Below are positions 1 through 64,000 of a DNA stretch of 64,000 bases, piece by piece. Source of the stretch: Chloroherpetonaceae bacterium (GTDB lineage Bacteria; Bacteroidota; Chlorobiia; Chlorobiales; Thermochlorobacteraceae). The notes below the pieces were generated by a model. That model saw only the letters and a program-made list of their open reading frames with translations. It was not told the DNA's origin and made no database searches. Position 1 is the stretch's first letter, and every line of letters begins with the position of its first letter. Location: positions 128,146 through 192,145 of the forward strand of contig JANRJQ010000010.1 of NCBI GenBank assembly GCA_033763895.1. Reading direction: 5' to 3'. Position numbers and translations under genes: made by a program.

Positions 1-95
1 CCCCTCTCTCCGCCATTACGCAGTTATTTCGCCATCATCGATCCCAATATGATTGGCATCATCAAATTCCAAAGTGTTTCACCAAGCGCGTCATT
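1..95. other. Leader ahead of the sigma factor gene; no gene assigned
   Basis: The sigma factor frame stays open without a stop from the left edge to the ATG at 96, but these codons contain no recognisable domain. Another plus frame ends with a stop at 50-52 and could be the tail of a gene lying outside the window. The stretch is too short to decide between these, and no promoter is obvious. Confidence 0.3.
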
Positions 96-1061
96 ATGGC
101 AAAAAAATCATCTTCACAAAAGCCAACTTTGAAAGTGACGAGCAAAAAATCACCTGCCCCAAAAAGGAATCAACTGAGAACCTCAGAGCGCGAGTATCAG
201 GCTCACTCAAAAGAGAATTTGGAGAAAGAAGGGTTTCAACAGTTGCCTATTTCAACGATTCAAAAGATTGAAGTAACAAAAAGTGAACCAATTGAAAGAG
301 ATGCCGACTTTCCCGCTGATATCAATCCCTCTAATATCATTTTCCAAAATAATGGAAATGCTGAAACATCAACTTTAGTTGAGCAAGTAGAAACAGAGGA
401 GCTTGAAGAGACAATTGAACTTCCAAAAGAAGTGATTGAAATTCAAAAAGAAGCTGAAAAAGAAAAACCGAGTTCAAGAGAGGAAGATTATGCGCTTATC
501 GACCTTACTCGAGGCGAAGATGACTTTAAGCGGAATCAGTCATACAAAAGACTTTTAAATAAATACCGTAGTCCCATTTATAACCTCATTCTAAAAATTG
601 TTCACGACCCCAATGAAGTTGAAGATTTGGTTCAAGAAACTTTTTCAAAAGCATTTAATTCTCTTGCAAATTTTAACAAAGAATTTGCTTTCTCAACTTG
701 GCTATATCGAATCGCAACCAATAGCAGTATCGATTTTTTACGAAAAAGAAGGTTAAAAACATTTTCAATTGATAATCCTATCAAAACGAAAGATGATGAA
801 TACACAATGGAAATTCCGGATTCATCCTCAGAGCCCGGAAGAAATGTGATTCAAGGACAGCGAGACGCACTAGTTCGAGAAGCCATAAAGCAATTGCCTG
901 AAAAATATAGAAAGGTGATTGAGATGAGGCATCTCTCTGAGCGTACTTATGAAGAAATCGCGGAAGACCAAAACCTTCCACTGGGCACAGTAAAGGCGCA
1001 TATTTTTAGAGCACGCGAAATGCTTTACAAGTCTCTTCGAGATAAACTTCGAAACTATTAA
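96..1061 (+). CDS. RNA polymerase sigma factor, sigma-70 family ECF type, with long N-terminal extension
   Basis: A 321-residue ECF-type sigma factor that should direct RNA polymerase to a dedicated promoter set. Sigma region 2 spans about residues 145-220 (EVEDLVQETFSKAF, then FSTWLYRIATNSSIDFLRKR). Region 4 spans about 258-312, ending in the helix-turn-helix TYEEIAEDQNLPLGTVKAHI. ECF factors are usually 160-220 residues. Here about 130 extra residues precede region 2; they start Lys/Ser-rich and become Glu-rich, with no domain I recognise. The ATG at 96 is the only in-frame ATG before the domains, although the frame is open to the window edge. No anti-sigma gene follows; the next gene is a lipoprotein asparaginase behind a terminator. 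Family assignment is secure; the regulon is unknown. Confidence 0.9.
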   Translation: MAKKSSSQKPTLKVTSKKSPAPKRNQLRTSEREYQAHSKENLEKEGFQQLPISTIQKIEVTKSEPIERDADFPADINPSNIIFQNNGNAETSTLVEQVETEELEETIELPKEVIEIQKEAEKEKPSSREEDYALIDLTRGEDDFKRNQSYKRLLNKYRSPIYNLILKIVHDPNEVEDLVQETFSKAFNSLANFNKEFAFSTWLYRIATNSSIDFLRKRRLKTFSIDNPIKTKDDEYTMEIPDSSSEPGRNVIQGQRDALVREAIKQLPEKYRKVIEMRHLSERTYEEIAEDQNLPLGTVKAHIFRAREMLYKSLRDKLRNY

Positions 1062-1068
1062 CCATACA

Positions 1069-1091
1069 GGGGCGGCATTCGCCCTTTTTTT
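1069..1091 (+). terminator. Rho-independent terminator of the sigma factor gene
   Basis: A five-base-pair stem, GGGCG (1070-1074) with CGCCC (1080-1084), is closed by a five-base loop and followed by seven T. It sits 8 bases after the sigma factor stop codon, so the next gene should have its own promoter. Confidence 0.75.
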
Positions 1092-1109
1092 ATCGAATCA
1101 ATAAATTTT

Positions 1110-2156
1110 ATGGATAAGAAACTTTATTGGGTTTTATTGACATGTTTTGGTATTTCCTTTTTTTGGTCTTGTAAAAAAAATGAAACTTTCGAAGAAAAGG
1201 CCACCACGAAATCAACCGTACAAAAGTCAATGAATGCAAAGCCGAAGTATGCACTTGCCATCCACGGGGGAGCGGGGACGATTACCCGCGCACTCATGAC
1301 CCCTGAAATGGAAAAAGCATATCGCGAGTCACTTGAAAAAGCGTTGAAGAAAGGTGCCTCGATATTGGAAAGTGGTGGAGCAGCCCTTGATGCGGTTGAG
1401 GCAGTTGTCATGCTTTTAGAAGATGATTCTTTGTTTAATGCGGGAAAAGGTGCGGTGTTCACACATGAAGGGAAAAATGAACTTGATGCCGCGATAATGA
1501 ATGGAGAAAACTTGGCCGCCGGATCAGTTGCCGGAGTTCGTCATATTAAGAATCCTATTGCGCTTGCCCGTAAAGTAATGGAGAAATCAGAACATGTGAT
1601 GATGGTTGGTGAGGGTGCGGAAACGTTTGCTTGGGAACTGGGATTTGAGAAAATGCCGGAGTCTTATTTTTACACAGAGCAAAGGTGGAAATCCCTTCAA
1701 AAAATTAAAGCAGAAGAAATCACTTCCGCAAAAGAAAAGCACGGCACCGTTGGTGCGGTGGCATTGGATCAAAACGGAAATTTAGCAGCGGCAACTTCAA
1801 CCGGGGGAATGACGAATAAGCGATATGGTCGAGTCGGGGATGCACCAATAATTGGCGCGGGAACTTATGCGAACAATCAATCATGCGCAATTTCTGCAAC
1901 AGGATGGGGTGAGTATTTTATCCGAGTTGGGGTTGCTAAAGAGATTGAAGCCGCAATTCGCTTTAAGGGTTTGGCTGTGGATGAGGCTTCAAGATTGGCG
2001 CTTGACCAAGTAAAATCATTAGGCGGAGATGGCGGGGTGATTGTCATTGATCAAAATGGCAATATTGCAATGCCGTTCAATAGCGAAGGAATGTATCGAG
2101 GGTTTATCAAAGCCGGTGAAAAAGCTCAAACGGCAATTTATAAAGACGAGAACTGA
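1110..2156 (+). CDS. Isoaspartyl peptidase/L-asparaginase (Ntn hydrolase), predicted lipoprotein
   Basis: A plant-type asparaginase/beta-aspartyl peptidase of 348 residues. These enzymes are made as precursors, cut themselves before a threonine, and use it to hydrolyse isoaspartyl dipeptides and asparagine. Visible marks are the N-terminal YALAIHGGAG (about 47-56), the cleavage site HGTVG with predicted catalytic Thr213, and TSTGGMTNKRYGRVGD after it. Family length is about 310-340. The extra N-terminus is a lipoprotein signal: a hydrophobic run ending FFWSC with Cys21 as acylation site, so the enzyme is probably anchored in the periplasm or outer membrane. It follows a terminator and so is probably transcribed apart from the sigma factor gene. 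Confidence 0.9.
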   Translation: MDKKLYWVLLTCFGISFFWSCKKNETFEEKATTKSTVQKSMNAKPKYALAIHGGAGTITRALMTPEMEKAYRESLEKALKKGASILESGGAALDAVEAVVMLLEDDSLFNAGKGAVFTHEGKNELDAAIMNGENLAAGSVAGVRHIKNPIALARKVMEKSEHVMMVGEGAETFAWELGFEKMPESYFYTEQRWKSLQKIKAEEITSAKEKHGTVGAVALDQNGNLAAATSTGGMTNKRYGRVGDAPIIGAGTYANNQSCAISATGWGEYFIRVGVAKEIEAAIRFKGLAVDEASRLALDQVKSLGGDGGVIVIDQNGNIAMPFNSEGMYRGFIKAGEKAQTAIYKDEN

Positions 2157-2181
2157 AATAATTAAATCATCCAAACAACCA

Positions 2182-3330
2182 ATGAAACAGAATAGAATCG
2201 TTTTCCTTTGCATATCTCTTTTGGGGTTTCTTTTTTCTCAAGAGTCATTTGCACAGCCTGCAACATCATTTTTTCCAACAACTCAAAATTTCCGTTGGGA
2301 TTATGTGTACACCCCACTTGATACCAATGGCAACCCGATACAAACACCAATCATCCCACGCTCGACAAGTTTTTTTGTAGGAAGCAATACTGTTGGCGGT
2401 AGAAATGCACAAGCAGTGACTTCGGTAAATAACTTTTCTGAGTTCGGCGATTCGCTTTTCTTGCCATCCTTTGAGGATACCTCTTACTATTCACTTACAG
2501 GTGACTCGGCAGGGCTTTACCTCAATCCTTTATCAATCATTGGGGAATTTGGAGATAGTGCAGAAGCCGCTCAAATTGATTCACTAGCAGGGTTTCTAAA
2601 TTCATTTACGGGATGGTATTTCTTGTATCGTTTTAATGCAACACAAAATACCGATTATGTTGTTATAAGAAGAGATACCACGGTGACAATAGATTCAACT
2701 GCCGTTCCTCTTCGATTTGAAGTCACGGGAAGAAGGCTTGCAAATGACAGTCTAACCACTCCTTTTGGAAAATTTGATACTCGCAAATTTGTTGTGACGT
2801 ATACACTTGGTTATCGCCTCCAAATTTTTAGTACCACGACGATATTTCCTTTAGTTCAATTCCGTGATTCAACTTGGATAGCGCAAAACCGGTGGATTGT
2901 TAGGCAATATCTGCCTCCATCACGTATTCCTGCGGTCGAAAATATTCCTATCGAAATTGAAGGTTTACCGACGATTGCTATTCCGGGTCGAATTTTAGAC
3001 CTTGCCGAAGAGCCGTTATCGATTCAAAAAGTTGAAAAGAATGTAAGAGAGCCAAGGGGTTTTGAGCTGAGTCAGAATTATCCAAATCCTTTTAATCCTT
3101 CTACCACCATTCGATTCCAATTGCCTTTTTCTTCCAATACGCGATTAGAAGTTTATGATATTTTGGGAAGAAAGCTTAGCACTTTGGTCAATGGTTATTT
3201 GCAACGAGGAGCGTATCAAATTGCTTTTGATGCTTCGGGTTTGGCGAGTGGATTTTATTTTTATCGTATTGAAGCCACTGCGGGAAGCTCATCGTTCTCC
3301 GCGACAAAAAAAATGATGCTCATTAAGTAA
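2182..3330 (+). CDS. Secreted protein with type IX secretion C-terminal sorting domain
   Basis: The ATG at 2182 gives 382 residues starting with a clear signal peptide ending near SFAQP. The open frame extends back to 2041 but would overlap the asparaginase gene and bury the signal peptide. The middle (about 30-300) is beta-rich and matches no family I recognise. The last 85 or so residues are a type A T9SS sorting domain: SQNYPNPFNPSTTIRFQLP, then a YDILGRKLSTL strand and a closing SGFYFYRI. Such proteins cross the outer membrane through the T9SS and have this domain removed or used for anchoring. PorX, a T9SS regulator, is encoded at 45.0-46.6 kb. The cargo function is unknown. Confidence 0.85.
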   Translation: MKQNRIVFLCISLLGFLFSQESFAQPATSFFPTTQNFRWDYVYTPLDTNGNPIQTPIIPRSTSFFVGSNTVGGRNAQAVTSVNNFSEFGDSLFLPSFEDTSYYSLTGDSAGLYLNPLSIIGEFGDSAEAAQIDSLAGFLNSFTGWYFLYRFNATQNTDYVVIRRDTTVTIDSTAVPLRFEVTGRRLANDSLTTPFGKFDTRKFVVTYTLGYRLQIFSTTTIFPLVQFRDSTWIAQNRWIVRQYLPPSRIPAVENIPIEIEGLPTIAIPGRILDLAEEPLSIQKVEKNVREPRGFELSQNYPNPFNPSTTIRFQLPFSSNTRLEVYDILGRKLSTLVNGYLQRGAYQIAFDASGLASGFYFYRIEATAGSSSFSATKKMMLIK

Positions 3331-3357
3331 TTCATTTTACATTAGTTAAACTCTCAT

Positions 3358-3386
3358 AAAAGGCGAGCAATCGCCTTTTGTTTTTT
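3358..3386 (+). terminator. Rho-independent terminator of the T9SS cargo gene
   Basis: Nine-base-pair perfect stem AAAAGGCGA (3358-3366) and TCGCCTTTT (3371-3379) with a four-base loop, followed by GTTTTTT. Confidence 0.8.
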
Positions 3387-3390
3387 GAAA

Positions 3391-3475
3391 TAAAAAAGCC
3401 GCCCACTTTCGTAGGCGGCCCTAAGGAGGTGCTCTGTGAAAAGCCACGCAGAAACCATAAACTACGTGGCATAAT
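3391..3475 (-). ncRNA. Candidate small RNA with C-rich anti-Shine-Dalgarno-like segment
   Basis: Read on the minus strand this intergenic stretch has the layout of a small bacterial RNA. A hairpin GCCACG/CGTGGC (3470-3465 with 3448-3443) comes first. An unpaired CACCTCCTTA segment (3431-3422) follows. Last is a strong intrinsic terminator: the nine-pair stem GCCGCCTAC/GTGGGCGGC closed by a GAAA tetraloop (3419-3398), then TTTTTTA. In the plus direction the same stem lacks a T tract, so it points to a minus-strand transcript. The nearest upstream minus-strand gene ends at 7037 beyond five plus-strand genes, so read-through is unlikely. A TTGACA lies at 3510-3505 but no good -10 is visible. The 5' end is a guess. 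Not a known RNA family that I recognise. Confidence 0.45.
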
Positions 3476-3537
3476 CATCAACAGACACATTCTTAAAAAA
3501 GTTTTGTCAAAGAAAAATTTTTACTGTGTTACAATCA

Positions 3538-4524
3538 ATGAAAAACGCTCATCAAAAAGCGTTGATTTTAAGAACAGGACTGACTGAACAGGAGGCGGCA
3601 CTTCGAGAATTGAGGTCGGAGTATCTTGAGGTTTCAAAACGCTTAAAAATAGAGCGGAAGAAATACTTTGATACCCATAATGCAATCAGCGGCCTCGAAA
3701 AAAAAATCCGAGAGCAAATGCTTGAGGAAGAAGAAAAAATCCGACTCTTAAAGTCAAATACAATAGCACTTGTAAAAGAAATTTTGAGAAGTAAAACCCT
3801 TTGGAGTGCCGATCGGGATTTTTTTGAAAGTTTTTTACAAAAAGCGTTGGAGGAACAGCGTGATGAAAAAAAAGAAGAGCAGCGTGCTGCAAGAGAAGAA
3901 GAGCGAAAACGTAAAAATGAAGAAAAGCGTGAAGGAGAACGAGCAAAAGAACGATATGAATCCCAAAGCAGATATTATGAGAATACCGAAGACCTTGTAA
4001 AAGAATGGCTTCAAAACCGGTTGAATAAAGAGGAAAAGGCTGAACTGCGAAAACTTTATCTTGAGCTTGCCCAAAAATTTCACCCAGATAAAGCAGAAAC
4101 AGGCGATGAAACCAATATCTTCAATCGAATCATGCAACGAATCAATGAAGCTTATAAGCATTCTGACATTGAAGAATTAAGAAGAATAGATAAAGAGTAT
4201 CGACACTTTGGAACTGTTGCTTTGGTGGAATTGGACTTTCTAAATTTGATTCAAAAGGAAATTGAATTTATTCGAGAATCACTTTCTTCAATGGATGAGC
4301 AACTCACGGTGCTTAAAGCAACAAGACGAAGATTAGAACACTCGGAAATCGGTAAAATCCAAAAAATGTTGAAGAAAGAACCACATCGTACAGGTGAGCT
4401 TTTTCAAGCTTTAGGTGAAAAAAATTATCAAGAATTATCAATTTTAAAGTCAATTTTTGAGGGGTTTAAATTCTTTAAAGAGAAAGGGAAGTTCCCGAAA
4501 CACTTTTTGGATGGTCGAATTTAG
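3538..4524 (+). CDS. J-domain (DnaJ-like) protein with charged coiled coil
   Basis: A 328-residue protein (ATG at 3538; a GTG at 3526 would add four residues). Residues 1-150 are almost wholly charged helix, with a run of Glu/Arg/Lys around 100-145 that should form a coiled coil. A J domain follows: KLYLELAQKFHPDKA, with the HPD tripeptide at about 182-184 that stimulates Hsp70 ATPase, and RIMQRINEAY after it. There is no Gly/Phe region and no zinc-finger or C-terminal substrate domain, so this is a class C J protein, probably recruiting DnaK to a specific client rather than acting as a general DnaJ. It is flanked by the small RNA candidate and a two-TM protein gene. Confidence 0.8.
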   Translation: MKNAHQKALILRTGLTEQEAALRELRSEYLEVSKRLKIERKKYFDTHNAISGLEKKIREQMLEEEEKIRLLKSNTIALVKEILRSKTLWSADRDFFESFLQKALEEQRDEKKEEQRAAREEERKRKNEEKREGERAKERYESQSRYYENTEDLVKEWLQNRLNKEEKAELRKLYLELAQKFHPDKAETGDETNIFNRIMQRINEAYKHSDIEELRRIDKEYRHFGTVALVELDFLNLIQKEIEFIRESLSSMDEQLTVLKATRRRLEHSEIGKIQKMLKKEPHRTGELFQALGEKNYQELSILKSIFEGFKFFKEKGKFPKHFLDGRI

Positions 4525-4572
4525 GATTGCTTAAATTCGAATTGAATTTACTCTTGATATGAGCGAATAGAA

Positions 4573-5310
4573 ATGAAAGGTTTAGAAAAGTATTCCTATA
4601 TCCGATGGGGTGAAATTTATGACGAAGCAAAAAAAATTAGCGATTTAGACTTTAAGCTCTATCGGTCGATCGGCTTGGGTTGCTCAACGATTTCACTTTT
4701 TTTCCTCGTCATACCGCTTTCTCTTAAATTTATTTTTGATCGAGAAAGTGACGATTCTATTTATTTCTGGATCGGTGCGGTTTTTCTGCTAATTGGGATT
4801 TTTGGCCTTTGGCAAGTCTATCTTTCTAGAAAAAATTTGATTCGGGTGGTACAATGTAAAATTATTGCGAAAGAGGTTTGGAAAGATCGAACGGTCAAAA
4901 GCGGTAAACCTACATTATTATTTCGATTTCGAATTGTGAACGAATCTGTAGCGGCGCTATACCCCGATGGTATTTGGAATGAAATAGTACTTTCAGAAAA
5001 TTCACTCAATACTCCAATTCTGGGCGCAATTTCGGTATCTAAGAAGCTATTCGATACTTATGATTTCCAAGACACTTTGATTTATCTCCTTTCTCCCCAA
5101 AATGATTTGATGGCAATCGTTCCAAAAAATTCAGAAAAGGGCATTGATTTTTCTACGAATCTATTTTATCCATTTGAGTTTTTTTCTGAAAATGCAGTAA
5201 TCACGAATGGTGAAAAAGTATTTCTAACCAAAACAATCTCTTTAGATAGTGATGAAAGTGTTTATCAATTTGAGCTTATCGAGCGATTGGATCAAGAAAA
5301 AAAATCGTAA
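4573..5310 (+). CDS. Membrane protein of unknown function, two transmembrane segments
   Basis: I do not recognise this 245-residue protein. It has a charged N-terminus, two adjacent hydrophobic helices at about 33-54 and 63-84, and a soluble C-terminal region of about 160 residues with mixed helix and strand character. The stop codon directly abuts the hemC ATG, so it is probably the first gene of the hemC-hemD transcript. That could mean a role linked to haem or membrane biogenesis, but the sequence gives no motif for it. Confidence 0.7.
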   Translation: MKGLEKYSYIRWGEIYDEAKKISDLDFKLYRSIGLGCSTISLFFLVIPLSLKFIFDRESDDSIYFWIGAVFLLIGIFGLWQVYLSRKNLIRVVQCKIIAKEVWKDRTVKSGKPTLLFRFRIVNESVAALYPDGIWNEIVLSENSLNTPILGAISVSKKLFDTYDFQDTLIYLLSPQNDLMAIVPKNSEKGIDFSTNLFYPFEFFSENAVITNGEKVFLTKTISLDSDESVYQFELIERLDQEKKS

Positions 5311-6264
5311 ATGAAAAGCCATTTAAAGATTGGAACGCGTTCAAGTCCGCTTGCTTTATGGCAGGCAAACTTTGTAAAGGAAAAGATTGAGGCAAAATTT
5401 TCCGAACTCAATGTAGAATTGGTTCATATCAAAACCACCGGAGATAAAATTTTAGATTCGCCGCTTTCGAAAATCGGGGATAAGGGTCTCTTTACTCGCG
5501 AAATTGAACATGCCTTAATTCGTAAGGAAATTGACTTGGCCGTTCATAGCTTAAAAGATTTACCGACCTTGACGCCGCCGGGGTTAAAAATTGCTGCAAT
5601 AACTGAACGAGAAAACACGCAAGATGTGCTCATCGCAAAGAAGCAAATTTTGTTCTCTGAATTACCTAACCGGGCAAAAATTGCGACTGGAAGCCTGAGA
5701 AGAAAATCACAATTACTTGCACTTCGACCTGATCTTGAAATTCACGACATTCGTGGAAATCTCAATACACGATTTAAAAAATTTGATGAGTCGGATTTTG
5801 ATGCAATGATGTTGGCTTATGCAGGTGTTTTTCGTTTGGGATTTCATGAACGAATTAGCTATCGATTTTCAGAAAGTGAATTATTACCCGCGGTTGGTCA
5901 GGGAGCTTTAGGAATCGAAACAAGAGAGCAGGACAGTGAAATAGAAGAGATGATTAATCATCTTAACCATCCGCCAACTGAATTTGCAACAAAAGCAGAA
6001 CGCGCACTCCTTCGCGTTCTTGAAGGTGGATGTCAGATTCCAATTGGTGCGTATGCAGTTTGCGACCGTCATTTGCTTAAAATCAGTGCTTATGTCGGCT
6101 CACTAGATGGAAGAAAATCCATTCGTCATTCGATCTCCGGTTCATCATATTCAGTTTTGGATGCAGAAGCATTAGGAATGACGCTGGCAAATGAGCTTTT
6201 GAAAAATGGTGCTAGAGAAATCCTAGATGAAATTCGACAGAAACCGGAGAATAACGAGAAATGA
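5311..6264 (+). CDS. hemC: Hydroxymethylbilane synthase (porphobilinogen deaminase)
   Basis: HemC joins four porphobilinogen units into hydroxymethylbilane in tetrapyrrole synthesis in the cytoplasm. The 317-residue protein opens with the signature [13 protein letters not shown] and has HSLKDLP with the catalytic Asp at 83. It also carries [10 protein letters not shown], the DIRGN motif, and [13 protein letters not shown] where Cys241 should carry the dipyrromethane cofactor. All expected residues are present and length is normal. It starts immediately after the preceding membrane protein gene and overlaps hemD by four bases (ATGA), so the pair is translationally coupled. Confidence 0.97.
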
Positions 6265-7040
6265 AACCGCTCATCATTCTCACAAGACCAATCCTTGATT
6301 CCGAATCACTGACAACCAAGCTAAAAAAATTAGATTTCGACGTTATTCAAATCCCTTTTATCGAAATCAGATATAAAAAAGTTGATTTTCAAACGCTCGA
6401 ATATCTATTGGGAAATTGTTCCTCACTTATTTTTACAAGCGTGAATGCTGTGAGGGGATTGCAAATGAATATTGAGAATAACCCTTCGATTAATCCGCTC
6501 CTTAAGAAAAAAGAGATATATACCATAGGTGAAAAAACATTTGATTCGGCAAGGCACTTCGGCGGTGAAATGAAATCACTACCGGCTGCATATCATGCCA
6601 AATCGCTGCTTGAACTGATCATCAAAGAAAACGATCGAGATAAGAATTTTCTTTTTATTGCAGGCAATAAGTCAAAGAGAGAGATCCCGAATTGGTTTGG
6701 AGAAAATGGAGTAAAATGCACAACATTGGAAATTTATGAGAATTTTTTTTTGAAGGTTTCAGAAAGCCAAAAGTCATTGATTCTTGAATCGATTGTACGC
6801 AAAGATGCTTGCGTGATATTTCACAGCCCTTCTGGAGTCAATAGTTTTTGTGAACAGATTGCTAAAAACGATATTAAATGTGCTCTATTTGCAATTGGTG
6901 AAACAACGAAGGAAGAAATTCAAAAGTGGAAATTGAAGTGGGGATATGAAAATGAAAAATGGACAGTGATTACACCGTCCATTTCAAATGAAAACGAATT
7001 GATAAAGACTGTTCAAGAATTTTTTAATCAAGTGTTTTAA
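6261..7040 (+). CDS. hemD: Uroporphyrinogen-III synthase
   Basis: A 259-residue protein overlapping hemC by four bases. HemD closes hydroxymethylbilane into uroporphyrinogen III with inversion of ring D. The family is very divergent. Visible features are the N-terminal [16 protein letters not shown] near residue 54, the internal [11 protein letters not shown], and the C-terminal [11 protein letters not shown] and [10 protein letters not shown] segments, which together match the two-domain HemD fold. Position behind hemC adds strong support. Its end overlaps by four bases the end of the convergent acyl-CoA synthetase gene, leaving no room for an intergenic terminator. Confidence 0.92.
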
Positions 7041-8875
7041 TCGGCTTCATAAGCAAGACTTCGGTAGGTTTCTTCAATTTCATTTTTAAATTTTTCCTCA
7101 ACCACTTTCCTTTTGACTTTCAAAGTTGGTGTCATTTCCCCTTTATCAATCGAAAAGGCTTCTGGAGCTAAAATAAATCGACGAACTTTTTCGTGACTTG
7201 CAAGCTCGCGGGAAATTTTTCGAATCAGATCTTCATAGATTTTTTTCGTTGAGTCTAATTTCAAAATTTCCTCATGATCATCGATTTCAAGCCCTTTTTG
7301 CTTGAAGTAAGATTTAAGCATATCATAATTCGGAACAATGACTGCTGAAAGAAATGGACGTTTTTCACCAATAACCACCACTTGTTCAACAAAAGGATTT
7401 GCACCTAAAAGATTTTCGATTGGAAGAGGTGCAATGTTCTTTCCGCCAGAATTGACGATGATGTGTTTTTTTCGATCAGTGATTTTGAGATAATTATCCG
7501 TATCGATTTCACCGATATCTCCGGTATGAAACCAACCGTCTTCATTGATCACTTCCTTGGTCGCTTGGTCATCGCGCCAATACCCTTTCATAATATTTGG
7601 ACCACGAAGCAAAATTTCTCCATCTTTCGCAATTTGATGTTCAACATTTTTGATTGGTGGGCCTACGGTTCCAAACTTGATATTCGCCGGCCGATTCACA
7701 TGTGTAACCGGTGAAGTTTCTGTAAGTCCAAAACCTTCTAGAATAATAATTCCTAATGCTTCAAAGAGTTCACCAGTTTCTTTCGGGAGAGCGGCACCGC
7801 CGGAAATAAAATATCGGATTTGACCTCCAAAACGGTCACGAAGTTTAGAGAAAACCAATTTATCTGCAATTGCAAATTGAACTTTTAATAATGTCGAGAT
7901 TTCCTGTTTACGTCGCGCTTTCGCATACATCTGACCGACATTCAACGCCCAATAAAAAATTTTTCTTCGAGATTCCGGCCCGGAATCAACCCCTTTAAAA
8001 ATTTGAGATTTAATTCGCTCAAAGAGACGCGGAACGGTAATGACAAAAGTGGGTTTAGCTTCCGTCATATTGAGACTAACGGTTTCGATGCTTTCGGCAT
8101 AATAGATGGTAGCACCAACGCCAAACATCAAGTAATAACCTGCAGTACGTTCATAAGTATGTGAAAGCGGTAAAAATGAAAGGGCAATGTCCTCTTGACC
8201 AATGTTAAGCGGGCGGCACATTGAATCATCGCAAGAGCGAACATTTTCGCAAATATTTCTGTGAGTAAGCATGACGCCTTTTGGGTTTCCGGTTGTTCCA
8301 CTGGTGTACACCAAAGTCGCAAGATCGTCGGGAAAAATTTGAATCCCGCTCAAATAATTCGGATGAGAATTCGCATATTTTTTCCCCTCCTTTTTTGCCG
8401 ATGAAAACTCGGTAACCGTTTCGTCGGATTGTTCTAAATCGTTAAAAGAAATAACTACTTTAAGTGAAGGAACCTCAGAGCGGATTTTTCGAATCTTATT
8501 TAATTGTAAAGAATTTGAGCAAATGACCACTTTTACATCCGCGTTATTTAGAATGTAGGAAATTTGGTTTGGCGGAAGTGAAGGATAAATCGGAACATCA
8601 ATTGCACCAAGCATTAATGTGGCCATATCAGCAATGACCCACTCTAAACGGTTTTCAGATAATATCGCTATACGATCACTCTTTTCAACACCTACTGAAC
8701 TGAGGTAGGCGGCAAATTGATGGACTTCGGATTTTAATTCATCATGTGTCACTCCTTGATACCTTCCGTTTACCTTTCGGCAATAGGCAAATTTTTCGGT
8801 TCGTCCTGCAAAATGTGAAAAAACGCCTGCAAACATCTCAGGCAAAGTTTTGAAGGTATTGTTTACTAAAGCCAT
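7037..8875 (-). CDS. Long-chain fatty acid-CoA ligase (AMP-forming)
   Basis: A 612-residue acyl-CoA synthetase of the ANL superfamily, which activates long-chain fatty acids through an acyl-AMP intermediate. The P-loop-like motif YTSGTTGNPKG lies at 190-200 followed by VMLTHRNI. Further on are the EGFGLTETSPV motif and GWFHTGDIGEID. The hinge and C-terminal lysine region DRKKHIIVNSGGKNIAP comes last. The protein matches the FadD15-type group (about 600 residues) that includes bacterial FadD15 and eukaryotic long-chain ligases. It is a single gene on the minus strand, transcribed toward hemD. The acyl-CoA dehydrogenase at 34.7 kb could act in the same fatty acid pathway. Confidence 0.93.
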   Translation of the reverse strand: MALVNNTFKTLPEMFAGVFSHFAGRTEKFAYCRKVNGRYQGVTHDELKSEVHQFAAYLSSVGVEKSDRIAILSENRLEWVIADMATLMLGAIDVPIYPSLPPNQISYILNNADVKVVICSNSLQLNKIRKIRSEVPSLKVVISFNDLEQSDETVTEFSSAKKEGKKYANSHPNYLSGIQIFPDDLATLVYTSGTTGNPKGVMLTHRNICENVRSCDDSMCRPLNIGQEDIALSFLPLSHTYERTAGYYLMFGVGATIYYAESIETVSLNMTEAKPTFVITVPRLFERIKSQIFKGVDSGPESRRKIFYWALNVGQMYAKARRKQEISTLLKVQFAIADKLVFSKLRDRFGGQIRYFISGGAALPKETGELFEALGIIILEGFGLTETSPVTHVNRPANIKFGTVGPPIKNVEHQIAKDGEILLRGPNIMKGYWRDDQATKEVINEDGWFHTGDIGEIDTDNYLKITDRKKHIIVNSGGKNIAPLPIENLLGANPFVEQVVVIGEKRPFLSAVIVPNYDMLKSYFKQKGLEIDDHEEILKLDSTKKIYEDLIRKISRELASHEKVRRFILAPEAFSIDKGEMTPTLKVKRKVVEEKFKNEIEETYRSLAYEAD

Positions 8876-9095
8876 AGCATTGGAAATGTTTAAGTGATCA
8901 ATATGAAATCAAAAGCAACTCTTAAAATCTTTTAACGGATAAGTATATGATTCAAAATAATTGGGCAAAGTAATCTTAAAGTTGATGCAATTTTCAATAA
9001 TTTGCAAACAAATGCAATTGTTTCAATTCCTCAATGAACTCGTGAATTATCGAGAGGTACTTTATCCAACCTAAAATTCTCAATCAAAAAAAACC

Positions 9096-10160
9096 TTGAA
9101 AAAAGAGAAATCAATACTATCCAAAACATTCCGATATGCGATTTTCGGACTTGTACTGTTGCTTTTTATCAATCTGATTTCAGAAGCCAATTGGGTGAAA
9201 ATTATTGAATTGGTGAGAAGTGTTGGTTGGTACGCGTTGTTAATTCCAATTCCTTATTTGGCTACAAGTTTTTTTGATACACTCGGGTGGAAATTTGTCA
9301 TCGATTCTTTGGGGAATAAAGTGTCACTGTTGAGACTCTTTTCAATTCGACTCTCAACTGAAGCAATGCTCTTGTCCCTGCCAGCCGGAGCACCAATTGC
9401 TGAAGGAGCAAAAGCTTATTTGGTTTCAAAAATTTTCAAGCTTCCATTTTCTGAAGCAATGGCTGGCGTGGTCGTAAAAAAATCTTTACTTGGAATTGCT
9501 CACTCCTTTTACATCCTTTTCTGTGTGATTGTAGGGTTTCAAGCTGTTGAACTACTTTCTATTTACTTGTTCTCTAACTCCGCCCTTGGGTGGGTTATGA
9601 TTGGAATGGCCCTCGTGATGTTTGCTTTGTTTACAGGAACTTTATCTATTTCACTTAATGGTGATATTTCCTCGAAGTTGCATCGATTTCTTTCAAAAAT
9701 TTCGATCAGTGCCATTAGAAATTGGTTACTCGAGGCAGAAAAGAAATTTTTAGAGACAGACAATCATCTTTCAAAATTTAAAGAAGTTCATTGGGCTGAA
9801 TTGTTTCTCTCTGTCATTTTCTTTTTAATCGGGTGGCTTTTTGAAGCCTTCGAAACCTTGGTTTTACTTTGGCTTCTTGGAGCCGTTTTTGAATGGCAAA
9901 ATCTTGTTTCTATTGAAGTCACTCTCTCGCTTGTCCGCTCACTTGCGTTTGTGATTCCAGCGGGATTAGGGATTCAAGATTCCGGCTATATCGCTGCGCT
10001 TCAATCCTTGAATTTTGAAGATGCCGTTTCGCTTGCCGTTTCTTTTTTGATTTTGAAGCGAGCCAAGGAACTATTTTCGATTTTTTTGGGGTATGGACTG
10101 CTGTCACTGATGGGTTTAAACATCAGAGATACGGTTAGTGAGGTTTCAAAGAGCGAGTGA
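9096..10160 (+). CDS. Lysylphosphatidylglycerol synthase/flippase-like integral membrane protein
   Basis: A 354-residue polytopic membrane protein with about eight hydrophobic segments. The layout resembles the UPF0104/LPG-synthase transmembrane domain: an early SFFDTLGWKFVID, the APIAEGAKAYLVSK segment, and the late SLAFVIPAGLGIQDSGYIAAL. Proteins with this domain alone, without the aminoacyltransferase domain of MprF, are common and may move lipid-linked molecules; the substrate here cannot be told. The start is a TTG at 9096: an in-frame stop at 9072-9074 leaves no upstream ATG, and the residues after the TTG already lead into the first membrane helix. Confidence 0.75.
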   Translation: MKKEKSILSKTFRYAIFGLVLLLFINLISEANWVKIIELVRSVGWYALLIPIPYLATSFFDTLGWKFVIDSLGNKVSLLRLFSIRLSTEAMLLSLPAGAPIAEGAKAYLVSKIFKLPFSEAMAGVVVKKSLLGIAHSFYILFCVIVGFQAVELLSIYLFSNSALGWVMIGMALVMFALFTGTLSISLNGDISSKLHRFLSKISISAIRNWLLEAEKKFLETDNHLSKFKEVHWAELFLSVIFFLIGWLFEAFETLVLLWLLGAVFEWQNLVSIEVTLSLVRSLAFVIPAGLGIQDSGYIAALQSLNFEDAVSLAVSFLILKRAKELFSIFLGYGLLSLMGLNIRDTVSEVSKSE

Positions 10161-10195
10161 ACCGCAAATGGATCATTTTACTTCCAATCCAATGG

Positions 10196-10228
10196 TTGAC
10201 ATCCTGTGAGAAATTTTTTCTATCTTTG
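10196..10228 (+). promoter_or_regulatory. Bacteroidota-type promoter ahead of the glycan cluster
   Basis: TTGACA (10196-10201) and TATCTTTG (10221-10228) are separated by 19 bases. The second element matches the TAnnTTTG -7 consensus known from Bacteroidota. Transcription from here would leave a leader of about 190 bases before the ATG at 10423. The leader contains a small perfect hairpin (ATGACT/AGTCAT at 10262-10276). Confidence 0.45.
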
Positions 10229-10422
10229 TGGAATTTATGAGTTTCGAAACGCTGTTTAATTTATGACTGAAAGTCATTTCATGTAAAGTTTTTATTAAAT
10301 CACTTTTGAGGTGTTTTTAGAAAGTGTTATAAGTGTAACTTAATTGTATTTCATTTTTGGAACTCAATCAAACGGATTCCGTATTTGTATCTGAAGTTTT
10401 TTTTGAAAACTACTGAGCTAGG

Positions 10423-11493
10423 ATGCCTGAAAAGAAGAAAAAAATTTTTTATGTCTGTGGTTCGATTAATCAAACCACACAGATGCATAAAATATCGAAA
10501 GAGCTCCCTGAATTTGAACATTACTTTTCTCCCTATTACGGGAATAAGTTTGAAGAATTTTTAAGGGTAACGGGACTCGGAAATACCACAATCATCGGAG
10601 AAAAACTTGTAAACCGATGCCTTTCTTACCTTAATTATCACGACTTAAAGGTGGACTTCGGTGGAAAAAATGCCGATGAATACGATTTAGTCGTTAGTTG
10701 TTCAGACCTTGTGGTTCAAAACAACTTAAAGGGTAAAAAGATGATTGTTGTTCAGGAAGGAATGACCGACCCTGAAAACTTTTTTTACCATTTGGTTAAA
10801 CTATTTCCAATCCTGCCAAGGTGGATAGCAAGTACCTCGACAACGGGAATCAGCGATCAATACAATTATTTTTGCGTAGCGAGTCAAGGCTATGCCGATT
10901 TATTTATTCGAAAAGGGGTAAAACCTGAAAAGATAAAAGTAACCGGCATTCCTAATTTCGATGACTGCGCAAAATCACTCAAAAACGACTTCCCACATAA
11001 GAATTTTGTATTGGTGTGCACTTCAGACGCGCGAGAAACATTCAAAATTGAAAATCGAAAAGCTTTTATTCAAAAAGCCGTAGATATTGCAAAAGGGCGA
11101 CAAATCATTTTTAAGCTACACCCGAACGAAAATCGTAAGCGAGCAGAGCGAGAAATTAAAAAGTGGGCACCTGCTGGGACTTTGGTTTTTCAAGGCGGTG
11201 TAACCGAAGAGATGATTGCAAACTGTGATGTTCTCCTAACTCGATTTTCTTCCACAGTATATGTTGGAATTGCTTTAGGTAAGGAAGTTTATTCTGATTT
11301 TGATTTAACCGATCTCAAGCGCATGACGCCGATTCAGAACGGAGGAACCTCAGCCGCCAATATTGCTACTTATTGCAGAGAGCTTCTTGATAGCGCTGAA
11401 GCCCCGGTTTATTCAAGAGCAAAAGTAACAAATTGGGTTAATGCTGATTACGCTCCCGAATTGGTTTTAAATCTTTTTGCATCCAAGCCTTAA
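10423..11493 (+). CDS. GT-B-like glycosyl/glycerophosphotransferase-type protein of surface glycan synthesis
   Basis: A 356-residue soluble protein. The C-terminal half has features of GT-B enzymes of the CDP-glycerol transferase/UDP-GlcNAc epimerase type: KVTGIPNFDD near 180, IIFKLHPNENR, then ANCDVLLTRFSSTVYVGIALGKEV. In that family the KxHP and the late acidic/serine segment help bind the nucleotide. The N-terminal half (FYVCGSINQTTQMHKIS) is consistent with the other Rossmann-like domain. It is followed nine bases later by an SpsF-type nucleotidyltransferase gene and then an MFS gene, so the cluster probably builds a capsule or cell-surface glycan. The substrate is not identifiable. Confidence 0.65.
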   Translation: MPEKKKKIFYVCGSINQTTQMHKISKELPEFEHYFSPYYGNKFEEFLRVTGLGNTTIIGEKLVNRCLSYLNYHDLKVDFGGKNADEYDLVVSCSDLVVQNNLKGKKMIVVQEGMTDPENFFYHLVKLFPILPRWIASTSTTGISDQYNYFCVASQGYADLFIRKGVKPEKIKVTGIPNFDDCAKSLKNDFPHKNFVLVCTSDARETFKIENRKAFIQKAVDIAKGRQIIFKLHPNENRKRAEREIKKWAPAGTLVFQGGVTEEMIANCDVLLTRFSSTVYVGIALGKEVYSDFDLTDLKRMTPIQNGGTSAANIATYCRELLDSAEAPVYSRAKVTNWVNADYAPELVLNLFASKP

Positions 11494-11501
11494 GCGAATC
11501 A

Positions 11502-12320
11502 ATGTCTATATTGGTTGTCGTTCAGGCAAGAACAGGTTCTTCGCGTCTTCCCAATAAAACTCTTTTTCCGATTCTGGGTGAAAGCATTCTGTGGCGACAG
11601 ATTGAGCGGATTCAGGCCGCAAAAACACCCTTCGCATTAGTTGTCGCCACAACAATCGAAGAAAAAGACGATCCTATTCGTCAGATTTGCAAAGAGCATC
11701 ATTTGGAATGTTTTAGTGGTCACCCTACAGACTTGCTGGACCGGCACCTCAAAGCAACCCAATTTTTCGAGCAAATCTCCGGAGTTAAAATCAATACAGT
11801 TGTAAAAATTCCTTCAGATTGTCCGCTAATTGACCCTGAGGTAATCGACACTGTCCTTTCATTTTATACTTCTCAACAAGGGAACTATGATTTTGTCAGT
11901 AACCTACATCCCGCCACTTACCCGGATGGGAATGATGTTGAGTGTATGCCTTATGATCTTCTTGAATTAGCGGCGAAAGAAGCCTCAAAGCCATATGAGA
12001 GAGAACATACAACGCCCTTTTTTTGGGAGCAGCCGGAGCGGTTTCGCATCGGAAATGTTGTTTGGGGAAGCGGGCTGAACTATTCTATGTCTCATCGATT
12101 TACCATCGATTACCAAGAGGACTACGATTTTATTAAAGTGGTCTATGAAAAACTTTACAAGCCTGAGTCTCCCATTTTTTCATTATCTGATATTTTAGCG
12201 TTGTTGGAAAATGAGCCCGAGATTTATCAAATCAACGCCAAGTATGCCGGAGTGAATTGGTATCGCCATCACATTGGTGAATTAAAAACGGTTTCTGAAA
12301 AGGAAACAAAAAAAATCTAA
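11502..12320 (+). CDS. SpsF/NeuA-type nucleotidyltransferase (cytidylyltransferase family)
   Basis: A 272-residue protein beginning VVVQARTGSSRLPNKTLFPI, the hallmark of the SpsF and acylneuraminate/KDO cytidylyltransferase family, where this loop binds the nucleotide. KIPSDCPLIDPEVID supplies the metal-binding acidic residues. Such enzymes activate an acidic or unusual sugar with CMP before transfer. SpsF homologues in spore coat and flagellin glycan loci lack a defined substrate, and the same uncertainty applies here. It lies between the glycosyltransferase-like gene and the MFS gene with gaps of 8 and 3 bases, so the three are one operon. Confidence 0.82.
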   Translation: MSILVVVQARTGSSRLPNKTLFPILGESILWRQIERIQAAKTPFALVVATTIEEKDDPIRQICKEHHLECFSGHPTDLLDRHLKATQFFEQISGVKINTVVKIPSDCPLIDPEVIDTVLSFYTSQQGNYDFVSNLHPATYPDGNDVECMPYDLLELAAKEASKPYEREHTTPFFWEQPERFRIGNVVWGSGLNYSMSHRFTIDYQEDYDFIKVVYEKLYKPESPIFSLSDILALLENEPEIYQINAKYAGVNWYRHHIGELKTVSEKETKKI

Positions 12321-12323
12321 GAA

Positions 12324-13565
12324 ATGCGCCTCCCACAATTCGAAAGGTACAGCGCACTCTTTATTCTCCTCATCGCCTACATCCTCAATTTTACAGATAG
12401 AATCCTAATTGCCAGTTTATTCACTCCAATCAAAAATGAATTCCAATTAAACAATTTTGAAATAGCTTTATTGGGTTCAACGGCGTTTGTTTTGTTTTAT
12501 ACGCTGTTAGGACTACCATTTGGTCGGTTAGCTGATAAAGTCAGTAGAAAAAAAATGATTGCAATCGGACTTGCGGTTTGGTGTCTTTTTTCAGGGCTTT
12601 CAGGTTCAGCGAATAATTTTTGGCAATTGTTTTTTTGTAGGGTTATGGTTGGTGTCGGAGAAGCGACATTAGGGCCGGCGGCATTATCACTTCTCTCATT
12701 TTATTTTCCTAAAGAAAAGCGAGCAAGTGTACAATCAATTTTTTCAGGCGCGATTGCAATTGGTACTTCTGTTGCATTTTTATTTGGCCCACGAATAGAA
12801 GCGCAATTTGGTTGGCGAGTTGCCTTTCAATCAATCGGTTATGTAGGGTTGATTTGGGTCCCTTTTATTTTAATGTTGAAAGAAAATACGGTTGCCGAAA
12901 AGGAGAAATCAATCAAAAGGGAATTGAAGATTCGAGAGGAAATCGACCTCATCTTATCATTACCTAAAAAACATCCGTCACTTTTATGGCACAATTTCGG
13001 ATATGCACTTTTAGGGGGTGTAGCCAATTCATTAACAATATGGATGCCCGTTTACCTATCGGCACGCTTTGAAATAGCAAGGGTTGAATTAGGGGCGTTA
13101 ATTTCAGTTTCAATCGCGACTGTCGGGCTACTTGGAACTGTTGTTGGTGGAATATTAGCGGATAAAGTTGCCCGAAAACGCAAACAGGGAAGGCTCCTTA
13201 CGATGGCGTTGATTGCATTACTTATGATACCCCTCTATTCTTTTATTCTTTTCTCTAATTCTCTGGAAGCCGTAAAGCCCGCCTATTTTACTCTTCTTGG
13301 GTTATCGCTGACTTGGCTTGGGGCGGCAACTGCTGATGTTCACGAGATTGTTCATGAAGGGGAACGAGGTGCGGCCATTGGGCTTTACTACTTTATTGTG
13401 AATTGGATTTGCTACGGACTAATTCCACCGCTGATAGGATTTATTAGCGATAAACTTGGACAGAATATTGGCAGCGAATCGCTTCAAAGTGCTTTATTCA
13501 TCGGGCCTTTATTACTTTGCTTATCAGCGGGATCTCTGCTTTATGCAAAGTTTTTGAGAGATTAG
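12324..13565 (+). CDS. MFS transporter, Spinster-like
   Basis: A 413-residue twelve-helix major facilitator protein. The motif between helices 2 and 3, GLPFGRLADKVSRKKMIAIG, is the MFS A motif. GRLADKVSRKK is repeated in weaker form in the second half (GGILADKVARKRKQGR). FTDRILIASLFTPIK at the N-terminus and the VGEATLGPAALSLLSFYFP segment in helices 4-5 resemble Spns-type carriers, some of which carry lipids or organic anions. It follows the SpsF-type gene by three bases, which suggests export of a product or uptake of a precursor for that pathway. The substrate is unknown. Confidence 0.88.
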   Translation: MRLPQFERYSALFILLIAYILNFTDRILIASLFTPIKNEFQLNNFEIALLGSTAFVLFYTLLGLPFGRLADKVSRKKMIAIGLAVWCLFSGLSGSANNFWQLFFCRVMVGVGEATLGPAALSLLSFYFPKEKRASVQSIFSGAIAIGTSVAFLFGPRIEAQFGWRVAFQSIGYVGLIWVPFILMLKENTVAEKEKSIKRELKIREEIDLILSLPKKHPSLLWHNFGYALLGGVANSLTIWMPVYLSARFEIARVELGALISVSIATVGLLGTVVGGILADKVARKRKQGRLLTMALIALLMIPLYSFILFSNSLEAVKPAYFTLLGLSLTWLGAATADVHEIVHEGERGAAIGLYYFIVNWICYGLIPPLIGFISDKLGQNIGSESLQSALFIGPLLLCLSAGSLLYAKFLRD

Positions 13566-13800
13566 TTATTTACAATCCAATCTTCAAATTGAAATTTCAA
13601 TTCAAACTGTAACTCCAAAAAAAGCTATAAAAGAAGGTTGAGAGCGATAAAGAAAGCAATCAAACTAATTGTCCAAACTACCCTTCGACTGAGATATTTT
13701 TGAAACAGTAAACTGCGGTACATAAATCAATTCTTTTGATTTAGAAACTTATTATAGTTGGTACGGCTGTTGGGAAGAAAAGGTTTAAAATTATTCAAAA
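13566..13800. other. Intergenic stretch without recognisable gene
   Basis: Together with the terminator beyond it, this separates convergent genes. It is AT-rich, with a few short inverted repeats such as TTGAAATTTCAA near 13588, but I see no coding frame, RNA gene or promoter that I could defend. Confidence 0.5.
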
Positions 13801-13834
13801 TCAAAAGCCCACTTTTAGTGGGCTTTTGATTTGA
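13801..13834. terminator. Bidirectional intrinsic terminator between MFS and M16 genes
   Basis: A perfect 12-base-pair stem TCAAAAGCCCAC (13801-13812) and GTGGGCTTTTGA (13818-13829) with a five-base loop. T-rich sequence follows on both strands. It is placed between convergent genes and can end both. Confidence 0.8.
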
Positions 13835-13869
13835 AATGAATGCATAGAAGTTATAAATGAGAGACGAGA

Positions 13870-16020
13870 TTATTTCTTTTCGAAGATATCGTCTTTCAAT
13901 GTTGGATTAATAGTATAGCTTTCAACAGTGGAAGTAATCACCAAAGTGAATTGCCCCTGAGGGACCGTTCGAACAAGTTTATAGGGTAATAAAATCGTAC
14001 CGTCCTTTTTGTTTTTTGAAACTTGAACAGGGCGATAGTCGGAGTATTGAAGTTTTGCTTCAACTTCTGTTCCTTGAGGAGTTGATTGTTTAGTTATTTG
14101 CTCAATTAACATAAATGAGTTTCCGTCGAAGACCAACTGATCAACTTTTCCTGAAGGATAGATTAATTCTGTATGATAGTTCATTCCTTCTCCTGTTGGT
14201 TTCATGCCCAATACTTTCAGAGAAACGCCATTTTCTTTTAATCGAAAAAGCACATTGAAAATGGAAGACTCTAATCGTTCAGTAAGTTCTTTTCCAGATA
14301 ACTCATTGGAGCCTCTAGGCGAAACATCAACGGCCCTCTTCCCATTAACATAAATCTCTTGTGAAATGACCGGTGTTATGAGTTTGGTGTAAGATTTATT
14401 TGGAGATTTCTCCTTCATTTCAAGTGTGCCATCCAGTGAACGTCCCGGAAACTCAATGGTTACTTTTCCTTTCATTTCACGACTATTCATTTTCTTAAGC
14501 GATGCAACGCCTCCTAAAGCCTTAAAATGATTTTCTAAAAGGGCTTCGGAAGAAAGTGCAGGTGGAAGTAAATCAGACAAGGGTTCAAAGTCGGTATTGT
14601 AAACGGTGACTTTGCCAAATTTTTCAAGTTTCGATTTAATTTCTTTTGCATCTCCTACAACTGTGATGTAAACATTTTTTGCGCTCAAATATTTTTGAGC
14701 AAGCTCTAGAACGCGCTCTGAAGTAAGGGATGAAACCTTTTTCACGTAGGTTTTATAGTAATCTTTTGAAATGCCAAAAACGGTGATGTCTTGAGCGCGA
14801 ACAAGCGTTCTTTCAGGGTTTTCAAGGCTTAGTAAGTAATTCCCACTTAAATATTCTTGCTGTAATACAAGTTCGTTTTGAGGGACAGGTTCTGTGCGAA
14901 TCCGTTTAATTTCGCTGAGAATTTCGGTGATTGCTGAATCGGTGACCACATTTCGAACCTCAGCTGTTGCAGAAAAAAATCCACCTTGACGGTAGTAATT
15001 TCCATTGGTATAAGCACCGTATGTCCACCCGTGTTTTTCACGAAGATTTTGAAATAAACGACCAGAGAACCCGCCGCCCAAAATTGATGAAACCAGAGAA
15101 AACTCGGCGAGCTCGGGATTTCGCCGAGCAGAGGCCGGCATCACAACAGAAACACTCGACTGCACAGCACCGGGTAAATCAACCAAGTGAACCGAGATTC
15201 CATCGGGAATTGGAAATTCATTGGCAACTTCAGGGGCAGGTTCGCCAGCTTTCCAAGATCCAAATTGTTTTTCAAGTAAAGGAAGCATTTCGGAAGCTTT
15301 AAAGTCTCCAACTACGGCCAGCGATGCATTAGAAGCATTAAAGAAACGCGCATAATAGGTCTGAACATCCTTTTGTGAGATTGAGCTAATGCTGGCTTCG
15401 TCATCAAAATTTGCGTAAGGGTGTTTGCCAAACGCAACTTGTGTTGATAAAATGGATGCTAAAGCTCCCGGCGTTCGTCGACGTGTTTGAACCCCCGAAA
15501 CGGCTTGACGCTTGAATTTTTCGAGTTCATCTTCGGGAAAAGTAGGATTAAAAAGGGCATCCGTGAAAATATCAAAGAGCTTGTCTTGGTGGCGGGAAAG
15601 GCCGGAAATATTTACGAAAACGGCATCATCGCTTGAGCCTGCACCAAATGATGCACCAATGTAATCGCCTTCCTTAGCAAATTGAAGCGCGGTTCGTTTT
15701 TGTGAACCTTTACCTAATAAAGTTGAAACAGCATCAGCAAGCCCAGATTTATCGCCATCAAAGGAAGAACCGCCACGAATCACCATACGCATCGTAAGAG
15801 TAGGCTTTTGATTGCTTTCAATCAAGAAAACGCGAAGCCCGTTTGAAAGGGTGGTATCAAGGAATTCAGGAAATGAGACTTGCGGCGCGGCGTCCGGAAG
15901 AGGAGGTTTTGAGCGGTCAATTGAAGCGGTAGAGACTGCGGTTTGATTGGCTCCGCAAGAACTTAACGCGGTAACAATCGCAATTGCAATTGATGTAAAA
16001 AAGAAATTTTTCAGTTTCAT
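13870..16020 (-). CDS. M16-family peptidase homologue lacking the zinc motif, with C-terminal lipoprotein-like domain
   Basis: A 716-residue predicted lipoprotein (signal ending ALSSC; the ATG at 16020 gives this signal directly, a TTG at 16041 would not). Residues about 50-480 form two M16 half-domains, but where an active enzyme has HxxEH this one reads SGLADAVSTLLGKG, so zinc binding and catalysis should be lost. The C-terminal R/Y region is retained (REKHGWTYGAYTNG). The last 220 residues (from KALGGVASLKKMNSREMKG) are a separate beta-rich domain reminiscent of LolA-type lipoprotein carriers. The gene lies 53 bases downstream of an active M16 gene. By analogy with paired M16 subunits the two probably form a periplasmic heterodimer, this one helping to bind substrate. 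Confidence 0.85.
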   Translation of the reverse strand: MKLKNFFFTSIAIAIVTALSSCGANQTAVSTASIDRSKPPLPDAAPQVSFPEFLDTTLSNGLRVFLIESNQKPTLTMRMVIRGGSSFDGDKSGLADAVSTLLGKGSQKRTALQFAKEGDYIGASFGAGSSDDAVFVNISGLSRHQDKLFDIFTDALFNPTFPEDELEKFKRQAVSGVQTRRRTPGALASILSTQVAFGKHPYANFDDEASISSISQKDVQTYYARFFNASNASLAVVGDFKASEMLPLLEKQFGSWKAGEPAPEVANEFPIPDGISVHLVDLPGAVQSSVSVVMPASARRNPELAEFSLVSSILGGGFSGRLFQNLREKHGWTYGAYTNGNYYRQGGFFSATAEVRNVVTDSAITEILSEIKRIRTEPVPQNELVLQQEYLSGNYLLSLENPERTLVRAQDITVFGISKDYYKTYVKKVSSLTSERVLELAQKYLSAKNVYITVVGDAKEIKSKLEKFGKVTVYNTDFEPLSDLLPPALSSEALLENHFKALGGVASLKKMNSREMKGKVTIEFPGRSLDGTLEMKEKSPNKSYTKLITPVISQEIYVNGKRAVDVSPRGSNELSGKELTERLESSIFNVLFRLKENGVSLKVLGMKPTGEGMNYHTELIYPSGKVDQLVFDGNSFMLIEQITKQSTPQGTEVEAKLQYSDYRPVQVSKNKKDGTILLPYKLVRTVPQGQFTLVITSTVESYTINPTLKDDIFEKK

Positions 16021-16073
16021 ATTTATCGATTTACAAGTCAAAATTGAAAAAAAATCAGTTTGAATTCAGTGGA

Positions 16074-17435
16074 TTAGTCTCGCTTCTTAACCGTGTAGTG
16101 AATGAGATTTCTACTTTCTTTATTGAAATACTTTTTGGCTACGCGTTGAATATCTTCGCGAGTGACCTTCATGTATTCATCGACTTCAGTATTAATCAGA
16201 TTTGTATTGCCATAAAAAACATAATAGTTGGCGAGCTCGCGGGCACGACTTTGAACAGTCCCAAATGAAGAAGCATATTGAGATTCAATTTGATTGCGAA
16301 CTTTTTGAAACTCCTCTTCCGTAATTCCTTCTCCGGCAATTTTTTCTAATTCAAGTGAAATGAGTGAATCCAATGTTTCTACATTGACACCGCTATTGCC
16401 AACAGCAAACACACCATTCATTCCTGCATCTTCAAGAAAAAAAGGAAAAGCTTGGACTTGAACAGCAACTTGCGTGTTTTGAACCAAAGTTTGGTTTAGC
16501 CTTGAGCTATTGCCTGAACTGAGAACATTGGAAAGCATTTCGAGTGCTTTTGCATCGGGGTGTGTTTGCGCGACAGACTTCCACCCGTGAAGAGTTGCCG
16601 GAAGCGGTGTATTATCCTTTTCTACCCTTAACTCTTTTGGTGAGAATTGCATTGGAACAATAACCTTAGGCCTTTCAACCGGTTTTCCTTTTGGAATCGA
16701 TCCAAAGTATTCTATTATAACTTTTTTCGCCTCTTCAATATCAATATCTCCGGCTAAACAAAGGGTGGCATTGTTAGGAACATAATAGGCGCGGTAGAAG
16801 TCGCGAAACTCGTCAATCGTAGCCTTATCAATGTATTGAAAGGAGCCAATGGGTGTCCAAGAATATGAAGAAGAATCTAATACGGTAGAAAAAATGGTTT
16901 CAAAAAGAGTTCCATATGGGCGATTATCGACGCGCAAACGGCGCTCTTCTTTAACCACTTCGCGTTGGGTTTCAACACCACCGGAATCAATTTTCGCGTG
17001 AAGCATCCGTTCGGATTCAATCCATAAGGCAAGTTTCCACTGATTTTTTGGCAGATTAATGTAGTAATCGGTTAAGTCGAAAGATGTTGAGGCATTGAGA
17101 TTTCCCCCGGCACCAGAAATGAGTTTGTCTATTTGCCCTCGACGTATGTTTTCAGAGCCTTCGAACATCAAGTGCTCAAAAAAATGGGCAAATCCGGTTC
17201 TGTCATTCTTTTCATTTTTGCTTCCAACATGATATAGAACATAAGAAGACACAACGGGTGCTGCTTTATCTTGATGTAATATGACATGTAACCCGTTTGG
17301 AAGATCATATTCAACAAATTGAATTTTATTTTTTCCTTTTTTAGGTTGGTCATCATTGGCCAATAAATCCAAAGGGAATGCGATGAACATCAGCGTAAAT
17401 AACGCCGCAATAAAAAATGAAAGCTTCCGAACCAT
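16074..17435 (-). CDS. M16-family zinc metallopeptidase, periplasmic
   Basis: A 453-residue pitrilysin-type protease. A signal peptide (about 1-26, ending LLANDD) is followed by the inverted zinc motif HFFEH in RTGFAHFFEHLMFEGSENI. The distal glutamates lie in ETQREVVKEERRLRVDNRPY. Residues from about 200 form the second half-domain (LCLAGDIDIEEAKKVIIEYFG). Length fits a two-domain M16B subunit. The gene lies just upstream of the catalytically dead M16 homologue on the same strand, so this is the likely active subunit of a pair that degrades peptides in the periplasm. Confidence 0.93.
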   Translation of the reverse strand: MVRKLSFFIAALFTLMFIAFPLDLLANDDQPKKGKNKIQFVEYDLPNGLHVILHQDKAAPVVSSYVLYHVGSKNEKNDRTGFAHFFEHLMFEGSENIRRGQIDKLISGAGGNLNASTSFDLTDYYINLPKNQWKLALWIESERMLHAKIDSGGVETQREVVKEERRLRVDNRPYGTLFETIFSTVLDSSSYSWTPIGSFQYIDKATIDEFRDFYRAYYVPNNATLCLAGDIDIEEAKKVIIEYFGSIPKGKPVERPKVIVPMQFSPKELRVEKDNTPLPATLHGWKSVAQTHPDAKALEMLSNVLSSGNSSRLNQTLVQNTQVAVQVQAFPFFLEDAGMNGVFAVGNSGVNVETLDSLISLELEKIAGEGITEEEFQKVRNQIESQYASSFGTVQSRARELANYYVFYGNTNLINTEVDEYMKVTREDIQRVAKKYFNKESRNLIHYTVKKRD

Positions 17436-17566
17436 AACTGAAATGAATTAATTAAAAAAAGATAAGCTCATAAAATTTAATACAATAAAGATAACCCCTA
17501 AGCGAATCCTTTAACGGGCGTGAGAATCTAAAACACTATTTTTTACAATCAATTATCTCTTTTATT

Positions 17567-20500
17567 CTACTTTTCCGACATCATATCTGCACCTACCCAA
17601 TCCTCCGGAGTTCCTGATTCAATAAAGTAATTGCATCGAGAGATATACAATTTTGCAGCTTTATCCTCTTTATTAAGGGTTGAAATTTCTTGAAAGAGCT
17701 TCAAAGAAAGATCAAACCGGGCATTGTAATAATGGTCTAAGGCTTCAAAGAATCGTTCTTTTGTGGAGAGTTTATGGTCAAAAAGTTTGGGATAATCTTC
17801 ATCAAAGATTTCATATATACTGACGGCTTCTTTTTTGCCTTTTACTTGAACCTTCCCAAGGGCTCGAATTGAATAATCATTTTGATTCTTCAGCTTAAAA
17901 TAAGTTTTATCACTAATGAGAATGGTTGCGCCATAGATTTTCGTAAGCCCTTCCATTCTTGACGCAAGATTGACCGCATCTGCAATGACAGTGCCTTCCA
18001 TTCTTTCGGATTCTCCGACAGTTCCTAACATCAAATTTCCCGTATGTAACCCAAGTCCAATTTCAATTGCAGGATACTTATTGTTTTCACGGTGTTGATT
18101 GTAAATTTTTAATTCGCGGCGCATCTCAATTGTCGCTTTTACTGCGTCATCGGCATCAAGCGGGAATAGGGCCATAATCGCATCGCCAATGTATTTATCA
18201 ATGAAACCGTTATTCTTACGAATCATAGGCCCCATTCTTCTTAAATAGGAATTGATAAAATTAAAGTTCTCGACCGGAGTCATTTTTTCAGAGAGAGATG
18301 TGAATGAACGGATATCAGAAAAAAGAATGGTCATTTCTCGTTGAACTTGATCACCTAGTTTAACATCAACAATACTTTCTCGTTCTAAAAAGCGAAGGAA
18401 CTCATGAGGGACAAACCGTCCATACGCAAGGGTGATTTTTGAAAGTGAGATATGAGTTCGGATTCTAGAGAACAATTCTTTTTTGGTGAAAGGCTTTGTC
18501 AGGTAATCGTTTGCGCCGACATTGAAACCTTCGACTAAATCGTCAACTTGATTTTTTGCAGTGAGTAATATAACCGGAAGTTCAATGGCAGGATATTTCT
18601 CTCTAAGCCTTCTACAAACTTCATAGCCCGACATCTTTGGCATCATGATGTCAAGTAAGATAACATCAAACCGTTCTGACTCATCAATGATCTTTAAGGC
18701 TTCAACGCCATTTACGGCTTGTGAGACAGAATAATTATTAAGTCTTAATTGATTCGCAAGCACTTGAACATTAACAGGTTCATCATCCACAACCAAAACT
18801 CTAAACTGACGCGAATCAACTTCACCTGTTTTGAGAATCTCGATTTCATTTGCAGCACGAGAAATCTCTTCGAGCTCAGGCTCCCCGGCAGAAACTTGAC
18901 TAACTTTTGAAACCAACTCGGCCGAAAGATTAATTTTTTCTGCAACTTCAACCGATTTTGGCAATGAGATTGTAAAAATGGAGCCTTTATTGACTTCAGA
19001 TTCAAACCAAATCGATCCTCCGTGAAGCTCGATTAACTTCTTGGAAATTGAAAGTCCAAGGCCTGTTCCTCCATACTGACGCGTAGAAGAAGCGTCTCCT
19101 TGTTCAAAAGATTGAAAGATTTTACCATAGTTTTCGGGAGCAATGCCGATACCGGTATCGAGAATCGAAAATTCAAGCATGTCGCCTTTTTCTTTGGCAG
19201 TTACTTTTACTTCACCGCTTTCAGTGAACTTGATGGCATTGCCAATCACATTGAGCAATATTTGTTGAATTCGATTTTCATCTCCTTGCACAGAAGGGAA
19301 ATCATCCGGAATTTCATTTTTAGTTACAATTGGTTTCCCTTGAATTAAAGGGCGAAGCAAAGCATAAGCAATTTCTACAATCTGCCGCATATCAACCGGC
19401 TTTTGTAGCAATTCAATATTCTGATTTTTGAGTTTTGAAAAATCAAGAATATCATTAACCAAGTTTGCCAATCGTTTTCCGCTGAAAGTAATCATCGTCA
19501 GGTTCTTCTTGGTCTCTTCGCGAAGGGGGCCTGTAGCCCCATCAATGAGTGATTCCGAAATTCCGATTATTCCATTCAGCGGCGTTCGAAGTTCATGAGA
19601 AGTATTGGCTAAGAATTCATCTTTAAGTTTATCGAGCTGTTGCAAGCGATCATTGATAATGCGCTGAGCTTCAATCTCTTTAGCTTGAGCTTCAAGTTTT
19701 TTTCGGTCGCGTAGGGCTTTAAGGATAAAAATGCCAAGAATACTTCCAACACCAAACAGCACATAAAGCGTGTATGCCCACCAAGTTTTCCACGGCGGAG
19801 GAATAACATGAATTGATATGACAAACGGGGTATTGTTCCAAATTCCATCTCCGTTAGAGCCTTTGACCATAAAGCGATAGTTCCCACCGTCAAGGTTGGT
19901 GTAAGAAGCAACGCGTTGTGAACCGGAGTAAACCCAATCATTATCGAATCCTTCGAGTTTATATGCGTATTGATTTTTTTCCGGAGATACAAAATCAAGA
20001 GAAGCGAATTCAAAAGAAAAAAAGCTATCCAAATATGAGAGTGTGATATCAGCACCATTTTGGAGGTTATCATTTTCAATTTTACCAAAACGCTTAAAGG
20101 CAGTAATCACAACAGGAGGCGTATAACGATGTGTAAAGGTTTCAGGGTCAAAGGCTGTTATGCCACGGCCAGCACCGAAATAGAATGTGCCTGATTTGCC
20201 GACATGATATGCCCCAAAATTGAAATTGTTACTCGCTAAACCGTCTGACACATCATAGGTAATAAAGGTATTGCCACTTGGCATATACTTTGAAATTCCT
20301 TTTGGAGTAGAAATCCAGAGCGAGGAATCTCGCGAAAATAAGAGCCCGAAACATGTATTATCGGCGAGTCCGTCAATATCAAAAAAGCCAATTTGTTGCG
20401 ATGTTGTTGGTTCTAAGCGATACAATCCGTATGAAGTACCAATCCATAATTTGTTATTGAAATCTTGACTCAAAGAAAGAATTTTATCGCTCTTTGATTG

Positions 20501-22165
20501 AATGCGTTCAAACTTTCCAGACTCATCAATCATTTTACATAACCCTGAACCGGTACCAACCCAAATGGTGTGAGCATTATCTTCAAAGAGAGTCAGGATT
20601 TCGTTATCAGGAAGTGTTTGAGTGTCAGATGATTTTGAAGTAAATGTTTCGAAAGAATTTGTTTGAGGGTTGAATTTCGAGAGACCCGAAGCAGTTCCCA
20701 CCCAAAGTGTTCCTTTGCTTGATAACAAAAAGGAAGAGATATAGTTATCGGGTAACGGGCCTCCAGTTTCAAGATCATTTTGAAATGAACCCCATTTCTT
20801 GGTTTGAGGGTCATAGATACTGATACCTGCATCAGTTCCAAGCCATAAACGTCCATCGGTTGTTTTAGTAATTGCATTAACAGTATTCGAAAGCAATTCT
20901 CCGGATTTAAAGAAAAAGCGCCGGTCCGATTCTTTCCCACTTAAATCATGTCTTAAAAGCCCATTATTTGTACCAACCCAAAGAACAGAGCCATCTTCAT
21001 AAATGGCATTTACATAACTTCCTCCCAAGGAGGCATCTTGTTTTAGGTCCTTTAAATCAAAAATTTTGAACGGAGATTTTTGTGTTTGAAGCAAATTTAA
21101 CCCCCCTGAAGCCGTGCCAATCCAAAGTGTTCCGGCATAGTCATGAGAGAGCGATGTGATTTCGTTATCAGAGATTGATGCTTTGCGTTTCACGTCTGGC
21201 AATAAAACGGTCATTTTGCTTTGATCTTGAGAGAGAAGATGAAGTCCATCGGAAGTTCCGATAAACAAGATTCCTTTAAATAAACCGGTTCTGTTAAGTG
21301 AAAGTGATTTCACATAGCTTGTTCTCAAGCCAAGCGACGACTTTGGTGCATAATCGAAATGTTTGAGCGGTTTTTCTTCATTCAAAGAAATTTGGTACAA
21401 CCCACTTTTTCTTGTTCCAACCCACAAGAGATCCTCAGGCGATTCTAATGAAGATTCAATAGAAAGAATGGCATCACCGGAAATCATTTTTTTCCCTTCG
21501 TAAATCTCTTTTTCAATCGTGAGGGATTGACCATCAAGCACAAGAAGTTTCGCTCCCGCATTGGATTCACCACCAATAACCAATCGCTCTGCGGGTAACT
21601 CCTTAAACGCTCTAGTACTGAATTCAAAGGGCAGTTCGAATTTTTCAAACTGATTGTTAGAAGGATTAAATGAATAAAGACCAAGACTTGTCCCTACCCA
21701 AATTTTCCCGCTTTGAGTAATGTGTAAACCTTGAATAAATCCATTTAACCCTTTCTCTGAAGTCAATTCAACTTCCTCTGTTTGTGAGTAATATCGGACT
21801 GCTTTACCCGTTATTGGGTTAAAGAGCGAAACCGCCTCATCGGTGGCAATCCAAAGCTCAGTGGAAGATTTTTCAATAAGAAAGAGGATGTCATTTGAAG
21901 GTAAAGAGGTGGAATCAAGTGGATTGTTGCGATAAAAATAGGTTTGATATCCATTGTAGCGAGCAAGCCCTTCAGAAGTTGCTACCCACAACAAACCTGT
22001 TTTTGAATGAAGCGTTTTATTAATTCTACTTTGCGATTCACCTCGTTCTAATAGAAGCCGCTTGAAATTAATTTTTTCGTCAAGTGGAGTTTGTGAGCGA
22101 AGGAATGAGAAAAAAGAGGGTAAAATTAAAATGAAAAGAAGGCTTTTCAACAGAAGGTTTAGCAT
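17567..22165 (-). CDS. Giant hybrid sensor: beta-propeller histidine kinase with receiver and adenylate cyclase
   Basis: A 1532-residue one-protein signalling chain. The ATG at 22165 yields a signal peptide (LLLKSLLFILILPSFFSFLRSQ); codons upstream to 22243 are open but would spoil it. Residues about 45-690 are two-component-regulator propeller repeats (many copies of LWVGTxxGL). A Y_Y_Y domain follows (about 700-780), then a membrane helix near 790-810. The HisKA site SHELRTPLNG has phospho-acceptor His857, and an HATPase domain (DTGIGI, GTGLGLSI) follows. A receiver domain has phospho-acceptor Asp1172 (LLDIMMPKMSG). The C-terminus is a class III nucleotide cyclase with both metal aspartates, Asp1284 (FSDIRSFT) and Asp1328 (GDAIMALF), and the VIADAVNLASRMEG segment typical of adenylate cyclases. 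An extracytoplasmic signal, perhaps a glycan, would thus set cAMP level directly. Confidence 0.93.
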   Translation of the reverse strand: MLNLLLKSLLFILILPSFFSFLRSQTPLDEKINFKRLLLERGESQSRINKTLHSKTGLLWVATSEGLARYNGYQTYFYRNNPLDSTSLPSNDILFLIEKSSTELWIATDEAVSLFNPITGKAVRYYSQTEEVELTSEKGLNGFIQGLHITQSGKIWVGTSLGLYSFNPSNNQFEKFELPFEFSTRAFKELPAERLVIGGESNAGAKLLVLDGQSLTIEKEIYEGKKMISGDAILSIESSLESPEDLLWVGTRKSGLYQISLNEEKPLKHFDYAPKSSLGLRTSYVKSLSLNRTGLFKGILFIGTSDGLHLLSQDQSKMTVLLPDVKRKASISDNEITSLSHDYAGTLWIGTASGGLNLLQTQKSPFKIFDLKDLKQDASLGGSYVNAIYEDGSVLWVGTNNGLLRHDLSGKESDRRFFFKSGELLSNTVNAITKTTDGRLWLGTDAGISIYDPQTKKWGSFQNDLETGGPLPDNYISSFLLSSKGTLWVGTASGLSKFNPQTNSFETFTSKSSDTQTLPDNEILTLFEDNAHTIWVGTGSGLCKMIDESGKFERIQSKSDKILSLSQDFNNKLWIGTSYGLYRLEPTTSQQIGFFDIDGLADNTCFGLLFSRDSSLWISTPKGISKYMPSGNTFITYDVSDGLASNNFNFGAYHVGKSGTFYFGAGRGITAFDPETFTHRYTPPVVITAFKRFGKIENDNLQNGADITLSYLDSFFSFEFASLDFVSPEKNQYAYKLEGFDNDWVYSGSQRVASYTNLDGGNYRFMVKGSNGDGIWNNTPFVISIHVIPPPWKTWWAYTLYVLFGVGSILGIFILKALRDRKKLEAQAKEIEAQRIINDRLQQLDKLKDEFLANTSHELRTPLNGIIGISESLIDGATGPLREETKKNLTMITFSGKRLANLVNDILDFSKLKNQNIELLQKPVDMRQIVEIAYALLRPLIQGKPIVTKNEIPDDFPSVQGDENRIQQILLNVIGNAIKFTESGEVKVTAKEKGDMLEFSILDTGIGIAPENYGKIFQSFEQGDASSTRQYGGTGLGLSISKKLIELHGGSIWFESEVNKGSIFTISLPKSVEVAEKINLSAELVSKVSQVSAGEPELEEISRAANEIEILKTGEVDSRQFRVLVVDDEPVNVQVLANQLRLNNYSVSQAVNGVEALKIIDESERFDVILLDIMMPKMSGYEVCRRLREKYPAIELPVILLTAKNQVDDLVEGFNVGANDYLTKPFTKKELFSRIRTHISLSKITLAYGRFVPHEFLRFLERESIVDVKLGDQVQREMTILFSDIRSFTSLSEKMTPVENFNFINSYLRRMGPMIRKNNGFIDKYIGDAIMALFPLDADDAVKATIEMRRELKIYNQHRENNKYPAIEIGLGLHTGNLMLGTVGESERMEGTVIADAVNLASRMEGLTKIYGATILISDKTYFKLKNQNDYSIRALGKVQVKGKKEAVSIYEIFDEDYPKLFDHKLSTKERFFEALDHYYNARFDLSLKLFQEISTLNKEDKAAKLYISRCNYFIESGTPEDWVGADMMSEK

Positions 22166-22454
22166 GTGCCGTGAAATTTGGCTTATTAGGAAATGGATTA
22201 AGTTCTGGTCTTCAAGATAGAGAATCATAACGGGGTATAGCAAGGCTCAAGAAGTTATTTTTTTGAAAATAGGAGAATCAAAAAAAATTTTGTGGAAAAA
22301 CGAAAAAGTTGTAATTTAAAGTTCGCCCAAAATCAAGCCTGAACGGTGAATTTGAGGATCAACTTATTTCAAGGATAAAATTGGATAAGAAGTATTCGCA
22401 GTCGTCTTCAGAAGAGGGTTACACAGTTTTTTGAAACTTTAACGAAAAGAAACA

Positions 22455-22562
22455 ATGCCTTGCGGAAAAAAAAGAAAGCGTCATAAAATGGCGACTCACA
22501 AACGGAAAAAACGCCGTCGGAAGAATCGACATAAAAAGCGTTTGCGTTATCGAAATAATTAA
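22455..22562 (+). CDS. AURKAIP1/COX24-type small basic ribosomal protein
   Basis: A 35-residue, extremely basic peptide starting MPCGKKRKRHKMATHKRKKR. It matches the small AURKAIP1/COX24-domain proteins of Bacteroidota, which are related to small-subunit mini-proteins such as bS22 of mycobacteria. These are ribosome-bound. It is easily missed by gene finders because of its length. It sits 90 bases upstream of tRNA-Lys, in a translation-related neighbourhood. Family match is by eye, but the sequence pattern is distinctive. The stop is TAA at 22560-22562. Confidence 0.8.
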   Translation: MPCGKKRKRHKMATHKRKKRRRKNRHKKRLRYRNN

Positions 22563-22591
22563 TTTTCGTTTCAGTTTTTTTTCAGGAACGC

Positions 22592-22620
22592 TTGACGATT
22601 AACTTCGGTTTCGTATTTTG
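22592..22620 (+). promoter_or_regulatory. Promoter of the tRNA-Lys/tRNA-Leu unit
   Basis: TTGACG (22592-22597) and TATTTT (22614-22619) are spaced by 16 bases. The predicted start of transcription lies about 25 bases before the tRNA-Lys 5' end. Confidence 0.5.
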
Positions 22621-22652
22621 CGCCGCAAATTTTCTATAGGTTTGTGGCAGTT

Positions 22653-22725
22653 GTGAATATAGCTCAGTCGGTAGAGCATCTCACTTTTAATGAGAGGGTC
22701 GATGGTTCGAATCCATCTATTCACA
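22653..22725 (+). tRNA. tRNA-Lys (anticodon TTT)
   Basis: A 73-base cloverleaf. The acceptor stem GTGAATA pairs with TATTCAC, with discriminator A. The D arm is GCTC/GAGC, the anticodon arm TCTCA-CTTTTAA-TGAGA with TTT at 22686-22688, and the T arm GATGG-TTCGAAT-CCATC. CCA is not encoded. Confidence 0.98.
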
Positions 22726-22732
22726 CAACACG

Positions 22733-22759
22733 AGGCGGCTTCGATGCCGCCCGTTTTTT
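22733..22759 (+). terminator. Intrinsic terminator after tRNA-Lys
   Basis: GGCGGC (22734-22739) pairs with GCCGCC (22746-22751) across a six-base loop and is followed by CG and six T. It would end transcription of tRNA-Lys, at least partly, before tRNA-Leu. Confidence 0.7.
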
Positions 22760-22772
22760 CTTAAGGTGAATT

Positions 22773-22854
22773 GCCCGGGTGGCGGAATTGGTAGACGCAC
22801 TACTTTGAGGTGGTAGCGCCGCGAGGTGTAGGAGTTCGAGTCTCCTCTCGGGCA
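22773..22854 (+). tRNA. tRNA-Leu (anticodon GAG)
   Basis: An 82-base type II tRNA. Acceptor GCCCGGG pairs with CTCGGGC (one G-U), discriminator A. The anticodon arm is CTACT-TTGAGGT-GGTAG with GAG in the centre. A long variable arm lies between it and the T arm (GGAG-TTCGAGT-CTCC region). CCA is not encoded. Confidence 0.96.
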
Positions 22855-22857
22855 CGT

Positions 22858-22899
22858 AAGCCGTTTTACTTTCAGTTTTGTGAGTAAACGGCTTTTTTT
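22858..22899 (+). terminator. Intrinsic terminator after tRNA-Leu
   Basis: A 12-pair stem, AAGCCGTTT-T-ACT with AGTAAACGGCTT (one bulged T), followed by a run of T. It ends about 25 bases before the ATG of the next gene. Confidence 0.75.
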
Positions 22900-22924
22900 A
22901 TTAAACGCATTTTTAAATCCCAAT

Positions 22925-23167
22925 ATGACAGAGCGGGAACTTCAAAATTCAATCCTCGGGGCGATAAAGTCTCACAAAGATGCCAATAATGGCGCTATGA
23001 TTCCTTTTCAAACACTTTCAGTGCAAATGGGGATGACGGAAACCGATCTACAAAAAGCGCTTCGTGCTCTTAAAATGCTTGATTGTGTTCGCTACACCGA
23101 AGATGACAAAACTTTTGTGCCTCTTTTAGTGGATATAACAATTAATGGTAAGAATAGGCTGAAATAG
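22925..23167 (+). CDS. Small protein with winged-helix-like pattern, function unknown
   Basis: An 80-residue protein from the ATG at 22925. The frame is open back to 22880, but that codon is a GTG inside the tRNA terminator. The pattern LQNSILGAIKSHKD, then QTLSVQMGMTETDLQKALRALKML, then a short strand region DCVRYTEDDKTFVPLL, looks like the three helices and wing of a winged-helix domain. I do not recognise a named family. It stands alone between the tRNA pair and the convergent receptor gene. Confidence 0.6.
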   Translation: MTERELQNSILGAIKSHKDANNGAMIPFQTLSVQMGMTETDLQKALRALKMLDCVRYTEDDKTFVPLLVDITINGKNRLK

Positions 23168-23226
23168 CCTATAAGTCTTAATTCAATTATTAAGAACTTG
23201 AATTTTGATTAAAGTGTATCAATAAT

Positions 23227-25560
23227 TTAGTTTAATATTTCCCAACTAACTCCCAAACGAAAAGTTCTTGGAATTTGAGGAAAAAATGATGCCTTGAAAA
23301 AGGAAGAATCCAAAAGATTTTCCATTGAAAAAAAGATGACCCCGCTTCCGACTCCTGCCCAAAGGAGGAAATCAATTCTGCCGGTAGGTGCTTGAACTCC
23401 CCATTGCAAATTGTTGTCTCGAAGGCCACTTGCATCTTCAATTAAATTGAAGAAAAAAAGTTGTGCCCGCTCCGAATTTTGAACTGCGAGAGAGAGATCA
23501 GACATAAAGTAACCGTAAAGACCAGCTTTAAGCCGTAACGCCCCATCAAATAAATTTCCCGAATAAAAAATAGAAAGGTTCCCAAACCACTTCGGAATCG
23601 CATAGAGACGATTTGTGGTAAGTGTTGTTGAGGGGTTACTTCTATCAAAGTTAAACCCGGTTTCATAATCCACTTCTGGTGACTCTACAAGTGAATAATT
23701 CAATACCAGTGTCATAGCGGCACTTGTTTCTATATCGCCAAGGTTAAACAATGGAAAACGAAATTTGTAACTTGCCCCAATTGCAGAGTAGCTGAGTGTA
23801 TTTTCTATACTCTTAAAAGAGCCGGCTGTAGAAAAATCAGAATCAACCGTTTGAACAATTGCGATTGGTGACAGGACCGAGGTATTGGTCAGCGAAACAT
23901 AAAATTGATGCGTACTATCAATCAAAATTTTACCGGAAAGGGTGCCCATTAAAATTTTTTCACTCCGCCAATTCAAAGAACCTCGGAGAAGCGAATCCGC
24001 CGAGAAAACTTCGCGAAGAGACGGTAATCGTTCTGTTCTAAGCAAATCGGCGGAAAATTCAATTTGATCGTTGCCGTTTAATCCAAGAGGGAGTGCAAAA
24101 GATCCCCCAATACCCGTTTGTGGGATAGAGGATGTATTATTGAGCCCGCCGGTACCACTGGTATTAACTAACGAGAGCCCCGCTGAACCATAGGCCTCAA
24201 GCGGTGTACCAAAAAGCAAACTATCAAATCGGATTTTTCCAACACCTCGGACATCAAACTGATTGGTGGTAGGCTGAATTGATTCATTATTTGGAGATTG
24301 TAATGTGTTGTTGGTTCCAATATTTTCAATGGCATAATTTCCTCTCAAACCAAGTGTAAATGGGTCAAGACGAAGTTCCGTTTTACTTCCAATTCCCATT
24401 CTTAACGCATCTTGACTGTCGGAAAATACTGAACTATCGATACGCGAAACCGAAGTGCCGTTAATGGTTGCGGTGTATCCTGAAACGGCATTTTTTTCAT
24501 ATAGTGATCCGTAAAATGTTGTAAAAGCCCAAAGTTTGAAGCCGCTTGATGAATCAGAAAAAAAAGGAAGTGGTGTTTCTATAGACGCCTTAAGAGATGT
24601 AAAGGAAAGTGACATTGAGCGATATTGTCCATAAATTACCGCTCGGCGAAAATCAAAAATATCCGCATCGAGTTCAGTGGTTGCAACCGGATCGATACCG
24701 CCATAGGGTTTTATAATCATATTCGATGTATTCAAAGAGAGATGGAGTTGGGCATTTTTTGAGAGCTGATATCGCAGAATTGCTCTGACACGATTGACTT
24801 CAGATTGCGAGCCGAAGCGTGCATTTGTTTGGCTTCCAAGATTACTATAAAGCCCGTCTGTTCCTTCGCGCCCATACCCTAAATAGAAATTGAGGGTCTC
24901 CGAAAAGTTTCGGGTAAATGTGACATCGATTTTGGATGTTCCCCCAGCAAATTGAAAAAAAACAATTTTAGTATAGGCCTCAGCTGCAAGGAAATTTTCT
25001 GTTTCAGAGTGAAACGAGAACGGCTGAGAGGAATACATCAATGAACCACTGCCTGAAAAAAGTCTTAATTCAGAAAAGGATTCACTTGAGAGAAATGTAT
25101 AAAGGGCATTACCATCAATTGGGTTATTGAGGGGAACGTCGTCCAAGAAAATTGATTGGTGTCGCGTTCCCAATCCATTGATGAGCAGTTCATTTAACTG
25201 GCCTAATTCAAATTTATCACGAAAGTAAATGTTTGGGAGATCAATAAAGAAATCTTCAACATGACGGTGGTAAATCAAATCGCGCCCTGTGTTTTCAATC
25301 TTGGCGAACGGTGTGAGAAGGGAGTGCTCCGAAGGCAATACTACGATGGATTTCTTCTTTGCGGGTGCCGGTTTTGTTGGATCAAGTCGAGGTTTATTTT
25401 TCAACGTATCGCTTCGGGTTCCCCTCTTTTCGGGTCTTAACTCTTGCGCTGTAAGGTTTTGAAATCCAAAAAAAAGTAAAAAAATGTATAAAGAAATTAT
25501 GGCTAGAGGGAAGCGATTGAAATTGAGGCGGCGAATCAAGGCAGTGCGAGTGACGTTCAA
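23227..25560 (-). CDS. TonB-dependent receptor-like outer membrane protein
   Basis: A 777-residue outer-membrane protein. An N-terminal hydrophobic signal segment (about 15-38, ending LTAQ) is followed by a Pro/Lys-rich stretch. A plug-like domain comes next (about 85-170: LNELLINGLGTRHQSIFLDDVPLNNPI). The remaining 600 or so residues show the alternating pattern of a large beta-barrel and end in an aromatic-type strand (FRLGVSWEILN). No carboxypeptidase-like domain or clear TonB box is visible. It overlaps the alpha-E gene by four bases. The ligand is unknown; it could equally be a barrel that works without TonB. Confidence 0.8.
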   Translation of the reverse strand: MNVTRTALIRRLNFNRFPLAIISLYIFLLFFGFQNLTAQELRPEKRGTRSDTLKNKPRLDPTKPAPAKKKSIVVLPSEHSLLTPFAKIENTGRDLIYHRHVEDFFIDLPNIYFRDKFELGQLNELLINGLGTRHQSIFLDDVPLNNPIDGNALYTFLSSESFSELRLFSGSGSLMYSSQPFSFHSETENFLAAEAYTKIVFFQFAGGTSKIDVTFTRNFSETLNFYLGYGREGTDGLYSNLGSQTNARFGSQSEVNRVRAILRYQLSKNAQLHLSLNTSNMIIKPYGGIDPVATTELDADIFDFRRAVIYGQYRSMSLSFTSLKASIETPLPFFSDSSSGFKLWAFTTFYGSLYEKNAVSGYTATINGTSVSRIDSSVFSDSQDALRMGIGSKTELRLDPFTLGLRGNYAIENIGTNNTLQSPNNESIQPTTNQFDVRGVGKIRFDSLLFGTPLEAYGSAGLSLVNTSGTGGLNNTSSIPQTGIGGSFALPLGLNGNDQIEFSADLLRTERLPSLREVFSADSLLRGSLNWRSEKILMGTLSGKILIDSTHQFYVSLTNTSVLSPIAIVQTVDSDFSTAGSFKSIENTLSYSAIGASYKFRFPLFNLGDIETSAAMTLVLNYSLVESPEVDYETGFNFDRSNPSTTLTTNRLYAIPKWFGNLSIFYSGNLFDGALRLKAGLYGYFMSDLSLAVQNSERAQLFFFNLIEDASGLRDNNLQWGVQAPTGRIDFLLWAGVGSGVIFFSMENLLDSSFFKASFFPQIPRTFRLGVSWEILN

Positions 25561-26531
25561 TTTGGGGAGAAGAAAGTTTCGTGAATGGCTAACCCAACAT
25601 TATTGATTTCAATTTGAAGCTTATCGAGATACTCATGCAATCCGAAATTAAATATTTCTTCAATAGAAATGATGTCAAGCTCTGAGCGCAGGAGACCCAA
25701 TTTTTTTTGGGCGATGTTCGAGAAATCAAGAAGTATGTTTAAAGACGTTTCATTGCTTGGTTCTGATCCTGAAATTTGCCTAAGTGAGGTTTCAGCGTGG
25801 ATAAGGCAATAGTGAATGGAACGTGGAAATTCCCGATCGAGCAAGATAAATTCAGCAATTGTTTGTGGAGATGACTTGCTGTATTTCTTATGATACATTT
25901 GAAAGGCACTGATAGATTTTAGCAAGGCAGACCATTGAAGCAAGTCAAAAGGTGTTCCAACAGTCGAAACCGATGGAAGGAGAATAAAGTACTTGACATC
26001 AAGCAAACGGGAAGCTTTATCAGCCCGTTCAAGAAGGCGCCCGATGTTTAAAAAATGCCAACCTTCGGTATGGGTAAGGCATGAATCTGAAATGCCATTA
26101 ACAAGATGACTTGCATTGCGAATCTCGCTATAGAAAGTGGCTGATTCAGAAAGCGCGAATCGGTTATGAGTCATTGTATTTTGAACAGAGAGATAATATT
26201 TGTTGATTTGCTCAAATAGTTCAGAAGGAAGATTTTCCCTGATGGTACGGGCATTTTCACGAGCAGAATGGATACACGAAAAAATTGAATTTGGGTTTGA
26301 TTCATCAAAGGTCAAAAATCGAATCACGTTTTCACGAGACGGCTCGCCATAACGCTCCTTAAAAAGTTCTTGATCGCCAGAAGTGAAAATTAAAGGCTCC
26401 CACTGTTCACCACTGCCGCTTGGAAGATCAGGGATAAGGTTCAGATTCACACTGATAAAACGCGCGTAATTTTCAGCACGCTCGATATATCGTGCGATCC
26501 AATAGAACGAATTTGCGACTCGGCTTAGCAT
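25557..26531 (-). CDS. Alpha-E domain protein (DUF403)
   Basis: A 324-residue all-helical protein beginning MLSRVANSFYWIARYIERAENYARF, the signature of the alpha-E family. In most genomes it is next to a circularly permuted ATP-grasp protein and a transglutaminase-like protease, thought to form a peptide-modifying system. Neither partner is in this window; instead it overlaps a TonB-type receptor gene by four bases and follows a sigma-54 response regulator. Its biochemical function is unknown. Confidence 0.88.
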   Translation of the reverse strand: MLSRVANSFYWIARYIERAENYARFISVNLNLIPDLPSGSGEQWEPLIFTSGDQELFKERYGEPSRENVIRFLTFDESNPNSIFSCIHSARENARTIRENLPSELFEQINKYYLSVQNTMTHNRFALSESATFYSEIRNASHLVNGISDSCLTHTEGWHFLNIGRLLERADKASRLLDVKYFILLPSVSTVGTPFDLLQWSALLKSISAFQMYHKKYSKSSPQTIAEFILLDREFPRSIHYCLIHAETSLRQISGSEPSNETSLNILLDFSNIAQKKLGLLRSELDIISIEEIFNFGLHEYLDKLQIEINNVGLAIHETFFSPN

Positions 26532-26620
26532 TGATCAAAAATCCAAAAGTTATTTCTAGTTAAATAAAGCAATCGAAGAAGGTATAAAATAGGCCATCGT
26601 GAAAGAGTTGTTTAGATGAG

Positions 26621-28039
26621 CTAATCTTCATAACCATTTCGTTTACGAATTTCCCAAAGGGCTTTTGCTGAAATACCCAATGTTTTTGCGGCTTCGCCGT
26701 AGCTTTTGCCTGAATTCAAGATTGCCTGAATATAAGACCATTTCACTTCTTCTAAGCTTTTTCCAATAGGAATTGAAAAAATCGGTTCTTCATTTTTACT
26801 TTGAATCTGATGTTCTTTCGGGATTCGTTCGCTCGAAGAGAGAATGATTTGCTCCGGGGTAATGGAGTCACCTGCCTTAGTGAATATCACAGCGCGTTCC
26901 ATTACGTTCCGCAGTTCTCGAACATTTCCTTTCCAATAGTGACTAAGCAATTTCTCTTTTGCCAAGTCGGTCAGTGAAGCAATCGGTTTATTCATTTCAA
27001 CAGAAAATTGTTCGATAAATTTTTCTGCAATTAAAATGATATCGCTTCCCAATTCTCGAAGCGGAGGCATTGAAATTGAAACCACATTGATTCTAAAAAA
27101 AAGATCTTCCCGGAAATCGCGTTTCGCGACTTTTTCTTCAAGAGCGCTATTGGATGCACAAATAATACGAACATCAACACTGATGGGCTTGTTTCCGCCA
27201 AGCCTTCTGAAGGTTCGGGTTTCAAGAACGGTAAGCAATTTGGATTGAACTAAAAGTGAAGCAGCGTCAATTTCATCCAAAAAGATGGTGCCGTTACTGG
27301 CAATTTCAAAAAGTCCCTTTTTGGAAGACCGAGCGTCTGTAAATGCGCCTTGTTCGTAGCCGAATAGCTCAGCTTCAAGCAAATTTTCGGGGAGAGCTGC
27401 GCAGTTGATTTCAACAAATTGCCCTTTTCCTGAGCGTGTGGAGTGGTGGTGAATCATTTCCGCGGCGACATTTTTTCCTGACCCTGTTTCACCTCGAATT
27501 AACACAGTAGAGTCTATCGAAGCCACTTGCTCGATGATTGATCGCACGTTGGCCATTGCGTGGCTTTCACCAATTAGAATTGGGGAGCGATATTGACGAA
27601 CTTTTCGGGATAGCACTTCAACCTCTTGCTTGTAGCGTGAGTTATCGGTTTTCAAAACACCGCTTTCAATTGCCCGTTGCACAAGAGTTCGCAGAACGGT
27701 AAAGTTTGAAGTGGTAAATGTGGGATCGGAAAACTTTTTTTCGAGGTAATGAAAAGCACCTGCTTGCAAGGCCTGAACTGCCATTTCAATACTTCCAAAT
27801 GCAGTGAGAACAATGACAGGAACCTCCGGTGTCTTTGATTTAATCATCCGAACAAGTTCAACCCCGTTAATTTCAGGCATTGAAAAATCGGTCACTACTA
27901 AGTTTGGCGGGTTGGATTCAACCGATTTTACACATTCAGATGGGATTGAAAAAGGGGTAACCTCATAGTCTTTGGATAAAATTTTTACCAAAAGGGTACG
28001 AAAACTCGGGTCGTCATCGACGACAAATACTTTGTGCAT
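26621..28039 (-). CDS. Sigma-54-dependent response regulator (NtrC family)
   Basis: A 472-residue activator with three domains. The receiver (about 1-120) has acceptor Asp51 in VVTDFSMPEING. The AAA+ domain (about 152-390) has Walker A GETGSGKN at 183-190 and GTIFLDEIDAA as Walker B. A C-terminal Fis-type helix-turn-helix follows (SYGEAAKTLGISAKALWEIRKR). The loop that contacts sigma-54 is normally GAFTGA; here it reads GAFTDA (231-236). The partner kinase is not adjacent. It lies upstream of the alpha-E and receptor genes with a 90-base gap, so it may regulate or be cotranscribed with them. Confidence 0.95.
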   Translation of the reverse strand: MHKVFVVDDDPSFRTLLVKILSKDYEVTPFSIPSECVKSVESNPPNLVVTDFSMPEINGVELVRMIKSKTPEVPVIVLTAFGSIEMAVQALQAGAFHYLEKKFSDPTFTTSNFTVLRTLVQRAIESGVLKTDNSRYKQEVEVLSRKVRQYRSPILIGESHAMANVRSIIEQVASIDSTVLIRGETGSGKNVAAEMIHHHSTRSGKGQFVEINCAALPENLLEAELFGYEQGAFTDARSSKKGLFEIASNGTIFLDEIDAASLLVQSKLLTVLETRTFRRLGGNKPISVDVRIICASNSALEEKVAKRDFREDLFFRINVVSISMPPLRELGSDIILIAEKFIEQFSVEMNKPIASLTDLAKEKLLSHYWKGNVRELRNVMERAVIFTKAGDSITPEQIILSSSERIPKEHQIQSKNEEPIFSIPIGKSLEEVKWSYIQAILNSGKSYGEAAKTLGISAKALWEIRKRNGYED

Positions 28040-28141
28040 AAGGTGATTGAGTAATGAAATCCCATAAAAGGATTAAAATATTACATAAAGTAATACTGCA
28101 TGCTCATAGTTACAAAATCAAAGTTTGCCCAAAGAAAGAAA

Positions 28142-29389
28142 TCATGATATTAATTTGGTTGAAAGGAAGGTGTTAAGCTCCGAGCGAAATGCTGTAGAGA
28201 GATCAGAAATCTTTCCAGCCCAAGTTCCACCTCCTTGTGCGTTATCAACTTTGCCACCGCCTTTCCCACTTTGCAAGTGTGAAAGAAGTTGCCTCAATAG
28301 TGCGTTGCAATCAAACCCAAGATCCGGGCTTCTCGTGACGACAACTTGAACCTTGTTATTTCCAACCAATGCCAAAACTCCAAAACACTTTGTTTGTTTC
28401 CTAAGAGTTTCAGCATAGGTTTGAAACGATTCCGGCCGAAGATTTTCATAAATACTAAACCAAAGCGAAAAAGATCCTTCCATTAAATGGTCGCTCGTGG
28501 GAAGTGATTTTATGATTTCTCGCGCTTCTTTTTGAGCCAATTCAGAACGAAGAGCGGCAAGTTCTTTATCCTTTTCTTTGGAATCTGAAATTATCCGTTC
28601 GATTTTTTCGATAAGACGTGGTTGGGGCACACTAAGCACTTGTACCGAGTAAGTGACAAGTTGATTTTTGAAATGATAATCCCTAAGAACTCTTTGTCCA
28701 CAATGAAAATCAAGGCGAGTAATCCCCTGTTTTAGCTTTTCGGTTCGAATCACTTTGACGATGCCCACCTCACAAGTTTGCTTGACATGAGTGCCGCCAC
28801 AAGGTGTTAAATCAAATTCAGGAACTTCGAGAATTCTGATTGTGCCAATGACTTTTGGTAGAACACGTAGTTTAAAACTCTGGATCGTATCGGAAGTGGC
28901 GAAATGAATCTTCACGGGGCGATTTTCCCAAATGATGCGATTGGTAAGCTGTTCTGCATCATGAATTTGAGAATCAGAGAGTTTCTCAGTTGATAAATCT
29001 AAGGTCGCAACGTCATTTCCAAGTCTCGAAGAATGGGTTTTGATGCCGAATAAATTTTCGAATGCAGCGGATAGCAAATGCTGACCGGTATGCTGCTGCA
29101 TATTTTCAAAACGACGATTCCAATCAATTTTTCCGGTGATTTTATCTCCAACAGCAAAAGAAGGTTCGAAGGCAAGGAAATGAAAAATATCACCATTTTC
29201 ACTCTCAAGAACAGAATCAATCCTAATTCCCGAAATTTCTCCAAGATCATGCTCTTGACCGCCAGAGGTGGGATAAAAGTAAGTATTATCAAGGGCAACA
29301 GTATATTTTTCACCCGTTCTTTCAATACGAGTGACGATTGATTCAAATTCTGTTTTGTAGGAATCGGTGTAGTAATTTTTTTCCGTCAT
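28142..29389 (-). CDS. Alanyl-tRNA editing protein, AlaX-L type with DHHA1 domain
   Basis: A 415-residue free-standing relative of the AlaRS editing half, expected to hydrolyse Ser-tRNA(Ala) or Gly-tRNA(Ala). The zinc-binding motifs are both present: HTGQH (His100, His104) and CGGTH (Cys197, His201). YFYPTSGGQEHDLG marks the N-terminal beta-barrel. The C-terminal third with GKGGGKVDNAQGGG is a DHHA1 domain, also found at the end of AlaRS. No aminoacylation domain is present, so it is not AlaRS. It starts six bases after the TPR gene stop and shares its transcript. Confidence 0.93.
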   Translation of the reverse strand: MTEKNYYTDSYKTEFESIVTRIERTGEKYTVALDNTYFYPTSGGQEHDLGEISGIRIDSVLESENGDIFHFLAFEPSFAVGDKITGKIDWNRRFENMQQHTGQHLLSAAFENLFGIKTHSSRLGNDVATLDLSTEKLSDSQIHDAEQLTNRIIWENRPVKIHFATSDTIQSFKLRVLPKVIGTIRILEVPEFDLTPCGGTHVKQTCEVGIVKVIRTEKLKQGITRLDFHCGQRVLRDYHFKNQLVTYSVQVLSVPQPRLIEKIERIISDSKEKDKELAALRSELAQKEAREIIKSLPTSDHLMEGSFSLWFSIYENLRPESFQTYAETLRKQTKCFGVLALVGNNKVQVVVTRSPDLGFDCNALLRQLLSHLQSGKGGGKVDNAQGGGTWAGKISDLSTAFRSELNTFLSTKLIS

Positions 29390-29395
29390 AAAAAG

Positions 29396-31318
29396 TTATG
29401 CAGTTTCGTTTCGAAGTTTTCGAATTTTTTCACGGACTTTTCTCTGATAAATGCTCTTTGGATAATCCCGAAGGATGCGTTCAAAGTATTTGATGCTTCG
29501 TTCACGAAATGCACGTTTAAGACCTGAATCTGGAAGTGAAAGCGAGACTAATTGAGATGATTTTGCTTCAAAATATTCTCCAAGAATAAACAAAGCTTTA
29601 TCGGCGAAGTAGCTTTTGGGGAAAGATTCTGCTATTTGTTCATACTCTACTACGGCTGAATCAGGTATGAGCTTAATCAATAAAGAAGCATAATCAAAAA
29701 GAACTTCATCCGAAATGGCGGCTTGGGGTGAGGCTTCAAAATGGTTTTTTTTCCATTGTTTATAGAGCAAGAGAGCTTCCGATTGTTTTTCCATTGCAAG
29801 CAGTTTTTTTATCTCTGCAAAACTTTTCAAAGCGGGTATTGCCGAGGGATTTTTTGCTGTATCAGATAGTGCACGTTGTAAAAAGAGTTTAAGCAGGAGA
29901 GCATTGTTGGAGGCATTTCTCCCAGATTCAATTTTTGATAAAGCGGCGATGGCACTGTCGAATTGGGTAAGGAGAAATCCGATTTCACCGGAAAGTAAAT
30001 TTGCATCGGCTCGGATTTCTCGACCTGCAAAACCATCGCTGGCAACGCGTTTTGCTTCACTTAAAGCGCGAGAAAAGTTTCCTTCTCGTTGTTTTAGTTT
30101 TGCAAAAATTAAAGCGCCTTGTTTTGCTGCTTGTGTCTCACGAAATCGATTGTTTAATCTTTCTAGGGTTTCAGACGCTGCGCGATAATCCTTTTTATAT
30201 TCAAAAAATAGTCTTGCTTGGGCAAGAATGACTTCTGCGCTTTCCATTGCAGTTGGGTAGAAGGTTTCATAACTACGGTAAGCTTGGATGGCGCTCTCGT
30301 AATATTTTGATCGTGTGGTATCCGGTTCAGTCGAATTTTTGGCTAAAGCTTCAAGGGTTTTTGCTAAGCCAAAGCGCGCTTGTTGTACATAAAAAACGGC
30401 ATAGGTAGAGATTGACGGATCAGCAAGCTTTTGGAAGGCATTTCTTGCGGCAGAATACTGGGCTTTGTCAAACGCCAATTGTGCAAACATTAAAATTTGA
30501 GCTCCGCGAGATGATAAGGCATTATCGCGAGCAACTGCTTCTTTTAATGCGCCGAGATAGTCGCCTTTCTCCATATATAGCGTAGAGAGCAATTGTGAAG
30601 TAATTTGCTTCGCCATTGCAACATTGTATTGGCCTCGTTTTATTTCAATGGTCTTGATTGTTTCTGTAAGTACATCGGGGTTATCTTTAGTCGCATAACT
30701 AAGAATTTGTGAAGAAACGGTGCTATAATCCGGAAAATCGCCCCGAAGCATTGAAAGAAATTCCGTTGTTGCCTCATTGTATTTACCAAGCGAGACATAA
30801 ACATTTCCGAGTTCATCGGCCAAAAGTGTCGGGTTGCCAAATCGCTCTCGTCCCATTTGAATAAAAGTAAGCAATGCGTCAAAAGCTCTTTGTCGAAATA
30901 GCCAGCGTGTAAGGGCTTCAAATTGACTTTGGATTTTTACGCTTTCTACGACTTCTTTGAATAGCGGCTCAGCAAGTTTTGGTTGATTAAGATTGTTGTA
31001 ACAAAGCGCCAAATACAAAAGATTTTCGGGGCTTGATTTTTTTCTCTCGTGTTCTTCTTTTAAGTACTTGGAAAGTTTTTCGAATTCTCGCATTTCGTAA
31101 AGAGAGACCTTCAACCGCTCAAAATAAAGTTGTCTTTTATCAGCCAAGTAAAGTCTTTCAAAGAGAATTGAGGCGCGCTCGTAGTTTTGAGCTTGAAAAA
31201 AAGACTCCGCCAAGTCAAAATCCGGGCTAGGCTGTGCAAGCGTTTTCAAAGAAAAGAAACCAAATGAGAAAGTGATAAAGAGAGGAATCAATAAAAACTT
31301 GAGACATGCGTGAAGCAT
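29396..31318 (-). CDS. Exported tetratricopeptide-repeat protein
   Basis: A 640-residue protein. The ATG at 31318 starts a clean signal peptide (ending LKTLAQPSP) and avoids overlap with the GGGP synthase gene; the open frame upstream to 31441 would not. The mature protein is helical repeats throughout, for example FFQAQNYERASILFERLYLAD near the start and AAISDEVLFDYASLLIKLIPDSAVVEYEQIAESFPKS near the end. The last repeats (ADKALFILGEYFEA, FERILRDYPKSIY) resemble YbgF/BamD-type TPRs. It is probably periplasmic and binds partner proteins; no specific role can be given. Confidence 0.82.
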   Translation of the reverse strand: MLHACLKFLLIPLFITFSFGFFSLKTLAQPSPDFDLAESFFQAQNYERASILFERLYLADKRQLYFERLKVSLYEMREFEKLSKYLKEEHERKKSSPENLLYLALCYNNLNQPKLAEPLFKEVVESVKIQSQFEALTRWLFRQRAFDALLTFIQMGRERFGNPTLLADELGNVYVSLGKYNEATTEFLSMLRGDFPDYSTVSSQILSYATKDNPDVLTETIKTIEIKRGQYNVAMAKQITSQLLSTLYMEKGDYLGALKEAVARDNALSSRGAQILMFAQLAFDKAQYSAARNAFQKLADPSISTYAVFYVQQARFGLAKTLEALAKNSTEPDTTRSKYYESAIQAYRSYETFYPTAMESAEVILAQARLFFEYKKDYRAASETLERLNNRFRETQAAKQGALIFAKLKQREGNFSRALSEAKRVASDGFAGREIRADANLLSGEIGFLLTQFDSAIAALSKIESGRNASNNALLLKLFLQRALSDTAKNPSAIPALKSFAEIKKLLAMEKQSEALLLYKQWKKNHFEASPQAAISDEVLFDYASLLIKLIPDSAVVEYEQIAESFPKSYFADKALFILGEYFEAKSSQLVSLSLPDSGLKRAFRERSIKYFERILRDYPKSIYQRKVREKIRKLRNETA

Positions 31319-31412
31319 TTTATCAGTATAAGTTCCTATTAAGGGAAAATGGAGATATGGCACCAATTGGTAGGTCATTCGTTGAATCAAAAAAAATATA
31401 ATCAGTAATTTT

Positions 31413-32177
31413 TTATGAATTGGAAGAATGAACGGCATCAATCATGTTTCTCAAAAAGCTATCGCTTCGATGGTGTTCAAAAGCATTTCCGATCACAATG
31501 AAATCTGCTCCTGCTTGAACTTTACTTGCGGCTTCTTCGGGTGTGCGAATTCCACCACCCACAATCAAGGGTAAACTTGAAACAGATTTAACCCTAGAAA
31601 TCATTTCTTCCGGTACAGAAAGTTCGGCTCCGCTTCCGGCTTCAAGGTAACAAAATTTCATTCCCAAATATTCAGCCGCAAGGGCATGCGCTGCAGCGAT
31701 ATTTGGTTTATGACGAGGAATTGGCATTGTACCGGTAACATAGCTTACAGTTGTCGGTTTACCTGATTCAATAAGCAAATAAGCCGTAGGGATTGTTTCT
31801 AAACCCAAGGCTTTGATTGCCGGCGCAGCGGTAACATGATGACCAATAAGATACTCCGGGTTTCTTCCGCTCATCAAAGAAAGAAAAAGCATTGCATCGG
31901 CTTCGCCCGATACTTGCATTGCACTACCGGGAAATAAAATGACCGGTAAATGGCTTACAGCTTTGATATGACGGATATACTCATCAATTCGGTAAGAAAG
32001 CATCATGCTGCCACCTATCAAAATGGCATCTGCACCAAATTCACTAGCTTTTTTACACAATTTGAGCAATTCAGTTTCTTCGTAACTATCGGGGTCAATC
32101 AAAAGTAAAAATCCCGCTCTTTTTCTTTCACGAGTTAAAAGCAGTTGACTGATAATGGTTGTTGAAAGTTTTTCCAT
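31413..32177 (-). CDS. Geranylgeranylglyceryl phosphate synthase
   Basis: A 254-residue TIM-barrel prenyltransferase that attaches geranylgeranyl diphosphate to sn-glycerol-1-phosphate in archaea, and does a related reaction in Bacteroidota. Key segments are FLLLIDPDSYEE, ADAILIGGSMM, LPVILFPGSAMQV, YLEAGSGAE and LPLIVGGGIRTPEEA with IVIGNAFE, which form the phosphate-binding loops. The ATG at 32177 gives the usual family length; the frame is open to 32204. Its presence is a good FCB-group marker. It is the first gene of a minus-strand unit with the TPR and AlaX genes and is divergent from fbp. Confidence 0.9.
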   Translation of the reverse strand: MEKLSTTIISQLLLTRERKRAGFLLLIDPDSYEETELLKLCKKASEFGADAILIGGSMMLSYRIDEYIRHIKAVSHLPVILFPGSAMQVSGEADAMLFLSLMSGRNPEYLIGHHVTAAPAIKALGLETIPTAYLLIESGKPTTVSYVTGTMPIPRHKPNIAAAHALAAEYLGMKFCYLEAGSGAELSVPEEMISRVKSVSSLPLIVGGGIRTPEEAASKVQAGADFIVIGNAFEHHRSDSFLRNMIDAVHSSNS

Positions 32178-32389
32178 ATTGAATGATTTAGAAAAAGATA
32201 GCAAAAAAAAGAATCTGACACTGCTTTTTGAGAAAGGATTGTGTCCTAAACCTCATTTGGTGGCGAAAATTCCAAGTTCTTCATTTTTACTTGCCCCTTC
32301 ATCATAAAAATGTAATTTGCAGTTACACTTATTTTATGAGATCTAATACGAGAAGTATCAAGTACATTTCAAAACGACAGGAGACGACA

Positions 32390-33463
32390 ATGGGAGAGTT
32401 GATTACAATCGAACGGCATATTTTGGAACAGCAAAAAATGTTCCCAAATGCAACAGGTGAACTTTCGCAGTTGCTTTCTGATGTGACCTTCGCTGCAAAA
32501 TTAGTCCGAAGAGAAGTCATTCGAGCAGGACTTGTGGATATGCTTGGCTCAATCGGGAAAACGAATGTGCAGGGCGAGGAAGTCAAAAAGTTGGATGAAT
32601 ATGCGAATGAAAGGTTTATCCACGCAATCGGACACCACGGTAGATTTGCCGTTATGGCTTCTGAAGAAAACGATGATATAATCATTCCACCAAATGATCA
32701 CGCCGGAAAATATGTTCTTCTTTTCGACCCCCTTGATGGCTCGGCAAATATTGACGCAAATATTAGTGTCGGAACGATTTTTTCAATTTATAAAAGAAAA
32801 TCATTGGTAGGGAGTCCGGCTGATGCAGATGATTGCTTGCAGCGTGGGTTAGATCAAGTTGCCGCGGGATATGTGATCTATGGTTCCTCTGTCATGTTGG
32901 TTTATACGACCGGGCAAGGAGTTCACGGATTTACTCTTGATCCAACAATTGGAGAGTTCCTTCTCTCACACCGTGATATCAAAACCCCTCAACGCGGAAA
33001 AATATATTCCATAAATGAAGGATACTACCGTTATTTTTTTGATGGCATAAAGAAATATATCAAGTATTTGCAGCATGAAGATAAAGCCACTTCAAGGCCT
33101 TATTCAGCACGGTATATTGGTTCGTTAGTCGCGGATTTTCATCGCAATCTGCTCTACGGTGGTATCTTTGTTTATCCAAGAACCAAAAAAGCACCCAGCG
33201 GAAAACTTCGCCTTCTCTATGAAGCTAACCCAATGGCTTTTATTTGTGAACAAGCCGGCGGAAGAGCCACTGATGGTTATCAACGCATCTTGGAATTAGA
33301 GCCAAAAGAATTGCATCAACGCACCCCACTTTTTATTGGAAGTACAGAAGATGTGAAAATCGCAGAAGAATTTGAACAAGGGCTTCGTGAATTGGAACAC
33401 GACAAAGAATTGATTCCTTTAATGCTTAAAGAAGTTGAAAAAGCTGAAAGAATTTTAACCTAA
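32390..33463 (+). CDS. fbp: Fructose-1,6-bisphosphatase, class I
   Basis: A 357-residue gluconeogenic/Calvin-type FBPase. The metal and phosphate-binding core [23 protein letters not shown] is complete. The ASEEND motif, the substrate loop with [19 protein letters not shown], and the end of the fold [20 protein letters not shown] are all intact. The ATG at 32390 has an AGGAG a few bases upstream (at 32379-32383) and gives the normal family start; open codons upstream to 32228 are AT-rich noise. The HPPD gene begins 10 bases after the stop, so the two genes are likely cotranscribed. Confidence 0.96.
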
Positions 33464-33473
33464 TTCATTGACT

Positions 33474-34604
33474 ATGATAGAAACATCAGCGCATGACACG
33501 CGTGGCACTTTAGCCGAAAAAAATGAAATTAAAATTCTCGATTTCGATTACCTTGAGTTTTATGTCGGTAATGCAAAGCAAGCTGCTCAATATTATCGCA
33601 CAGTATTTGGGTTTACTATTCGAGCCTATAGCGGCCCTGAAACCGGCGTAAAACACCGCGCGAGTTATCTTCTTGAGCAGGGAAAAATTCGATTTGTACT
33701 CACCTCTCCATTGCAAGCTAATTCTGAAATTTCGGAACACATCAAAAACCACGGTGATGGGGTTCGTGATGTAGCGTTTGAGGTGGAAGATACAGATCAA
33801 ATTTACAAAGCTGCGTTAAAGCGCGGCGCAACTCCCGTGGCAGACCCACATGAAATTAAAGATGAAAATGGGTCAGTAATTAAAGCCTCAATCAAGACCT
33901 TTGGTGATACAATCCATTCATTTATCGAAAGAAAAAATTACAAAGGCGTATTTCTTCCCACATTTCATGAACGCCAACATAAAGGAAGCGAAAAGCCGAT
34001 GCTTCGTGCGATTGATCATATTGTAGGGAATGTTGGATGGAATGAAATGGAAAAGTGGGTAAGGTTCTATGAAAACACGTTCGATTTTCGTCAGTTTCAA
34101 AGCTTCGATGATAAAGACATTTCAACAGAGTATTCAGCCTTGCGCTCCAAAGTGATGACGAATATTTCTGAGCGAATCAAGATGCCGATTAATGAGCCGG
34201 CGGAAGGAAAGCGAAAATCTCAGATTGAAGAATACATCGAGTTTTACGGTGGTGCCGGTGTTCAACATGTGGCGTTGATAACCGACGATATCGTTCAAAC
34301 GGTTCGTGAACTTCGCTCGCGTGGCGTTGAGTTTATCTCGGTGCCGCTTTCGTATTACGATACGCTTCTTTCACGAGTAGGTGAATTGAAGGAGAATATT
34401 GAAGAGCTTCGCAAAGAAAATATTTTGGTTGATAAAGACGAGCACGGGTATATGCTTCAGATCTTCACCAAACCGGTTGAAGATCGGCCAACACTTTTCT
34501 ATGAAATTATTCAACGCCGAGGCTCAAAAAGTTTTGGTAAAGGAAATTTCAAAGCACTCTTTGAAGCTATTGAAAGAGACCAAGCTGCAAGAGGAAATCT
34601 CTAA
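33474..34604 (+). CDS. hppD: 4-hydroxyphenylpyruvate dioxygenase
   Basis: A 376-residue non-haem iron dioxygenase converting 4-hydroxyphenylpyruvate and O2 to homogentisate in tyrosine breakdown, and also the entry to tocopherol or pyomelanin. The three iron ligands fall where expected: His182 (AIDHIVGNV), His265 (GVQHVALITDD) and Glu344 (LFYEIIQRRG). Length fits the family. The ATG at 33474 is preferred to a TTG at 33468. No homogentisate dioxygenase or other tyrosine-degradation gene is adjacent: fbp is upstream and an acyl-CoA dehydrogenase downstream. The enzyme requires oxygen, so the organism is at least facultatively aerobic. Confidence 0.96.
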   Translation: MIETSAHDTRGTLAEKNEIKILDFDYLEFYVGNAKQAAQYYRTVFGFTIRAYSGPETGVKHRASYLLEQGKIRFVLTSPLQANSEISEHIKNHGDGVRDVAFEVEDTDQIYKAALKRGATPVADPHEIKDENGSVIKASIKTFGDTIHSFIERKNYKGVFLPTFHERQHKGSEKPMLRAIDHIVGNVGWNEMEKWVRFYENTFDFRQFQSFDDKDISTEYSALRSKVMTNISERIKMPINEPAEGKRKSQIEEYIEFYGGAGVQHVALITDDIVQTVRELRSRGVEFISVPLSYYDTLLSRVGELKENIEELRKENILVDKDEHGYMLQIFTKPVEDRPTLFYEIIQRRGSKSFGKGNFKALFEAIERDQAARGNL

Positions 34605-34653
34605 GAATGAATTTCAGCAATTTAGATGAACATTTAATCCAATTTAGTTAACA

Positions 34654-35835
34654 ATGACAGAACTAACCACAGCAGCCGTAGAGGCAGGAATCAATTTCGG
34701 GCTTACCGAAAATCAAAAAATGATTGCAGAAACCGTGCGATCATTTACTCAGCGCGAATTGCCGCCACACATTGTTTTAGAGTATGACGAGGCGCAAAAG
34801 CTTCCTTTAGAGCTTGTGATGAAACTTGGAGAGTTAGGATTTTTAGGAATGATTTTCCCTGCAGAATTTGGCGGCTCCGGGTTTGGATATTTGGAATATG
34901 TAACCGCTATTGAAGAATTGGCAAAGGTTGACCCAAGCGTTGCCCTGACAGTCGCAGCGCATAATTCACTTGGCACCAATCATATTTTTCAATTTGCGAC
35001 CGAAGAAGTTAAAGCGAAGTACATCCCAAGACTTGCAAGCGGGAAAGCACTTGCTGCTTGGGCTTTAACCGAACCTAATTCGGGCAGCGATGCCGCGGGG
35101 ATGCTGACTACGGCTGTAAAAGATGGTGACTCTTGGATCCTAAACGGAACAAAGAATTTTATCACCAATTCGCATGCAGGTGAAGTGGCTGTTATAATGG
35201 CCATTACAGAGCGTGAAAGAGGCAATAACGGCATCAGCGCTTTTGTGGTCGAAAAGGGAACACCCGGATTTTCAGCCGGTAAAAAGGAAAATAAATTAGG
35301 AATGCGTGCCTCAGAAACCGGACAATTGATATTGGATAATTGTCGAATTCCGGCAGAAAACTTGCTTGGTAAACTGAACGAAGGGTTCAAGCAAGCAATG
35401 AAGATTTTGGATGGCGGTAGAATTTCAATTGCTGCGCTCTCGCTCGGCTTGGCGGAAGGTGCGCTTGAAGCCTCACTCCGATATGCCAAAGAGCGAAAAC
35501 AATTCGGCAAGCCGATTGCCGATTTTCAGGCCATTCAATTTAAGCTTGCACAAATGGCCACCGAAATTGAAGCGGCTAAATTGCTGACAATGCGTGCAGC
35601 AGCCTTGAAGGACGAAGGAAAAACAACGACTACGGAATCATCAATGGCAAAGCTTTATGCTTCTGAAGTGGCGGAACGAGTGGCCTCGGAAGCGGTTCAA
35701 ATTTTCGGCGGCTACGGGTTCATTAAAGATTTTCCAGTAGAAAAATTCTATCGCGATGTCAAGCTGTGCACCATTGGCGAAGGAACATCCGAAATTCAAC
35801 GCGTGGTGATTGCTCGCCAATTGATTAAGGAGTAA
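34654..35835 (+). CDS. Acyl-CoA dehydrogenase (short/medium-chain type)
   Basis: A 393-residue flavoprotein of the ACAD family that introduces the alpha,beta double bond into acyl-CoA. It shows [14 protein letters not shown] (flavin-binding signature 1), [18 protein letters not shown], and the C-terminal [22 protein letters not shown] with [17 protein letters not shown], the region containing the usual catalytic base. It closes the fbp-hppD-acd run and ends at an intrinsic terminator. Whether it serves fatty acid or branched-chain acyl-CoA oxidation cannot be told. Confidence 0.95.
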
Positions 35836-35869
35836 TTCAATCGGAAAAATGAATTTTTTTGGTGAAATC

Positions 35870-35903
35870 AAAAGAGGACGAAAAGGCGTCCTCTTTTTTT
35901 GTT
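35870..35903 (+). terminator. Intrinsic terminator after acyl-CoA dehydrogenase
   Basis: A 10-pair stem AAAGAGGACG and CGTCCTCTTT around a six-base loop (35871-35896), followed by a T run. It ends the plus-strand run just before the convergent GH57 gene. Confidence 0.85.
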
Positions 35904-35923
35904 CGGATTTGTTAATGAAAAAA

Positions 35924-38047
35924 TCAGCTTCTCATAAAACGCTGCGTCAAGCTTATTTTAATGGGCTTTTTTGAAAGTTCAATATCATAGCACATCATCA
36001 CCACCGAGCCTTGATAGACTTTCTCGAACCCACCTTCCGAAAGCGAAATCGTTTCAATCGGAAAGCGTATCACTGTGGCTTCGTAGTTCGACTCCAACTT
36101 GGCATTGATTTTGAGCCACTCATCTTTTAGCCCAACCATTGGTGAGCGGACTTCACCAATACTTACCAATCGATTTTCTTCTAAGATTTGATTATCGAAA
36201 TAGTAGTACCTATCGGGTGCATTTCCTGCAAGGAGACCATAGCAATTTTCAACCGCGAATCGAACCGTAGCTTTTGAATCGTTAAGCATTCTTAGGCTAT
36301 AATCTACCGTGTACTCGGGTTTGCCTTTTAAGACCGTGATTATTTTCTCAACTTCTACCGAGAAATCTTTCCCACCAAGATGCACATGACCTTTTCTTGT
36401 GAGTATTGCAACTTGCTTTTGTTTTGTGCCCGATGTTTTTACTTCATAAGCACCGTGCACGAAATCGCCGAGTTCACGGAAAGTCCCTCGGTAGAATTCC
36501 TCCGCCGTGGTGTTGTGAGGTACAAAGTGATCAACCAAATTTCCGTGCCGATACCAATCATAATTCAAATGCGATTCCAACCCAAGCTCTTTCACCATTA
36601 CGCTCTCGTGCATTGCACCGGCAGCGCCACTTTGAGGTGCAGTGCGTTTCAGCCGTTCGTGGTATCCTTCTTCTCTGCGTGAAACAATATCCAAGAGATT
36701 TTTCGAAGCCGGTTTATAATCGAGCTCTGTTATCATCCCGCCTTCTTTCGGCTTAATGTAAATACCGAGTTCACTATTCTTAATCACCACTTCATCTTGT
36801 CCATCCTTATCGAAATCTGTGACACTTAGGCTTACAATTTCATTTTGGCCATCAAGCTTATCTAAATCGGTTTCGGCATCAATGAGGTTTTGATAAATCG
36901 GGTGGCGAAGGTTCGGAAGGTAAGTTCCGCCAAAAACCCCGTGCCAGTATGGGCAGTTACACTGGGCGGCCATTATTTTATCAATGGTTTTCGAAGATAC
37001 TTTCTTTCCCTTTTCCTCCAATTGCCGAGCACGGTGTGAGACCTCAAGCATCTTTTTATGCATCTGATTCGATTCAGGGTACTTTACCATAAAGTTTCGC
37101 CAAAAGCCACCGCGAACGAATATGTTATAGTCATCAAACAATCCTTCTTCCTTCAAACGATGTTCAAAGGTTTCATAAGTCTTGAAGGATTTCGAAGGAA
37201 GTGCCCAGTGCATCATTTCAGCGTAGGAGGCATTTGAAAGGTAAATGCGGCCGATGGGTTTATACTTTTCTAAGGCTTCTTGAAAGGTGATGGTGTTAAT
37301 CCAATCGCGGTTGTCGTGCAGGGCTTCAAAAAACTTTTCAAGCCAATGATTTTTGGAGTAAATGTGTTCATACATTCCGGGCCACGCGCCGAATTTTTCG
37401 CCATCGTCTGCAAAAACCACCATTCTATCGCCTTCTTCGGTTGCGATGCTTCGGAGATAATCAATCGTCGCGCTCACATCTTGAAAAGGAATTGAGTATC
37501 GAAGCGTTTTGGAAATGGGGAAGAGATTAACGGTATAGCCTTGCTCTTCACTGATGTAGTACCCGTAAAGTTGATCTTCAGTCAATCCGGCATATTTGAA
37601 ATGCGTATCATCCAAAATCACATACTTGATCCCCGCCTGCGCGAGTGGCTTTACCAAATGCTGCTCCCAAATACGCTCCGCAAGCCAAAGGCCGGTGGCG
37701 GTTGTTCCAAAATGTTTTTTAACAAACTTGGTTAATTTTTGAACCTGCGCAATTTTATCTTCATCGGGAATCACTGCTAAGATAGGTTCATAAAAACCCC
37801 CGCTAATGACTTCAATATTTCCCCGATCAACCAATGTTTTCAATTGCTTTAGGAGTTCGGGCCTGTTCGATTCAAGCCAGTCCAAAAGAATTCCTGTGTA
37901 GTGCTTTGCGATTTTAAGAGAGGGAAATTTTTGAAAAACATCGAGAAAAGGCTTGTAGGATTTTTGGTAGCACTCTTCAAAAACGGAATCGAAATTCCCG
38001 ATAGGTTGATGATTGTGCGTACCAAAGATGAGATTAATCTTTTTCAT
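35924..38047 (-). CDS. 4-alpha-glucanotransferase, glycoside hydrolase family 57
   Basis: A 707-residue GH57 enzyme. The N-terminal motif GTHNHQPIGNFD, GGFYEP, the nucleophile region GLWLAERIWE with Glu124, and the acid/base region VFADDGEKFG with Asp214 align with the Thermococcus litoralis glucanotransferase (Glu123, Asp214). The all-beta C-terminal domains (about 390-705) are the DUF1925/DUF1926 type found only in this branch. The enzyme moves alpha-1,4-glucan chains in glycogen or maltodextrin metabolism. No signal peptide, so cytoplasmic. It is a single gene convergent with the acyl-CoA dehydrogenase gene. Confidence 0.93.
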   Translation of the reverse strand: MKKINLIFGTHNHQPIGNFDSVFEECYQKSYKPFLDVFQKFPSLKIAKHYTGILLDWLESNRPELLKQLKTLVDRGNIEVISGGFYEPILAVIPDEDKIAQVQKLTKFVKKHFGTTATGLWLAERIWEQHLVKPLAQAGIKYVILDDTHFKYAGLTEDQLYGYYISEEQGYTVNLFPISKTLRYSIPFQDVSATIDYLRSIATEEGDRMVVFADDGEKFGAWPGMYEHIYSKNHWLEKFFEALHDNRDWINTITFQEALEKYKPIGRIYLSNASYAEMMHWALPSKSFKTYETFEHRLKEEGLFDDYNIFVRGGFWRNFMVKYPESNQMHKKMLEVSHRARQLEEKGKKVSSKTIDKIMAAQCNCPYWHGVFGGTYLPNLRHPIYQNLIDAETDLDKLDGQNEIVSLSVTDFDKDGQDEVVIKNSELGIYIKPKEGGMITELDYKPASKNLLDIVSRREEGYHERLKRTAPQSGAAGAMHESVMVKELGLESHLNYDWYRHGNLVDHFVPHNTTAEEFYRGTFRELGDFVHGAYEVKTSGTKQKQVAILTRKGHVHLGGKDFSVEVEKIITVLKGKPEYTVDYSLRMLNDSKATVRFAVENCYGLLAGNAPDRYYYFDNQILEENRLVSIGEVRSPMVGLKDEWLKINAKLESNYEATVIRFPIETISLSEGGFEKVYQGSVVMMCYDIELSKKPIKISLTQRFMRS

Positions 38048-38161
38048 TGGTTTGAATAGGATTGTTGGAAAAGCGACATCGAAGTAAAATAATAAGAAGT
38101 ATGCGTGAAGACTGTTAATTTAATAAGCTTAAGTACAAAAGAAATTTTGAAAATTCACAAT

Positions 38162-38188
38162 GTAAAATGACACGTTTGTGTTATTGAG
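38162..38188 (+). repeat. 27-bp direct repeat with operator-like dyad, copy 1
   Basis: Matches 39552-39578 in 26 of 27 positions. It contains the dyad AATGACAC-GTTT-GTGTTATT (38166-38185), whose arms match in 7 of 8 positions. It lies 132 bases ahead of the gene at 38320. Probably a regulator binding site; no regulator is identified. Confidence 0.55.
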
Positions 38189-38319
38189 AGATGCGGTTGA
38201 AACACATAATTTTAGTGATAACCCGAAAAGCAATTTCGAAATTAGCAATGATTTTAACATTTTGCTTTAAGAAGTGTTAAACGACCTTCGAACTCCGGTT
38301 CATAAAATTCAAAAAAACT

Positions 38320-39555
38320 ATGACATTCAAAAAGTCACATACTTTTCACTTAATGGCTGGGATGTTTCTTTGCATTGCCGTGCTTTTTCAAGAGTCCCTG
38401 ATGTCAAAGGAAATCAAGGCCGAAGTGGACAATAAAGATTATGACTCAAGGAAGTTGAGGTCTCTTTATGAAAATTTGGTTAAAAAATCGCCTGAGCTCA
38501 AAGATTACATCGCTAAGGGTTCGAAACGATTTGAAATATCAATTAAAGGGAAGCCGCTTCAACTACACTTAGAAAAAAATGCTGAGGGAGTTGTCACTCA
38601 TTTGGGTCTTAACCTTTTTCCGGTTGAGGCGATTGAGCTTAATCCATCAATTTATCTTTTTATCGAAAGATTACTTTTGGAGTATTGGATTGAAGGTGGT
38701 GCAGAAGGTGCTCGTTTAGCAAAAACAGAAGGGATTTACTTTGCATTAAACAATATTTTTTTGGGCTCAATAGGATTTGAATCACTTACACCGGCATTTG
38801 AAATCATAAGAGCCTCTCCAAATTTCAAACTGTCAATCGAAGAATCGAAATACCGTCTGGAATGGCAAAACGCTACTCAAAGGCTTGCAATGTCGTTTCC
38901 TGCGCGTCAAGATTTAATTTTAGGGAAGGATAAAATTGAGCTCGATAATGAACTTTCACAAAAACTGCAGCAAAAACAGGATAGAAGTTTTTCGCCTATT
39001 TTTATCGAACAAACCAAAATCATCTTTGATTCAACCAAATCAGTTTGGAAGTTTGTCGGCAAAACTTTTTCGGAGGAATACAAAGGGGTAAAGCAAAGCG
39101 CATACTTTTCAAAAAAAGCCGAAGAATTCATCCCAATTTGGAGCGAACAAAATGTTGAAGAAAGTCTTACAAATTTGTTTTTTACTGATTTAACAAATAC
39201 TCGAACAATCAATTTAGAGATTAAACACAATCTTTACGGAAATACTCAAAAAAACTATAAAACCACATTGAAAGAATTTCTTTCTCTTTTTCAAACCGGC
39301 TATGTGCCATTTATTGGTTTTGAGAAAAGTGAAGGAACTTCAATCCCAGTCTTGTTGATTCTCGTAAGCGAACGATTCGCGCACTTACATCTGGTTTCAA
39401 TCCAATTTTCAAAAGACATTTTTCAAAATTCAAATGAAGTCATTAAGGCCAAATTAACGACGAACATTCGAAATGATAACTTGAAATCAATTTTTCAAGA
39501 GTATGTCGAAAAGCCCGATAAAGGAAAGTATAAAGTTCCAAAGGGAACGAAGTAA
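38320..39555 (+). CDS. Exported protein of unknown function, first gene of an envelope cluster
   Basis: I do not recognise this 411-residue protein. It starts with a probable signal peptide (HLMAGMFLCIAVLFQESLMS). The rest is soluble, rich in Lys, Glu and Ser, mixed alpha/beta, without cysteines or visible catalytic motif. Residues 40-100 (LYENLVKKSPELKDYIAKG, then FEISIKGKPLQLHLEKN) suggest a helix followed by a beta sheet. The next three genes on the strand also encode exported proteins. A 27-bp repeat lies upstream and its second copy starts at this gene's stop codon, which suggests common control with the next gene. Confidence 0.7.
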   Translation: MTFKKSHTFHLMAGMFLCIAVLFQESLMSKEIKAEVDNKDYDSRKLRSLYENLVKKSPELKDYIAKGSKRFEISIKGKPLQLHLEKNAEGVVTHLGLNLFPVEAIELNPSIYLFIERLLLEYWIEGGAEGARLAKTEGIYFALNNIFLGSIGFESLTPAFEIIRASPNFKLSIEESKYRLEWQNATQRLAMSFPARQDLILGKDKIELDNELSQKLQQKQDRSFSPIFIEQTKIIFDSTKSVWKFVGKTFSEEYKGVKQSAYFSKKAEEFIPIWSEQNVEESLTNLFFTDLTNTRTINLEIKHNLYGNTQKNYKTTLKEFLSLFQTGYVPFIGFEKSEGTSIPVLLILVSERFAHLHLVSIQFSKDIFQNSNEVIKAKLTTNIRNDNLKSIFQEYVEKPDKGKYKVPKGTK

Positions 39556-39578
39556 AATGACACGTTTATGTTATTGAG
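39552..39578 (+). repeat. 27-bp direct repeat with operator-like dyad, copy 2
   Basis: Second copy of 38162-38188 with one change (G to A in the right arm). The dyad core is at 39556-39575 and the repeat begins at the stop codon of the preceding gene, 102 bases ahead of the next start. A further AACAC/GTGTT pair follows at 39580-39599. Confidence 0.55.
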
Positions 39579-39679
39579 CGAACACTTGAAAAGGTGTTAC
39601 ATTCGTTTTGGGAGGAATGAATCGGAGTCTTTACTTAATTCTGAGTTTTCTGAATGTTTTATCCCCCAAGTAAAAATAA

Positions 39680-41464
39680 ATGAATAGCGATTTGATGACA
39701 TTTTTATTGCATACAAAAAACTGGTGTTTTTCTATTCTTTTGAAATTGTTCGAAGGAAGTTTTTTATTATCGAGGCTTGGCGCGATAATTTTTTCGATGA
39801 CGTTGGGTGTATCTCTAATTTTTGCTCAACCTACTCCTGAAGAAATCAAATCGGGTGGTTATAAATGGGGGGAGTCGAAAAGAGAAAATGAAACAGAGGC
39901 TTCTAATGCAGCGAAAGCCGATTTGATTCAGCGTATTGTTCAAACCGTGATTAATTCTGATGAAACGGTCGTTTCTCAAGAAGTCAGAGGAAACGAGGCA
40001 AAGTATGAATCGTATGTGAAATCTCGCTCTAAGGTTGCGTCACGAATGCAACTTCGTGGATTGAATGTTATACAATTAGGAATGGAAGGCAATTCCTATA
40101 AAGCATTAGCCTATATTTCTAATGAAGATTACAATTCGTCATTAAAGGCAATCGAAAATGAAGTGATTGCAGAATTTCAAACGGGAGAACAGATTGAACG
40201 AAGCCGAGGCATTGCAAATGCGATACCTGTATATTACAAAGCATTTTTGAAGACTTATTTTTCTCCTGATCTCATATCGTTTGATTCTCCCTCTACAGGA
40301 CCACAAAAAAATTTTCAAACTTGGATTTACGAAAACAAATTGCTTCCGTTTCTACGCGAAATCAAAGTAACAGCGATTTCACCAACCCCTTTAGATGTTG
40401 ATGTTACATCCGATATCACTTCCGTTCAGTTTGAAGTCAAATATCGTGGGGCAGAATGCCAAGGTATTACTTTGTGGAAAATGCCCCGAAGACGGAGTAA
40501 CGAAGTATCAGTACTCAATGGAAAAGCAAAATTGGAGTTTTCAATTCCAGAATTGAAGTATCAGCCACCCTATCATACGCTTATTAAATATGAACTTGGT
40601 TATAAGGTTGCATTAGAAGAAGGTGCCCCAAGTGAATTAAAAGAAGCGCAAAAGATTGCTCGGGAAATTATTATTGAGCCAATTGAAGTAACGGTTGATT
40701 ATAGTAAAATCGTTGAATTCGATTTGGCGATACGAAAGGTTTCATCAACTGATTTTGTATTTGATATTGTGATGAAAAATTTTATTTCTCAAAGCCCAAT
40801 TAATATCAGTTACGGAGATAATACTTCCGAGACACTTTCAAAGCGAAATACTATTTATACCTACAGAGCTCCGGGAAAATATTTGGTCACTTTAGAAGTC
40901 AAACCGCTTCCTGTCATAAAAAAATACCTGAGTGTTCCTTCGGGAGAGATTATCGATGTTCCGGTCGAAATCCCAAAACCGCCAGTTGTTATTCCAACGC
41001 CTGAGCCGAAACCAGAGCCCAAGCCTTCTCCAACACCCTCAACTCCAAATATTGGATATAAACCTAACATCAGTAATGAGACACCGCCTCTAAAGCCTAC
41101 TGAGACTGTTTCTGCACCTTCAATTCCTAGTACAGTAAGAGAATTGCCGCAACCTCCCAAACCATCGAACAAAGATGTTGAAAGGAAATCGACTGTTGTC
41201 GAGGAATTGAAAACAAAACTCAATGCTCAAGAGCTGTTAGACGCGCTTTCAAAACTAAAAAATCAAGGCAAGCTTTTTTTTGGGAAGAAAACAGATTTTC
41301 TTTCTCCTGAAAAGTGTACCGTTTTCTTAATTGATCGTCAAAGCAAAACTGTAAAATTCATCTTGGGGGCTGGTGAAGAGCGTACACTAAATCTGATCTC
41401 AAATACGCCGGTCAAATCTGAAGAATTAAAAAATTTAACTGCAATATGGGTCGAAATATATTAA
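39680..41464 (+). CDS. Exported LPP20-like protein with PKD-like region and Pro-rich linker
   Basis: A 594-residue protein with a long N-terminal region ending in a signal-like segment (IIFSMTLGVSLIFAQP). Residues about 55-190 (AAKADLIQRIVQTVINSDETVVSQ, then YKALAYISNEDY) resemble LPP20/FlgT-type domains of envelope lipoproteins. Around 370-410 a segment with SPINISYGDNTSETLS and APGKYLVTLEV looks like a PKD-type beta-sandwich. A proline-rich linker (about 435-500, PTPEPKPEPKPSPTPSTP) leads to a 95-residue C-terminal domain I do not recognise. The linker is long enough to reach across the periplasm or into peptidoglycan. Its end overlaps the next gene by 19 bases. Confidence 0.65.
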   Translation: MNSDLMTFLLHTKNWCFSILLKLFEGSFLLSRLGAIIFSMTLGVSLIFAQPTPEEIKSGGYKWGESKRENETEASNAAKADLIQRIVQTVINSDETVVSQEVRGNEAKYESYVKSRSKVASRMQLRGLNVIQLGMEGNSYKALAYISNEDYNSSLKAIENEVIAEFQTGEQIERSRGIANAIPVYYKAFLKTYFSPDLISFDSPSTGPQKNFQTWIYENKLLPFLREIKVTAISPTPLDVDVTSDITSVQFEVKYRGAECQGITLWKMPRRRSNEVSVLNGKAKLEFSIPELKYQPPYHTLIKYELGYKVALEEGAPSELKEAQKIAREIIIEPIEVTVDYSKIVEFDLAIRKVSSTDFVFDIVMKNFISQSPINISYGDNTSETLSKRNTIYTYRAPGKYLVTLEVKPLPVIKKYLSVPSGEIIDVPVEIPKPPVVIPTPEPKPEPKPSPTPSTPNIGYKPNISNETPPLKPTETVSAPSIPSTVRELPQPPKPSNKDVERKSTVVEELKTKLNAQELLDALSKLKNQGKLFFGKKTDFLSPEKCTVFLIDRQSKTVKFILGAGEERTLNLISNTPVKSEELKNLTAIWVEIY

Positions 41465-42414
41465 TCGTTTTTATAGCCTGTTTTCTTTTTGTTGGAGGAC
41501 TGATCGCGCAAGTCAGCAGCGTTTCAGTAAAGCTAATATCTTCGGTTGGAAGCACAACTGCGCAAATTGAAGCCAATGCGTCAGCTTTTTTAACCGAACT
41601 AAATAGAGCTGCTGCGGCACACCAAAAGCCAACCTTTGCGGCACCGTTTATCTCTGAAAATGTCAGGCAAAATTTGAGCCCTGTTCTTGATACATATGAA
41701 CTTTTCGCACTCGACACCGAAATAAAGGCTAATACTTACAAGCGAGAAAAAGACGGACTCATTGTTCTTCAGTCAATCTTGCTAAACAAAAGAACCGTAG
41801 ATACGTCATTCACTGAAGAGCTCAATCTCATTTTCCGCCCCGATGGCACACTTGATGATGTAACCTTTAGCATTGGCTCTCAGCAATATGCCAAAGTATT
41901 TAGTGCAGGCAACATATTAGATGCCACCGATCTTCGCCGAAAACAACTCATCCTTGACTTTGTGGAGCGCTTTAGAACGGCGTATGAAAAAAAGGACTTG
42001 AGTTACCTCGATCTCGTTTTCAGCGAAAAAGCCCTAATTATTGTTGGCAAAGTGGTTCAACCAAAACCCTCGGATGGAATTAAGATTGCGGATGCCGTTA
42101 AGGTAGAGCGGCAGGTGTATTCAAAAAAAGAGTATATGGAAAACCTGAAAGCCAAAGTTTTTACAAAGAAATGGATAAAACTTGGTTTTGATAAAGTGGA
42201 AATTATCCGTCACCCTGATCCAAGCCTTTCAATGTTTTATGGAGTTCAATTGATTCAAAAGTGGGCAACGCCGGGCTATTCCGATGAAGGGTACCTCTTT
42301 TTATTAATTGACTTTACAAATGAAGATAAACCCATTATTCATGTCCGTGCTTGGGAGCCAATGCAAGTAAAGAAAAAGGATCGAACAACTCTCGCAGATT
42401 TTGAATTCTATTGA
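41446..42414 (+). CDS. Exported protein with C-terminal NTF2-like domain
   Basis: A 322-residue protein with a signal peptide (ILIVFIACFLFVGGLIAQ). The start overlaps the previous gene by 19 bases, so the two are translationally coupled. Residues about 30-160 are an unfamiliar domain. Residues about 165-310 (LDFVERFRTAYEKKDLSYLDLVFSEKALIIVG at the start, YGVQLIQKWATPGYSDEGYLFLLIDF later) have the helix and curved sheet pattern of NTF2/SnoaL-like domains, often found in Bacteroidota exported proteins of unknown function. No catalytic residues are evident. Confidence 0.65.
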   Translation: MGRNILIVFIACFLFVGGLIAQVSSVSVKLISSVGSTTAQIEANASAFLTELNRAAAAHQKPTFAAPFISENVRQNLSPVLDTYELFALDTEIKANTYKREKDGLIVLQSILLNKRTVDTSFTEELNLIFRPDGTLDDVTFSIGSQQYAKVFSAGNILDATDLRRKQLILDFVERFRTAYEKKDLSYLDLVFSEKALIIVGKVVQPKPSDGIKIADAVKVERQVYSKKEYMENLKAKVFTKKWIKLGFDKVEIIRHPDPSLSMFYGVQLIQKWATPGYSDEGYLFLLIDFTNEDKPIIHVRAWEPMQVKKKDRTTLADFEFY

Positions 42415-42468
42415 TCCAGAATGTAATCCCCATCCGAAAAATTTCTTTTTGACTTAAATGAAACAACA

Positions 42469-44472
42469 ATGAAAAGTTTGAAATTTTTAACCATCATCTT
42501 CCTGCTCACATTGGCAAGTATGGAAGTTTCTGCACAGCGCTTATTAAAGCTTAAAGAAAAGGATGAAGCAAAAATTATTCAAGTTCCGGGACGAGAACCG
42601 GGAAAAACGTTTGCAATTATTGTTGAAAGCCCTGATCCAGATGGAAAACTAATCGCCATATTTAAGCCGCAACAACCAATCAATATTAAAAGCAGTTATT
42701 CTGAAGGAAGGCATATCTATTTCTTTGAAATGGAAGAAGATCAAGATGAATATGATTTGACTCAACTTTACACTTCTCCTACCTCTAAATTTAATCGATT
42801 TACAATTATCAAAAAGGAAGACCAACCTGTAACATTTAAAAAAGGAGAGGACTCAAAAATTTTCGTTGTTAAACTGATTGATGAAACTTCAGAGATTGCC
42901 GAGCAAGGAAAGGGCAATTTGACAATTGAAATCCGCTCCGATAAAGGTAAACTTGTTCCGAGCGGAACCATTGAATTTCAAGGTCTTCCAAATCCTGTCA
43001 CATTTACGAATGGGTTTTACATTTACCCGAATCCAAATAAAGTTAAACTTCCTGCTAAAGTTAAGGCACCCGGATTCGAAGATTTAAATGAAGTTTTGGT
43101 TGACTTTACTATTGTTGAACCCGGACAAAACAAACGTTTTCCGATTGAAATGAAAGGGAAATATGGCAAAGTTGTTCTTATTGCTTCTAAAGCCAAAGAA
43201 ACCGATAAAATTTCAGGAGTCTCTGTACAATTGGATAATGGTGAAACCGTTCAATTCACGAATGAAGAAAGATTGGAAATTGAACTTCCAATCGGTTCAC
43301 ATAAAATTGAAGTGCTTGCAGAGACAAAAGGGTTTGCATCTATTGCCCCAATTCAGGTAGAAATTGAACAAAATAAGTCAATTGAAAGAACAGTTGACTT
43401 TGCTTCTTTTCAAGATATTGAAATCTCTACCAAACCAGAGGGTGCTCAAATGACCATTATGGAAATTAATGGTAATCCGTTTAATGGACAGCAGCCAAGC
43501 GGTAAAACAAATCGTACCTATAACCTTCCTGTCGGGCGTTTGAGAGTCGAGTTTCGCCACCCAAGTACAAGAACAGTTACCGTGTTGGTAGATAATACCT
43601 CAGCCAAAAATGGACAAACTAAATCACAAAATATTGAACTCGATGCAGCCTTCTTCCCGTGGGCAGTGCAAACCCAACCAAGCGGATTATCTTTTAAGAT
43701 CAAAGATCAAAATGGCAGCTTAAAAGAATCAGGCAGAACGCCAGCTGTGAAGTTTCTCCCCGCCGGTACCTATGAACTTGAAGTCGATGATGATAATCGT
43801 TGGTATGAAGCCAGCGTAACACTCAAAGATGCCTCCGATGGAAATCTGGTTTTCAAAACACACGGAAGTTTTGGCGGCTCAATATTTATGGGCTCTGGAA
43901 CTGCTTTTAGTGGTGCTGAGCGAGGGTTAGGAAATGTAAAGGCAGAAGCGCTGAATTATGAAGTTGGTTTTCTCAACTTTGGTTGGGGTGGGTTCAATCT
44001 AACCGCGCTCGGAATGAGAAGGCTTGCGCTACCTTCCAATGAAGGGGGGACAATTCCTGCCTATTTCTTTACTGCTTTTACTAATCCTGAGCTGAGAATT
44101 GGCGGCTCCTATCTCGATTGGCTTGAGGGTTTTGTATTCGTTGGCGGTGGTTATTATTTCAGTCCCTTTGAATACGATTCACATAAAACACTCGGTCGAT
44201 TTAATGGCTCAATGACCTATTACAGAGCAGGAATCGGCGGCTCTTTGATTTTAGGCGATCTCCGATTTACTGTCAAAGCCGGGGTTGAAGATTATACAGT
44301 TACAGCAAAAGAATATGATGCCATTTTGGGAAGTTATCGAGATGAATTCACTTATAAATCAGGACTTAATCCGTTTTTTTCGCTTGAAGTTGATTTGTTC
44401 AGTATGGCTGATTACGGAGGAAAAATTTGGCGTTTATGGAGTAAACCCTTGCTTGATAATTTCACATATTAA
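42469..44472 (+). CDS. Exported protein with PEGA-like repeats and probable outer-membrane barrel end
   Basis: A 667-residue protein with a signal peptide ending SAQRLL. Residues about 225-315, 315-395 and 395-460 are successive beta-domains with the PEGA-like pattern (ISTKPEGAQMTIMEING, LPVGRLRVEFRH, FLPAGTYELEVDDD). The last 200 residues are Gly/aromatic-rich alternating strands (GSIFMGSGTAFSG, FVFVGGGYYFSPFEYD, RAGIGGSLILGDLRFTVKAGVEDY) that look like a small beta-barrel. PEGA domains occur in surface-layer and envelope proteins. It is probably the outer-membrane member of the cluster and ends at a terminator. Confidence 0.65.
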   Translation: MKSLKFLTIIFLLTLASMEVSAQRLLKLKEKDEAKIIQVPGREPGKTFAIIVESPDPDGKLIAIFKPQQPINIKSSYSEGRHIYFFEMEEDQDEYDLTQLYTSPTSKFNRFTIIKKEDQPVTFKKGEDSKIFVVKLIDETSEIAEQGKGNLTIEIRSDKGKLVPSGTIEFQGLPNPVTFTNGFYIYPNPNKVKLPAKVKAPGFEDLNEVLVDFTIVEPGQNKRFPIEMKGKYGKVVLIASKAKETDKISGVSVQLDNGETVQFTNEERLEIELPIGSHKIEVLAETKGFASIAPIQVEIEQNKSIERTVDFASFQDIEISTKPEGAQMTIMEINGNPFNGQQPSGKTNRTYNLPVGRLRVEFRHPSTRTVTVLVDNTSAKNGQTKSQNIELDAAFFPWAVQTQPSGLSFKIKDQNGSLKESGRTPAVKFLPAGTYELEVDDDNRWYEASVTLKDASDGNLVFKTHGSFGGSIFMGSGTAFSGAERGLGNVKAEALNYEVGFLNFGWGGFNLTALGMRRLALPSNEGGTIPAYFFTAFTNPELRIGGSYLDWLEGFVFVGGGYYFSPFEYDSHKTLGRFNGSMTYYRAGIGGSLILGDLRFTVKAGVEDYTVTAKEYDAILGSYRDEFTYKSGLNPFFSLEVDLFSMADYGGKIWRLWSKPLLDNFTY

Positions 44473-44489
44473 TCTCAGAAAAAATAAAG

Positions 44490-44515
44490 AAAACCCGCTG
44501 AAGAGCGGGTTTTTG
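44490..44515. terminator. Intrinsic terminator after the envelope cluster
   Basis: Eight-pair stem AACCCGCT (44492-44499) and AGCGGGTT (44504-44511) with a GAAG loop and a T tract on the plus side. A-rich sequence on the other flank means it could also serve the convergent tsaE. Confidence 0.8.
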
Positions 44516-44562
44516 CTTTAAATAAATTTCGGTAAAATCTCAGAACTTTGTGCCACTTTCCA

Positions 44563-45012
44563 CTATTCGATTCTAATCAACCGTTTGGTCTCATCTGCTT
44601 TATCAATAAAAACCTTTCGTGATCGAGAAGGAAATAAATGCGCGAATTTTTCTGACCACTCAATGATGGAAATGGCATTGGAATATAAATATTCATCAAA
44701 GCCAATATTTTGTAATTCCCTTTCCGATTCAATCCTGTATAGATCAAAGTGATGAAGGGTGTATTCAACCCCTTTAAGTGTACCGTTATAAGTATTGACA
44801 ATTGTGAACGTTGGACTTGTTACACTGTCTGAACAGTGATACACATCGCAAATTCCTTTGACAAATAAGGTCTTACCAGCGCCTAAGTCTCCTGAAAGTA
44901 AAACAATATCCCCTGCCGTTAATCCAATTCCAAATTGACGGGCTAATTCTCTTGATTCCTCAGGTGAGTGAGATAATCTAACTGCATTTTTTAGAATCAA
45001 AGGGATGATCAT
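44563..45012 (-). CDS. tsaE: tRNA threonylcarbamoyladenosine biosynthesis ATPase TsaE
   Basis: A 149-residue P-loop ATPase that works with TsaB and TsaD to make t6A37 in tRNA. Walker A is GDLGAGKT, followed by TSPTFTIVNTY and HFDLYRIESERELQNIGFDEY, then IIEWSEKF, all typical of TsaE. The ATG at 45012 is preferred over TTG at 45018. It starts six bases after the porX stop, and the porX-tsaE order is seen in other Bacteroidota, though I cite that from memory. Confidence 0.95.
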   Translation of the reverse strand: MIIPLILKNAVRLSHSPEESRELARQFGIGLTAGDIVLLSGDLGAGKTLFVKGICDVYHCSDSVTSPTFTIVNTYNGTLKGVEYTLHHFDLYRIESERELQNIGFDEYLYSNAISIIEWSEKFAHLFPSRSRKVFIDKADETKRLIRIE

Positions 45013-45018
45013 GTCCAA

Positions 45019-46581
45019 TTAAAGATTGGGTTTTAATTTGATAAAAGGTACAATCATTTCATCAAGTGAGACACCGCCGTGTTGAAACGAATCTTTGTAT
45101 TGATTAACATATTTGTGAAAGTTCGTCGGATAAATGAAGTAATAGTCTTCTTTGGCAAGAATGTAATTCACATTTAATCCGTGATTAGGCAGCCGGTAAT
45201 CAGCGGGGTTTCGGACAAAAATGGCGTGTTTAGAGTCGCATTGAAGATTACGACCAAATTTGTATCTCAAGTTTGTTGAGGCTTCACGATCAGCCACAAC
45301 TTTCGTATGCCTCAAGCAACGAAGACTTCCGTGGTCGGTTGTAATGAATATCGTTGCTTTTTGTTTCGATAGAGTTTTTAGCAATCGTAAGAAAGAGGAA
45401 TGCTCAAACCAAGTTTTGGTTAATGAACGAAATGCTTGCTCATCCGGCGATAGTTCTTTGATCACTTGAGAATCTGAGCGGCTATGGGCAAGGATATCCA
45501 CAAAATTCACAACAACGGCATTGAGTTGAATTCCGAGTTGTGAAAGAATATTTTGTTCATAGGCTTTGCTATCATCAGAAGTAACCAATTTAGAATATTT
45601 CATACTTCTTATCGGAACCCTGCGTCGCTTAAAGAAATCTTCCATAAAATCAGCTTCATAGCGGTTTTTACTGGTTTCATCTTCCTGACTGTCTCGCCAA
45701 AGTTCCGGATGACGCTTTTCTATATCTGCAGGGAAAAGCCCGCTGAAAATTGAATTTCTTGAATAGGGTGTTGCAGTAGGAAGGACAGAGAAATAAGCAT
45801 TTCGCTCAATTGAAAAGTGAGCATTCAGCAATTTTTCAAGTACAATCCACTGATCAAATCGAAGACAATCGACAACAAACAAGAAAATCGGGCTTCCACC
45901 TTCAAGTTCAGGAATTACCGCGCGGTCAAGGACATCAAGCGACAGCATCGGACGCTTTTCCTTTTCGCGATGAATCCACTCCCGATAATTTTTTTCAATA
46001 AATTTTCCAAAAAGCGCGTTGCACTCCCGCTTTTGATCAATTAAGGTTTGTCTTAGATTAAGTGCAGGATGATCATCAAGTTCAACTTCCCATTGCGTTA
46101 GGCGAAAATGCAGTTCAATCCATTTATCCGCATCCACTTCGCCGTAAAGATCTGCGGATATTCGATTAAACTCCGCGATATAATTTTGTGTCGCTGCCGA
46201 ATCTTTGATTTTATCGGAGTCTAAAAGCTTTTTGCAAGTCAGAAGAATTTGTGTGGGATTGACCGGCTTAATGAGGTACTCTGAGATTTTTTTCCCAATC
46301 GCTTCCTCCATAATACTTTCTTGTTCATTCTTTGTGATCATGACAACCGGCGTCGTAGGATGAGACAGCTTAATTTCAGATAATGCCTTTAATCCGCTCA
46401 TTCCGGGCATTTGCTCATCAAGGAAAATAATGTCATATCGATTCTGACGCGAGAGTTCAATCGCGTCATCACCATTCAAAACTGTGGTAACCTCATAACC
46501 CTTATCGGATAGAAAGAGAATATGAGGCTTGAGATATTCAATTTCGTCGTCAGCCCAGAGTATTTTGTGTTTGTTAAGCAT
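45019..46581 (-). CDS. porX: PorX: response regulator with PglZ (alkaline phosphatase-like) domain
   Basis: A 520-residue T9SS regulator. Residues 1-120 are a CheY-like receiver with acidic pocket WADDE (about 9-13) and acceptor Asp55 (IIFLDEQMPGMSG). From about 200 a PglZ domain of the alkaline phosphatase superfamily follows: FLFVVDCLRFDQW, YFSVLPTATPYSRNS, and FITTDHGSLRC with HGG in the last 20 residues, giving the metal-binding Asp/His set. PorX acts with the kinase PorY in Porphyromonas and has phosphodiesterase activity. PorY is not in this window. It is upstream of tsaE and convergent with the envelope cluster; an 11-bp dyad lies ahead of its start. Confidence 0.93.
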   Translation of the reverse strand: MLNKHKILWADDEIEYLKPHILFLSDKGYEVTTVLNGDDAIELSRQNRYDIIFLDEQMPGMSGLKALSEIKLSHPTTPVVMITKNEQESIMEEAIGKKISEYLIKPVNPTQILLTCKKLLDSDKIKDSAATQNYIAEFNRISADLYGEVDADKWIELHFRLTQWEVELDDHPALNLRQTLIDQKRECNALFGKFIEKNYREWIHREKEKRPMLSLDVLDRAVIPELEGGSPIFLFVVDCLRFDQWIVLEKLLNAHFSIERNAYFSVLPTATPYSRNSIFSGLFPADIEKRHPELWRDSQEDETSKNRYEADFMEDFFKRRRVPIRSMKYSKLVTSDDSKAYEQNILSQLGIQLNAVVVNFVDILAHSRSDSQVIKELSPDEQAFRSLTKTWFEHSSFLRLLKTLSKQKATIFITTDHGSLRCLRHTKVVADREASTNLRYKFGRNLQCDSKHAIFVRNPADYRLPNHGLNVNYILAKEDYYFIYPTNFHKYVNQYKDSFQHGGVSLDEMIVPFIKLKPNL

Positions 46582-46616
46582 TATCAGTAAAAATGATTTT
46601 CAAAGAAGTATAAATT

Positions 46617-46642
46617 CAAATGTTAAACGAATTTAACATTTG
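46617..46642. promoter_or_regulatory. Perfect inverted repeat upstream of porX
   Basis: Arms CAAATGTTAAA (46617-46627) and TTTAACATTTG (46632-46642) are perfect complements around CGAA. It lies 35 bases ahead of the porX start and about 200 bases ahead of the divergent TPR gene. It lacks a T tract, so an operator is more likely than a terminator. Confidence 0.5.
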
Positions 46643-46845
46643 AAAGGTGGAGATAATCTACCCCCCTTTTTAAGGTAGCAACATTTATTTCTGAATCTTA
46701 TTTTCAATTCTATCGTTTTTTTTAGAAACCTTTATCCAACGCATTTGCCGTGGCTTATTGCCAATTTGGAATGAATTAAGGTACAAATGTTGTTAAGAGA
46801 CTTTAGGATTTTCCCAATTTCTTATAACCATTAGAATAAATTAAG

Positions 46846-47628
46846 GTGAATCAAAAATCGCCATCACTATTGTTATTGGTTCTGGCTTTAATTTCATCAG
46901 AACTTTTTGCGAAAGATCATCCTGCTAAATTTACATCTTCGTCTCTCCGCGAAGCCGTGGAAGCAGGGGATAGTGCCTATCGTGCATTTAACTACGACCT
47001 TGCGATCCAAAAATATGAGCAAGCAACAAAAGAAAACCTTTCTGTTGATTTACTCCTAAAACTTTCAGATGCCTATTTCTTTGGCGGTTATGAAAAGCCA
47101 AAAAGGGAGCAAGAAAAAATGTATTTCAACGCTAAAAAGGTTCTTCTTACAGCAAAACAGATAGACTCCTTAAATTCAGAAGTGTTTGCGAGGCTGGGGC
47201 AAGTCACCGGTCAGATAGCCATTTTTAAGGGGAATGAAGAAAAAATTAAACTTGGGCTTCAAATCAAGGAATATGCAGACCGAGCGCTCGAGCTTAACCC
47301 AAATTGTGCAATGGCTCATGCGGTGTTAGGGATTTGGCATTATGAATTAGCCGGTCTTTCATTTTTTGAACGAACTTTAGTCAATGTTCTTTTTGGTGGA
47401 GTTCCCAAAGGAAGTTATGAAACCTCTTGCACCCATCTTAAAAAAGCGGTTGAACTCGCACCAAATGTTATTTATTACCGCTATATGTTCGCAAAATCCT
47501 TGATTAAGGTTGATCAAGAAGAAGAAGCAAAGAAATCGCTTATCGTTGCACTCGAACTCCCTTTGTTAGTTGCCGGAGATAAAAGGAACAAAAGTGCGGC
47601 AAAAGAATTACTTCTTGAATTGAATTGA
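46846..47628 (+). CDS. Exported TPR protein
   Basis: A 260-residue protein starting with GTG at 46846 and a signal peptide (SLLLLVLALISSELFAKD). The rest is tetratricopeptide helices: AVEAGDSAYRAFNYDLAIQKYEQATKE at the start, then repeated LGQVTGQIAIFKGNEEKIKLGLQIKEYADRALELNPN-like segments and a last repeat LAPNVIYYRYMFAKSLIKVDQEEEAKKSL. Probably periplasmic. Convergent with the cysteine desulfurase gene; the stops are three bases apart. No function beyond protein binding can be given. Confidence 0.8.
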   Translation: MNQKSPSLLLLVLALISSELFAKDHPAKFTSSSLREAVEAGDSAYRAFNYDLAIQKYEQATKENLSVDLLLKLSDAYFFGGYEKPKREQEKMYFNAKKVLLTAKQIDSLNSEVFARLGQVTGQIAIFKGNEEKIKLGLQIKEYADRALELNPNCAMAHAVLGIWHYELAGLSFFERTLVNVLFGGVPKGSYETSCTHLKKAVELAPNVIYYRYMFAKSLIKVDQEEEAKKSLIVALELPLLVAGDKRNKSAAKELLLELN

Positions 47629-47631
47629 AAC

Positions 47632-48804
47632 TCATTTTGATATCCGCTTTAGGGCTTCAGGAATTTTTTCAGAAGCGAAGAGCACATCGCGTTCAGTCGT
47701 AAATTTTGAAAACGAAATTCTGGCTGAAAGCCGCGCTTCATCTTCAGTTTTTCCCAGAGCTAACAGAACATGCGATGGTTTTTCGGTCCCGGAAGTACAT
47801 GCGCTGCCACTCGATATTGCCACACCCACCGCATCCATTGCAAGCAAAAACACATCGCTTGCCAGCCGTTTCTTAGTTGGAAGATGAAAAGAAAGATTCA
47901 AGACATGTGCAATTTTTTCATTCTCATTTCCATTAAGAGAAAAGGTAATCCCACTATCTTTTAGAGAGGCCGAGAGTGAATCCAAAAATAATGCGCTTAC
48001 ATGACGAATCTGACGATCATTTTTTTCGAAATCTCGAATTGAAATTTCTAACGCTTTTGCAAACCCTACAGCCAATGCCGCACTTTCGGTTCCCGCGCGT
48101 CGGTTTCGTTCATGACTCCCACCGTGTAATAGTGAATCAATAGGAGTTCCTTCACGAATAAAGAGTGCACCAATCCCTTTAGGCCCATAAAATTTGTGAG
48201 CCGTCACTGTCGCGAGTGAAATTGAAGAACCCTTAAGTGAAAATGGAACTTTGCCAATAGCTTGAACAGCATCCGTATGAAAATATCCGCCTAATTTCTT
48301 GACCTTTTCAGAAATCAATTCGATAGGATTAATATTCCCAAGTTCGTTATTTACCAACATGATTGAAACAAGCAACCGTTCTCCCTTTGAAAAATCCTCT
48401 ATACCCGTGGTGATAATCTTCCCTGTTTCATCGTGTGAGATATAGTTAACTTGAACCGAGAACTTGTTTGATAACCAAGCAAGTGGCTCAAGAACCGCTT
48501 TATGCTCGAGTTTTGAAGTAAGAACGGTAAGCGAATCTTTAGGGTTTGAAAAGAAAAATCCTTTCACCGCCATATTGTTCGATTCTGTGCCACCGGAGCT
48601 AAAAAATATTTCGGAAGGTTTGGCGTTTAATAAATGGGCAATTTTTTCACGCGAATCTTCAAGGGCATTTTTTGTAAACTGCCCAAACGAATGGATGGAA
48701 GAAGGATTTCCAAAGTGAGTAGAGAAATAAGGCTTCATTGCGTCAAAAACTTCCGGATCAAGCGGCGTTGTCGAGGCATTATCCAAGTATATTGGTTCAA
48801 TCAT
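47632..48804 (-). CDS. Cysteine desulfurase, IscS/NifS family
   Basis: A 390-residue PLP enzyme that takes sulfur from cysteine for Fe-S clusters or tRNA thiolation. It shows IYLDNASTTPLDPEV at the N-terminus, HTDAVQAIGK, the PLP lysine Lys204 in TAHKFYGPKGIGALF, and the catalytic Cys336 in SSGSACTSG. The intact loop points to the IscS/NifS class rather than SufS. No scaffold gene (iscU/nifU) lies beside it, so the sulfur acceptor is not known. Confidence 0.96.
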   Translation of the reverse strand: MIEPIYLDNASTTPLDPEVFDAMKPYFSTHFGNPSSIHSFGQFTKNALEDSREKIAHLLNAKPSEIFFSSGGTESNNMAVKGFFFSNPKDSLTVLTSKLEHKAVLEPLAWLSNKFSVQVNYISHDETGKIITTGIEDFSKGERLLVSIMLVNNELGNINPIELISEKVKKLGGYFHTDAVQAIGKVPFSLKGSSISLATVTAHKFYGPKGIGALFIREGTPIDSLLHGGSHERNRRAGTESAALAVGFAKALEISIRDFEKNDRQIRHVSALFLDSLSASLKDSGITFSLNGNENEKIAHVLNLSFHLPTKKRLASDVFLLAMDAVGVAISSGSACTSGTEKPSHVLLALGKTEDEARLSARISFSKFTTERDVLFASEKIPEALKRISK

Positions 48805-48971
48805 ATTACGTTGTAAAATCTCAATTAAAGCTCATTTATATGAGAAGAAAATTTCTTCTTCAGTGTTTTTTTTCTATACTTCAATGTTTCAGCGTTCAAT
48901 TTTTCAGTCGGTTAATAATAGTACTTGAATGATTTTATTCCCGATTCTACAACGCCCTAATCTGTAATATC

Positions 48972-50105
48972 ATGAGCAAATTAAGCCAACTTGCCGAAGA
49001 TTTTTGTTTGGCTCGTGAGGGTAAAAAGCTAACCATCGAACAACTCAGTCAGAAGACAAGAGTAAGACTTGAGTTGCTAAAAAATTTTGAATCAGGCATT
49101 TTTAATGCTTTGCCTCCGCCGTACATTATTCCAATGATGAAAGTCTATGCCAAAGAATTAGGCATACCGGAATCAGTCATTGATGATTGCAAACATGAAC
49201 TTGGGATTCATGATATTCCCGATAATACGAAACAAGGACTATCTTCATCAGGTTCATTTACAGGACTAAATAAAGTAAGTTCTTCTGAAAATGATTCTTT
49301 CCAACAGCCTCTTTTGAATGAAGAGCCACTTTGGCTTGCAACTGCATTCCAATACAGATTTGGAATAATTGCATCAATCGTTCTCTTCATTGGGCTTTTG
49401 GGATTTTCATATTGGTGGTTTTTCTTAAGGGAAAAGGCTGTAATTATTCGGCAAACAGCCAAAAACACCGTGTTGTATCAAGAAGAATCAAAGCGTGAGA
49501 ATCAAACCGCAATTAAACCTGAAATTCCAAAAGAGTGGATTTCAGGAAAGGATACCCTGTTTAATACGCCCTTACCCACTGAGCAACTCCAACCGATACA
49601 AAGCCAAGTTCCTGTGCAAGAAGTCGTGACGACAACTGCCCTTCCAGCAGTCTCGCCAAAAGATACCGTTAAAGCGAAACGAAATCCAAATCCTCAGGTT
49701 CCATCAGATCTTTCTAACGAAATAGTAATTGATCAACTCCCGGGAATTCCAAAACGCAATTCGGGTGATGGCGAAGAATTTGGAGCGATAGACCCGAGTA
49801 GAGCATCTGTATTTGAACAGGGTGCCAATCCGGAAAAAAAACCGCAGCAAAAGAAATACAGGTTAGTTTTTCAGTTTAACCCTGAGTCAACTGATACTTG
49901 CAAGGTCAGCGTTATGATTGAGGGAAAGGGTCTGAGAAGTGTTTCTCTTTATCCCACCAATCGAACTGCCCGATTTGATGCAGATACAACAATGAGCATT
50001 ACTATTGAAAAAGCTGAGGCTGTTTCTGTCATACTCAATGATGAAAAGGTGACTTTGCCAAAAACTTCCGGTGAGGTGTCAAATCTAAAAGTTGCTGAAC
50101 CTTAA
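48972..50105 (+). CDS. RodZ-like helix-turn-helix membrane protein
   Basis: A 377-residue protein in the order cytoplasmic HTH (about 5-80: LCLAREGKKLTIEQLSQKTRVRLELLKNFE), one membrane helix at about 130-150, and a periplasmic Pro/Lys-rich part. A C-terminal beta-domain of about 85 residues follows (from YRLVFQFNPESTD). This is the layout of RodZ, which links MreB to the cell wall machinery. The HTH has diverged from DNA-binding types, as is usual in RodZ. Divergent from the desulfurase gene and followed by the Prc protease gene. Confidence 0.78.
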   Translation: MSKLSQLAEDFCLAREGKKLTIEQLSQKTRVRLELLKNFESGIFNALPPPYIIPMMKVYAKELGIPESVIDDCKHELGIHDIPDNTKQGLSSSGSFTGLNKVSSSENDSFQQPLLNEEPLWLATAFQYRFGIIASIVLFIGLLGFSYWWFFLREKAVIIRQTAKNTVLYQEESKRENQTAIKPEIPKEWISGKDTLFNTPLPTEQLQPIQSQVPVQEVVTTTALPAVSPKDTVKAKRNPNPQVPSDLSNEIVIDQLPGIPKRNSGDGEEFGAIDPSRASVFEQGANPEKKPQQKKYRLVFQFNPESTDTCKVSVMIEGKGLRSVSLYPTNRTARFDADTTMSITIEKAEAVSVILNDEKVTLPKTSGEVSNLKVAEP

Positions 50106-50255
50106 ACTTTGGAGATAAATAGGGAATCTCGTGTCACTATTCTTTTGAATTGGCGTAATTAAAACTATTGCAATACCAGTAAATCAACTTATATGAATCG
50201 AGCTTACGTTTTGTTTAATTATAACAACAATAAAATCCTTCAGCTGCCAAGCCGT

Positions 50256-52346
50256 ATGACGAAGAAAATCGTTTCCTCTCTTGTATTACTCCTTGTATAC
50301 GCGTTGTTTTCCTTCTCCCTAAAGGCACAATCAGATACTGATGCATCGATAAAAAACGCGGATTTATCCGTTGATACAACATCGCTGTATGCACAATCAA
50401 TTCATCCGCTTGTCGAAAGGGAAGTGGCAAGAATCTTGATGATTCGCCATTACAAAAAATTTAGATTGGACGATTCCCTCTCTAAACAAATGTTTGATTT
50501 TTATCTTGAATCATTCGATAACAATAGAAGTGTTTTTCTTGCCTCAGATGTAAGTGAGTTTCAAGCCTATAAATATCAACTGGATAACAATTTGCAACGC
50601 GGCGATCTCAGCGTTGCATTCCTCATATTCAATCGATTTAAGATTCGCTTTGATCAACGACTGAAAAGCGTTGTCAGTATTCTTGAGAAGGAATTTGACT
50701 ACTCAATTAACGAAGAGTATTTCTATGATCGCAAAGAATTGCCTTGGCCTAAAACTCAAAAAGAACTGGATGAACTCTGGGAAAAAGTTCTAAAAAATCA
50801 GGCGCTTGATTTGAAGCTTGCAGGAAAAAAATGGGAAGAAATTCAAAAAACTCTGTTTAGTCGATATAAAAATCAAGCAAAGGCAATCTCTCAATACAAA
50901 AGCGAAGATATCTTTCAGATTTATATGAATAGCTTTACGAGAGCGATTGACCCACACACCAATTATTTTTCACCGTCAACTTCCGACAATTTTCGAATCA
51001 ATATGTCTCAATCCCTCGAGGGAATTGGGGCTCAGCTACAATCAGAAAATGATTATACAAAGGTCGCAGAAGTGATACCCGGAGGCCCAGCCTTCAAAAG
51101 CAAATTGATTAAAAAAGGGGATAAAATTGTTGGGGTTGCTCAAGGAGATACAGGTAAGTTTGTGGATGTTATCGGGTGGAGATTAGATGATGTTGTAGCA
51201 TTAATTCGCGGTCCAAAAGGAACAATTGTTCGTTTGCAAATTATCGCAGCAGAAGATTTGGCGACAGCACCACCACGCGAAATCAAACTCACCCGAGACA
51301 AAGTTAAACTTGAAAATCAAACCGCAAAAAAAGAAGTTAAGATTATAAAAACAGGAGCAAAATCGAGCAAAATTGGCGTGATTACCATTCCAACTTTTTA
51401 TATGGATTTTGAAGCGTATCAAAGAGGTGAAGCAAATTACAACAGCACCTCCCGTGATGTTCGCCGGTTGGTTGGAGAATTGCAGTCTGAAAAGGTCGAG
51501 GGCATAATCATTGATCTAAGAAACAACGGCGGCGGAAGTTTGATGGAAGCAATTGAATTGAGTGGGTTATTTATTCCTCAAGGCCCTGTCGTTCAAGTGA
51601 AAGATGCCTCTGGAAGGGTTGAAATCAATGAAGATGATGACCCCGCAATGGTTTACAATGGGCCATTAGGTGTTCTCATTAATCGGTTTAGCGCTTCTGC
51701 ATCTGAGATTTTTGCAGGGGCAATGCAAGATTATAACCGCGCAATAATCATCGGAGAAAATAGTTATGGAAAAGGCACGGTTCAGACACTCGATGATCTC
51801 AATCGAAGAATTCAAATCAAAAACGAACGGTTAGGTCAATTAAAATTTACCACGGCTAAATTTTATCGTGTAACCGGTAGTAGTACTCAACACAAAGGTG
51901 TGCTCCCTGATATCAATTTCCCCTCAGCCTTTAGTGCTGAAGAATTTGGCGAAGATTCAGAACCAACAGCCTTACCGTGGGATGAAATCACGACAGCGCC
52001 ATTTAAGCCGATGGCCAAAATTACACCTAAGACAAAGGAATTATTACAAAAGAAGCACGCGGCACGTGTAAAGAAAAATGACGCTTTTCAATCGGTGGTT
52101 CAAGAAATTCAATGGGCGAAAAAAGAGCGAGCAAAAAAATCGATTTCACTTTTAGAAACAGAACGTAAAAAGGAACGCGACGCAGCCGAGGCCCGACGCT
52201 TGGCAAGAAATAAAAAAGTTCAGCTTAAAGGAAAAACCGAATCGCCAGCTGCATCAAACCAAGAGAATGCTGAGAAAGAGCCGGATATTTATTTAGATGA
52301 AGCCGGCCAAATTTTGACCGATTTAGTCAATTTGAGAATCGGGTAA
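50256..52346 (+). CDS. prc: C-terminal processing (tail-specific) protease, S41 family
   Basis: A 696-residue periplasmic protease of the Tsp/Prc type. The ATG at 50256 starts a signal peptide ending SLKAQ; the frame is open to 50193. An N-terminal helical domain (about 45-240) is followed by a PDZ domain (LEGIGAQLQSENDYTKV) and the S41 core. The Ser-Lys-Asp set fits E. coli Tsp spacing: Ser481 in SASASEIF, Asp492, and Lys506 in YGKGTVQT. The C-terminal 120 residues are charged helix. It cuts proteins at their C-termini, including envelope and cell wall enzymes. A terminator follows. Confidence 0.94.
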   Translation: MTKKIVSSLVLLLVYALFSFSLKAQSDTDASIKNADLSVDTTSLYAQSIHPLVEREVARILMIRHYKKFRLDDSLSKQMFDFYLESFDNNRSVFLASDVSEFQAYKYQLDNNLQRGDLSVAFLIFNRFKIRFDQRLKSVVSILEKEFDYSINEEYFYDRKELPWPKTQKELDELWEKVLKNQALDLKLAGKKWEEIQKTLFSRYKNQAKAISQYKSEDIFQIYMNSFTRAIDPHTNYFSPSTSDNFRINMSQSLEGIGAQLQSENDYTKVAEVIPGGPAFKSKLIKKGDKIVGVAQGDTGKFVDVIGWRLDDVVALIRGPKGTIVRLQIIAAEDLATAPPREIKLTRDKVKLENQTAKKEVKIIKTGAKSSKIGVITIPTFYMDFEAYQRGEANYNSTSRDVRRLVGELQSEKVEGIIIDLRNNGGGSLMEAIELSGLFIPQGPVVQVKDASGRVEINEDDDPAMVYNGPLGVLINRFSASASEIFAGAMQDYNRAIIIGENSYGKGTVQTLDDLNRRIQIKNERLGQLKFTTAKFYRVTGSSTQHKGVLPDINFPSAFSAEEFGEDSEPTALPWDEITTAPFKPMAKITPKTKELLQKKHAARVKKNDAFQSVVQEIQWAKKERAKKSISLLETERKKERDAAEARRLARNKKVQLKGKTESPAASNQENAEKEPDIYLDEAGQILTDLVNLRIG

Positions 52347-52365
52347 TCATCGATTTTGCAACTAC

Positions 52366-52396
52366 AAAAGCTCTTGAGGTTCAAGAGCTTTTTTTG
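52366..52396 (+). terminator. Intrinsic terminator after the Prc protease gene
   Basis: A 12-pair stem AAAAGCTCTTGA (52366-52377) and TCAAGAGCTTTT (52381-52392) with a GGT loop and more T after it. It isolates the TetR unit from the protease gene. Confidence 0.85.
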
Positions 52397-52405
52397 TATT
52401 TGGTA

Positions 52406-52421
52406 CATACCAATTGGTATG
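52406..52421. promoter_or_regulatory. TetR-type operator 1
   Basis: CATACCAATTGGTATG is a perfect 16-bp palindrome 13 bases before the TetR gene start, overlapping the promoter region (TATATT at 52423-52428 is a fair -10). This suits self-repression. Confidence 0.75.
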
Positions 52422-52434
52422 CTATATTTAAACT

Positions 52435-53013
52435 ATGGATACAAGAGCAGAAATATTAAAAAAGAATTTTGAGATTCTAAGGCGACAAGGCTTTGGTGGG
52501 ATTCGGGCAGATAAGTCAGTCGCTGAAATTGGCGTCACAAAGGGAGCTCTTTATCACTACTTCCCTTCAAAACGTGATTTGGGATATGCCATTTTTGATG
52601 AAATCATTACACCGAGATACCAATCGCTTTGGAGCCGTTCAGAGCAAACTGAGGCAAATCCAATTGATGTAATGATTTCTACAATTGAGGATCTCTCCCG
52701 TTCAACTTGTGAGAACATTTCGTTGGGTTGTCCATTGAATAACATCGCTCAGGAAATGTCGGGACTTGACGATGGATTTACAAAAAGAATCGAATCTCTT
52801 TATGAAGTCATGCAAAATCAATTGGCTTCCGCTTTATCGAAAGGGAAAAAAAAGGGGCTTGTCAAAAAGGATTGTGACCCCAAAAATGCTGCGATTTTTA
52901 TCGTAGCATCTACTGAAGGGGCTTTTGGAATTGGAAAAGCCTTACAGTCAGAAAAGGCATTTCAAACAGCGTTGAAAGAATTGATTCGGTACATTAATTC
53001 ATTAAGAGCATAA
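52435..53013 (+). CDS. TetR/AcrR family transcriptional repressor
   Basis: A 192-residue repressor. The N-terminal HTH (about 6-50: ILKKNFEILRRQGFGGIRADKSVAEIGVTKGALYHYFPSKRDLGYAIFDE) has the classical GALYHYFPSK recognition turn. The C-terminal half is the helical ligand domain, with GCPLNNIAQEMS near 101-112, as in TetR proteins sensing reactive compounds. The gene is flanked by two related palindromes (52406-52421 and 53031-53048), so it very probably represses itself and the two genes that follow. Confidence 0.95.
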   Translation: MDTRAEILKKNFEILRRQGFGGIRADKSVAEIGVTKGALYHYFPSKRDLGYAIFDEIITPRYQSLWSRSEQTEANPIDVMISTIEDLSRSTCENISLGCPLNNIAQEMSGLDDGFTKRIESLYEVMQNQLASALSKGKKKGLVKKDCDPKNAAIFIVASTEGAFGIGKALQSEKAFQTALKELIRYINSLRA

Positions 53014-53030
53014 TTTTTTTAATCAAGTAC

Positions 53031-53048
53031 ATACTAACTAGTTGGTAT
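53031..53048. promoter_or_regulatory. TetR-type operator 2
   Basis: ATACTAACTAGTTGGTAT (16 of 18 positions symmetric) has the same ATACYAA/TTGGTAT half-sites as operator 1 but a four-base CTAG spacer. It ends three bases before the ATG of the DsbA-like gene, so a bound repressor would block that gene directly. Confidence 0.7.
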
Positions 53049-53051
53049 TCT

Positions 53052-53702
53052 ATGAATTTAAACAGACGAATCATTTATATCTATGACGCACTTTGTGGCT
53101 GGTGTTATGGATTCAGCGAGGTGATTGTAACTCTTGAGAAGACTTTTCAAGACATTTTGACCTTTCAAGTGCTGAATGGAGGAATGATAATGGGCGACCG
53201 AGTGAAACCAATTTCTGAAACAAGATGGTACATCGAATCAGCTTATCCGATTGTAGAAGCTAAAACCGGGGTTCAATTCGGTGAAGCATATCTAAATGGC
53301 ATTCTGAAGTCAGGTCAAATCCTTTCAGATTCACTGCCACCTGCATTAGCATTCAACGCATTGAAAGGTCAAACGAAACTTACCCAAATTGGACTGGCTT
53401 CATCGATTCAAAGGTTGCTCTATATCGAGGGTAAAAACTTAAACGAGCCCGATTCATACCGCTCTCTATCTGAAGAGTGCGGAATCAGTTTTGAACTCTT
53501 TCTCTCAAAATTTAAGAGTGAAGAAACCCTTAAAGAAACACAGATTGAATTTCAGCAAGTGAAATCACTTGGTGTAAATGGATTCCCAACGGTTTTATTC
53601 GATAGTGGGAATCGAATTTACCCAATTACATCAGGCTACTCGACTGTTGAAATTTTATCTAACAGAATTCACCATTTGGTGGAGAACATAAATAAACAAT
53701 AA
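53052..53702 (+). CDS. DsbA-family (thioredoxin-fold) protein with CGWC motif
   Basis: A 216-residue cytoplasmic protein (no signal peptide) of the DsbA/FrnE-like group. The active-site motif CGWC is at residues 15-18 in YDALCGWCYGFS and the cis-proline loop is GVNGFPTVLF. Such proteins are dithiol oxidoreductases, often in stress operons. It is directly downstream of a TetR gene and its operator, and 14 bases ahead of an NmrA-like gene. The likely role is defence against thiol-reactive compounds. Confidence 0.88.
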   Translation: MNLNRRIIYIYDALCGWCYGFSEVIVTLEKTFQDILTFQVLNGGMIMGDRVKPISETRWYIESAYPIVEAKTGVQFGEAYLNGILKSGQILSDSLPPALAFNALKGQTKLTQIGLASSIQRLLYIEGKNLNEPDSYRSLSEECGISFELFLSKFKSEETLKETQIEFQQVKSLGVNGFPTVLFDSGNRIYPITSGYSTVEILSNRIHHLVENINKQ

Positions 53703-53716
53703 AAAAAGGAGAAAAT

Positions 53717-54610
53717 ATGATTGTTATTCTAGGTGCAACAGGCAATACAGGGAAACCCTTGGCTGAAATGTTGTTGAAAGCCGGCGAAAAGGTCACGGTT
53801 GTAGGCAGAGATGCTTCAAAACTTGAAGGTCTTAGAACATTAGGTGCAAAAGTTGAGACCGGAAGTATTGATGATGCAGGATTTCTTTCTAAAGTATTTA
53901 CCGGTGCAACTGCGATTTACGCTTTAGTTCCTCCCAATTTTACAGCATCTAACTTTAGAGCGTATCAAAATCAAGTTATCGATGCCATTAAAGCCGCAAT
54001 CGAATCAGCCAAGGTTAAGTATGTTGTTACATTGAGTTCTATCGGAGCGCATCTCCCAAGCGGAACGGGAGTTGTCAATGGATTAAATGATATGGAAAGG
54101 AAGTTTAATGAGTTAAAGGATAGCCATATTGTGCATCTTCGAGCTGGTTTCTTTATGCAAAATATTTTTGGAATGCTTGGGGCATATAAGCAGGCCGGAG
54201 TGCTTGGAGGTTTTCCAATTCGTGCTGACTTAAAGATTCCAATGATTCATACAAATGATATATCAAAAGTAGCATTTGATTTCCTTTCTAAAAGAGATTT
54301 TGAAGGAAAATCATTCGTCAATGTTGCTCACCCACAGTATTTCACTCTTCAAGAGGTTGCCTCAAAACTCGGCCAAGCGATACAAAAGCCAGACTTGAAG
54401 TATGTACAATTTGAAGAAGCTGCCTTTAAGGGCGCAATGTTGGGGATGGGGGCTTCTGAAAGTTTGGTCGACGGATATTTAGAGTTCAGTAAAGCAATGA
54501 ATGAGAGAGAGACAGAATTTATGTCAGGGTATCAGTTAACTTCACGGGGAGAAGGTAAAATTTCCGTCGGAGAGTTTATCGAGAATGAACTTTCACATGC
54601 TGCTCGTTAA
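53717..54610 (+). CDS. NmrA-family NAD(P)-binding protein
   Basis: A 297-residue atypical short-chain dehydrogenase. The Rossmann motif is ILGATGNTGKPLAEMLLKAGEKVTVVGR, with TGxxG at 8-12, then YVVTLSSIGAH and the HLRAGFFMQN segment. The family includes quinone oxidoreductases such as QorB and redox-sensing regulators. An AGGAG six bases before the start is one of the few clear Shine-Dalgarno sites here. Its pairing with the DsbA-like gene under a TetR gene suggests reduction of quinones or other electrophiles. Confidence 0.9.
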   Translation: MIVILGATGNTGKPLAEMLLKAGEKVTVVGRDASKLEGLRTLGAKVETGSIDDAGFLSKVFTGATAIYALVPPNFTASNFRAYQNQVIDAIKAAIESAKVKYVVTLSSIGAHLPSGTGVVNGLNDMERKFNELKDSHIVHLRAGFFMQNIFGMLGAYKQAGVLGGFPIRADLKIPMIHTNDISKVAFDFLSKRDFEGKSFVNVAHPQYFTLQEVASKLGQAIQKPDLKYVQFEEAAFKGAMLGMGASESLVDGYLEFSKAMNERETEFMSGYQLTSRGEGKISVGEFIENELSHAAR

Positions 54611-54626
54611 TTGAAATTGAAACGTC

Positions 54627-54670
54627 TAAAGCGGATTATGATTATATATGAGAAATTGTAATCCGCTTTA
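54627..54670 (+). promoter_or_regulatory. 12-bp inverted repeat ending on the glycosyltransferase start codon
   Basis: TAAAGCGGATTA (54627-54638) and TAATCCGCTTTA (54659-54670) are perfectly complementary with a 20-base loop. The last base of the stem is the A of the ATG at 54670, so the RNA hairpin would cover the ribosome site. There is no T tract. Confidence 0.5.
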
Positions 54671-55395
54671 TGAAAATCTCAATTATCATTCCCACATTCA
54701 ATGAATCAGCTGCCATTCAAAAAACCTTGCAAAGTCTTATTGAACAAGAAGGCATTTCATTTCAAAATATTGAGATTCTTATTGCTGACGGAGGCTCCGA
54801 AGATGATACTGTTGAAAAAATTATCAATTTTTTTGATAGCATTGACAATCTTGCAATAAGGATTTTCAAATCAGCAAAAGGACGTGCGGTACAATTAAAC
54901 TGTGGCGCAAATTTTGCAAGCGGTGACATATTCCTCTTTCTTCATGCAGATTCACAACTTTCAAGAAACGCTTTACACGAACTTTCTTTGGCTGCCGAAA
55001 ATCTGAAAACCAGTTATGGTTTTTTTGTGATGGATTTCGATGAAAAAAATGTTTTTACTGAGTTCTATTCGAAAGCAACTGAATTACCTTCGATTTTAAC
55101 ACATTACGGCGATAGTGGTATTTTTGCTAAACGCGATTTCTTCCATAAGATTGGAGGATTTCCAGAAATCCCATTAATGGAAGACGTGGAGTTTCTATTT
55201 CGTTCACGCAGAATTTGCGAACCTACCTTAATCCAAAACGCGAAAGTAACAACAAGTGCAAGACGATTTAAGAAGAACGGTTACTTATCTCAACAACTGC
55301 TCAATTTAACCCTTACATCGCTTTACATCGTGGGAGCGAAACCAGACTGGTTGAAATCTATTTATGATGGGTGGTTTTCTGACGGAAAAACATAA
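54670..55395 (+). CDS. Family 2 glycosyltransferase, TIGR04283-like
   Basis: A 241-residue GT2 enzyme. ISIIIPTFNESAAIQKTLQSL with ILIADGGSEDDT gives the nucleotide-binding core, FLHADSQL the metal-binding DxD equivalent, and GGFPEIPLMEDVEFLFRSR the acceptor-side acidic residues. The pattern is that of TIGR04283, annotated in databases as arsenosugar-pathway glycosyltransferase, though most members have no proven function. No arsenic methyltransferase is in this window. Its start is buried in an inverted repeat. Confidence 0.85.
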   Translation: MKISIIIPTFNESAAIQKTLQSLIEQEGISFQNIEILIADGGSEDDTVEKIINFFDSIDNLAIRIFKSAKGRAVQLNCGANFASGDIFLFLHADSQLSRNALHELSLAAENLKTSYGFFVMDFDEKNVFTEFYSKATELPSILTHYGDSGIFAKRDFFHKIGGFPEIPLMEDVEFLFRSRRICEPTLIQNAKVTTSARRFKKNGYLSQQLLNLTLTSLYIVGAKPDWLKSIYDGWFSDGKT

Positions 55396-55431
55396 CTGAA
55401 TATTCCGTTGATGGAATCACTGAAATTGAAT

Positions 55432-55848
55432 TCAGTTTTCTGGATCATTCAAAGTGGAATACAGCTTGGCAGAACCCCATTCAAACCCATTCTCCTCACA
55501 AATTGTGACTTCTACACTCGATAAACAAAGCGACGGATTTCTCGGAAAGAAATTATGTTGCAGCATATCTCCGATTACAAAATAAAAATAACTTCCTAAA
55601 GTCTCGCAGGTTGGGGAGGTTTGAACCTCTTTAGGGAGCGTAGGGTTTTGATTTAAATAAGAAGACTCAAGTTGACTCAATAGTACCTCAATATTTTCTC
55701 TAACCTCTGTCATATTCACAAGCATTCCTCCAATTGGAGAGCCCTGAATTCGAACTTCAACTTTCCACAGATGCTTATGCGGTTCTTCTCGAACCGAGAG
55801 AGAGTGGAAAGCACTGAATTCAAATTTTAAGCTAAGCTCCGTTTTCAC
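55432..55848 (-). CDS. Divergent 6-pyruvoyl-tetrahydropterin synthase/QueD homologue
   Basis: A 138-residue protein of the PTPS fold. The zinc histidines are present: His15 in FSAFH, and His24 and His26 in EPHKH. The closing ENGFEWGSAKLY also fits. The catalytic Cys of QueD (CxxxHGH) is missing: the loop reads VREEPHKH, with Glu21 three residues before the first His as in PTPS-III (ExxHGH), which serves folate synthesis. The LDHxxLN motif is LESSYLN, so the Asp-His pair is lost too. It may be a folate-type PTPS-III or an enzyme with altered chemistry. It overlaps dapF by four bases. Confidence 0.75.
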   Translation of the reverse strand: MKTELSLKFEFSAFHSLSVREEPHKHLWKVEVRIQGSPIGGMLVNMTEVRENIEVLLSQLESSYLNQNPTLPKEVQTSPTCETLGSYFYFVIGDMLQHNFFPRNPSLCLSSVEVTICEENGFEWGSAKLYSTLNDPEN

Positions 55849-56675
55849 GAGTTGACAAGTTGAGGATTGTTATGTTCAATGACCATAGGAATTTCTCCTG
55901 AGAAAACAATTTTGGCACTTCCCTTTAGGGTAGGGGTGGACAAGTCATTATCAAAAGTAACTTCAAGCCACTCGCCACTTTGAACTTTCAGTCTGATTTG
56001 GTTGGAGGTTACAAAACCAAGTTTGCGAGCCATTAATGCAGATGCAACAGCACCGGTTCCGCATGCAAGAGTTTCATTCTCAACACCGCGTTCAAAAGTT
56101 CGAATTCTTAGGGATTCTTTGTCAATCAGTGATACAAAATTCACATTCGTTCCTTCCGGGAATAATGTAGTGTTATGTCGAATTCGAGAACCGATAGACA
56201 CAACAGGTTCAGTATCGAGGGAATCGCGAAAAAGGATAACATGAGGCGAGCCGGTATTCACAAAAGAGAAGGATTCTAATCCATCACTTAAATCAAACTT
56301 CCAATCGCTGGGAGCACGCATATGAAGTCGAACCTCGCCGTCAGGGGTCAGTTCTGAGAAATAAGTTTCATTGTTGGCTTCAAAGCGAAAGGCAGATTTT
56401 GATAAACCGCAAAGAGAAGCAAATTTTGTGATGCACCGTGCGCCATTTCCACACAGTGAACCAAGTTTCCCGTCCGAATTGAAATACACCATTTTGAAAT
56501 CGAAAAACTCTGAACTTTCCAACAGCATGAGACCATCAGCACCGATTCCTTGATGTCTGTGACAAAGTTCTGCAACTGTGGAAGAATTAAATTGGTAGCG
56601 GTGATAGCGGTTATCGATTAAGATAAAATCATTGCCCGCACCGGACATTTTCGTAAAGTGAACTGACTGCATCAT
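55845..56675 (-). CDS. dapF: Diaminopimelate epimerase
   Basis: A 276-residue cofactor-free epimerase that converts LL- to meso-diaminopimelate for peptidoglycan and lysine. The two catalytic cysteines are Cys75 (SLCGNGARC) and Cys205 (ETLACGTGA), and KMSGAGNDFILID opens the fold. The start at 56675 (or the adjacent ATG at 56672) avoids overlap with the upstream NTF2-like gene, whose stop is at 56680. It lies between that gene and the PTPS-like gene in one minus-strand operon. Confidence 0.96.
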   Translation of the reverse strand: MMQSVHFTKMSGAGNDFILIDNRYHRYQFNSSTVAELCHRHQGIGADGLMLLESSEFFDFKMVYFNSDGKLGSLCGNGARCITKFASLCGLSKSAFRFEANNETYFSELTPDGEVRLHMRAPSDWKFDLSDGLESFSFVNTGSPHVILFRDSLDTEPVVSIGSRIRHNTTLFPEGTNVNFVSLIDKESLRIRTFERGVENETLACGTGAVASALMARKLGFVTSNQIRLKVQSGEWLEVTFDNDLSTPTLKGSAKIVFSGEIPMVIEHNNPQLVNS

Positions 56676-56679
56676 CGAT

Positions 56680-57132
56680 CTATGAAGTGTGGTCAACAAT
56701 AATTTTCCATCCCAAACCTGTTTTTTCAAAAAGTAAAGTAAAGTGCCCGCCTACATTGCCTCCTGCGGCAACACTTCGTGTGAGTTGCCATTTTCCAATA
56801 ACAAATGCATAAGAAGGAGAAAGAATTTTAATTTCAATAATATCAAAAGCAAGTTCTCCCATTTTTTCGGTAGAAGAATAAGACGTGAGGTAGCGCTTTA
56901 ATACGGATTGAAAACCTGAAGTAACTCCTTTGACACTTACAAATTTCAACGAATCTGATTCTTTGTAACCATCCATAAAGGCTTCAATATTTCCAGCATT
57001 CCAAGAATATTGTTGCTGAGTAAGAACCCTGCTGATTTGCTTTTCCACGCTGTCCTGACTAAGTAAAGGATTGGTATAAAAAAATAAACTGAATAATAAA
57101 GTGATAACCAAGAGTGTCGAATTCCTTTTCAT
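56680..57132 (-). CDS. Exported DUF4440/SnoaL-like (NTF2 fold) protein
   Basis: A 150-residue protein with a signal peptide (LLVITLLFSLFFYTNPLLSQ) followed by one NTF2-like domain: VLTQQQYSWNAGNIEAFMDGY, ADYAFV-like KILSPSYAFVIGKWQL, and FTLLFEKTGLGWKIIVDHTS, the usual DUF4440 ending. The fold binds small molecules or acts as a weak hydrolase or isomerase; no function can be assigned. It lies 11 bases after the CcsA/HemX-like gene and four bases before dapF. Confidence 0.82.
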   Translation of the reverse strand: MKRNSTLLVITLLFSLFFYTNPLLSQDSVEKQISRVLTQQQYSWNAGNIEAFMDGYKESDSLKFVSVKGVTSGFQSVLKRYLTSYSSTEKMGELAFDIIEIKILSPSYAFVIGKWQLTRSVAAGGNVGGHFTLLFEKTGLGWKIIVDHTS

Positions 57133-57143
57133 TGCAATGAAGT

Positions 57144-57983
57144 TTAGTTGCCGTGAAATTTAGCAGAGAAAAGATTTAAAACTGTCATCGAAAGAAAGGC
57201 AAAGAGAAATCCAAAAATGAGAAGTAAGGCCATTTTCTTTCCTTGCAATCGAAATCGTTTTCGAAAAAGTAATCCTGCCCCATAAAATCCCCAAACAAGA
57301 ATTGTACCAATCAATTTTGGATCAGAGAAAAAGGATAACTTTTCTTGATTTTGGATGATCATCCAAGCCCCGCCGGCAAAAGCAAATGTGAGAAAAATAA
57401 ATCCAAAAAATACCGAGGTATAGCTAAGCCTCTCCATAATTTCAAGGTTAGGCAGTCGGTCAAATAATAACCCATATTGATTACTTTGAATCTGCTTCAA
57501 AAGCAGCAAGTAAAGAATACTGTAAATACCGGCAATTGCGATAGCCCCATAACCTAAAAGCGCGTTGATAATATGAAATTGCATAAGCACATTTTTTAAG
57601 GCGGGGTCGGGAGAAAGTTGGTTATCCAATAAACTTGATGAAATAATTTGAAAAACAAGTGATACCCCCAAAACAAAGGCACCGGTTTGTTGAATGTTTG
57701 AGGTTGTCTCAATCAGAGCATATGTGATGGTCAGAGTCAGAGCGATTAAAGACATCACTTGGAAAGTTGATGCAATTGGAGGCAATCCGTTTTTATGAGT
57801 TAAAAGTGTGGAATAGATAAGATGAGCAACAATTAAGGTAAAAAGTCCGGCTTTTGCCAATGAGAAATTAAATATTCTCTTCTCGGAATCGGGGCGAAGA
57901 AATAAAAAAAGATAAAGTAAAAAAACTCCCAAGTATAGTGTAGGGAGAAAGAGATTAAATAGATATAGGACAGTATTCGTCAT
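57144..57983 (-). CDS. CcsA/HemX-like cytochrome c assembly membrane protein
   Basis: A 279-residue protein with eight or so hydrophobic segments, of the cytochrome c assembly family. Hallmarks are YLGVFLLYLFLF at the start, LLTHKNGLPPIAS, QFHIINALLGYGAIAIAGIYSILYLL, and a last pair of helices. CcsA carries a WGxxWxWD haem motif; here the corresponding part reads FAGGAWMIIQNQEK and lacks it. That fits HemX (YpjD type) better than a true haem lyase. It heads the minus-strand operon with the NTF2-like, dapF and PTPS-like genes. Confidence 0.78.
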   Translation of the reverse strand: MTNTVLYLFNLFLPTLYLGVFLLYLFLFLRPDSEKRIFNFSLAKAGLFTLIVAHLIYSTLLTHKNGLPPIASTFQVMSLIALTLTITYALIETTSNIQQTGAFVLGVSLVFQIISSSLLDNQLSPDPALKNVLMQFHIINALLGYGAIAIAGIYSILYLLLLKQIQSNQYGLLFDRLPNLEIMERLSYTSVFFGFIFLTFAFAGGAWMIIQNQEKLSFFSDPKLIGTILVWGFYGAGLLFRKRFRLQGKKMALLLIFGFLFAFLSMTVLNLFSAKFHGN

Positions 57984-58043
57984 ACAGCATTTTTAAGCGT
58001 AAACTTAAAGATAAACAACTAAAACTTCTGCCACTCTATAAAT

Positions 58044-58072
58044 GAAAAAAGCCTCTCAATGGTGAGAGGCTT
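58044..58072 (-). terminator. Intrinsic terminator after the TlpA-like gene
   Basis: Eight-pair stem GCCTCTCA (58051-58058) and TGAGAGGC (58063-58070); read on the minus strand the stem is followed by six T. It lies 20 bases past the TlpA-like stop. Confidence 0.8.
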
Positions 58073-58091
58073 ATCTCAAAAATAAAATTAC

Positions 58092-58649
58092 TTAAAGCGC
58101 TTTCTTAATGAATTGTTCAAAGGTGGCTTTATCTCGTGAACCCACAAAAGATGCGATGATTTCACCTTTCTTGTTGATAATAAAAGTTGCAGGGACAGCA
58201 CCGCGCTCATCTTCATTTAATAGTGGTTGATAAGAATCAAAAACGGTTGCATCGCCCATTAAAATCGGATAGTTGATGCCTGATGTCGTCATAAAGTCTT
58301 TTACCTTTTTAACGGGATCTGTAGATGGTCGCTCTAAGGCAACGCCAACGAAAGTGAACTTATCGCCACCATATTGTTTTTGTAATTCGACCATATCAGG
58401 AATTTCCGCACGGCAGGGAGGGCACCAAGTTCCCCAAAAGTTTAATATGACCGCTTTTCCTCTGAAATCACTCAAACTGATTTTCTTACCCTCAACCGAA
58501 GTCAGTGTGAATTGCGGTGCAGTATTGTTCGAAAGAACGGTTTCATTTTTTGAAACCGCTGAAGCTTGAGGCGTTAGGAAAAAAGTAAGCGCACCTAAAG
58601 AAAAGGTTGCGAACAAAACACTTACCAAAAAAATTTTAGCCAATTTCAT
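58092..58649 (-). CDS. TlpA/ResA-type thiol-disulfide oxidoreductase
   Basis: A 185-residue exported thioredoxin. The ATG at 58649 begins a signal or anchor helix (IFLVSVLFATFSLGALTFFL); open codons to 58760 are AT-rich noise. The domain APQFTLTSVEGKKISLSDFRGKAVILNFWGTWCPPCRAEIP carries the WCPPC site, and GAVPATFIINKKGEI the cis-proline. Such proteins reduce periplasmic cysteines, often on apocytochrome c. The CcsA/HemX-like gene next door would suit that, although a terminator separates them. Confidence 0.92.
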   Translation of the reverse strand: MKLAKIFLVSVLFATFSLGALTFFLTPQASAVSKNETVLSNNTAPQFTLTSVEGKKISLSDFRGKAVILNFWGTWCPPCRAEIPDMVELQKQYGGDKFTFVGVALERPSTDPVKKVKDFMTTSGINYPILMGDATVFDSYQPLLNEDERGAVPATFIINKKGEIIASFVGSRDKATFEQFIKKAL

Positions 58650-58825
58650 AACCGTAAATTTATGATTAAAAACAATAGGTAAAGTAATAAAGCATAGAAT
58701 AAAGTTAATCGTTTTGGGTAAGAACTGTAAAGCAAAAAGTTTGATTTTTACATCATTCAAGTCTATTCAAGGGTAAAAAAAATGAATTCGTTAAATTCAT
58801 ACTTTAATTCAAAATTTGTTTTGGG

Positions 58826-59449
58826 ATGGTTGCTATCACAGTCTTAATTTTTACAGTTGCATTGAGTTTATATGCACTAAACAACGAAAAAGTAATGGAT
58901 AAGTTGCTGCTATATCCTTATCGCCTCAATCGAAATGGGGATTACTATACTTTTGTAAGTAGCGGACTAATTCACGCAGACATACCGCATCTCCTTTTTA
59001 ATGGATTTTCATTTTACTTTTTTGCTTTTTCCCTAGAGTCTATCGTTGGTAGTGTCACTTTTTTTTGGATTTATTTTGGTAGTATGATTTTTGCTTCTAT
59101 TCCAAGTTCGGTCATTCACAAGCATAACCCAAGTTATCGAACTCTCGGAGCTTCAGGGGCGATTTCAGGGGCAATATTCGCCTATGTTCTTTATGAACCG
59201 GGCCAATATTTTCAATTACTTCTTCTGCCAATCCCAATACCTTCGCCGATTTTTGCCATATTATTTCTCGTGGGTAGTTACTTCGCCTCAAAAAGAGGTG
59301 GAGATAACATTAATCATGACGCCCACATTTTTGGCGCAATTTCCGGAGCCGTATTAGCAATCATACTGGATTTCATTCTCGAAGGGGGCAATCTCCTCCC
59401 AAATTTTGTTTCAACCCTTAATTGGATGGTTGAAAGCGCATTGTCATGA
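58826..59449 (+). CDS. Rhomboid family intramembrane serine protease
   Basis: A 207-residue, six-helix protein. The catalytic serine is Ser110 in GASGAISG and the histidine His167 in NHDAHIFGAISGA; HLLFNGFSFYFF gives the early His/Asn motif of helix 2. All elements of an active rhomboid are present. Rhomboids cut membrane protein substrates within or near the bilayer. The gene overlaps the next by four bases (ATGA), so the substrate or partner could be that protein. Confidence 0.93.
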   Translation: MVAITVLIFTVALSLYALNNEKVMDKLLLYPYRLNRNGDYYTFVSSGLIHADIPHLLFNGFSFYFFAFSLESIVGSVTFFWIYFGSMIFASIPSSVIHKHNPSYRTLGASGAISGAIFAYVLYEPGQYFQLLLLPIPIPSPIFAILFLVGSYFASKRGGDNINHDAHIFGAISGAVLAIILDFILEGGNLLPNFVSTLNWMVESALS

Positions 59450-61035
59450 ATAGCAAAACTTTTTTTCGCAAATCCCTTGTTGAATGTTCTCAAAGGTTCA
59501 GAAAGTTCAAACACCCGAATTGGATATTGATATTAGTGAGTATTTCACTTCTTGCAGTCGAATTAATCAACGCCCAAATCCTGCCTCCTTCATACAATCC
59601 GATGCCTAAAGAAAAAATAGAGCGATTTGAAAATGATGCACGAAAGTTCAACGAAAGGCGAGATGAGATCTATAAAAAAAGGCAATGGCTTTCAAGAAAT
59701 GCGGCTGATATCAGACACTCCGACTCTGACGATAGTTTGGTGATTCATCGATTAAGAGATGAAGAAGAGAACTATCGATTTCGCATTCGAGAACTCCATA
59801 CTTTAATTAATAGAGACTCTTTGGAATTGATTCGCCAAACATCTCTCGCAACAAAATATGCACTCGATTCATTATCATTGATGCAAGGCGTTGATTCGAT
59901 GAGAATAGAAGTCCTTAAAAAGGTTGATTCATTAAAGGCAAAAAGAAATCAAATAATTGTTGATTCACTTCAAGCCTTGAGAAAATCGATTGGGGCTTTA
60001 ATACCTGCAAAAAATCTAACCCAACGCGACAGTTTAAAGCTTGCATTGGCGATAGATTCTCTATTAACCCTTGGTTCCTTACAGTTGGAAGTACAAGAAT
60101 TGAATCTGAAGATTCAAACTGATTCGGTGAAATCAATTTTCTTAGCAGGTCTCTCTAAGCAAAGTGAGCAAGTAGTTCGTGAGCTTTCAGGTTCATTTAA
60201 TGCAAACCGCCGAGTTTCAGATTCATTGAGTTTGAACCAAATCAAACTTATGCAGTGGAGAGAAAGACTGCAAGGTGGTTCAGGAAAACGACTATCGGTC
60301 ATTTATGAATTGGAACGAGAAATTCAAAGCCTATCACAACAAGCTGACAGTCTTGGTAAAGTTTCAGATAGTTTGCTAAAAATCAGCAGCGATTACCGTT
60401 CCATAGCAGAACGATTTTTCATCCCGGTTCAGAAGTATGATGATGCTGTAAAGTTTTACGGCGCACCCAATGTATTGAGTAGTGTTACCTTTAATTTGAT
60501 TACTCGTTCAGCAAATATCAATGGTTATACCAATTACTTTGGGCCAGTACGTTTTGGAGCTTCTTTGATTATGAATCTTGAAGAAACCCCATCAAACGAT
60601 GTAGTTGGAAATTTAAATCAGTTCTACTCCGGTGGGGGAAACTTGGTTCTTCATTTTTCATTCCCCTTAATTTTCAATGGCTCTCAATACCACGGGATCA
60701 CATTGCAATCAATGATTAAAACATCAGTGAGTCAGATTTTTTCTGTACCGTATTACAACATTGATGTTGGAGTCGAAGCGTATGGTGTTATTAGCCCCGT
60801 TCATTGGGGACGGTTCTTTGGATATTTTAGAACAGGATTGGCAATTGGAATTCGTGGATTTTATGAAAAGATAGGGTATGAGAGGGAGTCCCCGTTTTTT
60901 TATGGTCAGGTCGTTGCTGGGGTTGAGATTTGGGAGATTAAACTTCTTATTTCAGGGATTGCGTTTAGCCCTGATAATCTTGGTCGTCCAATTACCTTAA
61001 ATAACTTTACGGTTCAAGCACCTCTTCCACGATAA
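59446..61035 (+). CDS. Exported coiled-coil protein with probable outer-membrane C-terminal part
   Basis: A 529-residue protein I cannot name. A membrane-type signal (WILILVSISLLAVELINAQ) is followed by a long charged helical region (about 60-330, with many KVDSLKAKRNQIIVDSL-like heptads) that should form coiled coils. Residues about 335-529 are Gly/aromatic-rich beta strands (VLSSVTFNLITRSANINGY, VRFGASLIMNLEE, DVGVEAYGVISP) and end with a Pro/Arg. The layout suggests a periplasm-spanning coiled coil attached to a small outer-membrane barrel. Coupled by overlap to the rhomboid gene. Confidence 0.65.
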   Translation: MNSKTFFRKSLVECSQRFRKFKHPNWILILVSISLLAVELINAQILPPSYNPMPKEKIERFENDARKFNERRDEIYKKRQWLSRNAADIRHSDSDDSLVIHRLRDEEENYRFRIRELHTLINRDSLELIRQTSLATKYALDSLSLMQGVDSMRIEVLKKVDSLKAKRNQIIVDSLQALRKSIGALIPAKNLTQRDSLKLALAIDSLLTLGSLQLEVQELNLKIQTDSVKSIFLAGLSKQSEQVVRELSGSFNANRRVSDSLSLNQIKLMQWRERLQGGSGKRLSVIYELEREIQSLSQQADSLGKVSDSLLKISSDYRSIAERFFIPVQKYDDAVKFYGAPNVLSSVTFNLITRSANINGYTNYFGPVRFGASLIMNLEETPSNDVVGNLNQFYSGGGNLVLHFSFPLIFNGSQYHGITLQSMIKTSVSQIFSVPYYNIDVGVEAYGVISPVHWGRFFGYFRTGLAIGIRGFYEKIGYERESPFFYGQVVAGVEIWEIKLLISGIAFSPDNLGRPITLNNFTVQAPLPR

Positions 61036-61083
61036 AATTTGTTATTTCAAAAACTCGAAAATTATTCCCTAAAATTGAAAAGT

Positions 61084-63231
61084 ATGACTCATTCAAAGTA
61101 CACTAATAAACTTAAGGACGAGAAAAGTCCATATCTCTTGCAACATGCTCATAACCCTGTGGATTGGTTTCCTTGGGGAGATGAAGCCTTTCAGAAGGCG
61201 GAGCAAGAAAACAAACCAATTTTTCTTTCTATAGGCTATTCAACCTGTCATTGGTGTCATGTGATGGAGCATGAATCTTTTGAAAATGAAAAAACGGCTG
61301 AAATTCTCAACCGTTCGTTTGTATCAATTAAGCTTGACCGAGAGGAAAGGCCGGATTTAGACCGTGTGTACATGTCCTACATTCAGGCATCGACGGGAAG
61401 TGGCGGTTGGCCAATGTCTGTATGGCTGACTCCAGAACGAAAACCTTTTTTTGGAGGAACATACTTTCCGCCGAATGACCGCTATGGACGGCCGGGTTTC
61501 AATTCATTATTAAAAAAAATCGCTGAAAGCTGGAGTCGTGATGAAAGTAATATTCGTTCAGTTGCGGATAGAGCAACGGCTCAATTATTGAAGTTTGCAA
61601 CTCAAATTGCTTCTTCAGACAGTATAAATCTTACACCAGAGGTTTTCGAAAAAGCAGCAAAGCAATTCATAAGCCAATTTGATGGGGAGTGGGGCGGATA
61701 TGGCGGTGCCCCAAAGTTTCCAAGGCCCTCCGTGCTCAATTTTATGCTGAACTATGCCCATACTACAGGCGATATGAATGCATTGAATAGTGCGCTTTTT
61801 ACACTGAAGAAGATGGCAGAAGGGGGAATGCATGATTTGATTTCTGTTCAAGGGAAAGGTGGTGGCGGATTCGCGCGATACTCCACAGATAAGTTTTGGC
61901 ATGTTCCTCATTTCGAAAAAATGCTCTATGACAATGCTCAACTTGCTTCAACTTATCTTGATGCCTTTCTACTCACGAAAGAAGAACAGTTTAAATCCGT
62001 AGCGGAAGATATTTTTAATTATGTTCTCTGTGATATGCGCGATTCCGTTACAGGTGGTTTTTATTCCGCTGAAGATGCCGATAGTTTACCCTCCCACGAT
62101 TCTTCTCATAAAACTGAGGGAGCATTTTATGTTTGGGAACAAGATGAAATCGATCAAATTTTAGGAGAAAAAAACAGTGAAATATTTTCTTATGTATTTG
62201 GTGTAAAGCCCTCAGGAAATGCCCCAAGCGACCCACATAACGAATTCGTTCTCAAAAATATTTTGATTCGACGCGTTTCGGATGAAGAAGCAGCAAAACG
62301 GTTTTCGCTTACCATTGACGAGATAAAATCAATACTCTTACACTCAATCGAACGGCTTTACTCTGAACGTTTGAAACGCCCAAAACCGCATCTTGACGAT
62401 AAAATTCTGACTTCGTGGAACGGGCTCATGATTTCAGCTCTTGCAAAGGGTTTTGCTGTGCTTGGAAAAGAGGAATACAAAAATGCAGCAACAAAAGCAG
62501 CGGATTTCATTCTCTCCAAGATGGTGGATGAAAACCAAAAAAACTTGAAACGCAGATACAGAGAAGGTGAATCAGCGATCAATGGAATGGCGGATGATTA
62601 CTCCAATTTCATTCAAGCATTATTAGACTTATATGAAGTGACTTTTGATGCAAGATATTTTCTTTCCGCAATTTCATTAAGTGAATCAATGATAAACCTT
62701 TTTTACGACAATGAATTAGGAGGATTTTTCAACTCTTCTTCCGAAAACACCGATGTGCTGTTTCATCTCAAAGAAGATCACGATGGTGCAGAACCTTCCC
62801 CAAATTCAGTTGCAATTCTTAATTTTTTACGGCTTTCTTCAATGACAGATCGAGAAGATTTTAAAGATGTTGCAGAAAAAACGATTTTGTATTTCACTCC
62901 TCTTATACAGAAATCACCAAGCTATATTCCTCAAATGTTGATTGCGCTTCAATTTCATTTGTCAAAATCGGTGCAACTCATATTCACGGGAGATCGCAAG
63001 GATGAAACATTTAAAGAACTACACAAACAAGTCTTCAAAAGATTTTTGCCCAATAAAATATTGTTGAGAGCAGATAGCGAATCTGTTAAAGGGTATCCCT
63101 TTTTGAAAACGCTCATTGATGACCAATTGAAAGGCGAACCGCGTGCATATTTATGCGTTGATTACGCTTGCCAATTGCCAACGTCAAATCCACAAGAATT
63201 GAATCAGAAATTACAAGAAATAAGTATTTGA
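61084..63231 (+). CDS. DUF255 thioredoxin-fold protein (YyaL/SSP411-like)
   Basis: A 715-residue protein of the family of YyaL and mammalian SPATA20. The thioredoxin-like N-terminal domain (about 1-180) shows [40 protein letters not shown] with the CHWC site, then [25 protein letters not shown]. The rest is a six-hairpin glycosidase-like helical barrel ([22 protein letters not shown]). The ATG at 61084 matches the family start. Function of the family is unresolved; a disulfide reductase or a glycan-related role has been suggested. Confidence 0.92.
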
Positions 63232-63245
63232 CTTTTTATTGATGA

Positions 63246-64000
63246 ATGCAAACAAATATTTATCAATCATATTTAAAGAGCCATTATAAGACTTTTCTGT
63301 TTTTGCTTACCCTTTTGTTTTTAATTGCATTTCCTAGTGGTCAAGTGTTTGCGCAGATAGAGTCTTTCAAAAAAAAAGCGGATAGTCTTCTTTTGGTTTT
63401 GCCCAAAATCAAATACATCGAGCGGGTCGATGCTTTGAATCAAGTTGCCGAATACTTAAGATTTTATTCCACCGATTCATCAGTAAGTTTCGCAAACGAG
63501 GCGCTTCAATTAGCTGATTCTATTGGATATAAAAAGGGAATTGCTGATGCAAAATTATGGATAGGTTATGGGTTCGATCATGAAGCAAAATATGATTTAG
63601 CGTTTGACTACGAATCTCAGGCCCTTCGTATTTACCAAGAATTGAATGATAAACGAGGCTTGGCAATGGCCAATAATTTGATTGGACTCATATTCAGACG
63701 CCAAGAAAAAATTGACCAGTCAAGAAACTATATCTTGGAATCTTTGAAGTATTACGAAGAATTGGGTGATGAGGAAAATGTAGCGGTTATTGAGGTAAAC
63801 ATTGGAATTCTCAAGCAAAAAGAAAAAAAATATGAGGAAGCACTTCCTTATATGCAAAAAGCTCTCCCAACTTTGAGAAAATATAACCGAGTCGATTTCA
63901 TTGGAGGGTGTTTGTTTTACATCGGTGAAACCTATGAATATCTATCAAAATATGATTCAGCGTCTTTCTATTACAGATCCTGTATTCAATATTCAATTGA
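63246..64000 (+). CDS. Exported TPR protein, C-terminus beyond the window (partial)
   Basis: Only 251 codons are inside the window, with no stop before 64000. A signal peptide (TFLFLLTLLFLIAFPSGQVFAQ) is followed by tandem tetratricopeptide repeats: GIADAKLWIGYGFDHEAKYDLAFDYESQALRIYQEL and GLAMANNLIGLIFRRQEKIDQSRNYILESLKYYEELGD, with further copies. In this group exported TPR arrays of this type are often the sensor half of a histidine kinase or nucleotide cyclase, which would lie past the edge. That is inference; only the repeats are seen. Confidence 0.8.
   Translation, partial: MQTNIYQSYLKSHYKTFLFLLTLLFLIAFPSGQVFAQIESFKKKADSLLLVLPKIKYIERVDALNQVAEYLRFYSTDSSVSFANEALQLADSIGYKKGIADAKLWIGYGFDHEAKYDLAFDYESQALRIYQELNDKRGLAMANNLIGLIFRRQEKIDQSRNYILESLKYYEELGDEENVAVIEVNIGILKQKEKKYEEALPYMQKALPTLRKYNRVDFIGGCLFYIGETYEYLSKYDSASFYYRSCIQYSI

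Follow-up and report, generated by a model that had tools for sequence, protein, structure and literature searches.

A conserved row of exported-protein genes that probably encodes an undescribed envelope machine

Four genes for predicted exported proteins lie in a row on the plus strand (38320-44472) of a 64,000-nucleotide stretch of a Chloroherpetonaceae genome (the window), and the locus raises the question of whether they work together, in what kind of structure, and whether the nearby porX gene or a shared upstream repeat has any part in it. A preliminary description had proposed a functional set forming a periplasm-spanning complex, with a possible connection to T9SS. Its account of the layout agrees with our coordinates (Table 1), including the 19-base overlap of the second and third genes, and with the hydrophobic N-terminal stretches present in all four proteins (ORF1, ORF2, ORF3 and ORF4). 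These stretches close with signal-peptidase-type ends in ORFs 2-4 (FAQ, IAQ and SAQ before the cut, judged by eye), from which export of the four is predicted.

Table 1. Features of the locus, in window positions unless marked aa.
Feature	Position	Strand	Description
Repeat copy 1	38162-38188	+	27 bp, upstream of ORF1
Core dyad of copy 1	38168-38183		TGACAC-GTTT-GTGTTA
ORF1	38320-39555	+	411 aa; predicted exported, family 'c1'; alpha/beta protein
Repeat copy 2	39552-39578	+	Overlaps ORF1 stop codon; about 100 nt upstream of ORF2 start
ORF2	39680-41464	+	594 aa; LPP20/SHS2-like, Ig/PKD-type, Pro-rich linker, new C-terminal domain
ORF2 N-domain	about aa 60-194		LPP20/SHS2-like
ORF2 beta domains	about aa 228-427		Ig/PKD-type
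ORF2 Pro-rich linker	about aa 440-500		
ORF2 C-terminal domain	about aa 498-594		Conserved, new
ORF2/ORF3 overlap	41446-41464	+	19 nt
ORF3	41446-42414	+	322 aa; predicted exported; C-terminal NTF2-like (Cds6_C type) domain
ORF4	42469-44472	+	667 aa; predicted exported; PEGA-type repeats, C-terminal region a putative barrel
Intrinsic terminator	44490-44513		10-pair stem, T-rich on both sides; closes the cluster and separates tsaE-porX
tsaE	44563-45018	-	Between ORF4 and porX
porX	45019-46581	-	NCBIfam equivalog, E 3e-215

Gene order and co-occurrence across phyla

The order ORF1, ORF2, ORF3 and then a gene with PEGA or the fourth-gene N-domain recurs in Bacteroidota, Ignavibacteriota and Fidelibacterota, and Balneolota keep ORF2 before ORF3. 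Order and strand are conserved across these phyla and the flanks vary; relatives scattered singly were looked for, and this conserved order was found instead. In a sample of loci skewed to Prevotella-type genomes, ORF1 is found upstream of ORF3, no more than 2.2 kb away, at 62 of 79 loci (61 of 69 when only loci with enough upstream sequence are counted for its presence), and the gene directly before ORF3 is of the ORF2 type in 63 of 81 cases. ORF2 is not strictly universal, since ORF1 is followed directly by ORF3 at 11 loci. Among the 394 genomes sampled, ORF1 occurs in 8 and ORF3 in 24; all 8 with ORF1 also have ORF3, adjacent in each (P=5e-11).

The ATG of ORF3 sits in the codons of a conserved I-W of ORF2, and the identical 19-nt overlap, with the ATG in the same codons, is found in Ignavibacteriota, Balneolota and Bacteroidota. 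The pair is duplicated elsewhere in the same genome (29% and 38% identity; ORF3 paralogue at G000:C7), the two ORF3 copies being grouped by the tree with support of 91/80. In a relative with the same gene order, ORF2 and ORF3 are naturally fused, with an N-domain plus PEGA gene close upstream. ORF2 and ORF3 would form the core of the module. From the translational coupling of their genes, the duplication of the pair and the fusion, ORF3 would be expected to bind ORF2 in a fixed ratio.

A functional set, as first proposed, is thus strongly supported by the conserved order and strand, the co-occurrence of ORF1 and ORF3, the paired duplication, the fusion and the overlap. That four unrelated exported genes came together by chance might be suggested by the lack of homologues of ORF1 and ORF4 among 60 close relatives. 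However, the order kept in other phyla, together with the fusion, the paired duplication and the co-occurrence, refutes chance for ORF1-ORF3, leaves it conceivable for ORF4 alone, and makes it hardly credible overall. Viral relatives were searched for and none was found. A role in anti-phage defence was rejected on the ground that none of the four window proteins has a PADLOC match, the single weak hit covering a sub-stretch of the tubulin-like protein found at other loci (see below).

Domain composition of the four proteins

ORF1 matches nothing in Pfam, NCBIfam or the PDB (none at E<=0.001 in the last). Its structure is predicted confidently (pLDDT 88.6, pTM 0.83), and a fold search of the PDB returned weak partial matches only, to NTF2-like and longin-like proteins. 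In the proposed module it would act as a dedicated soluble partner.

The LPP20-like character attributed to ORF2 holds at the level of the family: LPP20 is matched by 6 of 21 family members, the N-domain profile aligns with the PDB LPP20 chain 4kzs (E 1.1e-6), and the fused ORF2-ORF3 relative scores 32.9 bits against a Pfam cut-off of 25.9, while ORF2 of the window by itself falls below the Pfam LPP20 threshold. The modelled topology (strand-helix-hairpin-strand-strand-helix) is comparable to that reported for FlgP, which forms basal-disk rings (PMC12222027), although the hairpin, the would-be ring former, is of low confidence (pLDDT <50 at 90-122). ORF2 differs from the LPP20/FlgP family in lacking a lipobox, its only cysteines being at 16, 260 and 546 and none at the predicted cleavage site, and in its extra Ig/PKD and C-terminal domains, which are absent from FlgP. 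A fold search with ORF2 yielded, for the middle region, only tandem FnIII/Ig proteins. No flagellar gene that would link the cluster to FlgP, FlgO or FlgT was seen among the scanned neighbours. By analogy with FlgP of the flagellar basal disk, the LPP20/SHS2 domain most likely lets ORF2 oligomerise, either at the outer membrane or within the periplasm, and the Ig/PKD domains of ORF2 could act as spacers beside the conserved C-terminal domain.

For ORF3, the NTF2-like assignment is borne out by Cds6_C (PF24125) matches in 25 of 30 family members, which are weak (best E 1.3e-6); the window protein scores 16.9, below the curated cut-off of 27. To the known NTF2-like superfamily, ORF3 adds a conserved N-terminal half, predicted export and a near-constant pairing with ORF2.

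ORF4 was described as a PEGA-repeat protein, and here the evidence divides: the direct Pfam match is below threshold (E 0.0014; 18.9 bits against 20.8), but hhalign joins aa 1-443 to the PEGA-bearing fourth genes of other loci (probability 94.6, E 7e-8). For the putative barrel in its C-terminal region, the count of amphipathic strands does not exceed that of shuffled sequences (P 0.13). There is no direct sequence homologue among the 60 relatives or 20 module-bearing genomes, so ORF4 is assigned to the module by its position and by weak profile similarity. Elsewhere, the N-domain of the fourth gene is almost confined to the module and is joined to diverse C-termini (PEGA, Sel1, TPR, sulfatase-modifying/lectin-type, LRR, WG and autotransporter). 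A single barrel domain had been considered as the C-terminus at two loci, L016 and L023; the copy at L023 is Fib_succ_major, and the C-terminus of the fourth gene therefore varies. ORF4 may accordingly represent a variable outer or display subunit.

The fourth gene bears on one alternative, in which the module would be an apparatus for secretion or assembly and the fourth-gene proteins its exported substrates, with their shared N-domain as recognition signal. In its favour are a dedicated N-domain in front of a variable C-terminus and the tandem arrangement of several fourth-type genes at one locus; all components, however, already carry Sec-type signals, and the tubulin-free loci have no conserved pore, ATPase or secretin, so that we regard secretion as quite unlikely.

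Tubulin-linked loci and the proposed envelope complex

At 47 of 79 loci, mostly in Bacteroidales, the cassette is preceded by a gene for a Tubulin_2 (FtsZ-like) GTPase and one for a zinc-ribbon/membrane protein, and 46 of these 47 have ORF1. The window genome differs, with 0 matches to Tubulin_2, and Tubulin_2 also occurs elsewhere without the module. Gene neighbourhoods of FtsZl1/Tubulin_2 (PF13809), a Bacteroides member included, were described by Makarova and Koonin in 2010, who predicted multi-component systems associated with the membrane, in which the remaining genes are for the most part unrecognised and specific to particular lineages (PMC2875224). Most Bacteroidales cassette loci resemble these neighbourhoods in following a Tubulin_2 gene, whereas the vWA, distinct GTPase and OmpA partners of that report are seen neither in the eight-gene Bacteroidales operon at locus L062 nor among the four window proteins. 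Our literature search found no tested function for FtsZl1, known since 2010, and no account of LPP20, PEGA, NTF2 and tubulin in combination.

Since the order is kept across phyla and a tubulin-like GTPase gene is attached in many gut Bacteroidales, the module probably encodes an undescribed envelope machine, and the window cluster would be the tubulin-free form of an envelope module conserved in FCB bacteria. We give about an even chance to a periplasm/outer-membrane complex that has the ORF2-ORF3 pair as its core, serves to anchor or display ORF4-type proteins and is tubulin-linked only in some lineages. The periplasm-spanning complex of the preliminary description is likewise inferred. Many Bacteroidales have two further genes ahead of the cassette, for a zinc-ribbon/single-TM protein and the tubulin-like GTPase, and these products probably connect the periplasmic complex with a filament or switch in the cytoplasm. 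A more elaborate version is unlikely: an undescribed FCB trans-envelope machine in which ORF1-ORF2-ORF3 form a periplasmic scaffold, perhaps with an LPP20/SHS2 ring, that bears interchangeable surface proteins and in Bacteroidales is itself moved or positioned by the cytoplasmic tubulin-family GTPase through the zinc-ribbon/transmembrane linker. If true, a bacterial tubulin would here act on the outer envelope.

Alternatively, the module could be a periplasmic sensing or signalling relay, in which ORF4-type proteins bind a ligand at the envelope or outside it, ORF1-ORF3 pass the signal on and, in Bacteroidales, the zinc-ribbon/TM protein conveys it to the tubulin-like GTPase, working as a switch and not as a filament. 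The ligand-binding type of several fourth-gene C-termini (PEGA, FGE-sulfatase, LRR, WG), a zinc-ribbon/TM protein placed to cross the inner membrane, and the suggestion of transport or signalling for FtsZl1 systems by a reviewer of the 2010 paper (PMC2875224) all speak for a relay. Against it, the module has no recurrent kinase, receiver or output domain, ORF2 resembles a structural oligomerising domain, and the tubulin-free cassette has no cytoplasmic partner; a relay therefore seems unlikely.

A reviewer of that paper also raised the question of how a tubulin in the cytoplasm might cooperate with partners in the periplasm and outer membrane (PMC2875224). The module offers a defined partner set for Tubulin_2/FtsZl1, with conserved order and a candidate membrane linker, and tubulin-free versions such as the window cluster provide a natural built-in control. 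As it is present in culturable Bacteroidales genera (Bacteroides, Hoylesella, Xylanibacter and Mangrovibacterium), the question can be tested directly. Three unnamed protein families also gain a family context from the module.

The neighbouring porX gene and the upstream repeat

The convergent neighbour described earlier is a real porX, on the opposite strand and 0.5 kb downstream, but tsaE and a terminator intervene, placing this T9SS regulator gene in a separate unit. The suggested T9SS link did not survive. Proximity to porX and the T9SS-type cargo encoded in the genome (for example, a C-terminal sorting-like tail at 16922-17992 of L013) would favour a cluster belonging to the T9SS or gliding machinery. 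Against this, besides the intervening terminator and tsaE, no full-length PorX homologue occurs at any other module locus, NCBIfam finds no T9SS family or sorting-domain match in the four window proteins, and most of the genomes sampled in the phylum lack ORF1-ORF3 (ORF3 in 24 of 394); we consider membership very improbable.

The shared upstream dyad repeat was confirmed, its copies preceding ORF1 and ORF2. The 27-bp sequence GTAAAATGACACGTTTRTGTTATTGAG, at 38162-38188 and 39552-39578, has only these 2 copies genome-wide (<=3 mismatches), with 0 expected in window shuffles, and its 18-bp core, TGACAC-N4-GTGT(T/C)A, occurs at 6 sites in the genome when <=1 mismatch is allowed. As the copies flank ORF1, a recent insertion of this gene between direct repeats was considered; it was rejected because ORF1 before ORF2 is the arrangement across phyla and the core is a dispersed, operator-like element. 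The sequence TGACACGTTTGTGTCATT is regarded as a candidate regulator target.

Conserved gene order around ORF3

The four genes, each encoding a predicted exported protein, constitute a real, conserved and uncharacterised module, whose envelope location is predicted from sequence. The ORF3 family was scanned across 84,980 species genomes, yielding 504 confirmed stretches, and the best 79 loci were kept, a sample skewed towards best-scoring and Prevotella-rich genomes. Clustering of all neighbours at these loci gave the one-strand order ORF1 > ORF2 > ORF3 > fourth gene, with BLASTP matches of the window ORF1 to its cluster down to 1e-44. Of the 79 loci (window included), 62 have ORF1 no more than 2.2 kb upstream of ORF3, as do 61 of the 69 whose upstream sequence is long enough. 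The immediate predecessor of ORF3 is an ORF2-type gene in 63 of 81 loci and ORF1 in 11. A second sample, drawn separately, comprised 394 genomes from the phylum; ORF3 occurs in 24 and ORF1 in 8, all 8 falling within the 24 (P=5e-11), and coordinates place ORF1 next to ORF3 in every one. This conserved order agrees with the preliminary description, which had proposed that the genes belong together. ORF3 homologues occur in Bacteroidota, Balneolota, Ignavibacteriota and Fidelibacterota, and none were found in viral contigs.

The ORF2-ORF3 partnership and protein content

Loci from Cryomorphaceae, Ignavibacteriota, Balneolota and other Bacteroidota show exactly the same 19-nt overlap of ORF2 and ORF3, the ORF3 ATG arising within codons of a conserved Ile-Trp near the ORF2 end. 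The window's genome (G000; Chlorobiota-type, 3.55 Mb, 14 contigs) carries a second ORF2-ORF3 pair in the same order, and its two ORF3 copies cluster in the tree with moderate support (91/80). Genome G009 encodes both as a single 598-aa protein, whose N-terminus exceeds the Pfam LPP20 cut-off, and has a PEGA protein gene two genes upstream. Fusion, paired duplication and overlap jointly provide the strongest evidence for a fixed partnership. Among 60 relatives of the same order, no homologue of ORF1 or ORF4 was found. At the G009 locus, one of two related nuclease/transposase-type genes separates the PEGA and fusion genes. The G000 paralogue pair has as neighbours a gene for an HU/DUF4469 protein and, interspersed with small ORFs, RHS/YD-type fragments, a setting that resembles a polymorphic-toxin region. 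Another genome of the same family shows a different LPP20 context, with neither ORF1 nor ORF3.

Against Pfam/NCBIfam, ORF2, ORF3 and ORF4 gave only sub-threshold matches (PKD, Cds6_C and PEGA, respectively) and ORF1 no credible match; the ORF1 model (pLDDT 88.6, pTM 0.83) matched nothing in the PDB at E<=0.001. The ORF2 model (pLDDT 76) has an N-domain with strand-helix-hairpin-strand-strand-helix topology and, independently of this model, the ORF2 family profile matches LPP20 chain 4kzs (E 1.1e-6). FlgP has been described (PMC12222027) as an SHS2-like domain in which a ring-forming hairpin follows the helix as an insertion, and which carries an additional C-terminal helix. Because the hairpin is a low-confidence part of the ORF2 model, ring formation by ORF2 is offered only as a hypothesis.

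Upstream dyad and surroundings of the locus

Re-examination of the sequence confirmed the four ORFs, their overlap and the upstream repeat as originally described. The 18-bp core, TGACACRTTTRTGTYATT, has six G000 sites at <=1 mismatch to the query (about 0.01 expected by chance, by our own estimate). Two precede ORF1 and ORF2; most others lie ~100-137 nt 5' of start codons, several for predicted exported proteins. Predicted products downstream of the dyads include a secreted IPT/FG-GAP protein, a small exported protein, an enoyl-CoA hydratase and an exported WD40-type protein. Most simply, the core is a putative operator of a small regulon, and ORF1 and ORF2-4 may therefore be two co-regulated units. 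Past the terminator, tsaE and porX are encoded on the strand opposite to ORF4; the T9SS membership suggested from porX is not supported.

Features of the module, its neighbours and related loci
Feature	Position	Remark
Two-way terminator	44490-44513	strong; past ORF4 end
TGACAC-N4-GTGTYA dyads, G000	C10:105530, C3:8540, C7:206424, C11:46708	loci L147, L150-L152
Weaker site, G000	C2:4808	locus L153
ORF2-ORF3 paralogue pair, G000	C7:176324-178835
Paralogue surroundings	L013 1034-9284
Nuclease/transposase-type genes, G009	L014 9504-10475, 2141-2926
DUF6175 then LPP20-domain gene	L015 6518-9222	same strand
c5		membrane protein; in many of the 47 tubulin-linked loci
c4		about 1,030 aa; Tubulin_2, E 3.5e-56 and 1.9e-61 in two members
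c3		zinc ribbon, one hydrophobic segment, MORN- or Big_2-like exterior

The fourth position and the tubulin link

A ~120-aa N-terminal domain (alignment A7) without a PDB match is common to 69 Bacteroidales ORFs from 40 loci, in which it is joined to PEGA, Sel1, FGE-sulfatase, TPR, LRR, WG, DUF285 or autotransporter parts; it occurs in 4 of 11 whole genomes, mostly at the module. Fourth genes outside Bacteroidales combine a different N-region with PEGA repeats, and their ends vary (one is Fib_succ_major). Alignment of ORF4 to this type (hhalign prob 94.6, E 7e-8, aa 1-443) supports placing it with the PEGA-repeat fourth genes of other lineages, which is not proof of orthology, and ORF4 is the weakest member of the set.

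The cassette is preceded by c5 (in many cases), c4 and c3 in 47 of 79 loci, mostly from Bacteroidales with a few other Bacteroidota (e.g. Vicingaceae, L039), and ORF1 is also present in 46 of these 47. G000 has no Tubulin_2, and Tubulin_2 and ORF3 occur together in 1 of the 394 genomes; therefore the envelope module is the wider unit, and the tubulin an addition or retained part in Bacteroidales. Makarova & Koonin list a Bacteroides FtsZl1 protein and describe FtsZl1 neighbours as mostly lineage-specific, without recognisable domains (PMC2875224). The module is shared with the FtsZl1 system, but the defining Tubulin_2 gene is absent from G000, so no membership is claimed for that genome. In the proposed mechanism, ORF2 and ORF3 would make up a scaffold that, partnered by ORF1, carries ORF4-type outer parts, and in Bacteroidales this complex would be coupled to the tubulin-like GTPase. 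Three loci labelled as two Bacteroidales and one Paludibacteraceae (L065, L068 and L076) have c3, ORF1, ORF3 and the fourth gene and are missing the tubulin gene and ORF2; such partial modules are useful for testing dependence.
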